Positions 1 through 33,851 of a stretch of 33,851 nucleotides of DNA are shown here, one piece after another. Within the stretch, counting starts at the first letter, position 1. Each line of letters opens with the position of its first letter. Source of the stretch: Bacillota bacterium (lineage in GTDB: Bacteria; Bacillota; Limnochordia; DTU087). Both the position numbers and the translations under genes were made by a program. The notes below the pieces were generated by a model that had not been told where the DNA came from, ran no database searches, and was given only the letters and a program-made list of their open reading frames with translations. Location: contig JAAZLW010000228.1 of NCBI GenBank assembly GCA_012799135.1, forward strand, positions 1-33,851, written 5' to 3'.

Positions 1-25
1 ATAGTTAAATAAATAACCAAAATTG

Positions 26-71
26 AAAGCCACAAAGACGTTATGGGTGGAACATAACTTTTTGTGGCTTT
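26..71. other. Two-part inverted repeat (hairpin)
   Basis: AAAGCCACAAA (26-36) pairs with TTTGTGGCTTT (61-71), and an inner GTTATG (40-45) pairs with CATAAC (53-58), leaving a 7-nt loop. No long T-run follows on either strand, so a simple intrinsic terminator is not well supported. It could be the end of a transcript from outside the window or part of a small repeat element. Confidence 0.5.
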
Positions 72-208
72 ATGCTTACGAGGTTAGCTGTCGGGTTAGG
101 AGTAGCTGCCCCTACTAAGTAAGATTAGTTTCACCCCAAAAATGGTTCCCCCGTTTCTAACGAATTCAGCATCAAATTTTTTAACCTGTATGACCTGCGA
201 TATTATTA

Positions 209-280
209 TTATCAACTATATTATCAACTATTTTTATCAACTATTATTATCAACAGTATTATCAACTATTGTTATTAACT
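209..280. repeat. Phased short direct repeats, TTATCAACTAT type
   Basis: Six copies of a TTAT(C/T)AAC core start at 209, 221, 234, 247, 259 and 272, so the period is 12-13 nt. Copies 1, 2, 3 and 5 read TTATCAACTAT, copy 4 reads TTATCAACAGT and copy 6 reads TTATTAACT. The core resembles a DnaA box (TTATCCACA) with one or two changes. An iteron-like protein-binding array or a plain AT-rich slippage repeat are both possible. Confidence 0.6.
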
Positions 281-375
281 TAGTGGCTTTAATTCTATTA
301 ATTAATAAATAAATACTTTTTTATTATACAGTAAAATGCCGGCAAAGTCGATATTACGACGATTTAAACATAAAT

Positions 376-412
376 AAAAAACCTCGAATACACTTTACAC
401 GTGCTTCAAGGC
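376..412 (-). terminator. Rho-independent terminator of the tRNA cluster
   Basis: Read on the minus strand, CCTTGAA pairs with TTCGAGG (one G-U pair), an inner CAC/GTG extends the stem, and a TTTTTTATTT run follows. It lies just downstream of the last tRNA of the cluster, in the correct orientation. Confidence 0.7.
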
Positions 413-427
413 TTCTGATTTCTATTA

Positions 428-504
428 TGGTGGGTTTGAGTGGACTCGAACCACCGACCCCTGCGATGTCAACGCAGTACTCTAACCAGCTGAGCTACAA
501 ACCC
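428..504 (-). tRNA. tRNA-Val (GAC)
   Basis: A full cloverleaf reads on the minus strand. The acceptor arm GGGTTTG pairs with CAAACCC, the anticodon stem CTGCG/CGCAG encloses the loop TTGACAT with anticodon GAC, and the T arm carries TTCGAGT. The 3' CCA is encoded at 428-430. It is the last gene of the seven-tRNA cluster and the second valine isoacceptor in it. Confidence 0.93.
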
Positions 505-510
505 ACATTA

Positions 511-600
511 TGGTGCCGAAGACCGGAATCGAACCGGTACGGGGTTATAGGCCCCGCGGGATTTTAAGTCCCGTGCGTCTGCCTGTTCCGCCACTTCGGC
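511..600 (-). tRNA. tRNA-Leu (TAA)
   Basis: A class II tRNA with a long variable arm. The acceptor GCCGAAG pairs with CTTCGGC, the anticodon loop CTTAAAA gives TAA, and CCA is encoded at 511-513. It lies 6 nt from the neighbouring tRNA-Val(GAC). Confidence 0.95.
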
Positions 601-605
601 TTAGT

Positions 606-680
<75 letters not shown>

Positions 681-683
681 ATA

Positions 684-758
684 TGGAGCGGAAGACGGGA
701 CTTGAACCCGCGGCCCCCACCTTGGCAAGGTGGTGTTCTACCACTGAACTACTTCCGC
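684..758 (-). tRNA. tRNA-Gly (GCC)
   Basis: The acceptor GCGGAAG pairs with CTTCCGC, the anticodon stem CACCT/AGGTG encloses TTGCCAA with anticodon GCC, and CCA is encoded. Confidence 0.95.
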
Positions 759-766
759 ATGCCACC

Positions 767-842
767 TGGTGCCGAGAGCCGGAATCGAACCAGCGACACG
801 GGGATTTTCAGTCCCCTGCTCTACCGACTGAGCTATCTCGGC
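767..842 (-). tRNA. tRNA-Phe (GAA)
   Basis: The acceptor GCCGAGA pairs with TCTCGGC, the anticodon stem GGGGA/TCCCC encloses the loop CTGAAAA with anticodon GAA, and CCA is encoded at 767-769. Confidence 0.95.
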
Positions 843-847
843 TTAAA

Positions 848-925
848 TGGCGGAACCGACGGGACTTGAACCCGCGATCTCCGGCTTGACAGGCCGGTGT
901 GTTAAACCGACTACACCACGGTTCC
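848..925 (-). tRNA. tRNA-Asp (GTC)
   Basis: The acceptor GGAACCG pairs with CGGTTCC, the anticodon loop CTGTCAA gives GTC, and the discriminator G plus CCA are encoded. The D arm GTGTAG is typical of tRNA-Asp. Confidence 0.95.
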
Positions 926-928
926 GCA

Positions 929-1004
929 TGGTGGGCGAAACAGGACTTGAACCTGTGACCCCCTGCTTGTAAGGCAGGTGCTCTCCCAGCTGAGCTATTC
1001 GCCC
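929..1004 (-). tRNA. tRNA-Val (TAC)
   Basis: The acceptor GGGCGAA begins at 1004, the anticodon stem CTGCC/GGCAG-type arm encloses CTTACAA with anticodon TAC, and CCA is encoded. It is the promoter-proximal gene of the cluster. The order Val-Asp-Phe-Gly-Cys-Leu resembles tRNA clusters of other Bacillota. Confidence 0.95.
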
Positions 1005-1035
1005 AAAAAAGCCCTTTGGGTAAGTCGCATGACCA

Positions 1036-1064
1036 ATTATAGCATCCCTTTTGCTCGAAGTCAA
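1036..1064 (-). promoter_or_regulatory. Sigma-A type promoter of the tRNA cluster
   Basis: On the minus strand TTGACT (1059-1064) and TATAAT (1036-1041) are separated by exactly 17 nt. The -10 box lies 31 nt upstream of the first tRNA, which suits a stable-RNA promoter. Confidence 0.88.
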
Positions 1065-1098
1065 CAAGAAGGAGCATCATCGCCTTCTCTTTTCAGCC

Positions 1099-1584
1099 CT
1101 ACCAAACCGGTGCCACGCCGATGGTCATGATTTTGTAAACCAGTTGGCCTGCCGGTACCTCCACCTTGACTATGTCACCTACCTTGCGGCCGAGAATGGC
1201 TTGAGCCACAGGGGAACGGTGGGAGATACGGCTGGCAGCAGGATCGGCCTCCACCGACCCTACGATCATGAACTCCAACTCTTCCCCGGTTCTTATGTCG
1301 CATAGTCGCACTCGATGGCCGACCTGCACCTCGTCGGTGGTCATTTCCCTGCCATCAATTACTTGAGCGTTTTTCAGCAGATTCTCCAAAGTTTGAATGC
1401 GGCTTTCGATGAAGGCCAGTTCCATCTTGGATACCTCATAGTCAGGATTTTCCCACGTACATCCTGCGGCCAAGGCCTCCCGCAAGACTGTGGCCTCCTT
1501 ACGTCTTACCCTCTTTAGATGGGCCAAATCCGCCTCCAGTTTGCGTACTCCCGCCAGAGTAAGAAAGACATCTTTTTCAACCAT
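1099..1584 (-). CDS. greA: GreA-family transcription elongation factor
   Basis: 161 residues, the usual GreA length. The N-terminal antiparallel coiled coil (about residues 5-75) is followed by the FKBP-like C-terminal domain with VGHRVRL, SPVAQAILG and VGDIVKVEVP motifs. GreA enters the RNA polymerase secondary channel and stimulates cleavage of backtracked RNA. I chose the ATG at 1584, preceded by AAGGAG, over a TTG start at 1632 that has no ribosome-binding site. At the coiled-coil tip the usual G-D-L-x-E-N reads G-C-T-W-E-N (residues 41-46). One of the two Mg-coordinating acidic residues (Asp41 of the E. coli protein) is therefore replaced by Cys, while Glu45 is kept. The family call is firm; full cleavage activity is doubtful. 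It is divergent from the Ku operon. Confidence 0.88.
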   Translation of the reverse strand: MVEKDVFLTLAGVRKLEADLAHLKRVRRKEATVLREALAAGCTWENPDYEVSKMELAFIESRIQTLENLLKNAQVIDGREMTTDEVQVGHRVRLCDIRTGEELEFMIVGSVEADPAASRISHRSPVAQAILGRKVGDIVKVEVPAGQLVYKIMTIGVAPVW

Positions 1585-1675
1585 CGGGAATCTCAACTCC
1601 TTGCCTACTACCTGTAGCAGTATATTCACCAATTACCATCGACTTGCTGGAGAAACCTTCCACGGTCATGCCCCA

Positions 1676-1705
1676 GGATAAACGTAAACCGATGTGTTTA
1701 TCCTA
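1676..1705 (+). promoter_or_regulatory. Palindrome and weak sigma-G-like promoter before Ku
   Basis: GGATAAAC (1676-1683) and GTTTATCC (1696-1703) form a perfect 8-bp inverted repeat with a 12-nt spacer between the divergent greA and ku genes. The same bases also give GGATA, 18 nt, TATCCTA, which is one mismatch in each element from the sigma-G pattern seen before the SASP genes. Operator or forespore promoter, or both, is possible; neither is proved. Confidence 0.4.
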
Positions 1706-1738
1706 TTTCCAAGAAGGGGTGAAGAGAGGATGGTTTGA

Positions 1739-2611
1739 ATGCGTAGTCTATGGAATGGCAGTATCAGTTTTGGTTTGGTCAACATACCCGTGAAACTGTA
1801 TGCCGGTACATCCAGTAACGACATCAAGTTCAACTACCTCCACAGTGTCTGCCATACGCCCATCAAGTACCAAAAGACCTGCCCCACTTGCGCAAGAGAG
1901 GTTACCGAGGAGGAAATCGTCAAGGGCTATGAATTCGCGAAAGCTCAGTATGTAATCATGGATGAAGGCGATTTTGAAGCCACAGCACCAGACAAGACCC
2001 GCTCCATCGATATTCTTGACTTTGTTCAATTGGCACGAATCGATCCAGTCTATTTCCAGCGGACCTACTACCTGGAACCCGGGGAGACGGGACTCAAGGC
2101 CTATCATTTGCTAAAAAGAGCCATGCTGGAAAAGCAGCAGATCGCCATTGCCAAGATCGTGATTCGAGCCCGGGAAAATCTGGCTGCGCTGCGGGTTTAT
2201 GGCCCCGGATTAGCCCTAGAGACCATGTATTACCCCGGTGAGATCCGGGCTATTGAAGAGTTGGCACAGGTGATCACAGAACCTGAGATCAATGAGCGGG
2301 AATTGGAGATGGCCATGATGCTGATTGACAATCTGACCACAGAGTTTGTCCCGGAAAAATACCACAATGAGTATCAAAATATGCTGGCCAATATCATCGA
2401 GCAAAAGGTTGCCGGTCAAGAGGTCACTCCCGCTCCGCCGCTACCGGCCGCAGGCAAGGTCATCGACCTGATGGCGGCATTAGAAGCCAGCGTCCAGGCC
2501 ACAAAAGCCAAGGCAAAAGAAGTGGAAGAACTACCGATGGGTCAGGATGCGGCACGCCTTAAGGCCAGACGCAAGGGCCGGCAGAAACAGAAAACCGAGG
2601 AAACAGGCTAA
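1739..2611 (+). CDS. ku: DNA end-binding protein Ku (NHEJ)
   Basis: 290 residues, the normal size for bacterial Ku. It forms a homodimeric ring that binds double-strand break ends and recruits the ligase and polymerase. The start MRSLWNGSISFGLVNIPVKL is the family signature. Cysteines at 38, 48 and 51 (CHTPIKY, CPTC) and the EIVKGYE motif near 59-65 are typical, as is the Lys/Arg-rich tail after about residue 265. An AGAGAGGA ribosome-binding site precedes the ATG. The stop codon at 2609-2611 touches the GTG of the ligase gene, so the two are translationally coupled. In Bacillus subtilis the counterpart is expressed in the forespore under sigma-G, which fits the SASP genes downstream. Confidence 0.95.
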   Translation: MRSLWNGSISFGLVNIPVKLYAGTSSNDIKFNYLHSVCHTPIKYQKTCPTCAREVTEEEIVKGYEFAKAQYVIMDEGDFEATAPDKTRSIDILDFVQLARIDPVYFQRTYYLEPGETGLKAYHLLKRAMLEKQQIAIAKIVIRARENLAALRVYGPGLALETMYYPGEIRAIEELAQVITEPEINERELEMAMMLIDNLTTEFVPEKYHNEYQNMLANIIEQKVAGQEVTPAPPLPAAGKVIDLMAALEASVQATKAKAKEVEELPMGQDAARLKARRKGRQKQKTEETG

Positions 2612-3574
2612 GTGATGTTCAGTCTACCGTCACTCAGGCCAATGTTGGCCTCAACAGCCGATCCCTTTGATTCCGATATGTTCCTGTTTGAGCCCAAATG
2701 GGACGGATTTCGCTGTCTTGCCTATATGGGAAATAATGCTACCATCTTGCAGAGTCGCAATGGTGTGAATCTTACTCACCGATTCCCGGAGCTTTCTTTT
2801 CTACACCGGCAGGTTAAGGTCATTCCGGCGATTCTAGATGGAGAGATCATTGCTTTCCATCAAGGGCGGGAGGTTTTTCATCTACTTTTGCAGAGGATGC
2901 GGGAACGACCTAAGGCTAGCATCAGTCCTGGGGATGTACCGGCACTTTTCGTCGCCTTCGATATCCTGTACAGTGAGGGAGAATCCATCCTCCACCTCCC
3001 ATTGCAAGAGCGAAAAGAGCTGCTCAACCAAGGTGTCATGGCCAATGAATATCTAATAGTAAATAGCTATGTGTACCACTCGGGACAGGTGTTCTTTGAA
3101 GCAGCTGTAGCCCAAGGTAGAGAAGGTATCATGGCCAAGAGACTAGATAGTCCTTATCTGCCCGGCAAGCGCACCCGGTTATGGCTGAAGATCAAACCCT
3201 TGAGGACAACAGAAGCCTTGGTAATCGGCTTCATCCCTAAGGCCAACGACAGCTTTGCTTCTTTAGCCTTAGGGCAGTATTTGCGTAGCAGCCGCCAGCT
3301 GGTCTATGTAGGCAATGTGGGGACTGGGTTTACCGAAAACACGATGCGGGAGATTCGAGCCGATCTTAAACCACTACAACCCCAAGAGCAACCGAAAGTC
3401 CAACGACTCCCACATAGCCTACCTGGGCTGACTCTGGTCAGACCCGAAATGGTGGTAGAAATCAGTTATCTGGAGTACACTCCCGCGGGCAACCTTCGAC
3501 ATCCCACCTATCGGTACCGGCGGGACGATATTGAGCCCCACCAATGTGTTTTCCAGGGATTGGGTCAGATTTAG
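2612..3574 (+). CDS. ATP-dependent DNA ligase (LigD ligase module, stand-alone)
   Basis: 320 residues. It seals breaks held by Ku, using ATP and a covalent lysyl-AMP intermediate. The nucleotidyl-transferase motif I is KWDG with Lys29 as the adenylated residue. Motif III-like VAFDILY, motif IV EGIMAKR and motif V LWLKIKP follow, then the OB-fold domain to about residue 310. The start is GTG at 2612 or ATG at 2615; both directly follow the Ku stop codon. In many bacteria this module is one part of a multidomain LigD. Here it is a separate gene followed 12 nt later by the polymerase module, and no phosphoesterase domain is present. Confidence 0.93.
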   Translation: MMFSLPSLRPMLASTADPFDSDMFLFEPKWDGFRCLAYMGNNATILQSRNGVNLTHRFPELSFLHRQVKVIPAILDGEIIAFHQGREVFHLLLQRMRERPKASISPGDVPALFVAFDILYSEGESILHLPLQERKELLNQGVMANEYLIVNSYVYHSGQVFFEAAVAQGREGIMAKRLDSPYLPGKRTRLWLKIKPLRTTEALVIGFIPKANDSFASLALGQYLRSSRQLVYVGNVGTGFTENTMREIRADLKPLQPQEQPKVQRLPHSLPGLTLVRPEMVVEISYLEYTPAGNLRHPTYRYRRDDIEPHQCVFQGLGQI

Positions 3575-3586
3575 TGAGGAGAATTA

Positions 3587-4507
3587 GTGGTGGAACAGCA
3601 GCAAACGGTGTTCATTGACGGGCAAGAGCTATCGATCACCAATTGGGAAAAAGTCCTTTGGCCAGAGACAGGGTATACCAAAGGAGACTTGATCCGCTAC
3701 TATAGCCTGGCTGCACCTTATCTTCTGGCCCACCTACGAGACCGTCCACTTACTGTTACCCGCTACCCCCACGGCATTGGGGGGAAGTCCTTCTACCAGA
3801 AGAACTGCCCCCAATACGCCCCAGCCTTTGTCGAAACCGTTACTGTAAAGGGCGATCAACCCAACAAAACCATAAACTATATCTTGGCGCAAAATAGACC
3901 AACCCTGGTTTGGTTAGCTAATCAGGCGTGTATTGAGCTTCATCCTTGGTTATCTCTTCACAGTCGTTCCCAATACCCCGACTGGCTCGTGTTCGATTTG
4001 GATCCAGCGGAAGGTTGCGATTTTGACGATGCGAGAGAGATCGCCTTTCTTGTCAAGAAAGCCTTAGATGAACTGGGGTTATTATCCTATCCGAAGCTCT
4101 CGGGAGCCACCGGAATCCACATCTATGTTCCCATAAAACCCAAATACGCCTATCAAGTCACCAGTGGATTTGTGGGCAGTGTGGGAAGAATCCTGGAAGC
4201 AGTCTATCCGGCTAAAATCACGACAGAGAGGTTGGTCAAGAATCGTACCGGCCGAGTCTACATTGATCATCTGCAGAACCTTCTAGGCAAAACCCTCGCC
4301 GCTCCTTATAGCCCTCGCCCCCGTCCTCAAGCCCCTATCTCGACCCCGGTAACCTGGCAAGAACTGGGGAGAGTCTATCCTCACCAGTTTCATCTAGGCA
4401 ATATCTTGGAGCGATTACAGAATACACCTGATCTTTTTGCTCCGGTTCTAGGGCCGGGCCAATCGCTGGATAAGGCTCTATTGGACATCGGGGTCACGGT
4501 GACTTGA
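3587..4507 (+). CDS. LigD-type primase-polymerase (NHEJ polymerase, stand-alone)
   Basis: 306 residues of the archaeo-eukaryotic primase superfamily (LigD PolDom). It fills or extends broken ends, preferring ribonucleotides. The metal-binding motif FDLDP supplies Asp137 and Asp139, the SGATGIHIYVP motif carries His178, and YIDHLQN carries the third acidic residue Asp227. The N-terminal GKSFYQKN stretch near 66-73 is also typical of the family. GTG at 3587 is preceded by GAGGAG. It is the third gene of the Ku operon. A GGGGTCA/TGACCCC hairpin at 4490-4511 spans the stop codon, but no T-run follows, so termination there is uncertain. Confidence 0.94.
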   Translation: MVEQQQTVFIDGQELSITNWEKVLWPETGYTKGDLIRYYSLAAPYLLAHLRDRPLTVTRYPHGIGGKSFYQKNCPQYAPAFVETVTVKGDQPNKTINYILAQNRPTLVWLANQACIELHPWLSLHSRSQYPDWLVFDLDPAEGCDFDDAREIAFLVKKALDELGLLSYPKLSGATGIHIYVPIKPKYAYQVTSGFVGSVGRILEAVYPAKITTERLVKNRTGRVYIDHLQNLLGKTLAAPYSPRPRPQAPISTPVTWQELGRVYPHQFHLGNILERLQNTPDLFAPVLGPGQSLDKALLDIGVTVT

Positions 4508-4537
4508 CCCCGGTTCAATTACTAGCCGAAACTGACA

Positions 4538-4567
4538 GCATGACCTTGCCCTGATAGAGCCATACTA
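4538..4567 (+). promoter_or_regulatory. Sigma-G promoter of the first SASP gene
   Basis: GCATG (4538-4542), an 18-nt spacer and CATACTA (4561-4567) match the published forespore sigma-G pattern (gHATR, 17-18 nt, CATnhTA) without a mismatch. The predicted transcription start falls near 4573, giving a very short leader that begins at or inside the Shine-Dalgarno sequence. Confidence 0.72.
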
Positions 4568-4585
4568 ACATTGGAGGTGACGTAT

Positions 4586-4783
4586 GTGGCTAATCGGAGC
4601 AGACTGGCCTCCGAACGGCTGAAAATGGAGGCAGCAGAGGAAATTGGGTTCGCCGATAAGGTAAGAGAGAGCGGCTGGGAAAACGCTACAACTAAAGAGA
4701 TCGGGCTGATGGTCCGAGAAATGATCCGGCGCGGAGAAAACGCCCTTCTCCAGAAAAAGCAACCGGATCAAGATCAAACTTAG
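4586..4783 (+). CDS. Alpha/beta-type small acid-soluble spore protein (SspF-like)
   Basis: 65 residues. SASPs coat forespore DNA, shift it towards the A form and protect it during dormancy. The pattern LKMEAAEEIGFADKV, then GW, then a second helix with GLMVREMI, follows the SspF layout. The start is GTG at 4586, 8 nt after GGAGG (4573-4577). A TTG at 4571 would lie in front of that site, and ATG at 4584 is out of frame. A consensus sigma-G promoter lies directly upstream. The sequence is more divergent than the second SASP (Ile and Leu-Met where its neighbour has Ala-Gly-Arg), so the two may differ in DNA affinity. Confidence 0.82.
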   Translation: MANRSRLASERLKMEAAEEIGFADKVRESGWENATTKEIGLMVREMIRRGENALLQKKQPDQDQT

Positions 4784-4803
4784 TCACTCTGCCGCCAATC
4801 CAG

Positions 4804-4833
4804 GCATAAACCTCCCCGGTCCGTGGCATCCTA
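4804..4833 (+). promoter_or_regulatory. Sigma-G promoter of the second SASP gene
   Basis: GCATA (4804-4808), an 18-nt spacer and CATCCTA (4827-4833) again fit the sigma-G pattern with the same spacing as the site at 4538. The expected start near 4840 gives a leader of about 65 nt that contains the hairpin at 4867-4890. Confidence 0.7.
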
Positions 4834-4866
4834 GAAGCAAACCTCGCAACTTGTCTCTTTTTCCTA

Positions 4867-4890
4867 CATATCCCCTTTTCGGGGGATATG
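4867..4890 (+). promoter_or_regulatory. Perfect hairpin abutting the SASP ribosome-binding site
   Basis: CATATCCCC (4867-4875) pairs perfectly with GGGGATATG (4882-4890) around a 6-nt loop. The next base starts the AAAGGAGG Shine-Dalgarno sequence (4891-4898). It may stabilise the mRNA or tune ribosome access; no T-run follows, so it is not a terminator. Confidence 0.65.
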
Positions 4891-4904
4891 AAAGGAGGTC
4901 ATCC

Positions 4905-5132
4905 ATGGCGAAACGCTCCCGAGAAACAGTTGTCCCTCGGGCAGAATCAGCTCTGGATGAGTTCAAGTACGAGGTCGCTAACGAACTGGGTCTCCTGGAG
5001 AAGATCAAATCCCAAGGTTGGGGTGAAATGACTACCCGGGAAGCCGGTCGAGTAGGCGGCCAAATGGTCCGTAGGCTAATCCAAGCCGCTGAGGAATCCC
5101 TTGCAGACGAAAACAAGGCAGACCGAAGCTAG
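4905..5132 (+). CDS. Alpha/beta-type small acid-soluble spore protein (SspF-like)
   Basis: 75 residues. The core DEFKYEVANELG, then QGWGEMTTREAGRVGG, then MVRRLIQAAEESL follows B. subtilis SspF closely, including the KYE-V/I-A segment where the germination protease Gpr cuts classical SASPs. ATG at 4905 sits 6 nt after AAAGGAGG; an upstream in-frame ATG at 4851 has no such site. It lies 121 nt behind the first SASP gene with its own sigma-G promoter. Together with Ku, ligase and polymerase it makes a block devoted to spore DNA. Confidence 0.9.
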   Translation: MAKRSRETVVPRAESALDEFKYEVANELGLLEKIKSQGWGEMTTREAGRVGGQMVRRLIQAAEESLADENKADRS

Positions 5133-5206
5133 GTTCTAATCTATGCCACGCAGAAGCAAGGAAACCACTTGCCTAAGGGGTAGTAATCTTCAGGAACGGC
5201 CGGACA

Positions 5207-5232
5207 GGGCAGGAAAAGGGAGTTTCCTGCCC
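5207..5232. terminator. Hairpin between convergent SASP and kinase genes
   Basis: GGGCAGGAAA (5207-5216) pairs with TTTCCTGCCC (5223-5232) around a 6-nt loop. The plus-strand tail is ATTCTCTCT, only moderately T-rich. It sits between genes that converge, so it may serve both. Confidence 0.55.
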
Positions 5233-5239
5233 ATTCTCT

Positions 5240-7015
5240 CTAGGCTTCTGCCTTGGGTAGGACAAAACCAAAGGTCGCTCCTTCACCGAGTTTACTGGTA
5301 GCAAACACTTCCCCTCCATGGTTTTCGATAATACCCCGGGCAATCGAAAGCCCTAACCCCGTTCCTTCTTTACTTTTCTCCCGTGCCTTATCCACTTTAT
5401 AGAAGCGATCCCATACATAGGGGAGCTGTTCTGGGTTAATGCCCCTACCCGTGTCCATGACTCTCACCATCACTCGGTTCTCAGTTGAACCAGTGGATAT
5501 AGTTACAACACCACCTGGGTCTGTATGGCGCAGGGCATTGTCGATGAAATTAGTCAGAACCTGTTGCAGCCGATCACTATCGCCCCACACCAAGAGTTCA
5601 CTTTCCTTGCCTGCAGACAGCTCACACCTCAGCTCCAAATTCTTTCGCTGGGCTTGGGGTTCGAAAATATTCTTGACTCTGTGGACCAAATCCCGGATAT
5701 CCAAAAGGTCAAAAGTAATAGACATGCTTCCAGACTCTAGTTTGGCCAGATCCAAAATGTCATCGATCAGGCGATTAAGTCGCAACGCTTCTTCCCGAAC
5801 AATCCCCAGATAGCGATTCCTGGTTTGATCATCCTGCACAGTTCCATCGAGTAAAGGCTCCACAAAACCCCGAATTGAAGTAAGTGGTGTGCGAAGCTCA
5901 TGGGTAACATTGGCCAGAAAGTCCCGACGCATATTCTCCAGGCGCCTTGCTTCGCTTACATCCTGTAGGAGAATCACGCTACCTACCCGTTCATTGCCCC
6001 GGCGAATTGGACTAGCATACGCCCTTAGTACCACCAGGGGATATGGTGATACATCAAGGGCTTCCACCTGTCCCGTGGCACTGACCCGATGGAGCAGATC
6101 AAGCAATGGTACAGGCAAATCGTTCATCTTCAGCTTGTCCAAAGGAATATGACCTGCCCGCAGGAGCTGCCCGGCCTGGGAGTTGATCCACAGGAGATTG
6201 TTGTCATTATCGGCAGCGATCACTCCTTCATCGATGCCCGTAACGATACTTTGAAACTTATCCCTCTCTTCCTGCAAGTCACCGAGGCTCTTTTCCAGCT
6301 TCTCTGCCAGTAGGTTGATCGCTTGGCCCAGTTCACCTACCTCATCTTTGGTCTCGATGGGTACCCGCTGATCGAATATTCCTCGAGTCATCTCTTGGGC
6401 TAGACTAGTCATAGCTCTTAAGGGCCCAGTGATATTCCGAGACAGCCCAACACCCACCAAATTGGATGCAAGCAGAGCAAACGCTGATGCTGCCAGAACC
6501 AATCGGCGGACATGGGCGAGGGTTTGCTCCACCGCCGATACCGGTGAATTCATGAACAAAGCACCCAGAACCTGGTTGCCCACCGTCACCGGTACTGCTA
6601 CAGTGATCATGGGCATATTAAACCGCCCTGTTCGCCCTCTGCGAGTTACTATGGTCCCTTTCATAACATCATTGAACTCATCCGCATCCAGCTGAATACC
6701 TTCCCACTCCACCGATCCCTTTGATGCTGCCACGATTAGACCAGAACGGTCAACCACCCAAACTTGTGCTCCTAAGAACTCCCCCATGTTCTCCAACACA
6801 AACCTGGCCTGGTAGCTCAAAGCTCGCCCTTGTGCTACATCCTTAACGACCTTGGCCACAGCTTGTCCCCGTGTGATCAGTACTCGTTCCTGCTCTGTAA
6901 ACAGATAATCCGACAACAGACGGGAAAATAACACACCCAACACTGCCAGGCTCAGCACTGTGACGGCAACATAGGAGACAACCAGCTTCGTTCTAATGCT
7001 GCGTCTTGCTAACAC
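5240..7015 (-). CDS. PhoR/WalK-type sensor histidine kinase
   Basis: 591 residues from GTG 7015, which follows AGGAGG by 9 nt and overlaps the end of the response-regulator gene by 23 nt. Domains in order: TM1 about 10-31, extracytoplasmic sensor about 32-170, TM2 about 171-192, HAMP about 192-244, PAS about 250-355, HisKA with phospho-acceptor His372 in NVTHELRTPLTS, and HATPase with N-box DNALRHT, G1 DTGRGI, F-box and G2 GTGLGL. It autophosphorylates and passes the phosphate to the adjacent regulator. The signal is not evident from sequence. The layout is that of PhoR, ResE and WalK; no phosphate, redox or cell-wall genes lie beside it to decide. Confidence 0.92.
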   Translation of the reverse strand: MLARRSIRTKLVVSYVAVTVLSLAVLGVLFSRLLSDYLFTEQERVLITRGQAVAKVVKDVAQGRALSYQARFVLENMGEFLGAQVWVVDRSGLIVAASKGSVEWEGIQLDADEFNDVMKGTIVTRRGRTGRFNMPMITVAVPVTVGNQVLGALFMNSPVSAVEQTLAHVRRLVLAASAFALLASNLVGVGLSRNITGPLRAMTSLAQEMTRGIFDQRVPIETKDEVGELGQAINLLAEKLEKSLGDLQEERDKFQSIVTGIDEGVIAADNDNNLLWINSQAGQLLRAGHIPLDKLKMNDLPVPLLDLLHRVSATGQVEALDVSPYPLVVLRAYASPIRRGNERVGSVILLQDVSEARRLENMRRDFLANVTHELRTPLTSIRGFVEPLLDGTVQDDQTRNRYLGIVREEALRLNRLIDDILDLAKLESGSMSITFDLLDIRDLVHRVKNIFEPQAQRKNLELRCELSAGKESELLVWGDSDRLQQVLTNFIDNALRHTDPGGVVTISTGSTENRVMVRVMDTGRGINPEQLPYVWDRFYKVDKAREKSKEGTGLGLSIARGIIENHGGEVFATSKLGEGATFGFVLPKAEA

Positions 7016-7715
7016 CGCCTTCGGCCTCCTGCTGCTCTTCAAATTTGTAACCAACACCCCAGACAGTGGCGATACTCCACGGCTTGGGCTCTGCCGATAC
7101 CAGTTTCTGTCGTAAACGTTTAATATGAGCATCTACTGTTCGCCCATCACCGACGAAGTCATAGCCCCAAACCTGTGACAGGATCTGCTCTCTTGTATAG
7201 GTCCATCCTGGTCTTTCAGCCAGAAAAACCAGAAGGTCGAATTCCTTTGGGGTAAGAGATGCCGGCTGATCATCGACCAGCACCTCATGGCGAGCCACAT
7301 CAATGTGTAAACCCGGAAACTCCAGGATCTTGGCCCCTTCTTTTTCTCGGTTTACCCGGCGCAAGATCGCCTTTACCCGAGCCACCACTTCTACAGGGTT
7401 AAAGGGTTTCACGACATAATCATCAGCACCTAACTCCAGACCTAGGATCCGATCATAGTCCTCTCCCTTAGCTGTCAGCATGATGATGGGGACGAAACTC
7501 TCCTGCCTAACTGCCCGGCAGACCTCCCACCCATCAAGTCTAGGCATCATCACATCAAGAATCAACAAGTCTGGTTTGCTCTCCCTGGTCTGTCTTAGTG
7601 CCTCAGAGCCGTCTCGGACCGTCACCACCTGATACCCGTCCTTGGTCAAGTACAAAGTTAATAGTTCCAGTACATTGGGATCATCATCAGCGATCAGGAC
7701 CTTCCCTTTCGCCAC
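6993..7715 (-). CDS. OmpR/PhoB-family response regulator
   Basis: 240 residues. The receiver domain (about 5-115) has the acidic pair Asp10-Asp11, phospho-acceptor Asp54 in LILDVMMP, Thr81 and Lys103 in VVKPF. A C-terminal winged helix (about 130-230) carries TPKEFDLLVFLA, VWGYDF and GRTVDAHIKRLRQKL. GTG at 7715 follows AAGGGGAG. It is the first gene of a two-gene operon with the histidine kinase and is separated from spoVT upstream by a terminator. Confidence 0.94.
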   Translation of the reverse strand: MAKGKVLIADDDPNVLELLTLYLTKDGYQVVTVRDGSEALRQTRESKPDLLILDVMMPRLDGWEVCRAVRQESFVPIIMLTAKGEDYDRILGLELGADDYVVKPFNPVEVVARVKAILRRVNREKEGAKILEFPGLHIDVARHEVLVDDQPASLTPKEFDLLVFLAERPGWTYTREQILSQVWGYDFVGDGRTVDAHIKRLRQKLVSAEPKPWSIATVWGVGYKFEEQQEAEGGVSKTQH

Positions 7716-7780
7716 CGGCTTCCACTCCCCTTACACCAGTCTTCTCGTGTCCCAAGTATATCACGGAGTTTTTGGAACAG

Positions 7781-7808
7781 CAAAAACCCGCCACGTAGAT
7801 GGCGGGTT
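7781..7808 (-). terminator. Rho-independent terminator of spoVT
   Basis: On the minus strand AACCCGCC pairs with GGCGGGTT around an 8-nt loop and is followed by TTTTTG. It lies 32 nt after the spoVT stop codon and isolates the two-component operon. Confidence 0.85.
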
Positions 7809-7839
7809 GCTAGTCTTAGTGGCAGCCGGCCAGCTGAGA

Positions 7840-8388
7840 CTAATCGATACCTACTTGTTTGCTGAGAAAACTGGCAGCAGTCTCAGCGACTTTACGTTCA
7901 AACTCACCGAGCTCACGGTCGGTAGCCGCTAGAAGCACTGTCCCTAACAGATCGCCAGTAGGGCTAATGATAGGGGCAACCACCAAAGACCGTAATTCAT
8001 AGTCCTTGGGCCATTCCAGATAAGACTCTTTCTGCAAATGCTCAGCCTGGGCAATAATGGACTTACGTTCAATGGCAACCTTCTTGAGGGCATTGCTGAC
8101 CATACGTTCCTGCATACTTTTGACAGCTTCGCTACTGGCAATCACCTGGTCTTTGTCCGTGATCAGTGCCTGGCAATCAGTCGACTCTTCTAACGCTTCG
8201 ACATATCCTTCAGCTTCTGTCCGCAGGCCCCAAAGGGGAGAAAATTTCTTTAAGACAATCTCGCCATTGGCCTCTGTGAAAATCTCAATAGCGTCCCCTT
8301 CATCGATCCTAAGCTGCTTCCTCAGTTCCTTTGGTACCACGACCCGCCCAAGTTCATCTATTCTACGCACGATGCCTGTTGCTTTCAT
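7840..8388 (-). CDS. spoVT: Stage V sporulation transcription factor SpoVT
   Basis: 182 residues, close to the 178 of B. subtilis SpoVT. Residues 1-50 form the AbrB-type swapped-hairpin DNA-binding domain (ATGIVRRIDELGRVVVPKEL). Residues about 55-182 form the GAF-like domain (VVAPIISPTGDLLGTV). SpoVT adjusts sigma-G-dependent genes in the forespore, in B. subtilis including SASP genes and the Ku operon, so its presence here fits the block at 1739-5132. ATG at 8388 is preceded by AGGAGG at 8 nt. I could not find a convincing sigma-G promoter before it. Confidence 0.93.
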   Translation of the reverse strand: MKATGIVRRIDELGRVVVPKELRKQLRIDEGDAIEIFTEANGEIVLKKFSPLWGLRTEAEGYVEALEESTDCQALITDKDQVIASSEAVKSMQERMVSNALKKVAIERKSIIAQAEHLQKESYLEWPKDYELRSLVVAPIISPTGDLLGTVLLAATDRELGEFERKVAETAASFLSKQVGID

Positions 8389-8487
8389 CGATCCGACCTC
8401 CTCGCTAATATTCTGACCAGCCAAACCAAATTCATACTACAGATGACGGTCAAGCGGGAGGCGAACTAAATCTCACAAGACTATCCC

Positions 8488-9822
8488 TTAAGCAAGATAA
8501 ATGAAGCGCAAAACAAACAATATGGCCAGTACGTGGACGAGCCAATGGGCTTCTTTACCCTTGCCTGACAGTACTTTGATGGCGCTGTAGCTGATAAACC
8601 CGAAGGCAATCCCAGTAGCAATACTAAAGGTAAAGGGCATCCCCACTGCTGTAATCAGAGCTGGAATAGCCTCGGAGAAGTCATTCCAGTCGATATTCAC
8701 AATAGAGCCCATCATCATGGCGCCAACTACGATTAGAGCCGGCGCTGTAGCTGCTGATGGCACGATACTGACAAGCGGCAAGAACAACAGTGACAACAAG
8801 AACATGGCGGCCGTTGTCAAAGCAGTCAGTCCCGTTCTACCACCTGCAGCCACTCCACTGGCAGATTCCACATAGGTCGTTACTGTCGGAGTACCGAAGA
8901 AAGAACCTGCGATAGTGCCTATTGCGTCAGTCATGAGTGCGCGTTCTGCCCGAGGCAAACGCCCCTCCTCATCCAGAAAGCCGCCCCTGGCCGATACGCC
9001 AATCAGTGTCCCTACCGTATCGAACATATCGACAAACAAGAAAGCGAAGATGATATCAAGAATCCCCCAAGAGAGAGCTCCCCGAATATCAAGCTTAAAC
9101 AAAACCGGGGTCCATAGACTCAAGCTTGGCCACTGGATAATCCCTTTAGGCAGAGGAGTAACCCCAAAGGGAATACCTACAGCCGTGGAGATTAAGATCC
9201 CCCAGAGGATACCACCTTTTACGCCCCTAGCCAGCAGAATACTAGTCACCAAAAGGCCAATAGCCGCGACTATGGCAGGAGGATTAGTAAACCGACCAAC
9301 GGTCAGGTATGTAGCTGCATCAGGAACGATAAACTCGGCACTCTTAAAGCCGATAAAGGCGATAAAGAGCCCTATACCTGCTCCAATAGCACTCTTGAGA
9401 GAGGCCGGTACGGAGTTGATGATTGCTTCTCTAACCTTGGTAAAAGTCAGTATCAGAAAGACAACACCAGAGATAAATACAGCTCCCAGAGCTGTCTGCC
9501 ATGGCATACCCATTCCTAGCACTATAGAGTAGGTGAAATAAGCATTGAGGCCCATCCCAGGGGCCAAAGCAAAGGGATAGTTGGCCAAAAAGGCCATCAA
9601 GACAGTGGATAATACCGTGGAAGCAATTGTAGCATACATTACTGCAGCAAACGGCATACCGGTCTCTTGACAGATGGAGGGATTCACGAAAATAATGTAG
9701 GCCATGGTCATAAATGTAGTTATCCCTGCCATGACCTCAGTTCTAACATCTGTCCCCCGCTCCCGGAGATGAAATGTCCTTTCTAGAAATCCTTCATCTG
9801 CAACATTCCTTGGTTTGTTCAC
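8488..9822 (-). CDS. AzgA/PbuG-type purine permease (NCS2-related)
   Basis: 444 residues with about 12-14 hydrophobic segments. The signatures LAPGMGLNAYFTY near 88-100, ALGAVFISG near 115-123, SAIGAGIGLFIAFIG near 142-156 and TVTTYVESASGVAAGGRTG near 310-328 identify the adenine/guanine/hypoxanthine:proton symporter family. It would import purine bases across the cytoplasmic membrane. GTG at 9822 follows AGGAGG at 7 nt. The leader holds two small hairpins (9896-9938), but I see no purine riboswitch core. The exact base transported cannot be read from sequence. Confidence 0.9.
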   Translation of the reverse strand: MNKPRNVADEGFLERTFHLRERGTDVRTEVMAGITTFMTMAYIIFVNPSICQETGMPFAAVMYATIASTVLSTVLMAFLANYPFALAPGMGLNAYFTYSIVLGMGMPWQTALGAVFISGVVFLILTFTKVREAIINSVPASLKSAIGAGIGLFIAFIGFKSAEFIVPDAATYLTVGRFTNPPAIVAAIGLLVTSILLARGVKGGILWGILISTAVGIPFGVTPLPKGIIQWPSLSLWTPVLFKLDIRGALSWGILDIIFAFLFVDMFDTVGTLIGVSARGGFLDEEGRLPRAERALMTDAIGTIAGSFFGTPTVTTYVESASGVAAGGRTGLTALTTAAMFLLSLLFLPLVSIVPSAATAPALIVVGAMMMGSIVNIDWNDFSEAIPALITAVGMPFTFSIATGIAFGFISYSAIKVLSGKGKEAHWLVHVLAILFVLRFIYLA

Positions 9823-9895
9823 GTCACTACCTCCTACGAAATCATGAAATCACGCACTTCTTCTTCAACGAGTTACTGGGTTATTCCTTCTGCAT

Positions 9896-9938
9896 TTGCA
9901 TCCTTATGCAAGATTCTCCGGCAAATGATAGATTTGCC
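9896..9938 (-). other. Two short hairpins in the permease leader
   Basis: TTGCAT-CCTT-ATGCAA (9896-9911) and GGCAAAT-GATAG-ATTTGCC (9920-9938) are perfect inverted repeats 8 nt apart, in the 250-nt gap between the divergent permease and flavoprotein genes. They may be operators or leader RNA structures. I see nothing else in this gap. Confidence 0.45.
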
Positions 9939-10072
9939 TATCTTACTGCCAGAGTATTCCTTGCCAACCACCTGACCGGAGGATTCTTTTCAAGAGAAAG
10001 AGAAAGGCTTCTCTGTAAGTATTCCATAAACATAGTTGACACATGCTAGACTAGACTAACGGAGGGATCAAT

Positions 10073-11245
10073 GTGACAAGAGCCTATGACTGCATAGTGG
10101 TAGGAGCAGGCCCCGCCGGCTCCACTGCCGCTACGCAATTGGCGCAAGACGGTGTCCGGGTGCTCGTCTTGGAACAAGATACTCTGCCACGCTACAAAGC
10201 GTGTGCCGGCGCGGTATCCGGTAGAGCAACCGGTCTGCTCACACTCGATTTTTCGTCTGTGGTGGAGGATGTAATTCACAAGGTCAAAGTGCGGTGGGCA
10301 AATGCCGATACTGCACCGATAGAGTATGTCTCCAAAACCCCGATCGCTTATCTGGTAATGCGTACTAGCTTCGATCAGTTGCTGGTACAGGAGGCAATCA
10401 CTGCGGGTGCCATAATCCATGATGGTGAAAAGGTCCAAGCCATAGACCTACAACCCGAGCATGTAGCGGTACAGACCACCCACTCCACCTATAAGGCAGC
10501 TACACTGATTGGCGCCGATGGTGCGGTAGGCATCGTCGCGCGGCAGAGTGGACTTTATCTAGCTAAGTCCAGTGGTATCGCCCTGGAGATAGAAGCATCA
10601 GTGCCACCCGACCAACTGGCTAAATGGAAGAATACCGTCTTGGTCTCATATGGCATCCCCCGGCATGGCTATGGCTGGCTCTTTCCCAAATCCCAGCATC
10701 TATCCCTGGGTATGGGCACCTTTTCACCCCGCCGCCGGGAGTTTGTCAGCGATTTCTCGGCCTTCACTGACTCGTTAGGGATCCCCTGGGAGTGGCAGGA
10801 TCTTAAGGCACATCCCATCCCTTTAGGGGGTAGGGATCGACGTTTCTGCTTGCCGAGGCTGCTTCTGGTCGGTGACGCTGCCGGCCTTGCTGACCCGCTC
10901 TCGGGCGAAGGCATAGCCCATGCCCTGCATAGCGGCTTGGTGGCTGCCGATAGTGTCTTGGCTAGCTTGGACTCGGGGGATTTCTCCATGCATAGCTATC
11001 AGACCGCCATAGAGCAAGAGATCAATAGTAATCTGCGGGTAGCCAAACAGCTTTCAAACGCTTTCTATACTCTACCCAAGGTATTCTTCCACCTGTTCTT
11101 AACAAGCCAAGAGATCCTTGCCTGGTATTTCCAACTCGTACAAGGAGACCGAGATTACCAGGATGTCTGGGAGCTGGTTAGGAAGCTCCTCAAGCCCCAA
11201 GGATTGCTCAAATGGCGGGAACATGGTGAATATCCGACCCAGTAA
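10073..11245 (+). CDS. Geranylgeranyl reductase family FAD-dependent oxidoreductase
   Basis: 390 residues. The N-terminal dinucleotide-binding motif is VVGAGPAGSTAA (about 9-20), followed by the PRYKACAGAVSG motif near 42-53 that parallels the PxxKxCGG stretch of the family. The second FAD motif is LLVGDAAGLADPLSGEGIAHAL near 265. These flavoproteins reduce double bonds of prenyl chains on lipids or quinones. GTG at 10073 follows GGAGGG; ATG at 10071 is out of frame and reads ATG-TGA. It stands alone between the permease and groESL, so the substrate is unknown. Confidence 0.87.
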   Translation: MTRAYDCIVVGAGPAGSTAATQLAQDGVRVLVLEQDTLPRYKACAGAVSGRATGLLTLDFSSVVEDVIHKVKVRWANADTAPIEYVSKTPIAYLVMRTSFDQLLVQEAITAGAIIHDGEKVQAIDLQPEHVAVQTTHSTYKAATLIGADGAVGIVARQSGLYLAKSSGIALEIEASVPPDQLAKWKNTVLVSYGIPRHGYGWLFPKSQHLSLGMGTFSPRRREFVSDFSAFTDSLGIPWEWQDLKAHPIPLGGRDRRFCLPRLLLVGDAAGLADPLSGEGIAHALHSGLVAADSVLASLDSGDFSMHSYQTAIEQEINSNLRVAKQLSNAFYTLPKVFFHLFLTSQEILAWYFQLVQGDRDYQDVWELVRKLLKPQGLLKWREHGEYPTQ

Positions 11246-11254
11246 CCAGGTCGA

Positions 11255-11280
11255 TTGCGAAATGGCATTGTGAAATGGCA
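11255..11280 (+). repeat. 13-bp tandem duplication
   Basis: TTGCGAAATGGCA (11255-11267) is followed at once by TTGTGAAATGGCA (11268-11280), one difference. It lies between the flavoprotein stop codon and the groESL promoter. Confidence 0.6.
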
Positions 11281-11338
11281 ATGTGGCGATATAGTAGTTT
11301 GGCCACTGTCACTTATTGTTTTTTTGACCAGCACCCCC

Positions 11339-11366
11339 TTGACAAGACGTGGTATTTGTATATATT
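11339..11366 (+). promoter_or_regulatory. Sigma-A type promoter of groESL
   Basis: TTGACA (11339-11344), a 16-nt spacer and TATATT (11361-11366). The CIRCE operator begins 9 nt downstream, so repressor binding would cover the transcription start. Confidence 0.8.
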
Positions 11367-11374
11367 AGAAATTA

Positions 11375-11401
11375 GTAGCACTCGACTTCATTGAGTGCTA
11401 A
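11375..11401 (+). promoter_or_regulatory. CIRCE operator (HrcA binding site)
   Basis: GTAGCACTC, 9 nt, GAGTGCTAA matches the CIRCE consensus TTAGCACTC-N9-GAGTGCTAA with one difference at the first base of the left arm. HrcA represses groESL at such sites until heat shock. The hrcA gene is not in this window. Confidence 0.93.
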
Positions 11402-11442
11402 CAGTCAAGACTGCTAATAAATTGCCATGGGAGGTATGTTGG

Positions 11443-11724
11443 ATGCTTAAGCCACTAGCAGATAGGGTTGTGGTCAAAGCCATTGAACAGGAAGAAAAAA
11501 CGAAAGGTGGCATCGTACTACCGGATACGGCCAAGGAGAAGCCACAGGAAGGTGAAGTAGTCGCCATAGGACCAGGTAAGCTGCTAGATAACGGAAAGCG
11601 GGCACCTATGGAGGTAAAGGTGGGTGACCGAGTGGTTTACGCTAAGTATGGCGGCACTGAGATCAAGATTGAGGGAGAGGAATATCTCATCCTTAGAGAG
11701 TCAGATATTCTGGCCATCCTATGA
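11443..11724 (+). CDS. groES: Co-chaperonin GroES
   Basis: 93 residues, full length. It starts [20 protein letters not shown], has the mobile loop [16 protein letters not shown] near 18-33, and continues with [10 protein letters not shown] and [19 protein letters not shown]. It forms the heptameric lid of the GroEL folding chamber. I chose ATG 11443 after GGGAGG; an upstream in-frame ATG at 11395 lies inside the CIRCE element. groEL follows after 32 nt. Confidence 0.97.
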
Positions 11725-11756
11725 GTTTGAATAACTTACTGTGAGGAGGTTTTCTT

Positions 11757-13370
11757 ATGGCTAAGCAACTCATATTTGAGCTTGACGCTCGACGAGCACT
11801 GGAGCGAGGAGTAACAGCCGTCACCAATGCGGTAAAGGTCACTCTCGGACCCCGTGGTCGTAATGCAGTCTTGGAACGCAAGTATGGATCACCGATCATC
11901 ACCAAGGATGGAGTCACCGTAGCCAAAGAGATAGAGTTGAAAGACCCCTATGAAAATATGGGGGCACAGCTCTGCCGAGAGGTTGCCTCCAAAACCAATG
12001 ATGTGGCCGGCGATGGCACCACCACTGCCACGGTGCTCGCCCATGCCATAGTCACTGAAGGGCTAAAAAACGTAGCCGCCGGAGCCAACCCCATTGCACT
12101 CAAACGAGGCATCGATAAAGCAGTTAAGGTTGCTGTAGACGAGATTCAGCGGGTCGCTATCCCGGTGGAAGGTAAGGAAAACATTGCCCATGTTGGCGCC
12201 ATCGCCGGTAATGACAAATACATCGGTGAACTGATCAGTGAAGCTATGGAGAAAGTAGGTAAGGATGGAGTCATCACGGTAGAGGAAGGCAAAGGCACTG
12301 GTACGAGGGTAGAAGTTGTGGAAGGAATGGAGTTCGATCGAGGCTATATTTCCGCCTATTTTGTTACCAATACCGAAACCCTAGAAACCAGACTAGAGGA
12401 TCCCTACATTCTCATTCACGAGAAGAAGATTTCAGCCGTCCACGAAATGCTGCCAATCCTAGAGAAAGTAGTCCAGACAGGTCGCCCACTTTTAGTAATT
12501 GCCGAGGATCTAGAGGGCGAAGCCCTTGCTACTTTGGTTGTAAACAAGTTGCGGGGCGTGCTCAATGTCTGTGCAGTCAAAGCACCTGGCTTCGGCGATC
12601 GCCGTAAAGCCATGTTAGAGGATATTGCTACCCTTACCGGCGGCACCGTCATCTCCGAGGATTTGGGACAGAAACTGGAAAATGTAGATCTATCCATGCT
12701 TGGCGAAGCGCGGTTGGTGACAGTAAGCAAAGAGAATACTACTATTATCGAAGGCAAAGGCAAACCCGAGGCAGTCAAGGGACGTGTGGAACAGATCAAG
12801 CGGGAGATCGAGGAAACTGACTCTGATTACGACCGGGAGAAATTGCAGGAGCGTCTGGCCAAACTAGCTGGTGGAGTGGCGGTCATTGAGGTGGGAGCAT
12901 CTACCGAGACTGAACTCAAGGAGAGGAAGAAGCGCATCGAAGACGCGGTACACGCCACCCGAGCCGCCGTTGAAGAAGGAATTGTAGCCGGCGGTGGAAC
13001 AGTGCTGATCGACATTCTCCCCGCCCTGGACAAATTGGAGCTCGTTAATGATGAGGCTGTCGGTGTCGCTATCCTGCGTAGGGCCCTAACGGAGCCATTG
13101 CGGCAAATTGCTAACAATGCGGGGCTAGAAGGTGCAGTAGTTGTGGAACGTATCAAGGCAGAGAAGCCCGGAATCGGCTTTGATGTAGTGACTGAGAAAT
13201 ACGTAGACATGATCAAAACAGGCATTTCCGACCCTGCGAAGGTGACCCGAAGTGCACTTCAAAATGCAGCCAGTATCGGAGGCATGCTCCTGACCACAGA
13301 AGCCTTAGTAACCGATATCCCCAAGGAGGAGCCAATCCCGCCATACCCACCGGAGGATATGGATTACTAA
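11757..13370 (+). CDS. groEL: Chaperonin GroEL
   Basis: 537 residues. ATP-binding motifs [22 protein letters not shown] and [14 protein letters not shown] lie in the equatorial domain; the apical domain and the second equatorial half ([16 protein letters not shown]) are complete. GroEL folds client proteins in its GroES-capped chamber. AGGAGG precedes ATG 11757. The C-terminus ends [14 protein letters not shown] and lacks the usual Gly-Gly-Met repeats. The N-terminus [18 protein letters not shown] also departs slightly from the common AKEIKF form. Confidence 0.97.
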
Positions 13371-13386
13371 GCCGACCTTCACCATC

Positions 13387-13425
13387 AGCAAGAAGCCTTT
13401 GACACCTCTGCAAAGGCTTCTTGCT
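13387..13425. terminator. Long perfect hairpin between groEL and SCIFF maturase
   Basis: AGCAAGAAGCCTTTG (13387-13401) pairs perfectly with CAAAGGCTTCTTGCT (13411-13425) around a 9-nt loop. It lies 17-18 nt from the stop codons of two convergent genes and probably terminates both, although neither side has a strong T-run. Confidence 0.75.
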
Positions 13426-13442
13426 AACTTCCACTAACCCAC

Positions 13443-14900
13443 CTATGTCTCCATCAAGCGGGCTTGGATATAGATACTGCATTCCAGGCGCTTTTTCAGC
13501 AATTGACAACTAAGGGTATCGGGCTGCTTGATGTCGCCATTCGCGCTTACGGCATTGGCATGACAGCCACCACTACAGAAAAATCTAGCCCAACACTGAC
13601 GACATACCGCCTTATTGAGGACATGTGATGTCCTGAAGAGCTCCTGGATCTCCTTATCCAGGGAAGCATCACCAAGACTCCCCATCCGGTATTGCTCGCG
13701 ACCAACAAATTGATGGCAGGGATAAACATCGCCATCGGGAGTAATAGCCAGGTATTCAGTACCGGCCCCACAACCGGTTAATCTCTTGGAAAGACACTGA
13801 CCTTCCAACAAGGACAGATTAAAGTGGTAAAACTCAAACCGGTTGTCTGTTGGGTACATCTCACAGTAATATTCGGCTAGTTGGTCATACTGCTGAAATA
13901 GCTCGGGTAGGTCCTCAAGATGCAAAGCATAGGATCTGTGTGGTTCAGCCACCACCGGTTCTACCGAGACCCGGTCAAAACCAGCTTCTACCAAATGCCG
14001 CACATCCTGGAAGAAATCTTTGTTATAGGCCGTGTATGTGCCTCTGACATAGTACTGTCTGGTCTGCCGAAGCGCTGCTACCCGACGCAACCAAGGCAGA
14101 ACGGCATCGTATACTGATTCACCATCCAAAGCTACCCGCATATAATCATTAACGGTCGGACGGCCATCTAGACTTAGTACTAAGTTGAACATTTTCTCAT
14201 TAAGATAGCCAGCCGTTTCCTCATCCAAGAGTAATCCATTGGTAGTCAAGGTAAAGCGGATCTCTTTCCCTTCTGCATCAGCTCGCCTTTGGCCATACGC
14301 CACAGCCTCTTTGACTACAGGCAGGTTCAAGAGAGGTTCTCCTCCGAAAAAATCTACTTCTACCCGTTCTCGCCCATCACTGTTCGCCAACAGAAAATCA
14401 ATGGCCCTAAGAGCAGTCGCCGAACGCATATTCAACCTTTCGCCACCGAAGGTGCCGGTACCGGCAAAGCAATACCGGCATCGCAAATTGCAGTCATGGG
14501 ATACGTTCAGGCAAAGGGCCTTGAGGGAATGAGCAGGGAGCTTTTCACCTACCAAGCCATCAAGATAGGCATCATCATAGAAGAGTAGGTCCTTTTCAAC
14601 AAGCTCATCAAGTTCCTGAGCGGCTTCCCTCACTGGGCCTTCTCCGTAGACAGCAAATAGCTTTTGGCATTCTTGCCACCAGGGAGAGGCAGAGTCTTTC
14701 CCCATGTAGCCATTCCCAGACTTCCACTCGCTAAGGCAATGGCGAGAACCAGAGGAAAGCCCACCTTTGGCCTCCTGTTCCAGTTCTATCCACAGGCCCA
14801 GCAATTCATATGCCACTTCATCGAGCTGATGAATACAAGCACTGCCACCATCCACTGCAAAGAAAAGGCCTCCCTGGCGAAACCGGTGTATAGTTATCAT
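13443..14900 (-). CDS. Radical-SAM SCIFF peptide maturase (thioether-forming)
   Basis: 485 residues. The radical-SAM cluster motif is CNLRCRYC with Cys137, Cys141 and Cys144, and the SAM-binding GGEP is at 186-189. An N-terminal precursor-recognition region (about 1-125) precedes it, and a Cys-rich SPASM/twitch region (about 380-475, with CRQCWARFFCSGGCH) follows for auxiliary Fe-S clusters. Such enzymes join Cys sulfur to non-alpha carbons in the SCIFF peptide (ranthipeptides). ATG 14900 follows GGAGGG. It is 93 nt downstream of the peptide gene, across a terminator-like hairpin. Residues about 44-72 may be an insertion, as the protein looks slightly longer than usual. Confidence 0.94.
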   Translation of the reverse strand: MITIHRFRQGGLFFAVDGGSACIHQLDEVAYELLGLWIELEQEAKGGLSSGSRHCLSEWKSGNGYMGKDSASPWWQECQKLFAVYGEGPVREAAQELDELVEKDLLFYDDAYLDGLVGEKLPAHSLKALCLNVSHDCNLRCRYCFAGTGTFGGERLNMRSATALRAIDFLLANSDGRERVEVDFFGGEPLLNLPVVKEAVAYGQRRADAEGKEIRFTLTTNGLLLDEETAGYLNEKMFNLVLSLDGRPTVNDYMRVALDGESVYDAVLPWLRRVAALRQTRQYYVRGTYTAYNKDFFQDVRHLVEAGFDRVSVEPVVAEPHRSYALHLEDLPELFQQYDQLAEYYCEMYPTDNRFEFYHFNLSLLEGQCLSKRLTGCGAGTEYLAITPDGDVYPCHQFVGREQYRMGSLGDASLDKEIQELFRTSHVLNKAVCRQCWARFFCSGGCHANAVSANGDIKQPDTLSCQLLKKRLECSIYIQARLMET

Positions 14901-14927
14901 GTACCTTCACCCTCCAACCTTTCCATG

Positions 14928-14968
14928 AAAAATCCACGAGTGAGCCGCCAAGCGCCCCCCTCGTGGAT
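14928..14968 (-). terminator. Terminator or attenuator between SCIFF gene and maturase
   Basis: On the minus strand ATCCACGAG pairs with CTCGTGGAT (9 bp) around a 19-nt G/C-rich loop and runs into TTTTT. It stands between scifF and the maturase. Partial read-through would give much more precursor than enzyme. Confidence 0.72.
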
Positions 14969-14993
14969 GCTAGATCACCAAGCGTGCCTTCCA

Positions 14994-15152
14994 CTACTTG
15001 TTTTCACAAGCTATATTGCCCACAGTGCATGAAGTCTTGCAGGCGGATTGGCACGCAGCCTGACACTTCCCGCAGCCACCTGTCTTTAGGCTGGCTTGCA
15101 GATTATAGTTACTGAGCGTTCGTACATGTCGCTGTGTTACATTGCGCTTCAT
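14994..15152 (-). CDS. scifF: SCIFF ranthipeptide precursor (six Cys in forty-five)
   Basis: 52 residues. The leader HVRTLSNYNLQASLKT is followed by the core GGCGKCQAACQSACKTSCTV and then GNIACENK. Its six cysteines are spaced as in the SCIFF family, which is found across clostridia; the mature peptide carries thioether cross-links. I chose ATG 15152, which gives a product near family size, but the ribosome-binding site is weak. GTG at 15185 would add 11 residues and lies 18 nt after AGGAGG. The peptide follows an oligopeptide transporter operon on the same strand. Confidence 0.9.
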   Translation of the reverse strand: MKRNVTQRHVRTLSNYNLQASLKTGGCGKCQAACQSACKTSCTVGNIACENK

Positions 15153-15268
15153 TTTGTTGGCTAGCTTCCGATACTGACAATGCACTATCGGGAGCCTGGC
15201 CTTCCCTCCTTTGTCTAAACCTAGGACATTCCGTGTTCCCTGTTAGCCAATGACCCTACCCAAAGGCC

Positions 15269-16264
15269 CTAGGCGGATACCTTCTTAGGCTTGTTCACCA
15301 AATGACATGCCACAAAATGCCCGCCCCCAGCATCGGCAAAGACTGGTTCCTCATGTCGGCAAATCTCCTTAGCCACCGAGCAACGGGTATGAAAGCGGCA
15401 CCCCGAGGGTGGGTTGATCGGTGAAGGCACATCGCCTTCCAGGATAATTCGCTCCCGTGTCAAGGTCGGATCCGGAATAGGGATGGCGGACAAAAGAGCC
15501 TTTGTGTAAGGGTGTAGGGGGTTATCATAAAGAGAATTCTTGTCGGTCAGCTCTACGATCTTCCCTAAATACATTACGGCCACTCGATCAGATATATGCT
15601 TAACTACACTCAAATCATGAGCGATGAACAGGTAAGTAAGCCCATACTCCTTTTGCAGGTCCTGCAGTAAATTCACAACCTGAGCCTGAATAGATACATC
15701 CAAGGCCGATACCGGTTCATCACAGACGATGATCCTGGGGTTAACTGCCAATGCCCTGGCCACGCCAATCCGCTGCCTCTGTCCACCACTAAATTCATGG
15801 GGATAACGCCGAGCATGGTAACTGGCCAGCCCCACAACCTCCAAGAGCTGCCTGACCCGCTGCTCCTTTTCGCGACCTCGGGCAATGCCATGAATCTGCA
15901 GAGGCTCTCCAATTATGTCTCCTACCGTCATTCTCGGGTTAAGAGAGGCATATGGGTCTTGAAAGATAATCTGCATATCCCGGCGCAGCTCCCGCATTTC
16001 CTCCCGTCCTAAGTTCAGGATGTTCTGCCCTTCAAACCATACTTCTCCGGAGGTGGCCTCAATGAGCCGTAGGATCAGTCGACCGGTGGTAGACTTGCCA
16101 CAACCTGACTCGCCTACCAAACCAAGAGTTTCTCCCTTGTTGATACTAAAGCTCACCCCATCTACGGCCTTGACCGCTCCTACTTGCTTAGACATGATAA
16201 AGCCCTTGTGGATCGGGAAATGCTTGACTAGATCCTTCACTTCCAGCAAAGGTGCAGCACCCAT
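15269..16264 (-). CDS. Oligopeptide/dipeptide ABC transporter ATP-binding protein (OppF/DppF)
   Basis: 331 residues. Walker [10 protein letters not shown] near 53-61, Q-loop FQDP, signature [15 protein letters not shown] and Walker [13 protein letters not shown] are all present. The C-terminal extension with Cys residues ([18 protein letters not shown], then ACH) is typical of this subfamily and may bind an Fe-S cluster. It powers peptide import with the OppD-like partner. The ATG follows the oppD stop codon by one base, so the two are coupled. Confidence 0.93.
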
Positions 16265-16265
16265 C

Positions 16266-17261
16266 TCATCCGACCTCCTTCATCCTACCGAACTCTGTAT
16301 ACTTCCAACAAGCTACCTCATGACCTGGCTTATGTTGGAGCAGATCCGGTTCCTGTACCTTGCAGATCTCCCGGGCTTCTTGACACCGGGGATGGAAACG
16401 GCAACCCTGAGGCATGAAGGCAGGATCTGGTACCACACCATCGATTACCTGCAGCCTTTCTTGCTGTTCTGTCAACTTCGGAATAGAACCCAATAGCCCC
16501 AATGTATAAGGATGCATGGGGTCACCAAAGAGAAGCTTCACATCCGCTCTCTCCACTATCTTTCCAGCATACATCACCACAACTCTTTCCGCCAGTTCTG
16601 CGATCACACCTAAGTCATGGGTGATTAGCATGATGGATGTGCCAAACTCATCCCGAAGATGTCTCATTAGATCCAGAATCTGAGCCTGAATTGTTACATC
16701 CAGTGCTGTCGTCGGTTCGTCGGCAATGAGTAGTTTCGGATTACAAGACAGAGCCATGGCGATCATTACCCTTTGGCGCATACCACCACTCAGTTGGTGA
16801 GGGTATTCATCAACCCGCTTATCCGGTGAAGGAATGCCGACTAGATGCAACATCTCTATGGCTTTCTCTCGGGCGGCACCTTTGTCTAGATTCTGATGCA
16901 ATATGATGGCTTCCATGATCTGATTTCCAATAGTAAAAACCGGATTCAATGAAGTCATCGGTTCCTGAAAAATCATAGAGATATCATTACCCCGAATCTT
17001 CCGCATCTCAGCCTCGGTTTTTTTCAATAAGTCGAAGCCTTCAAAGATGATCTCCCCATCGACGATCTTCCCGGGCGGATCGGGGATCAGCCTCATGATG
17101 GAGAGCGACGTAACGCTCTTACCGCATCCGGATTCACCAACGATACCTAAGGTCTCACCTTTATCGATCGTAAAATCCACACCATCGACAGCTGGCACAA
17201 CACCGTCTTCAGTGTAGAAATAAGTCTTCAATCCTCGAACTTCGAGCAGTTTGTCTGCCAT
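16266..17261 (-). CDS. Oligopeptide/dipeptide ABC transporter ATP-binding protein (OppD/DppD)
   Basis: 331 residues. Walker [12 protein letters not shown] near 40-50, Q-loop [10 protein letters not shown], signature [15 protein letters not shown] and Walker [13 protein letters not shown] are clear. The tail [20 protein letters not shown] has the Cys pattern of the DppD/OppD group. AGGAGG precedes ATG 17261. A 167-nt gap separates it from the permease gene upstream; I see only a weak GGGAA/TTCCC repeat there. Confidence 0.93.
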
Positions 17262-17428
17262 CGGCCTTCGCCTCCTCCATTACGCAAACAACTCTACGCT
17301 ATCGCAGGCACTATTTATTGAGGCCCACAAAGCCGCTATCCTGTTACATTCAATACAGGCGCCCGTATCCCTTCCTCGTGCAGAACGGGAAAATTCCCCT
17401 CCCTAGACACATACGGGGATATAGCCCA

Positions 17429-18358
17429 TTACTTGTTCAGCCTCGGATCTAAGGCATCCCGCAACCCATCCCCAAGCAGGTTGAACCCTAGAACAGTCAA
17501 GGAAATAGCTGCCCCGGGGAATACTGACCACCACCATTGGCCTGACAGCAGATATTCCCGCCCCTGGTTAATCATATAGCCCCAGCTCGGTGTAGGTGGC
17601 TGAGTGCCAAACCCCAGAAAAGTCAGTGACGCTTCTATCATGATCACCGAGCCCATACCAAGTGTAATCTGTACAATAACCGGTGCTATAACGTTCGGCA
17701 GTATGTGCCGGAAGATTATCTTGAAATCCTTGGCTCCGACCGCCTGGGCGGCCTCCACGAATTCAGTCTCCTTAATCGACAACACTTGTCCCCGTACAAC
17801 CCGTGCGATAGAGGGCCAGCTGACGAAACCTATGGCAACATATACCAAAGAAAGACTCGCCGGTCGGAAAGCCACAATGGAAAGAACAAACAGCAAAAAC
17901 GGGAAAGCATAGATCACGTTAATCAGCCAGCTAATCAAATCATCAACCCGACCGCCATAGTAGCCCGCTACAGCTCCTAGGGTAACACCAATAACCAAAG
18001 ATACGACACTAGCTGCTACCGCTATCGTCAAGGAAATCCTGGTTCCATAGATAGTGCGGCTAAGAATGTCCCGGCCATACAGATCCGTCCCAAACCAGTG
18101 TTTGGCACTGGGTGGCGCCAATTTGGCAGCCCTCCCTTCTGTCCAGATCAGTTGCTCGATCGGATCATATGGCGCTACAAAAGGAGCAAATATGGCCAAG
18201 AAGGTGATGAAAACTATAATGACTAGCCCCAGCATAGCCAGCCGGTTCTTCTTCAGCCGGCGCCAACCGTCCGCCCAGAGACTGCGACCTTTTGGATCCC
18301 TCTCAATAGCCTGTTGGGCCGGTGCTGGGCCTAACATAGTCTCTTGCTTGCTCAACAT
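17429..18358 (-). CDS. Oligopeptide/dipeptide ABC transporter permease (OppC/DppC)
   Basis: 309 residues. A first membrane segment (about 37-60) is followed by a periplasmic loop with HWFGTDLYGRDILSR and five further segments. The permease coupling motif EFVEAAQAVGAKDFKIIFRHILPN near 200-223 identifies a BPD-type inner-membrane component. I start at ATG 18358, which GGAGGG precedes by a few bases; the in-frame start at 18376 lies in front of that site. Confidence 0.92.
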   Translation of the reverse strand: MLSKQETMLGPAPAQQAIERDPKGRSLWADGWRRLKKNRLAMLGLVIIVFITFLAIFAPFVAPYDPIEQLIWTEGRAAKLAPPSAKHWFGTDLYGRDILSRTIYGTRISLTIAVAASVVSLVIGVTLGAVAGYYGGRVDDLISWLINVIYAFPFLLFVLSIVAFRPASLSLVYVAIGFVSWPSIARVVRGQVLSIKETEFVEAAQAVGAKDFKIIFRHILPNVIAPVIVQITLGMGSVIMIEASLTFLGFGTQPPTPSWGYMINQGREYLLSGQWWWSVFPGAAISLTVLGFNLLGDGLRDALDPRLNK

Positions 18359-18397
18359 AATCCCTCCAATGCACACAAATCACTGCTTGCCTATCGG

Positions 18398-19324
18398 TCA
18401 ATCATATCGGATACGAGGATCAAACAAGGCATATGACATGTCGACAACCAGGTTGGCAAGGATAAAGAGACCTGCAAGGAACAATACCTCACCCCGGATA
18501 ATAGGAAAGTCACGATAGGTTAGAGCCTCCACAAACAACCGACCAACACCCGGCCATTGGAACACTGACTCAATCAAAACTACACCACTAAGCAGGCTGG
18601 CAGTCTCGACTCCGATGATAGTCACTACAGGAATCATAGCATTTTTCAGTGCGTGCTTAAGCACTACGGTCTTGGCCCCTAGACCTTTCGCCCAGGCAGT
18701 TCTGATATAATCCTGTCGAATCACCTCCAGCATACTGGAACGAGTCATACGCGCGATTAAAGCTGCTGGCCGGATTCCCAAAGTCACCGCCGGCAACACT
18801 AGGTAGATTAGCTCCCCGTCACCTGTGCCGGTACCGGGGATCCACCGTAAGGTCACAGCAAAGAGATAAAGCAGCAACAAACCAACCCAAAAGGATGGTG
18901 CTGAAATCCCCAGCAAGGCCACAAACATACTCGCATAATCAAGAAAGGAATACTGCTTTACCGCAGATATGATGCCAAAGGTCATGCCCAACACGATGGC
19001 AATAACCATGCCCGCTAGTCCTAATTTGACTGTTGCTGGAAACCGAGACCAGATCGCTTCATTTACATTCATGTTGTTGCGGTAGGATCTTCCCAAGTTA
19101 AAGGTAATAGCAGACTTAAAGAAATTCCACATCTGTACAATTATTGGATCATCTAACCCCATCTCGTGGCGGATCTTAGCAATAGTCTCAGGCTTGCCTG
19201 CTTGACCAGCCATGATCCGAGCCGGATCCCCGGGAACTATGGTTGTCAAGACAAAGACTACCACAATAACACCAATAAAAACTGGGATGGCGCCGATTAG
19301 ACGACGAAAAACATAGCGTCCCAT
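18398..19324 (-). CDS. Oligopeptide/dipeptide ABC transporter permease (OppB/DppB)
   Basis: 308 residues with six predicted membrane segments. It begins MGRYVFRRLIGAIPVFIGV and carries the coupling motif YIRTAWAKGLGAKTVVLKHALKN near 190-213 and the typical C-terminal DPRIRYD. ATG 19324 follows GGGGAGGGAG. It pairs with the OppC-like protein to form the channel and lies 39 nt upstream of it. Confidence 0.92.
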   Translation of the reverse strand: MGRYVFRRLIGAIPVFIGVIVVVFVLTTIVPGDPARIMAGQAGKPETIAKIRHEMGLDDPIIVQMWNFFKSAITFNLGRSYRNNMNVNEAIWSRFPATVKLGLAGMVIAIVLGMTFGIISAVKQYSFLDYASMFVALLGISAPSFWVGLLLLYLFAVTLRWIPGTGTGDGELIYLVLPAVTLGIRPAALIARMTRSSMLEVIRQDYIRTAWAKGLGAKTVVLKHALKNAMIPVVTIIGVETASLLSGVVLIESVFQWPGVGRLFVEALTYRDFPIIRGEVLFLAGLFILANLVVDMSYALFDPRIRYD

Positions 19325-19372
19325 ATTCTCCCTCCCCATCGACCTGCAACCACATCACTAAACCAGATATAA

Positions 19373-19412
19373 GGCGACTTGGCCCAAGGTCTGCCCTAAA
19401 AGCCAAGTCGCC
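19373..19412 (-). other. Hairpin between solute-binding protein and permease genes
   Basis: GGCGACTTGGC (19373-19383) pairs perfectly with GCCAAGTCGCC (19402-19412). No T-run follows on the minus strand. Such structures often protect the upstream mRNA or reduce transcription into the permease genes, raising the binding-protein-to-channel ratio. Confidence 0.65.
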
Positions 19413-19451
19413 CGCTCTGCTCATCGCCTCTACTTCAGTCTGCTTGCCAGC

Positions 19452-21089
19452 CTACCGATCCAACCACACCTTGGTGAACTTATTGGTATACTGGCCAAAT
19501 GCAGGCAACTCGTAACCCCGGACGAAATCTCTAATCAGAGTATGGTCCGTATAGTGATAGATGAACAGCCATGGAGCTTCGTCAACCACGATCTGCTCAG
19601 CTAACTGATAGAGATTGCGCCGCTTCTCCGGGTCACCCTCGAGTCTGGCACCCTGTGTTAGGGCATCAAACTTCGCACTGTTGAAACGAGAGTAGTTGCC
19701 CTGTGGTCCTATGTTATCAGAATGCAGCAGCACATACAAGAAGTTGTCCGGGTCAGGATAGTCAACTACCCAGCCCATGCGGAAGAACGGTACCTCACCT
19801 CGCTCAGTGGTATCCAGATGGACTCCCCAGTCAACGTTATGCAGGTTCACCTTAATCCCAATCTGAGCGAACTGGGCCTGGAGAGCTTCAGCGAGCCGTT
19901 TATGACCAGCACTTGTATTGTACTGTAAGGTGACTTCAAGCCCGGATCCATAGCCGGCTTCCTCCAGCAGCGCCTTGGCTTTCTTTGGGTTATACTCATA
20001 GCCTTCTAGTTCTTCGCTATAGGCGAACATGCCCGGAGGTAGTACACCCTTGGCAGGGCTGGCACGACCGTCCAGCACTAGGTCAATCAAAGCCTCACGA
20101 TTGATCGCATAGTTGAAGGCCTGGCGTACGCGCTTATCAGTAAAGGGCTCTAGCTCTACGTTAAAGCCATAGTAGTAGGTACCCATCTGGGGACGCTCAT
20201 AGAATACGCCCACTCGGCCACTCTTGGCTTCTTCATAGTAAGGATTATCGACATAGGTCTGATAGATATTGCCCAGCTTATACTCCGTATACTCAATGGT
20301 CTGGTCCACGATGATCCGGAACTCGAGCCCATCCAAGTAAGGCAGCTGATTACCGAATTCATCCTTCATCCAGTAGTTCTCATTACGGGAAAGAACGACT
20401 TTCTCATCCTGCAACCATTCCTCAAATTTGAAAGGTCCGGTGCCTACAGGATGGAAGTTGAAATCGGCAGTACCCCACTTCTCAATATCTTCTTTGGGAA
20501 GCACCACAAAGGTATTGTAGGTCAACACCTGGATAAACGGTGCAAAAGGATACGTTGTGTCGATTTCCAGTGTGTAATCATCGAGAGCAGTGACACCAAC
20601 CAGAGCATCAGCCTGACCTGCCTGATACTCCTCGAAGCCCTTAACCATATCGACGAAATACGCCCTCGGCGAATTGGTTTCCGGGCTGCAGATATAGTTG
20701 AAAGTCCAGACCCAGTCATGGGCAGTAACCTCTCGACCACCATTGGCAGTGGGCTTTCCACCCTCAGTGGTGGCATGGAAGTGTACACCCTTGCGTAGTT
20801 TGAAAATGAATCTGGTTCCGCCATCCTCTACGTCCCAGGATTCGGCCAATAAGGGAATGACTTCCCCATCGGGATCTAAGCCTACCAGTGTCTCAAAAAG
20901 CTGGTAGCCTACCTCAGCCGAGGTCGTATCTGTGGCAAATACTGGATCAATATGGGGTGGGTTGGAACCCAATGCATCCTTCCAGATGCCACCATATTTG
21001 GGCTGTTCGGCAGCGGCGATACCGCTCACTAGGCACAATGCTAAGCTAACTACTAGTACAACCAACGTATGTTTCCGCAACGATCTCAC
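19452..21089 (-). CDS. Family 5 extracellular solute-binding protein (peptide-type)
   Basis: 545 residues. A Sec signal peptide (about 1-27, with a hydrophobic run VLVVSLALCLVSG) ends in an A-A-A signal-peptidase-I type site before EQPKYGG. The mature part follows the DppA/OppA fold, for example LAESWDVEDGG, FKLRKGVHFH, GTGPFKFEEW and the C-terminal region with YPDPDNFLYVLLHSDNIG. The only Cys in the signal region is in LALC, with Leu at -1, which is not a proper lipobox. How the protein is held at the cell is therefore unclear. It delivers peptides, or other ligands of this broad family, to the permease. It is the first transporter gene after the regulator. Confidence 0.92.
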   Translation of the reverse strand: MRSLRKHTLVVLVVSLALCLVSGIAAAEQPKYGGIWKDALGSNPPHIDPVFATDTTSAEVGYQLFETLVGLDPDGEVIPLLAESWDVEDGGTRFIFKLRKGVHFHATTEGGKPTANGGREVTAHDWVWTFNYICSPETNSPRAYFVDMVKGFEEYQAGQADALVGVTALDDYTLEIDTTYPFAPFIQVLTYNTFVVLPKEDIEKWGTADFNFHPVGTGPFKFEEWLQDEKVVLSRNENYWMKDEFGNQLPYLDGLEFRIIVDQTIEYTEYKLGNIYQTYVDNPYYEEAKSGRVGVFYERPQMGTYYYGFNVELEPFTDKRVRQAFNYAINREALIDLVLDGRASPAKGVLPPGMFAYSEELEGYEYNPKKAKALLEEAGYGSGLEVTLQYNTSAGHKRLAEALQAQFAQIGIKVNLHNVDWGVHLDTTERGEVPFFRMGWVVDYPDPDNFLYVLLHSDNIGPQGNYSRFNSAKFDALTQGARLEGDPEKRRNLYQLAEQIVVDEAPWLFIYHYTDHTLIRDFVRGYELPAFGQYTNKFTKVWLDR

Positions 21090-21245
21090 CCTCCTAATTA
21101 TCCTTACAACTCATAACTTCTCAACAGACTTGGCCCCAGTTGAAAAGACCACCATGTCATTCTCTAAGCCATCCCTTCCCCCTTTCTAGCTTCCCTTGTA
21201 CCTGCCTTCTATGAGCTCGCAAGCACCTTAAAAAGGATGTGACCC

Positions 21246-21259
21246 CAGACTTACGTCTG
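21246..21259. promoter_or_regulatory. Candidate operator CAGAC-N4-GTCTG
   Basis: A 5-bp inverted repeat with a 4-nt centre lies in the 198-nt gap between the UTRA regulator and the solute-binding protein gene. The place is right for an operator of that regulator, but I found no second copy and no strong promoter boxes beside it. Confidence 0.3.
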
Positions 21260-21287
21260 TTTGCCCACAAGCTACAACTAACTAATC

Positions 21288-22004
21288 CTAGCCCGTCTTG
21301 TCCACGAATTTCAGTTCATGCTCGCCGTCTCCCACAAGCACGAACCGCACTCCATAGGCGGGAAACACCTTAAACTCCAGTCCTACAGGTTGCCCCTGGG
21401 TGATGATCAGATTGCCTGATCGCATCACCGGTTCTGCCGGGGGTACTCCTAGACTAGCAGCGATGTAGGGATCGGCCGGTTCTACCTCAAGACTCCTCTC
21501 CCAAGACTCCATGGCATCAGGTTCCGCGAGGCCCAACAGCTCCCGTAAGGGTATATCACTCCGCAGAAGCTCCTCAGACAAGCTAAGATCGCCAGTGGTC
21601 ACCACTTGACTCGCAAAAACCGGTTGTCCATTTACCTTGTGCACTCGACTCACCATGAGTAATGGCTCATCACTCGCTACCTTCAGAAGATTCGCCCATT
21701 CAGGCCGATGGACCTTATGGATACGAATCTCATTGACGCTTAAACACTCACCGGCAGTGTCAAAGGTCGATGCTAAGCCGGGGCCGTCGCCTTTGAGGCC
21801 AACATCTATACCCAAGCGTCTTTCCATTCGCCGAGCATAGTTCCGCCTCAACTGCATCAGAGAAATCTTAGCTTCTGAAAGAATCGTTCGGACATAGCGA
21901 GGAGTAGTCTCCACCCTCGCCGCGATTTCCTCGACTTTGAGAAAAGGATCCTGGCGGGCTAGATTCAGGATCTGCTCTTTTTTTGTTTCGGGTAATCCTG
22001 GCAT
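21288..22004 (-). CDS. UTRA-domain transcriptional regulator with atypical HTH
   Basis: 238 residues. Residues about 75-230 look like a UTRA ligand-binding domain (MVSRVHKVNGQPVFAS, then GNLIITQGQPVGLEFKVFPA), the effector domain of HutC-type GntR regulators. The N-terminal part (about 5-60) is a helix-turn-helix (KKEQILNLARQDPFLKVEEI, AARVETTPRYVRTILSEAKI) without the usual GntR sequence. It probably controls the transporter operon that begins 198 nt downstream on the same strand, sensing a small molecule; the ligand is unknown. Confidence 0.78.
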   Translation of the reverse strand: MPGLPETKKEQILNLARQDPFLKVEEIAARVETTPRYVRTILSEAKISLMQLRRNYARRMERRLGIDVGLKGDGPGLASTFDTAGECLSVNEIRIHKVHRPEWANLLKVASDEPLLMVSRVHKVNGQPVFASQVVTTGDLSLSEELLRSDIPLRELLGLAEPDAMESWERSLEVEPADPYIAASLGVPPAEPVMRSGNLIITQGQPVGLEFKVFPAYGVRFVLVGDGEHELKFVDKTG

Positions 22005-22289
22005 TAGTTTCCTTCCTTTTCCCGCCCGAACGGATCAACCTAGAGACTGACCCGAAAAGTGCAAAGCGTGTTAGTAAATGTAATTCGTAATAATCGGCGA
22101 AACTCCTGCCGATTGGGTATAAAAAATCACTAGGTATTAGCCAAATTGGCGAAAGACTCTAGTGAAGCGAACCGAGGAAGACAGATAACCCCCCCGAGTA
22201 GTCCTGTATACAATATCCAACATCCCGATAGCGCCCATTAGTCGTATTTGATATTTATTCATAGTCAACGTATAATCATATCACAGGTG
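22005..22289. other. Intergenic region with two hairpins, no gene seen
   Basis: AATCGGC (22092-22098) pairs with GCCGATT (22108-22114), and the terminator at 22121-22164 lies beside it. No reading frame here looks coding and I recognise no riboswitch family. Confidence 0.5.
22121..22164 (-). terminator. Rho-independent terminator of the polA-to-transglycosylase operon
   Basis: On the minus strand CACTAG pairs with CTAGTG, an inner GCCAA/TTGGC forms a second stem, and ATTTTTTAT follows. It lies about 125 nt downstream of the transglycosylase stop codon. Confidence 0.68.
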
Positions 22290-22967
22290 CTACCTGCTAC
22301 TGACGCTTCCCAAAAGATGGCGATATCGCTCCAGTATCTGCTTTCCCCGGTGCCACCATGATTCTATATGACGCCCAATGTTTGGTAAGAAGAGTAGTTC
22401 CGTTACTGGGGGAGGCCATACCCCTCGATAGAGACGGACATACCATGTGTACACTCCTAGTACCCGCTGTACATATAGGCGAGTCTCCAGGAATGGTATA
22501 TCATTTACCCCATCCAGGCGACCGTTCCAACGCTGCTCAGCCAACCATCGTGCCACATTGCCCCGACCGCCATTATAGGCGGCCAATGCCACTACCAGAT
22601 TGCCGCCAAACTCCTCCAGTAGCATCATCAAGTACCATGTACCTAGACGGATATTGGTATCAGGGTCTATCAGATCAAGGCCGGCGATTTCTAAACCCAG
22701 CCGCCCTGCCACCCATTCTGCCGTCTCTGGCATCAGCTGCATTAGCCCCGTGGCGCCTTTTAGGGAACAAGCATCTGGTTGGAAATTGCTCTCTACTCTA
22801 ATCAGAGCTGCTACCAGATATGGATCTAGGGGAGTCGCTTGAGTATGGGCAGAGATCTCTCCTACATAGCGGATCGGGTAAAACCATCGCAAAACAACTT
22901 GCCAGTTAAGTAGAAATATAACTATCAGCATGATTAGTATTGAAAGCAAATTCCATCTCAAACGCAA
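22290..22967 (-). CDS. Slt-type lytic transglycosylase, membrane anchored
   Basis: 225 residues. One N-terminal membrane segment (about 7-29) anchors the enzyme outside the cytoplasm. The catalytic Glu59 is in ALIRVESNFQ, followed by GATGLMQLMPETA (71-83) and AAYNGGRGNV near 130, the three SLT signatures. It cuts the MurNAc-GlcNAc bond of peptidoglycan to form anhydro ends. TTG at 22967 is the first possible start after in-frame stops, with AGGGGG about 12 nt upstream; ATG at 22931 would remove part of the anchor. It is the last gene of the polA cluster, directly after coaE-mgsA. Confidence 0.9.
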   Translation of the reverse strand: MRLRWNLLSILIMLIVIFLLNWQVVLRWFYPIRYVGEISAHTQATPLDPYLVAALIRVESNFQPDACSLKGATGLMQLMPETAEWVAGRLGLEIAGLDLIDPDTNIRLGTWYLMMLLEEFGGNLVVALAAYNGGRGNVARWLAEQRWNGRLDGVNDIPFLETRLYVQRVLGVYTWYVRLYRGVWPPPVTELLFLPNIGRHIESWWHRGKQILERYRHLLGSVSSR

Positions 22968-23004
22968 CGGATCGGAGGCCCCCTCACATGATCATTATGC
23001 GGCC

Positions 23005-24072
23005 TTAGTCGGCCTCTTGCTGTTCTTCCAGCTGATCGAAGGCTAAAAGTAACACGGCCGCTGTGGCCTCATTGGTAGCAAGAGGTACATTATGCACATC
23101 ACATACCCGCAATAGTGCTGTAATATCCGGTTCGTGAGGTTGAGCTGTCAGCGGGTCGCGGAGAAAAATCACCATATCTATTTGATCTTGTGCTACTAAG
23201 GCACCGATCTGTTGGTCACCTCCATAGGGACCAGACTGTAAGCGCCTTATGTCCAGACCTACCTCTTCCTGTAGTATCTTCCCAGTGGTGCCCGTGGCCA
23301 CCAGCTTGAAGTTGCTCAGTGTGGATTGAAATCGGCGAACCAGCTCAATCATGGCAGGCTTCTTCTGATCATGGGCAATCAGCGCCACCCTCCTTTTCCG
23401 ATGAACTTCCCCGCCGTCTCCACTCATTTCGGATATGGATAGATCGTGGTCAACACCGCATCGCCTGGTCACTGCAACACTCCCCAACAGCTCATCCAGT
23501 ACTGCATCTACTTGCATGCGTGTGTCCTCTAAGGAGCCGGAGTTATCCACTACATAGTCAGCTCGTTGGACCTTAAGAGCCAGGGGCAACTGAGCATCAA
23601 TCCGGCTCTGGGCCTCCCTAAGGGTGAGCTTGTCCCTTTTTTGCAGACGAGACAGCTGAATCTCTGGTCTAGTATAGACCACAACCACAGCATCCGTCCG
23701 CTTGTCCAATCCGGTCTCAAAAAGCAGAGGGACATCGATCACCAATAACGGTTCTCCCCGCTCACTCGCCATTCGAACACCCTGCTCTATTAGAGCCATA
23801 ACCTTGGGGTGTACAATCTGGTTTAGCCTTTCCCGCGCAGTCTCATCACTGAAGATGGTCCGGGCCAGCCGAGCGCGATCGAGATTGCCATCTGGGTTGA
23901 AGTAGTCTTCTCCAAAGGACTCTCGTATTTCCTGCCAACCCGCACTACCTGGAGTCACCACATCCCGGGCGAATTGATCTGCATCCAATACCGTAAGACC
24001 TCGCTCCTCAATCAACCTAGCCACAGTCGTCTTCCCACTGGCGATCCCCCCGGTTAACCCGATGATGAGCAA
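23005..24072 (-). CDS. Fusion: dephospho-CoA kinase and methylglyoxal synthase
   Basis: 355 residues in one open frame. Residues 1 to about 198 are CoaE: Walker [40 protein letters not shown] and the lid QKRDKLT. This half phosphorylates dephospho-CoA in the last step of CoA synthesis. Residues about 226-345 are methylglyoxal synthase: ALIAHD (His234), [20 protein letters not shown] (Asp286), FLRDPL (Asp306), PHEPD (His313, Asp316) and PLATNEATA. This half turns dihydroxyacetone phosphate into methylglyoxal. All expected catalytic residues are present in both halves. A polar linker (about 199-225) joins them; internal Met216 has no ribosome-binding site. Start TTG 24072 follows GGAGG. The place after ytaF is the usual coaE position. 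Confidence 0.93.
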
Positions 24073-24078
24073 ATCATC

Positions 24079-24747
24079 TCACCTCCCAGCCGTAATCCAC
24101 CACCACAAACCGATGGCGATCAATACTCCCCCTGGCAAACGGCCTAGCAAATTCCTGGATAATCTAGCCGCTCTAGCCCAGCGACATCCGATCAAAAGAC
24201 CCGTGGATAGAGCCAGGAAACTAACTAAGACTATGCTAATAGACGTGGTTAGCAAAGGGAATCCAGCCATGGCTGCGGCCAGACCTACGCCTGTAGCATC
24301 TAAGGCGAGTGCAATCCCAAGCAAAACGGCTTCCCTGCCGCTAATCATACCAGAGCAGTCCAAATCAGCTATCAAGGGTTCTTTCAGTACTTGGATGACA
24401 AGGCCAAAGGGCTGGAGTCGCACCTTTAGGATCATGTCCTCTCCCTTTGATTCCTGCGCATCTCCTGAAAAAACTGCACCGGTTTCCCGTCGCTTCTGGA
24501 GTATGCTCCACAGGCCCAAACCTACCAAGAGCACTGCACCTAGCCTAGGCATGAAACCCCCACCAATGTAGTGACCAACCGCGGCCCCTGCTTGCATCGC
24601 TAGGAAAACGGCAACTCCTGAAACCAAGCTAGCTATCCCCACCGACGTCAGTGGTACTCTCACCCGTCGAAGTCCATAGGCTATGCCCGCAACCAGGCCA
24701 TCCAGACTGATCCCGATCGCCAGCAGTAAAACAGCTGATAGATTCAC
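24079..24747 (-). CDS. ytaF: YtaF-like sporulation membrane protein (MntP-related)
   Basis: 222 residues with about six membrane segments. LLAIGISLDGLVAGIAYGLR at the N-terminus and the repeated LGIALALDATGVGLAAA segment in the second half match the YtaF group, with the soluble DLDCSGMISGREA loop between them that is typical of it. The Asp residues within the membrane resemble those of the MntP manganese exporter. GTG 24747 puts the start just before the first membrane segment, as in B. subtilis; a start at 24801 would add 18 polar residues. It lies between mutM and coaE, the B. subtilis order. Confidence 0.87.
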   Translation of the reverse strand: MNLSAVLLLAIGISLDGLVAGIAYGLRRVRVPLTSVGIASLVSGVAVFLAMQAGAAVGHYIGGGFMPRLGAVLLVGLGLWSILQKRRETGAVFSGDAQESKGEDMILKVRLQPFGLVIQVLKEPLIADLDCSGMISGREAVLLGIALALDATGVGLAAAMAGFPLLTTSISIVLVSFLALSTGLLIGCRWARAARLSRNLLGRLPGGVLIAIGLWWWITAGR

Positions 24748-24832
24748 CTTCCGCCCCCCCAAAGGACTCTTGTGATCTATCTCTATCCTATGGAGAAGCA
24801 TTGACCCTAGTTACTCCACTGACAGAGTTTGC

Positions 24833-25657
24833 TCATCTTTGACAAAGGGGACAGTAAAAAGAGCTGCGTCCAGCGAGTTTCACTCTACCAATGGGTTCAC
24901 CACACATCCTACAGGGCTCTCCTTCTCTACCATAGACTCGGAGCAACTCCTGAAAACCTCCTTTGCGCCCATCACCATCCACATAGTCTCGGAAAGTCGT
25001 ACCCCTATGTGCGATACCTTCCCCAATGACCCGTTGTATACTCTGGTGCAATCGGTTAATCTCTGTGCTGCTAAGTGAACCGGCGGGCCGACCGGGAAAA
25101 ATCCCAGCTCTATATAGGCTTTCATCTGCATAGATGTTACCTAGACCAGCTACGCGGCGTTGATCCAAAAGAACCGACTTGATCGCCGCGGTGCGACCCT
25201 GCACTTGCTCCGTCAGGTATATGCACGTGAAGCCCTCCTCCAATGGCTCCATCCCCAGGGTAGCTAAGCCTTTTATCGGCCCAAAGCCCGGCTCTTGAAG
25301 AAGATATACCGTGGCGAATTTCCGCTGATCAATCAGCCGTAGCTCCTCTTCACCAGACATATAGATCTGGAGTGAGACGTGTTTTTCCATGGGATAGTCC
25401 CTGGGCAACACTACCAATCGCCCCGTCATGCGTAAGTGGATGACTACTCTATTGTGGGAATCCAGATAGGCAATAAGGTATTTGCCTCTCCGATCCAGTT
25501 GCACAAATTCTCTATCTCGCAGCGCTTGATTGAACTCCAGTTCAGTGCAATTGCGCAATACCTTTTGGTAAGATACTCTAACACCCTGAATTCGCCGGTG
25601 TAGGATTCTTTCCTGTAGTGTTCTGCGAATGGTCTCTACTTCCGGCAGTTCCGGCAC
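24833..25657 (-). CDS. mutM: Formamidopyrimidine-DNA glycosylase (Fpg)
   Basis: 274 residues. It removes 8-oxoguanine and other oxidised bases and cuts the abasic site. The catalytic N-terminal PELPEVE requires Pro as residue 2, which fixes the start at GTG 25657 rather than GTG 25666. The catalytic loop lysine is in DRRGKYL (about residue 56), the helix-two-turn-helix motif is near GLGNIYADE, and the C-terminal zinc finger is CRMCGE...CPLCQ. It lies just downstream of polA, so repair synthesis and base excision are co-transcribed. Confidence 0.95.
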   Translation of the reverse strand: MPELPEVETIRRTLQERILHRRIQGVRVSYQKVLRNCTELEFNQALRDREFVQLDRRGKYLIAYLDSHNRVVIHLRMTGRLVVLPRDYPMEKHVSLQIYMSGEEELRLIDQRKFATVYLLQEPGFGPIKGLATLGMEPLEEGFTCIYLTEQVQGRTAAIKSVLLDQRRVAGLGNIYADESLYRAGIFPGRPAGSLSSTEINRLHQSIQRVIGEGIAHRGTTFRDYVDGDGRKGGFQELLRVYGREGEPCRMCGEPIGRVKLAGRSSFYCPLCQR

Positions 25658-25684
25658 CTTCTCCACCTCACTAGTCCCCTGAAG

Positions 25685-28438
25685 CTAACCCTGGGGGCAT
25701 ACCGGTACCACATCCCGCCAATTTGGGCCAGCTTTGACCTCTACTACCAAAGGAACGTCGAGGGTAACAATCCCCTCCATTGTTTCCTTCACCAATCGAG
25801 CAGTTGGGATCATATCTTCTGTGTGAACTCCGAATACCAATTCATCGTGAACCTGTAGAAGCATTTCCGCCCTTAACCCGCACGCGGCAACCTCCCGCTC
25901 CACGACTACCATGGCCATCTTAATAATGTCGGCCGCGGTACCCTGAATCGGAGCATTCATCGCGGCCCGCTCCGCGAAATTCCGTTGTGCCCAGCGTCTG
26001 CTTTGGATATCCGGCAGATATCGGCGCCGGTTAAAAAGAGTGGTTATATAGCCCTTCTCTTTGGTTGCTTCGATGGTCTGATCAAGATATGCCTTCACAC
26101 CCGAGTACTTCTCAAAATACTTGTCTATATAGGCTTGGGCTTGTTGGACGCTAAGACCGGTACCCTTGGCCAGGCCAAAGCTGCTAATCCCATAGACTAT
26201 CCCAAAATTGATGGCTTTAGCCGCATTGCGCAGGGTGGGAGTAACTTGCTCCATTTCTATGCCGAAGACTTCTGCAGCGGTACGGGCATGGATATCAGCC
26301 CCTGCCCTGAAAGCTTCTATCCAAGCAAGGTCCTGGGACATGTGGGCCAAGACTCGTAGCTCGATCTGAGAATAGTCAGCCGCTAGTAGCACATAATCCG
26401 GGCGCCCGGCCACAAACGCCCGCCGAATCCGCCTACCTTCCTCGGTCCTTACCGGGATATTCTGCAGATTGGGGTTTACACTAGACAAACGCCCGGTCGC
26501 GGTCGCTGTCTGATGAAAACTCGTGTGTATGCGATGAGTCTGCGGATGTACCAATAGCTCAAGACTATCCAGATACGTTGACTTTAGTTTTACCAACTGG
26601 CGGTATTCCAGGACTAGCTGAGCTATCTGATGCTCCTCAGCCAGCTGTTCCAGGACTTCGGCATTGGTAGATGGGCCAGTTTTAGTTTCTTTTAAGATCG
26701 GTAGCCCAAGCCTCTCAAACAAGACCTCTGCCAGCTGTTTGGGAGAGTTAATATTAAACTCCACACCAGCCAGGCAATGAATATCAAAAGTCAGATCATT
26801 GATTCGTTCTTCGAATTCCCGAGAGATGCTCCTGAGTTCCTTAACATCAACGGCCACTCCCCGCCGCTCCATAGCCGCCAGAACTTCGGCCAGAGGTAGT
26901 TCCACTTCATAGTACAATCGCTCGACGGCTCGCTCCTTTAGTTCTTCCCTCAATCTGTCTTCAAGGAGGGGCATCTTTGCCAACCGCATCCTGCTAAGCC
27001 CCGCCAGTTTCTGCGGCTCCAGCTCCCGTAGTGGTATGGCTTTGGTACCTTTCCCGGTTAGTTCTTCCAGACCCGGCTGATAGACATCCAACACCTGCAG
27101 GAGAACATCCTCGAGCCCCCTAATGTTCTGGCCTGGATTCAAAAGATAGGCCGCTATGGCGATGTCAAAAAGCGGCGCCTCTGGAGAAAGATTCTGGTTA
27201 GCCAAGGCATGCCTGAGAGACTTTGTATCAAAGCAAACTTTGGTCAAGCTAGTATCCCCAAGTACTTCGTCCAGTGCGTCAAGTCCGTCGATTCCTGCTT
27301 CGTTCTTATTCTCGTTTGAGGGCCCGTAGACAAACCCACCCCGCTGGCCATCGCTTATCCCTAGACCTACCAAGGTAGCATCGATACTATCCGGGTTATC
27401 GATAAAAGGATCCAGATAAATGACCTTTCGCTCTGCCTTTTTTAGTTCTTTAACGAAAGCCTCAATCTGTGCTCGGCAGCAAAACAGCTCAAATTCAGGC
27501 ACCCCTGCTGCTTCCTCTACCTCTTTCTCTCCTTTGGTAACCACTAGCTGAACCTCACCTATAGATAGGCGAGACAATAGATTCCTAAACTCCAACCGTG
27601 AGAACAACTGACAAAGCTTATCCTCATCCCACCTATCGCGCGCATAGGGATTCAGATCACAACTTATAGGCACATCACAGTCTATGGTGGCAAGCTGACG
27701 GCTAAGCCGAGCCTGATCTGCATATCGCTTTAGATTCTCTCTTTGCTTTCCCCGCAATTCATCGATATTAGCCAAGACACCCTCCAGACTGCCGAATTCC
27801 CGCAGTAGCTTCACCCCTGTCTTGGGCCCAATACCGGGTACTCCAGGGATGTTGTCCGAGGAGTCGCCCATCAATCCCTTCAGATCGGCTACCAGATGAG
27901 GAGGTACACCGTGTCTTGCTTGCACATGTTCAGGATCATAAGTCTCCAAATCGCTAATGCCCCGTCGGGTAATCAGTGCGGTAACCTGATCGTCAACCAA
28001 TTGTAAACAGTCACGGTCACCGGTAACTATCAGCACATGGCGCCCTAAAGCAGCGTGGTGACAAGCCAGGGTACCGATGATATCATCAGCTTCATAGCCC
28101 TCTAGTTCCAGTATAGGGATGGAGAATCCCCTGACCGTTTCTTTCACCAAAGAGACCTGTGGCACTAGTTCATCTGGCATGTGGGGGCGATGACTCTTAT
28201 AGTCCTCGAACTGTTCATGACGGAATGTGGGTTCAGATAGGTCAAAAGCCACGGCAACATAATCTGGCTGCTCATCCTCCAGTAAGCGTACAAGCATATT
28301 GGTGAACCCCAATACCGCATTGGTATACTCTCCCTGACTAGTTGTGAGAGTCGGAATTGCGTAAAAAGCACGGTGGAGGAGACTGTTTCCATCCACCAGT
28401 ATCACTTTGTCTTGGGAGCTGCCCATACCGGCCTGCAT
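25685..28438 (-). CDS. polA: DNA polymerase I
   Basis: 917 residues. The N-terminal 5'-3' exonuclease (about 1-290) has ILVDGNSLLHRAFYA, EGYEADDIIGTLA and GDSSDNIPGVPGIGPKTG. The middle 3'-5' exonuclease-like domain is degenerate: the DxE of motif I reads D-P-F, and the second motif also lacks its usual Asp. The polymerase domain has motif A DYSQIELRVLAHMSQD, motif B RNAAKAINFGIVYG and motif C QVHDELVF. Proofreading is thus probably absent, as in Bacillus. I chose ATG 28438 after GAGGTGG; ATG 28426 and the start at 28492 are alternatives. Confidence 0.95.
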   Translation of the reverse strand: MQAGMGSSQDKVILVDGNSLLHRAFYAIPTLTTSQGEYTNAVLGFTNMLVRLLEDEQPDYVAVAFDLSEPTFRHEQFEDYKSHRPHMPDELVPQVSLVKETVRGFSIPILELEGYEADDIIGTLACHHAALGRHVLIVTGDRDCLQLVDDQVTALITRRGISDLETYDPEHVQARHGVPPHLVADLKGLMGDSSDNIPGVPGIGPKTGVKLLREFGSLEGVLANIDELRGKQRENLKRYADQARLSRQLATIDCDVPISCDLNPYARDRWDEDKLCQLFSRLEFRNLLSRLSIGEVQLVVTKGEKEVEEAAGVPEFELFCCRAQIEAFVKELKKAERKVIYLDPFIDNPDSIDATLVGLGISDGQRGGFVYGPSNENKNEAGIDGLDALDEVLGDTSLTKVCFDTKSLRHALANQNLSPEAPLFDIAIAAYLLNPGQNIRGLEDVLLQVLDVYQPGLEELTGKGTKAIPLRELEPQKLAGLSRMRLAKMPLLEDRLREELKERAVERLYYEVELPLAEVLAAMERRGVAVDVKELRSISREFEERINDLTFDIHCLAGVEFNINSPKQLAEVLFERLGLPILKETKTGPSTNAEVLEQLAEEHQIAQLVLEYRQLVKLKSTYLDSLELLVHPQTHRIHTSFHQTATATGRLSSVNPNLQNIPVRTEEGRRIRRAFVAGRPDYVLLAADYSQIELRVLAHMSQDLAWIEAFRAGADIHARTAAEVFGIEMEQVTPTLRNAAKAINFGIVYGISSFGLAKGTGLSVQQAQAYIDKYFEKYSGVKAYLDQTIEATKEKGYITTLFNRRRYLPDIQSRRWAQRNFAERAAMNAPIQGTAADIIKMAMVVVEREVAACGLRAEMLLQVHDELVFGVHTEDMIPTARLVKETMEGIVTLDVPLVVEVKAGPNWRDVVPVCPQG

Positions 28439-28786
28439 CACTACCACCTCAGGTCTATAGGATTTATGAAAATCGGGCCGGAAAAACTCCATACCAACAG
28501 GAGTATTCCACCCTAGTTAACTGCTGAGTTCCCAGCAAGTATTCCATACAGGAGTTCGATTTACCTTTTTAGAAGGCCCCCACTGATCACCAGACGCCCG
28601 GCAGATAATGGTGACCCTCTTCATTACTTACCACTCTCGTCTAAACTTACATATCAATAGAGGTAGTATTGTGGATCATGTTATGTTAGCATTATGGCAG
28701 TAAGAGGGGACTTAAGTCCTATGCTTTCTATTCTCCTGTCGATTACTTTGAGGTCATGACATACAGGAAGGGAGAGGTTTATTCCA
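28439..28786. other. Divergent intergenic region between polA and the SLH gene
   Basis: No gene is seen. It holds a short TGCTG/CAGCA repeat at about 28520-28540 and the palindrome at 28708-28719. TGGAATACT-like words occur twice near the polA end. I found no promoter pair strong enough to name. Confidence 0.5.
28708..28719. promoter_or_regulatory. Perfect 12-bp palindrome GGACTTAAGTCC
   Basis: The site lies 68 nt upstream of the SLH-protein start codon. With its flanks it reads GGGGACTTAAGTCCT, which resembles the actinobacterial DosR box core (GGGACTWWAGTCCC). The binding protein in this organism is unknown. Confidence 0.4.
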
Positions 28787-29980
28787 ATGCGAAGGTATAC
28801 AATCCGGATGGCAGCCATGGCTCTCCTTGCAGCATTGCTGCTAAGTGGTACCGCTAGTGCTTCCAGGCTGACCGATATATCAGCGAGTTGGGCCAGAGCC
28901 GATATTGAGGCCTTACTGACAGATGGAGTGATCAATGGTTACCCAGATCGGACGTTTCGTCCGGACAATCCGGTAACTCGAGCCGAATTCTCACGAATAC
29001 TGGCCAGAGCTTTTCACTATGAAGCATCTGGCAAACCCAATTTCCCTGATATCCAAAGCCATTGGGCGAAGAAAGACATTAGTGCCCTGGCAGAGAAGGG
29101 GATTATCAAAGGCTATCCTGATGGCAATTTCCACCCTGATGCACGAATTAACCGAGCGGAAATGACGACCATGCTGACAAGGGCGCTTAAGTTGGATAAT
29201 GGTTTTCAGAGCACTCAGTTTGGCTGGTGGCCGACTTTTACTGATGTCACTGAGTCACACTGGGCATACAACTCCGTGGAGATCGCTAGCCGATTAGGCA
29301 TACTCCCACCGGTGTTCGAAACCACATTCAAACCGGATCAGGCCACCAATCGAGCAGAGACAGCAGCCATGGTAAGGGCCGCTCGGGACCTAACTACCCT
29401 ACAGGGCACGCTCAAGCTCACCGACAATCAGAGCACAATTATGGTAGCCCCCTCCATCGGACAACCCTTGGTGCTGGAATTAGCTCCTGATGCCAGTATC
29501 TTGCGTAACAGCACTAGATCGCAAGCAGCAAACCTCGTTGAAGGCGACCAGGTCTATGTAGTAGCAAGCAACTCCGGTAGTGCCCAGTTTGTCAATGCTA
29601 GTGGCATTGTCACGCAAGCCGATGTTGTGTCCAAGGTTACTGACCTATCTCAGGGCTTAGTTACTAAGGAACAGCTAGCAGCCCTTGTTCGGGGTGATTG
29701 GCAAACTGTGCGAGATGAGATGAAATACAGTCTATATGATCAACTGCTCCAAAATGGGATCAGGCCTCATGAAGCCGAGGCACTCCTCACCCAAGATTGG
29801 ACCGCCCTTGAAGGCTTAGGCCAAGAACGCTTGGCGGAAGCGTTGGCCCAGCAATGGGATATTCCGGTAGAGCTGATCGTTGCCCTATTGGATCGAGACT
29901 GGAAAACGGCACAGGAATATGGTCAAGTTGAGCTGACTCAGCGCCTGTTGGGTGGATTGCTCAATGACTCAGCCAACTGA
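28787..29980 (+). CDS. S-layer homology (SLH) domain surface protein
   Basis: 397 residues. A Sec signal peptide (about 1-25, ending ASA) is followed by three SLH repeats: about 27-85 (GVINGYPDRTFRPDNPVTRAE), 86-140 (GIIKGYPDGNFHPDARINRAE) and 150-205 (more divergent). SLH domains bind pyruvylated cell-wall polymer. Residues about 206-280 look like a small beta domain ending in GDQVYVV. The C-terminal third carries three copies of an ALL..DW motif about 33 residues apart (Trp305, Trp338, Trp372). No enzyme motif is visible. GGGAGAGG precedes ATG 28787. It may be an anchored structural or sporulation-related surface protein; the function is unknown. Confidence 0.88.
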   Translation: MRRYTIRMAAMALLAALLLSGTASASRLTDISASWARADIEALLTDGVINGYPDRTFRPDNPVTRAEFSRILARAFHYEASGKPNFPDIQSHWAKKDISALAEKGIIKGYPDGNFHPDARINRAEMTTMLTRALKLDNGFQSTQFGWWPTFTDVTESHWAYNSVEIASRLGILPPVFETTFKPDQATNRAETAAMVRAARDLTTLQGTLKLTDNQSTIMVAPSIGQPLVLELAPDASILRNSTRSQAANLVEGDQVYVVASNSGSAQFVNASGIVTQADVVSKVTDLSQGLVTKEQLAALVRGDWQTVRDEMKYSLYDQLLQNGIRPHEAEALLTQDWTALEGLGQERLAEALAQQWDIPVELIVALLDRDWKTAQEYGQVELTQRLLGGLLNDSAN

Positions 29981-30024
29981 TCGGTGAAGGACCGGTTGCT
30001 AAAAAAGTGAGCGAATTTGTTTAC

Positions 30025-30064
30025 AATCAGGCTGCCGAGAAACCCTTGGTAGCCTGATTTCTCA
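30025..30064 (+). terminator. Rho-independent terminator of the SLH gene
   Basis: AATCAGGCTGCC (30025-30036) pairs with GGTAGCCTGATT (30048-30059), one G-U pair, followed by TCTCATTCTT. It lies 45 nt after the stop codon. Confidence 0.75.
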
Positions 30065-30178
30065 TTCTTGACCCAAACATATGTACTTAAGGGTGACCAA
30101 AATGCCTGTCCGATCTCGAAAGAAAAAGCTTACGTGAATCTACGACACCACTTGCCCGATATAGGACCAAAAACTGCC

Positions 30179-30207
30179 GTGACTCCCAACATATTGTATA
30201 GTATAAT
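30179..30207 (+). promoter_or_regulatory. Promoter of nrdJ
   Basis: GTGACT (30179-30184), a 17-nt spacer and a perfect TATAAT (30202-30207). The -10 box lies 76 nt before the ATG at 30284 and downstream of the longer in-frame starts, which rules those out if this is the promoter. Confidence 0.65.
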
Positions 30208-30283
30208 AAGTGAGCAACTACATATGGGGTTTGGCCCCCTGCCAATGAAGGACCTGAAAGCGAGTCTAGGAGGGAATGTCACC

Positions 30284-32503
30284 ATGCAAATAACTGATAA
30301 CGCCCGCACAGTATTGGAGCGGCGGTATCTAACCAAAGATACGGAAGGTAATCTACTGGAAACACCAGAGGAGTTGCTGCAGCGGGTGGCCAGCAACATC
30401 GCGGCCATTGATGCCAATTATGGGGCTGATGCAGAAACAGTTGCCCAAATCGAAGCCGATTTCACTGAAATAATGGACAGGCTGGAGTTTCTGCCTAACT
30501 CCCCTACCCTCATGAATGCCGGTCGGGAGCTGCAACAGCTATCGGCTTGCTTTGTGCTGCCAGTAGAAGACTCGATGGAGGGCATATTCGAGACTGTCAA
30601 AAATGCTGCCCTGATCCACAAAAGTGGCGGTGGGACCGGATTTGCCTTTTCCCGACTTCGACCCAAGAATGACAAGGTCCTCTCCACCGGAGGGGTAGCC
30701 AGTGGGCCCATTTCCTTCATGAAGGTATTCAATGCTGCCACTGAGGCGGTGAAACAAGGTGGTACCCGGCGAGGTGCCAATATGGGTGTCCTCCGCATTG
30801 ATCATCCCGATATTCTGGAATTCATCACCTGCAAACAAGATTCCAGGGATTTGACCAACTTCAATCTCTCCTGTGGCGTCACGGAGGCATTCATGGAGGC
30901 AGTAAAAGAAGGAACCACCTATGATCTAATCAACCCCCGTACAGGTCAGCCTTGTGGTAGGCAGAGTGCCCGTGATGTGTTTGACAAGCTGGTGGAAATG
31001 GCGTGGCACAATGGTGAGCCAGGTATCATCTTTCTTGATCGGCTCAATCAGTTTAACCCTACTCCCCATGTAGCGAAGATTGAATCAACCAATCCCTGTG
31101 GCGAGCAACCACTACTCCCTTATGAATCCTGTAATCTGGGGTCAATTAATCTGGCAAAATTCGTCACTAAGGACTCACTGGATTGGGACCGATTGCGCCG
31201 AGTCATACATCTCGCTATCCATTTTCTTGATAATGTCATAGATGCCAATCGCTATCCCCTCCCTGAGATCGAGAATATGACCAAAGCCAATCGCAAAGTC
31301 GGCTTGGGAGTCATGGGCTTTGCTGACATGCTCATCCTTCTGGGTATACCTTACGATTCAGCAAAGGCCATAGAGACTGCTCGACAGGTGATGGGATTCA
31401 TCCAGCAGACAGCTCGGCAGGCATCGGCGGAGCTGGCCCAACTGAGAGGTCCCTTTCCGAATTTTAAAGGTAGTGTATACGACGATGGCAAGACCCCACC
31501 TTTGCGAAATGCTACAGTCACTACCATTGCCCCTACCGGGACTATCAGCATTATCGCCGGCTGCTCCTCAGGTATTGAGCCCTTGTTCGCTATAGCCTAT
31601 ACCCGCAATGTCATGGACAATGATGAGCTAATTGAAGTCAATCCTCTCTTTGAGCAGATGGCCAAGCGTGATGGTTTCTATAGTCCGGAACTCATGAAAA
31701 TAGTTGCCAAGAAAGGCTCTGCCCGAGGCATAGAAGAAGTGCCTGAGAGAATTCAAGGATTATTTGCTACCGCTCATGATATAGAGCCTAAGTACCATGT
31801 GCGCATCCAAGCGGCTTTCCAGGAATTCACCGATAATGCTGTCTCCAAGACGGTGAATCTGCGCCATGAAGCAACCCGGGACGATGTGTCAGATGTCTTC
31901 TGGGAAGCTCATAAGCTAGGCTGTAAAGGTATTACGATCTATAGAGATGGCAGCCGTTCAAGCCAAGTTCTCACTGTCAAGAAAACTGATCCGATCGAAA
32001 AGAGCTCCCAAACTGGAGCTCCCCGCGCGGTGGTCAGACCACGGCCACAAGTCACCACCGGGCGGACACAGCGAATTCCTACTGCCCACGGCAATATGTA
32101 TGTCACGATTAATGAAGATGAATATGGGATTTGTGAAGTCTTCGCCCAGACCGGCAAATCCGGAGGTGATGCGGCTGCCAATAATGAAGCCATTGCCCGC
32201 CTCATCTCAACTGCCCTCCGGGCAGGAGTGCCAACAAAAGATGTAATCAAACAGCTGCGGGGTATCCGTTCATCCACACCGGTTTGGTTTAATGGTGGTA
32301 TGGTCCTGTCAGGCCCAGATGGGATCGCCATAGCCTTGGAGCGCTATCTCCATTGGCGCAATACCGGACAGGAGCTCTCCAGTGTACAGACTGCGATGGA
32401 TACAGCCGCCCCGGCCGGTGAGTGCCCTGATTGTGGCAGCATTCTCAAATACGAAGAAGGCTGTAGCAACTGCCCACAATGTGGATATTCGAGATGCAGT
32501 TGA
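30284..32503 (+). CDS. nrdJ: Adenosylcobalamin-dependent (class II) ribonucleotide reductase
   Basis: 739 residues. It reduces ribonucleotides to deoxyribonucleotides using a B12-derived radical and needs no oxygen. The finger-loop motif N270-P-C272-G-E274 holds the thiyl-radical cysteine; Cys89 (SACF) and Cys283 (ESCNLGS) form the redox pair. KSGGGTGFAFS near 113-123, GGTRRGANMG near 159-168 and ATVTTIAPTGTISIIAG are further family signatures. A TSCPD-like domain and a zinc ribbon (CPDCGS...CPQCGYSRC) end the protein. I chose ATG 30284 after AGGAGG; the frame is open back to 30068, but a TATAAT box lies inside that extension. I see no cobalamin riboswitch in the leader. Confidence 0.95.
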   Translation: MQITDNARTVLERRYLTKDTEGNLLETPEELLQRVASNIAAIDANYGADAETVAQIEADFTEIMDRLEFLPNSPTLMNAGRELQQLSACFVLPVEDSMEGIFETVKNAALIHKSGGGTGFAFSRLRPKNDKVLSTGGVASGPISFMKVFNAATEAVKQGGTRRGANMGVLRIDHPDILEFITCKQDSRDLTNFNLSCGVTEAFMEAVKEGTTYDLINPRTGQPCGRQSARDVFDKLVEMAWHNGEPGIIFLDRLNQFNPTPHVAKIESTNPCGEQPLLPYESCNLGSINLAKFVTKDSLDWDRLRRVIHLAIHFLDNVIDANRYPLPEIENMTKANRKVGLGVMGFADMLILLGIPYDSAKAIETARQVMGFIQQTARQASAELAQLRGPFPNFKGSVYDDGKTPPLRNATVTTIAPTGTISIIAGCSSGIEPLFAIAYTRNVMDNDELIEVNPLFEQMAKRDGFYSPELMKIVAKKGSARGIEEVPERIQGLFATAHDIEPKYHVRIQAAFQEFTDNAVSKTVNLRHEATRDDVSDVFWEAHKLGCKGITIYRDGSRSSQVLTVKKTDPIEKSSQTGAPRAVVRPRPQVTTGRTQRIPTAHGNMYVTINEDEYGICEVFAQTGKSGGDAAANNEAIARLISTALRAGVPTKDVIKQLRGIRSSTPVWFNGGMVLSGPDGIAIALERYLHWRNTGQELSSVQTAMDTAAPAGECPDCGSILKYEEGCSNCPQCGYSRCS

Positions 32504-32529
32504 CAAGATTGTCCTGGGAAACACGCGAT

Positions 32530-32560
32530 AAAGGCCTGGTGCTTCATGCACTAGGCCTTT
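32530..32560. terminator. Bidirectional terminator between nrdJ and perR
   Basis: AAAGGCCTGGTGC (32530-32542) pairs with GCACTAGGCCTTT (32548-32560), one G-U pair, around a 5-nt loop. The stem has A/T-rich ends on both strands and overlaps the perR stop codon (32559-32561). Confidence 0.75.
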
Positions 32561-32984
32561 ATGATCCTCTATTCGGAGTATGGTTACTGGAATTGCATTC
32601 GTTGCATACACCATAGAACTCTAGCCGGTGGGAGACTACCTTGTGACTGCTTATTTCCTGTGCTTTCTTGTCAATCCCATGATCTACAGGGAGGGCTAGA
32701 TCATAGACATTACCACATTGGTCACAGATAAAATGATAGTGATTCTTCGGATTACCATCAAAGCGACTGGATGTACTGCCAAAGGCTAGCTCCATGGCTT
32801 CGCCTGATTCGACTAATATGCGCAAGTTTCGATAAATGGTTCCCAAACTGATGTTGGGCAGTACCTTCCTGACTTCTTGGTAAACCCAGTCAGCACTTGG
32901 ATGAGTGTCTGTCCCCCGCAGTACTGAAAGAATTACCTCTCGTTGTTTAGTTTTCCGAATGAACCCTGGTCTGCTTGTTGCCAT
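32559..32984 (-). CDS. perR: PerR-type peroxide sensor of the Fur family
   Basis: 141 residues. An N-terminal winged helix (about 10-70, SLGTIYRNLRIL) precedes the dimerisation domain. The five metal ligands of B. subtilis PerR (H37, D85, H91, H93, D104) appear here as H28, D76, H82, H84 and D95, all at a constant offset of nine. The Asp at position 95, where Fur proteins usually have Glu, supports PerR. Structural zinc cysteines are in CDQC and CNEC. With Fe bound, PerR represses peroxide-defence genes until a histidine is oxidised. ATG 32984 follows GGGGGGA; the longer start at 33008 lacks a site. Confidence 0.88.
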   Translation of the reverse strand: MATSRPGFIRKTKQREVILSVLRGTDTHPSADWVYQEVRKVLPNISLGTIYRNLRILVESGEAMELAFGSTSSRFDGNPKNHYHFICDQCGNVYDLALPVDHGIDKKAQEISSHKVVSHRLEFYGVCNECNSSNHTPNRGS

Positions 32985-33020
32985 AATCGTCCCCCCAAGC
33001 CTTGGCAAAAGGCCTCAGAA

Positions 33021-33069
33021 CAACAATGATTACCAGCTACATACTAGCACTCAATCTCGGGACTGTCAA
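33021..33069 (-). promoter_or_regulatory. Promoter of perR with a possible Per box
   Basis: TTGACA (33064-33069) and TAGTAT (33041-33046) are 17 nt apart on the minus strand. TGGTAATCATTGTTG (33021-33035), at the expected transcription start, matches 9 of 14 defined bases of the Per box TTATAATNATTATAA. The promoter is strong; the Per box is a weak suggestion of autoregulation. Confidence 0.7.
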
Positions 33070-33110
33070 CGAAACCGGCATGCAGCCTAGCAGCTTTACT
33101 GAGACGTGTA

Positions 33111-33176
33111 GGGAAGTGTCCGAGAAACGCCGCTGCTCGTTCTGAGCGCGGGACGTAGGACGTCCCGTTACTTCCC
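33111..33176. other. Nested inverted repeats upstream of tRNA-Leu
   Basis: An outer stem GGGAAGT (33111-33117)/ACTTCCC (33170-33176) encloses GCTC/GAGC (33135-33138/33144-33147) and a perfect CGGGACG-TAGGA-CGTCCCG hairpin (33149-33167). It lies between the divergent perR and tRNA-Leu promoters and ends 1 nt before the tRNA -35 box. It could be a structured RNA, a small repeat element or an operator. Confidence 0.5.
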
Positions 33177-33177
33177 C

Positions 33178-33206
33178 TTGTCAACAGGAGAAAAATGTGC
33201 TATCAT
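33178..33206 (+). promoter_or_regulatory. Promoter of tRNA-Leu (CAA)
   Basis: TTGTCA (33178-33183), a 17-nt spacer and TATCAT (33201-33206), 53 nt before the tRNA. Confidence 0.72.
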
Positions 33207-33259
33207 GTTTTTGTCGCTGAAAATCAATAGCGAGCCAGGTCAGGCTTTTACCACATCAT

Positions 33260-33347
33260 GCCGAAGTGGCGGAATAGGCAGACGCCCGCGACTCAAAATC
33301 GCGTGGGGTAACCCCCCGTGAGGGTTCGACTCCCTCCTTCGGCACCA
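33260..33347 (+). tRNA. tRNA-Leu (CAA)
   Basis: A class II tRNA. The acceptor GCCGAAG pairs with CTTCGGC, the anticodon stem CGCGA/TCGCG encloses CTCAAAA with anticodon CAA, the long variable arm TGGGGTAACCCCC follows, and CCA is encoded at 33345-33347. It stands alone with its own promoter. Confidence 0.95.
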
Positions 33348-33386
33348 CACACATCCCATGACAAAGGCATTACACACCAAACTCAT

Positions 33387-33570
33387 TTATACAAATTCCA
33401 TCGGCATCTCCAACTCCTGAAAGGCTGTAAGCGTACTGTTCAGCTCATCGTGGAATGTGCTATCGACATTAATAACATGTAAATGAAGAGGGCTATGCGT
33501 TAGTTAAGTCAGCGAATTCCTGTTCGAAGAAGTACCAAGGTTGCAGCAGATGACCGACTAGCGAGATTGG
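33387..33570 (-). pseudogene. Possible frameshifted gene remnant
   Basis: On the minus strand, immediately after the stop codon at 33571, a frame reads VGHLLQPWYFFEQEFADLTN and stops. One base out of phase, the next frame reads HVINVDSTFHDELNSTLTAF and QELEMPMEFV before a stop at 33387. Both pieces look protein-like, have no start codon of their own, and abut across a single-base shift. I do not recognise the family. It may be a decayed gene, or chance. Confidence 0.28.
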
Positions 33571-33851
33571 CTAGCTCTGCCCATATTGCTTGGCCAAAAA
33601 CCGCCATAACTCATCCTCTACTGGCTCAGTTAGCTGACACCGATTGCCTTCAGGAAAGAGCAGTTCTCGAATCTCGGCAGTAACCTGCCCAACGGGATAG
33701 GCCTTAACCCCTACCTTAGCTACTGCTGCTACTATGGGGACATGAGGTGGGGCAGTGATCAGCAGGCTGCCAGAGGAGATCAGGCCCAAGGGATCTAGCT
33801 TCAGAGCATCACAGATGGCCCGGGTCTCCTGCAGAACCGGTACATCAGCTA
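33571..33851 (-). CDS. AIR-synthase-related protein, C-terminal part (partial)
   Basis: The frame is open to the window edge, so the N-terminal part lies outside. The visible 92 residues begin ADVPVLQETRAICDALKLDP and continue LGLISSGSLLITAPP, which is the C-terminal AIR-synthase (PurM/HypE-like) domain layout. The family includes HypE, SelD and ThiL, but Bacillota also carry uncharacterised HypE-like members, and this fragment cannot separate them. It ends at 33571. Confidence 0.7.
   Translation of the reverse strand, partial: ADVPVLQETRAICDALKLDPLGLISSGSLLITAPPHVPIVAAVAKVGVKAYPVGQVTAEIRELLFPEGNRCQLTEPVEDELWRFLAKQYGQS

Follow-up and report, generated by a model that had tools for sequence, protein, structure and literature searches.

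Conserved linkage of NHEJ and SASP genes at a locus with forespore-type promoter motifs in Limnochordia

Gene content of the ku-SASP block

The stretch of DNA under study, referred to here as the window, comprises 33,851 nucleotides of contig JAAZLW010000228.1 (assembly GCA_012799135.1) from an uncultured, spore-forming member of the Bacillota in the class Limnochordia. Five same-strand genes at positions 1739–5132 encode Ku, a ligase of the NHEJ type, a polymerase of the LigD type and two SASPs of the alpha/beta type, and both the coordinates and the family assignments given to this block in an initial annotation were borne out by model searches. The Ku protein (1739–2611, + strand) scored 305.7 bits with the TIGR02772 equivalog model, for which the cut-off is 150, with coverage of model positions 1–259 of 259, and 180.2 bits with PF02735. 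The adjoining gene (2612–3574, +) encodes a stand-alone NHEJ ATP-dependent DNA ligase which scored 233.2 bits with TIGR02779 (cut-off 227.75), aligns with the LigD ligase domain 1vs0 and has an intact KxDG motif in the form KWDG. The third gene (3587–4507, +) specifies a stand-alone LigD-type primase-polymerase (PF21686, 296.6 bits) that aligns with the NHEJ polymerase 5dmu and in which the DxD (DLDP) and SGxxGxH (SGATGIH) motifs are intact. The ligase and polymerase are separate open reading frames that each match their own LigD domain, and do not constitute one LigD polypeptide.

The SASP genes are located at 4586–4783 (+; SASP1, 65 aa) and 4905–5132 (+; SASP2, 75 aa). Their starts were revised to GTG at 4586 and ATG at 4905, respectively, each preceded by a strong ribosome-binding site. 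The gaps between successive genes in the block are 0 nt (ku-ligase), 12 nt (ligase-polymerase), 78 nt (polymerase-SASP1) and 121 nt (SASP1-SASP2), and the earlier placement of the SASP genes within 80 nt holds for the first and not for the second. Both proteins exceeded the PF00269 gathering score of 22 bits, SASP1 with 27.2 bits and SASP2 with 83.5 bits. SASP2 matches SspC (2z3x, E=3e-6) and shares with it the GG motif of the second half of the protein. This motif is absent from SASP1 and its orthologues: SASP1 belongs to a minor alpha/beta subtype that possesses E[IV]GL[MV]V in place of VGG, and no solved relative of it was identified by sequence. The two proteins resemble the alpha/beta SASPs SspC and SspF/Ssp4 in their match to PF00269, in the alignment of SASP2 with SspC and in the sigma-G-type promoters described below. 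Multiple copies per genome also are usual for this group (PMC3533761), as is the case here. SASP1 departs from these proteins in lacking VGG and in its linkage to NHEJ genes.

A terminator-like hairpin is situated at the end of the block (5207–5232, +), as judged by a scan in which such matches were no commoner than in shuffled sequences. The ku-SASP block gave no structured-RNA match in Rfam. Elsewhere, a c-di-AMP riboswitch (ydaO/yuaA leader, RF00379, 89.4 bits) is present at the left window end (59–181, −) with its downstream gene beyond the window, and seven tRNA genes (Val, Leu, Cys, Gly, Phe, Asp, Val) are clustered at 428–1004 (−) just past a greA-like gene.

Promoter-like motifs and the greA-ku intergenic region

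The sequence GCATG-N18-CATACTA (4538–4567, +), which ends 18 nt before SASP1, is an exact match to the sigma-G consensus GHATR-N18-CATWHTA and is the predicted promoter of this gene. A candidate promoter for SASP2, GCATA-N18-CATCCTA (4804–4833, +), shows one mismatch to the same consensus. Sigma-G-like sites are positioned 17–19 nt ahead of SASP1 in loci from both f1, the window genome's own family, and f12, another of the 16 families (coded f1–f16) into which the 73 genomes of the class are divided. Matches to the sigma-G consensus across the whole window were no more frequent than expected by chance, and the variant GYATR-N18-CAWACTA occurred seven times genome-wide, including at SASP1 and at both main SASP genes on contig C53, compared with five occurrences of the reversed control. 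With counts this close to chance and control levels, the motif by itself has little specificity, and the case rests instead on where the sites lie and on their conservation. One more exact sigma-G-like match is present in the window genome at C53:40976–41005. A scan of the region for sigma-70 promoters yielded nothing above chance.

The candidate ku promoter, GGATA-N18-TATCCTA (1676–1705, +), is conserved at 11 of 11 f1 loci, in which GGATA-N18-[TAC]AT[CG]CTA is located 27–34 nt ahead of the ku start while the spacer sequence diverges. The relaxed motif GG[ATG]TA-N18-nAnnnTA was found at 31 of 63 ku genes of the clade compared with 0.2 in dinucleotide shuffles, a contrast that has to be read with the pattern having been written after the data were seen and the relatives being non-independent. 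It is common to five families (f1, f8, f9, f40 and f104). The ku motif departs from GHATR-N18-CATWHTA in possessing G at the second position of the −35 element, unlike the −35 sequences of B. subtilis sigma-G promoters and of the SASP promoters, and scored modestly with a SASP-derived matrix (p about 0.02–0.04 per locus). The G at this position may denote a forespore promoter that is weaker or differently timed at ku. The GGATA...TATCC arrangement also was considered as a palindromic operator, and this was rejected: the second half varies in relatives (AATCC, CATCC, TATGC) and the trailing TA is kept, so that a −10 element fits the site better.

The gap between ku and the divergent greA-like gene contains a near-invariant block, CTTGCTGGAGAAACCTTCCA (1643–1662), which emerged from the alignment of the 11 f1 loci and includes the imperfect inverted repeat TGGAG-N5-TTCCA. 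The block is a possible operator. It is specific to f1 and is the sole match in the window genome at ≤2 mismatches, and these two properties discount a regulon-wide operator and leave at most a local site. The greA-like gene itself (1099–1632, −; PF01272/PF03449; NF001263, 155.8 bits) more likely starts at an ATG near 1584, and a divergent copy lies beside ku in f1, f12, f14, f40, f72, f96 and f104.

The SpoVT paralogue and conservation of the NHEJ-SASP linkage

The gene at 7840–8424 (−), 2.7 kb past SASP2, encodes a protein with an AbrB-type N-terminal domain and a SpoVT_C/GAF domain (PF15714, 94.1 bits), and its start is likely at 8388. The initial annotation identified it as a spoVT regulator 3 kb away. 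This identity was ruled out by the TIGR02851 equivalog model, with which the protein scored 174 bits against a cut-off of 235.9, and by a tree in which the main SpoVT copies formed one group apart from all other copies. A SpoVT that clears the cut-off (272.3 bits) is encoded elsewhere in the window genome, on contig C53 between the two main SASP genes. Thus, although it shares the domain organization of SpoVT, the 7840–8424 product, designated SpoVT2, falls outside the main SpoVT clade and is, on score and phylogeny, an ancient paralogue that coexists with the true protein. The two main SASP genes and the true spoVT are grouped within about 20 kb on C53:15904–41005 (G000; L104, L105, L295).

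Among 25 genomes that were checked, the second SpoVT often resides at the NHEJ locus, as in f1, f2, f12, f40, f119 and f72. It is about 12 kb from the locus in f13, lies 10 bp after the polymerase gene in f96, and is co-directional and situated among the SASP genes in f40 and f119. Families f3, f5, f6 and f15 carry their second copy away from the NHEJ locus. Genes for a WalK/PnpS-like sensor kinase and a response regulator (5240–7715, −) intervene between SASP2 and the paralogue in most f1 genomes. They are missing from this spot in genome G014, where the paralogue is 743 bp from the polymerase gene. The same genome carries two different ku-ligase loci (L098, L103), reflecting either duplication or assembly contamination.

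Ku is present in 60 and the polymerase in 62 of the 73 genomes of the class, and the NHEJ loci were searched using models derived from the proteins of the window. SASP1 is directly 3′ of the polymerase gene on the same strand in 11/11 f1 genomes with sequence past the polymerase; SASP2 is intact in five of these and is represented by a weak, remnant-like match in two. Both SASP genes are on the same strand ~850 bp downstream of the polymerase gene in f12 (3/3), and same-strand downstream SASPs also are present in f6 (1/1) and f13 (1/3). None were found at the NHEJ loci of f2, f3, f4, f5, f8, f9, f14, f15 and f16. When 300 genomes of the phylum were searched with SASP1, the best matches outside the class, in f40, f104 and f119, were located directly after ku, ligase and polymerase genes. 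An unbiased polymerase-based survey of 108 NHEJ loci beyond the class detected same-strand downstream SASPs in f40 (3/3), f104, f119, f72 and f121, a SASP just upstream of the polymerase gene in f53, and an opposite-strand SASP at two further loci. Adjacency thereby extends from the 11 f1 genomes to eight other families, in answer to the comparison of gene order in relatives that had been proposed with the initial annotation. In most families of the phylum, NHEJ genes occur with no SASP gene linked to them, and the linkage therefore is not needed for function. Gene order varies at other loci: the f104 locus (L255, G239) lacks a ligase gene between ku and the polymerase gene, which adjoin one another and precede four consecutive SASP genes, and in f49, f52, f83 and f106 the NHEJ ligase gene between ku and the polymerase gene is on the opposite strand (L149, L150, L153, L155, L158, L160, L165, L167, L168).

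In a polymerase tree from which fused LigD proteins were left out, 20 of the 21 linked loci fell in one clade (98*) of 65 rows, and the linkage label changed six times compared with 20 in shuffles. Linked SASP1 orthologues from f1, f12, f40, f104 and f119 cluster in the SASP tree with only four unlinked proteins among them, as do the linked SASP2 proteins of the same families, in each case with modest support, the proteins being short. This grouping of both SASP1 and SASP2 with linked counterparts from other families suggests, with moderate support, a cluster that was ancestral and was subsequently lost in some lineages; this is the simplest interpretation, although several gains also are possible. 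The strong clustering of the linkage on the polymerase tree and its lack in many relatives would suit an old neighborhood that is kept merely by descent, with NHEJ genes that are used mainly outside sporulation. However, the linkage is maintained across strongly diverged families as neighboring genes change, the forespore-type ku motif is retained in f1, f8, f9, f40 and f104, and a SpoVT paralogue travels with the locus. Neutral synteny of this kind is considered improbable.

A predicted forespore programme and its significance

The gene content, with its intact motifs, and the conserved associations and promoter-like motifs are explained most credibly by a forespore 'genome-guarding' cluster of sigma-G regulon type, in which ku and the ligase and polymerase genes form one operon and the two SASP genes each have their own promoter, an interpretation that is held with reasonable confidence. 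Forespore RNA polymerase would switch on the operon and both SASP genes, with SASP2, and probably SASP1, serving as a DNA coat during dormancy. The three NHEJ proteins presumably would be packaged into the spore and would rejoin breaks at germination, when the chromosome is in single copy. The linked SpoVT paralogue may tune expression of the gene set.

Transcription of all five genes from the ku promoter as one polycistronic operon would instead make SASP levels dependent on that promoter. The genes are on the same strand with short gaps, and the terminator scan found no terminator-like site between the polymerase gene and SASP2, with one present after SASP2; hence, read-through is possible. 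Nevertheless, SASP1 has its own exact and positionally conserved sigma-G-type promoter and SASP2 a near-exact one, these promoters persist while gap lengths vary, and the f12 SASP1 retains its promoter despite a gap of about 850 bp from the polymerase gene. A single operon is unlikely on these grounds. With a sigma-G-type promoter ahead of each SASP gene, the block has no need of a single transcription unit, and the promoter predictions support a shared forespore regulon instead. The 'one forespore programme' proposed initially survives in this sense, with conserved adjacency and promoters of forespore type ahead of ku and both SASP genes, and not as a single transcript. Chance or an assembly artefact, which might be suspected from the 362 contigs and 6.7% estimated contamination of the window genome assembly, can be dismissed almost entirely as the same order recurs in 11 separately assembled f1 genomes and in several other families, far above the per-locus chance of ~8e-4 that was estimated here for a same-strand SASP ≤1 kb downstream of a given gene (with ~4 SASPs per 2.4 Mb genome).

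More speculatively, the NHEJ-linked SASP1 might be a dedicated partner of Ku, ligase and polymerase on coated spore DNA and not part of the general coat, and the linked SpoVT paralogue, along with the divergent greA-like gene, might act as a local switch for the repair module; this combined proposal is viewed as a long shot. Literature searches, with most subscription journals outside their coverage, did not find a published description of NHEJ-SASP gene linkage, of an NHEJ-linked SpoVT paralogue or of the GG-less SASP1 subtype.

The principle of forespore-controlled NHEJ is already known, as are all parts of the cluster: the B. subtilis ykoV-ykoU (ku-ligD) genes are under sigma-G and SpoVT control and are expressed in the forespore (PMC3656841), one test found spores without ligD and ku to be ~30-fold more sensitive, and SASPs were key protectants (PMC6399134). 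The locus described here resembles ykoV-ykoU, which has a role in spore DNA repair (PMC3656841, PMC6399134), in combining Ku with LigD-type ligase and polymerase activities behind a predicted forespore-type promoter. It differs in dividing ligase and polymerase between two genes and in having two same-strand SASP genes downstream and a SpoVT paralogue nearby. SpoVT-type regulators have no known consensus binding site (PMC5061766), and the conserved near-palindromic greA-ku block near the linked paralogue offers a handle on this class of protein. Overall, the locus couples protection of spore DNA to its repair at the level of genome organization in a lineage distant from Bacillus, and it suggests that NHEJ timed to the forespore predates the example known from B. 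subtilis.

Follow-up and report, generated by a model that had tools for sequence, protein, structure and literature searches.

A predicted dephospho-CoA kinase and methylglyoxal synthase fusion that recurs in Bacillota and probably stems from overlapping neighbor genes

Known relatives and comparison with the fused protein

The enzymes dephospho-CoA kinase (CoaE) and methylglyoxal synthase (MgsA) usually come from separate genes, as an initial annotation of the DNA analyzed here had stated and as our searches confirm. MgsA is a hexamer that is inhibited by phosphate. Domains of both kinds also occur within larger proteins. In animal CoA synthase, the partner of the CoaE-type domain stands N-terminal to it and catalyzes the step just before it in the same pathway, and in carbamoyl phosphate synthetase the MGS-like domain is a regulatory domain. 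Mycobacterial CoaE carries an additional C-terminal UPF0157 domain (PMC2765170; PDB 6n39; PRK03333), to which that work assigns a role in folding. CoaE fusions with other partners are therefore known, and the genes discussed here are present in public genomes; what appears to be new is a recurrent fusion of CoaE with MGS, from a conserved pair of overlapping genes. A search confined largely to the open-access literature found no description of such a fusion.

Here, we describe this fusion starting from a 33,851-nucleotide stretch of Bacillota DNA (the window). The N-terminal half of the encoded protein shares the whole domain, the P-loop, Asp32, Arg142 and the fold with stand-alone CoaE (TIGR00152, PF01121; structures 1n3b from E. 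coli and 4i1v from Burkholderia), but the window protein bears a second enzyme at its C-terminus. The C-terminal half likewise shares the whole domain, the checked active-site residues and the fold with stand-alone MgsA (TIGR00160; 6f2c from B. subtilis, 1wo8 from Thermus, 1b93 from E. coli); MgsA is normally a free small subunit, whereas the N-terminus of the MGS half is fixed to another enzyme. The mycobacterial fusion resembles the window protein in combining CoaE with an extra C-terminal domain. Its UPF0157 domain is not a second enzyme of the MGS kind, however, whereas residues 226–344 of the window protein are MgsA. Against PRK03333, the window protein reaches 179.9 bits, below the cut-off of 215, and matches only positions 1–192 of 395. 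The animal bifunctional CoA synthase (PDB 2f6r) also places a CoaE-type domain in a bifunctional protein (Z 24.9), but the partner in the window protein is C-terminal and comes from a different pathway. Finally, the MGS-like domain of carbamoyl phosphate synthetase (PDB 1bxr, 1a9x) has the same fold on a large enzyme (Z about 13.5), while the window half has the full MgsA catalytic set and scores as MgsA. Sequence searches of the PDB give 26 distinct matches, and the best stretch of each covers one half only. Both halves are thus ordinary members of known families; it is the architecture that is unusual, and it is recurrent.

A single frame with two enzyme halves

On the minus strand, positions 24072 to 23005 form a single open frame of 355 codons (Table 1); plus-strand frame 1 over the same positions is interrupted by stops. 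The initial annotation had reported one frame that joins a complete CoaE to a complete methylglyoxal synthase, standing in the usual place of coaE after polA, mutM and ytaF. Both observations were right, with the two halves scoring above their curated family cut-offs and an SLT-domain lytic transglycosylase gene (slt) following downstream, but the strand had been left out. Searches in Pfam and NCBIfam find the combined CoaE and MGS architecture in the window protein. In the window's genome, the whole protein and the MGS profile match one place each, without any second copy of either half at E 0.001. Promoter-like sites around the fused gene are at chance level (8 found versus 8.4 expected), and no Rfam family matches inside it.

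Table 1. Coordinates of the fused gene, its parts and its neighbors in the window
Feature	Position	Strand	Remarks
Fused coaE-mgsA gene	23005..24072	minus	355 codons and a stop codon; inferred TTG start
CoaE (dephospho-CoA kinase) half	23488..24072	minus	residues 1–195; Walker A GGIASGKT is residues 8–15
Linker	23395..23487	minus	about residues 196–226
Methylglyoxal synthase half	23038..23394	minus	about residues 227–345
GGGAGGTGA, ribosome-binding-site-like stretch 5′ of the fused gene	24079..24087	minus	overlaps the ytaF stop codon; inferred from sequence
ytaF (sporulation membrane protein YtaF), upstream neighbor	24079..24801	minus	TIGR02840, 167.2 bits (cut-off 149.6)
mutM (formamidopyrimidine-DNA glycosylase), upstream neighbor	24833..25666	minus	Pfam; conserved gene order
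polA (DNA polymerase I), upstream neighbor	25685..28492	minus	named from sequence and conserved gene order
SLT-domain lytic transglycosylase, downstream neighbor	22290..22967	minus	Pfam SLT, E 2.1e-30; conserved gene order

The CoaE half is matched by Pfam CoaE over residues 2–182 (E 8e-57; 192.3 bits, cut-off 27) and by TIGR00152 over residues 3–189 (178.2 bits, cut-off 65.55), the latter spanning model positions 1–187 of 188. The P-loop Lys14, the catalytic Asp32 and the lid Arg142 are all present. Mutational work on mycobacterial CoaE (PMC3019153) concerns Thr7, Gly8, Lys14, Asp32, Leu114 and Arg140; their counterparts in the window protein are Thr7, Gly8, Lys14, Asp32, Leu116 and Arg142, where the equivalence of the last two goes through the motif and an alignment with E. 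coli CoaE.

The MGS half is matched by Pfam MGS-like over residues 241–333 (E 5e-18) and by TIGR00160, the methylglyoxal synthase family, over residues 226–344 (180.8 bits, curated cut-off 146.9). Its alignment with E. coli MgsA is free of gaps (48% over residues 226–338), so that residue n corresponds to E. coli residue n-215. This numbering agrees with the earlier assignment of His234, Asp286, Asp306, His313 and Asp316, which correspond to E. coli residues 19, 71, 91, 98 and 101. PMC7843640 names H19, D71, H98, K23, T45–G49, S65 and G66–P67 as MgsA active-site residues and mentions hexameric models; the same set is found in the window protein as His234, Asp286, His313, Lys238, Thr260–Gly264, Ser280 and Gly281–Pro282. 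None of these active-site residues, in either half, varies among the 14 fused proteins that make up our alignment (A1).

A predicted structural model of the single chain, built from 20 sequences, has a mean pLDDT of 82.5 and consists of two confident domains, with pLDDT below 50 in the linker at residues 201–224. Residues 1–203 superimpose on the CoA kinase 4i1v (Z 26.1, rmsd 1.7 over 200 residues) and residues 226–351 on the methylglyoxal synthase 1wo8 (Z 22.6, rmsd 1.4 over 124 residues). The pTM of the model is 0.55, a value from which the relative placement of the halves is not reliable.

Linker and halves evolve differently. Identity between family members in the linker ranges from 0.10 to 0.74, and its length shifts by whole residues (41–46 in the aligned stretch of the seven fused family genes). 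In six pairs among G007–G010 (Nei-Gojobori; dS is often saturated in more distant pairs), dN/dS is about 0.02–0.08 for the MGS half, about 0.08–0.14 for the CoaE half and 0.37–0.86 for the linker. Between G008 and G009, the MGS half is better conserved than the CoaE half (dN 0.007 versus 0.044). Purifying selection acts on both halves, whereas the linker drifts but stays open.

Distribution, ancestral gene order and repeated origin

We searched for the full-length protein in 60 relatives, in 12 genomes of the order and in 72 genomes of the class. The window's family comprises 11 genomes, of which seven carry the fusion without a stop, the other six at 62–72% identity to the window protein. The same seven are matched by the MGS profile; the remaining four have CoaE alone, without an MGS match. 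A stop or frameshift near codons 199–226 in independent assemblies would have spoken against the fusion; the seven fused family genes contain none. A named record (L032, a Bacillota MAG) and G003 were counted once, as their contigs are both 96,425 bases long. L032 is also the sole locus covering both halves among the eight confirmed in a scan of named genomes, a scan that requires exact short peptides and missed the type found in genus g214, and so is not a census.

To look beyond the family, a profile of the fused proteins was run against 398 genomes drawn evenly from the phylum. Eight have uninterrupted full-length matches (E 1e-152 or better); three of them belong to the window's family and two to genus g214, the others being G267, G124 and G224. 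Two further genomes, G337 and G023, have full-length profile matches with stops in between, and the next match after the full-length set is at 2.8e-75. The class of G267 (59 genomes) adds a fused gene in G394 as well as further members of g214, a genus in which 10 of 12 genomes are fused, two of them in single-contig assemblies of 2.3 and 2.6 Mb. One g214 genome, G385, has coaE at the locus without mgsA. In family f23, two of five genomes are fused. We have read 21 fused genes altogether, seven from the window's family and 14 from others (7 + 2 + 1 + 1 + 10). Among the genomes read, the clades that carry the combined architecture are the window's family, f23 and the class of G267 (g214, G267 and G394). 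Among 97 matching plasmid records, none covers at least 80% of the query. In viral contigs, the MGS half matches two loci and A1 matches 38, all 38 only from residue 199 onward. Three viral contigs of 344,746, 363,317 and 354,809 bases (L215, L219 and L225) carry methylglyoxal synthase genes and are possibly large phages.

The initial annotation had suggested that mgsA was newly added to coaE. The gene order in relatives contradicts this and leads us to reject mgsA as a new insertion: coaE and mgsA stand side by side as separate genes, in the same order and on the same strand, in 42 of the 72 class genomes. Seven more are fused, 20 have coaE without an adjoining mgsA (two of these with mgsA elsewhere) and three have no match at E 1e-20. 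The unfused adjacency is also present in the other families with fusions. More broadly, the order polA-mutM-(ytaF)-coaE-(mgsA)-slt is widely conserved in the class, with slt at 66 and mutM at 61 of 69 coaE loci, some of which are cut by contig ends. The neighbor ytaF is apparently decaying in the genus of G009, G008 and G010 (L051, L052 and L053): in G008, only its last 80 residues are matched, and in G009 and G010 nothing between mutM and coaE matches ytaF.

Of 56 unfused pairs across all families read, 49 have the stop codon of coaE within mgsA; individual overlap lengths are rough because the nearest possible codon was taken as the mgsA start. Relative to coaE, mgsA is in frame +1 in 41 pairs and in frame +2 in 10, and the two genes of the other five pairs share one frame. 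The 56 pairs remain from 61 after G384, G049, G039, G038 and G040 were dropped (truncated genes, Ns, contig edges or broken matches). Four of the same-frame pairs (G069, G070, G337 and G389; L041, L042, L120 and L141) are separated by a stop and at most one codon; readthrough of this stop would yield a fused protein, and these pairs look like steps towards fusion. In the fifth, G023, about 110 bases lie between coaE and mgsA. Since relatives already have the two genes side by side, mostly overlapping, it is old neighbors that have fused.

Two of the pairs that were set aside have peculiarities of their own. In G049 (L043), a run of unknown bases separates coaE from the matched part of mgsA. 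In G384 (L152), the remaining g214 genome, the CoaE frame continues through 36 matched MGS residues into slt, as if mgsA were mostly deleted; the assembly is poor (83% complete, 7% contamination), and the arrangement is perhaps an artefact.

Fusion has happened more than once. A single origin of all 21 fused genes is rejected (AU p 4.7e-50 in the CoaE tree and 4.2e-8 in the MGS tree), as is a grouping of all 12 fused genes from the class of G267 in one clade (p 0.005, CoaE tree), and one origin for the seven fusions of the window's family is compatible with the CoaE tree (p 0.81); all these p values are rough, coming from quick trees, in one of whose CoaE tests the free search fell 26.7 log units short of a better tree. 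Rows entered the trees if they exceeded 120 letters for CoaE (102 rows) or 90 letters for MGS (88 rows), and G384 carried the label 'adjacent' in them despite its frame running from CoaE through the MGS remnant into slt. On a safe reading, the alignments and trees point to at least three origins: in the window's family, in f23 and in the class of G267.

The MGS half can apparently be lost again. G004, which has CoaE alone, is nested in the fused clade with a support of 98 in a PolA and MutM tree (FastTree, 83 rows), and loss of its MGS half after fusion is likely because of this position. No MGS remnant was detected 3′ of the G004 gene, where the best match in the 191-base gap has E 1.2. With 4 of 11 family genomes lacking MGS and G004 within the fused clade, the MGS half is dispensable and may be lost.

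A probable bifunctional protein and its alternatives

The gene very probably encodes a bifunctional protein, with a working CoaE and a working MGS, that arose by fusion of overlapping, coupled neighbors and has lost the internal mgsA start. The N-terminal half is predicted to convert ATP and dephospho-CoA to CoA, and the C-terminal half to convert dihydroxyacetone phosphate to methylglyoxal and phosphate; we infer both activities from family scores, active-site residues and fold. The linker between the halves, some 30 residues long, would be flexible, and the two active sites are most likely independent. Fusion would fix equal production of both halves. Co-assembly is probable, since the MGS half is expected to be hexameric and would carry CoaE units along. 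As for the origin, the coaE/mgsA overlap of these long-coupled genes would have been resolved into one frame, by whatever exact mutation, and the internal start of mgsA would have been lost afterwards.

How far this last step has gone seems to differ between lineages, and it bears on whether free MGS is also made from the fused frame, by internal translation initiation or by cleavage of the linker. Some fused genes retain what look like suitable starts. G267, G394, G124 and G224 keep an in-frame ATG 5–7 codons before the LIAHD motif, after GGAGG or GGAGGT at a spacing of 4–9. In g214, two genes have an ATG four codons before LIAHD, and seven of the eight lacking this ATG have a TTG five codons ahead of the motif, where a GGAG or AAGGAG stretch stands at a spacing of 11. 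A disordered linker, as predicted for the window protein, could moreover be cut. In the window's family, however, none of the seven genes has an ATG with a ribosome-binding-site-like stretch within 12 codons of LIAHD, and only weaker candidates are found. Such GTGs occur in G000 and G005; in the window's gene, one lies 30 codons before LIAHD (GGAG at a spacing of 7) and one two codons before it (weak AAGG match). G005 further has an ATG 26 codons before LIAHD (TAAGGAG at a spacing of 10), and G007 a TTG 27 codons before it (with TAAG). All these Shine-Dalgarno-like stretches are raw matches, some of which may be due to chance. For the window's gene, we consider an additional free MGS unlikely. 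Because the linker is longer and none of its genes keeps an ATG with such a stretch, the window's family looks like the one furthest along, with the internal start gone and an obligate two-enzyme protein as the result.

A second question is whether the fusion has been selected for functional coupling, where one activity senses or feeds the other or CoA supply is tied to methylglyoxal production. The initial annotation had named joint control of CoA completion and the methylglyoxal bypass as a possible reason for the fusion. The conserved adjacency and the repeated fusion fit such a role. BshC (bacillithiol synthase) is missing from all 72 genomes of the class, in a search whose control was positive in 3 of 14 named genomes, and this leaves room for CoA as a main small thiol and as a possible methylglyoxal trap. 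On the other hand, the linker is unconserved, relatives have lost MGS yet kept CoaE, and overlapping neighbors tend to fuse without any benefit. We know of no shared substrate of CoaE and MGS, and regard selected coupling as improbable, somewhat more so than a free MGS product. In a more speculative form, coaE and mgsA would be a conserved functional pair in deep Bacillota without BshC-type bacillithiol synthesis, in which making CoA is tied to making methylglyoxal, with CoA acting as a thiol trap or as the acceptor for propionyl-CoA via a route from methylglyoxal to 1,2-propanediol, and in which the pair has hardened several times independently into one two-enzyme particle; to this we would likewise assign only a small chance.

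Two further readings fare far worse. A one-base assembly or sequencing error joining two overlapping genes might be suspected, as a single indel would mimic a fusion where unfused relatives overlap in another frame, and as the window's genome lies in 362 contigs (95.93% complete, 6.7% contamination). Such an artefact is rejected, and we consider it highly improbable, given fusions in seven family genomes, with linkers that vary in sequence and by whole residues and exceed the length expected from the overlap of unfused pairs, and in 14 genomes of other families, among them the ten of g214 with their two single contigs. That one half is a dead passenger would fit the absence of MGS from 4 of 11 family genomes, but can be practically dismissed in view of the invariant active sites, the stronger conservation of the MGS half and the single copy of each half in the window's genome.

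A bifunctional protein has consequences for work on such organisms, whose MGS proteomics and genetics may concern a protein that is simultaneously a CoA kinase; a deletion of 'mgsA' where the fusion is present would disrupt an essential gene. PMC6544827 reports that every enzyme of the methylglyoxal bypass, including MGS, was detected in the Halanaerobium congolense proteome and rose in abundance under pressure, a further hint at a possible link between the two activities; the words 'dephospho' and 'fusion' are absent from its main text. If g214 is Halanaerobium, the MGS of that pressure study is probably the fused protein. More generally, the joining of these two enzymes recurs across separate lineages, each time with the same order of the halves and out of one overlapping gene pair. 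This offers a clean case in which to ask whether the fusion of translationally coupled neighbors is mostly neutral or a sign of a link between CoA supply and methylglyoxal.

Other features of the window lie away from the fused gene. A c-di-AMP riboswitch of the ydaO/yuaA type (89.4 bits; 59–181, minus strand) and a cluster of seven tRNA genes (428–1004, minus strand) are located at its start. At 18398–22004 (minus strand), an open reading frame with a Pfam match to UTRA, a regulator ligand-binding domain, precedes open reading frames of a putative peptide-type ABC transporter, which, judged by eye from the sequence, resemble a substrate-binding protein and a permease.
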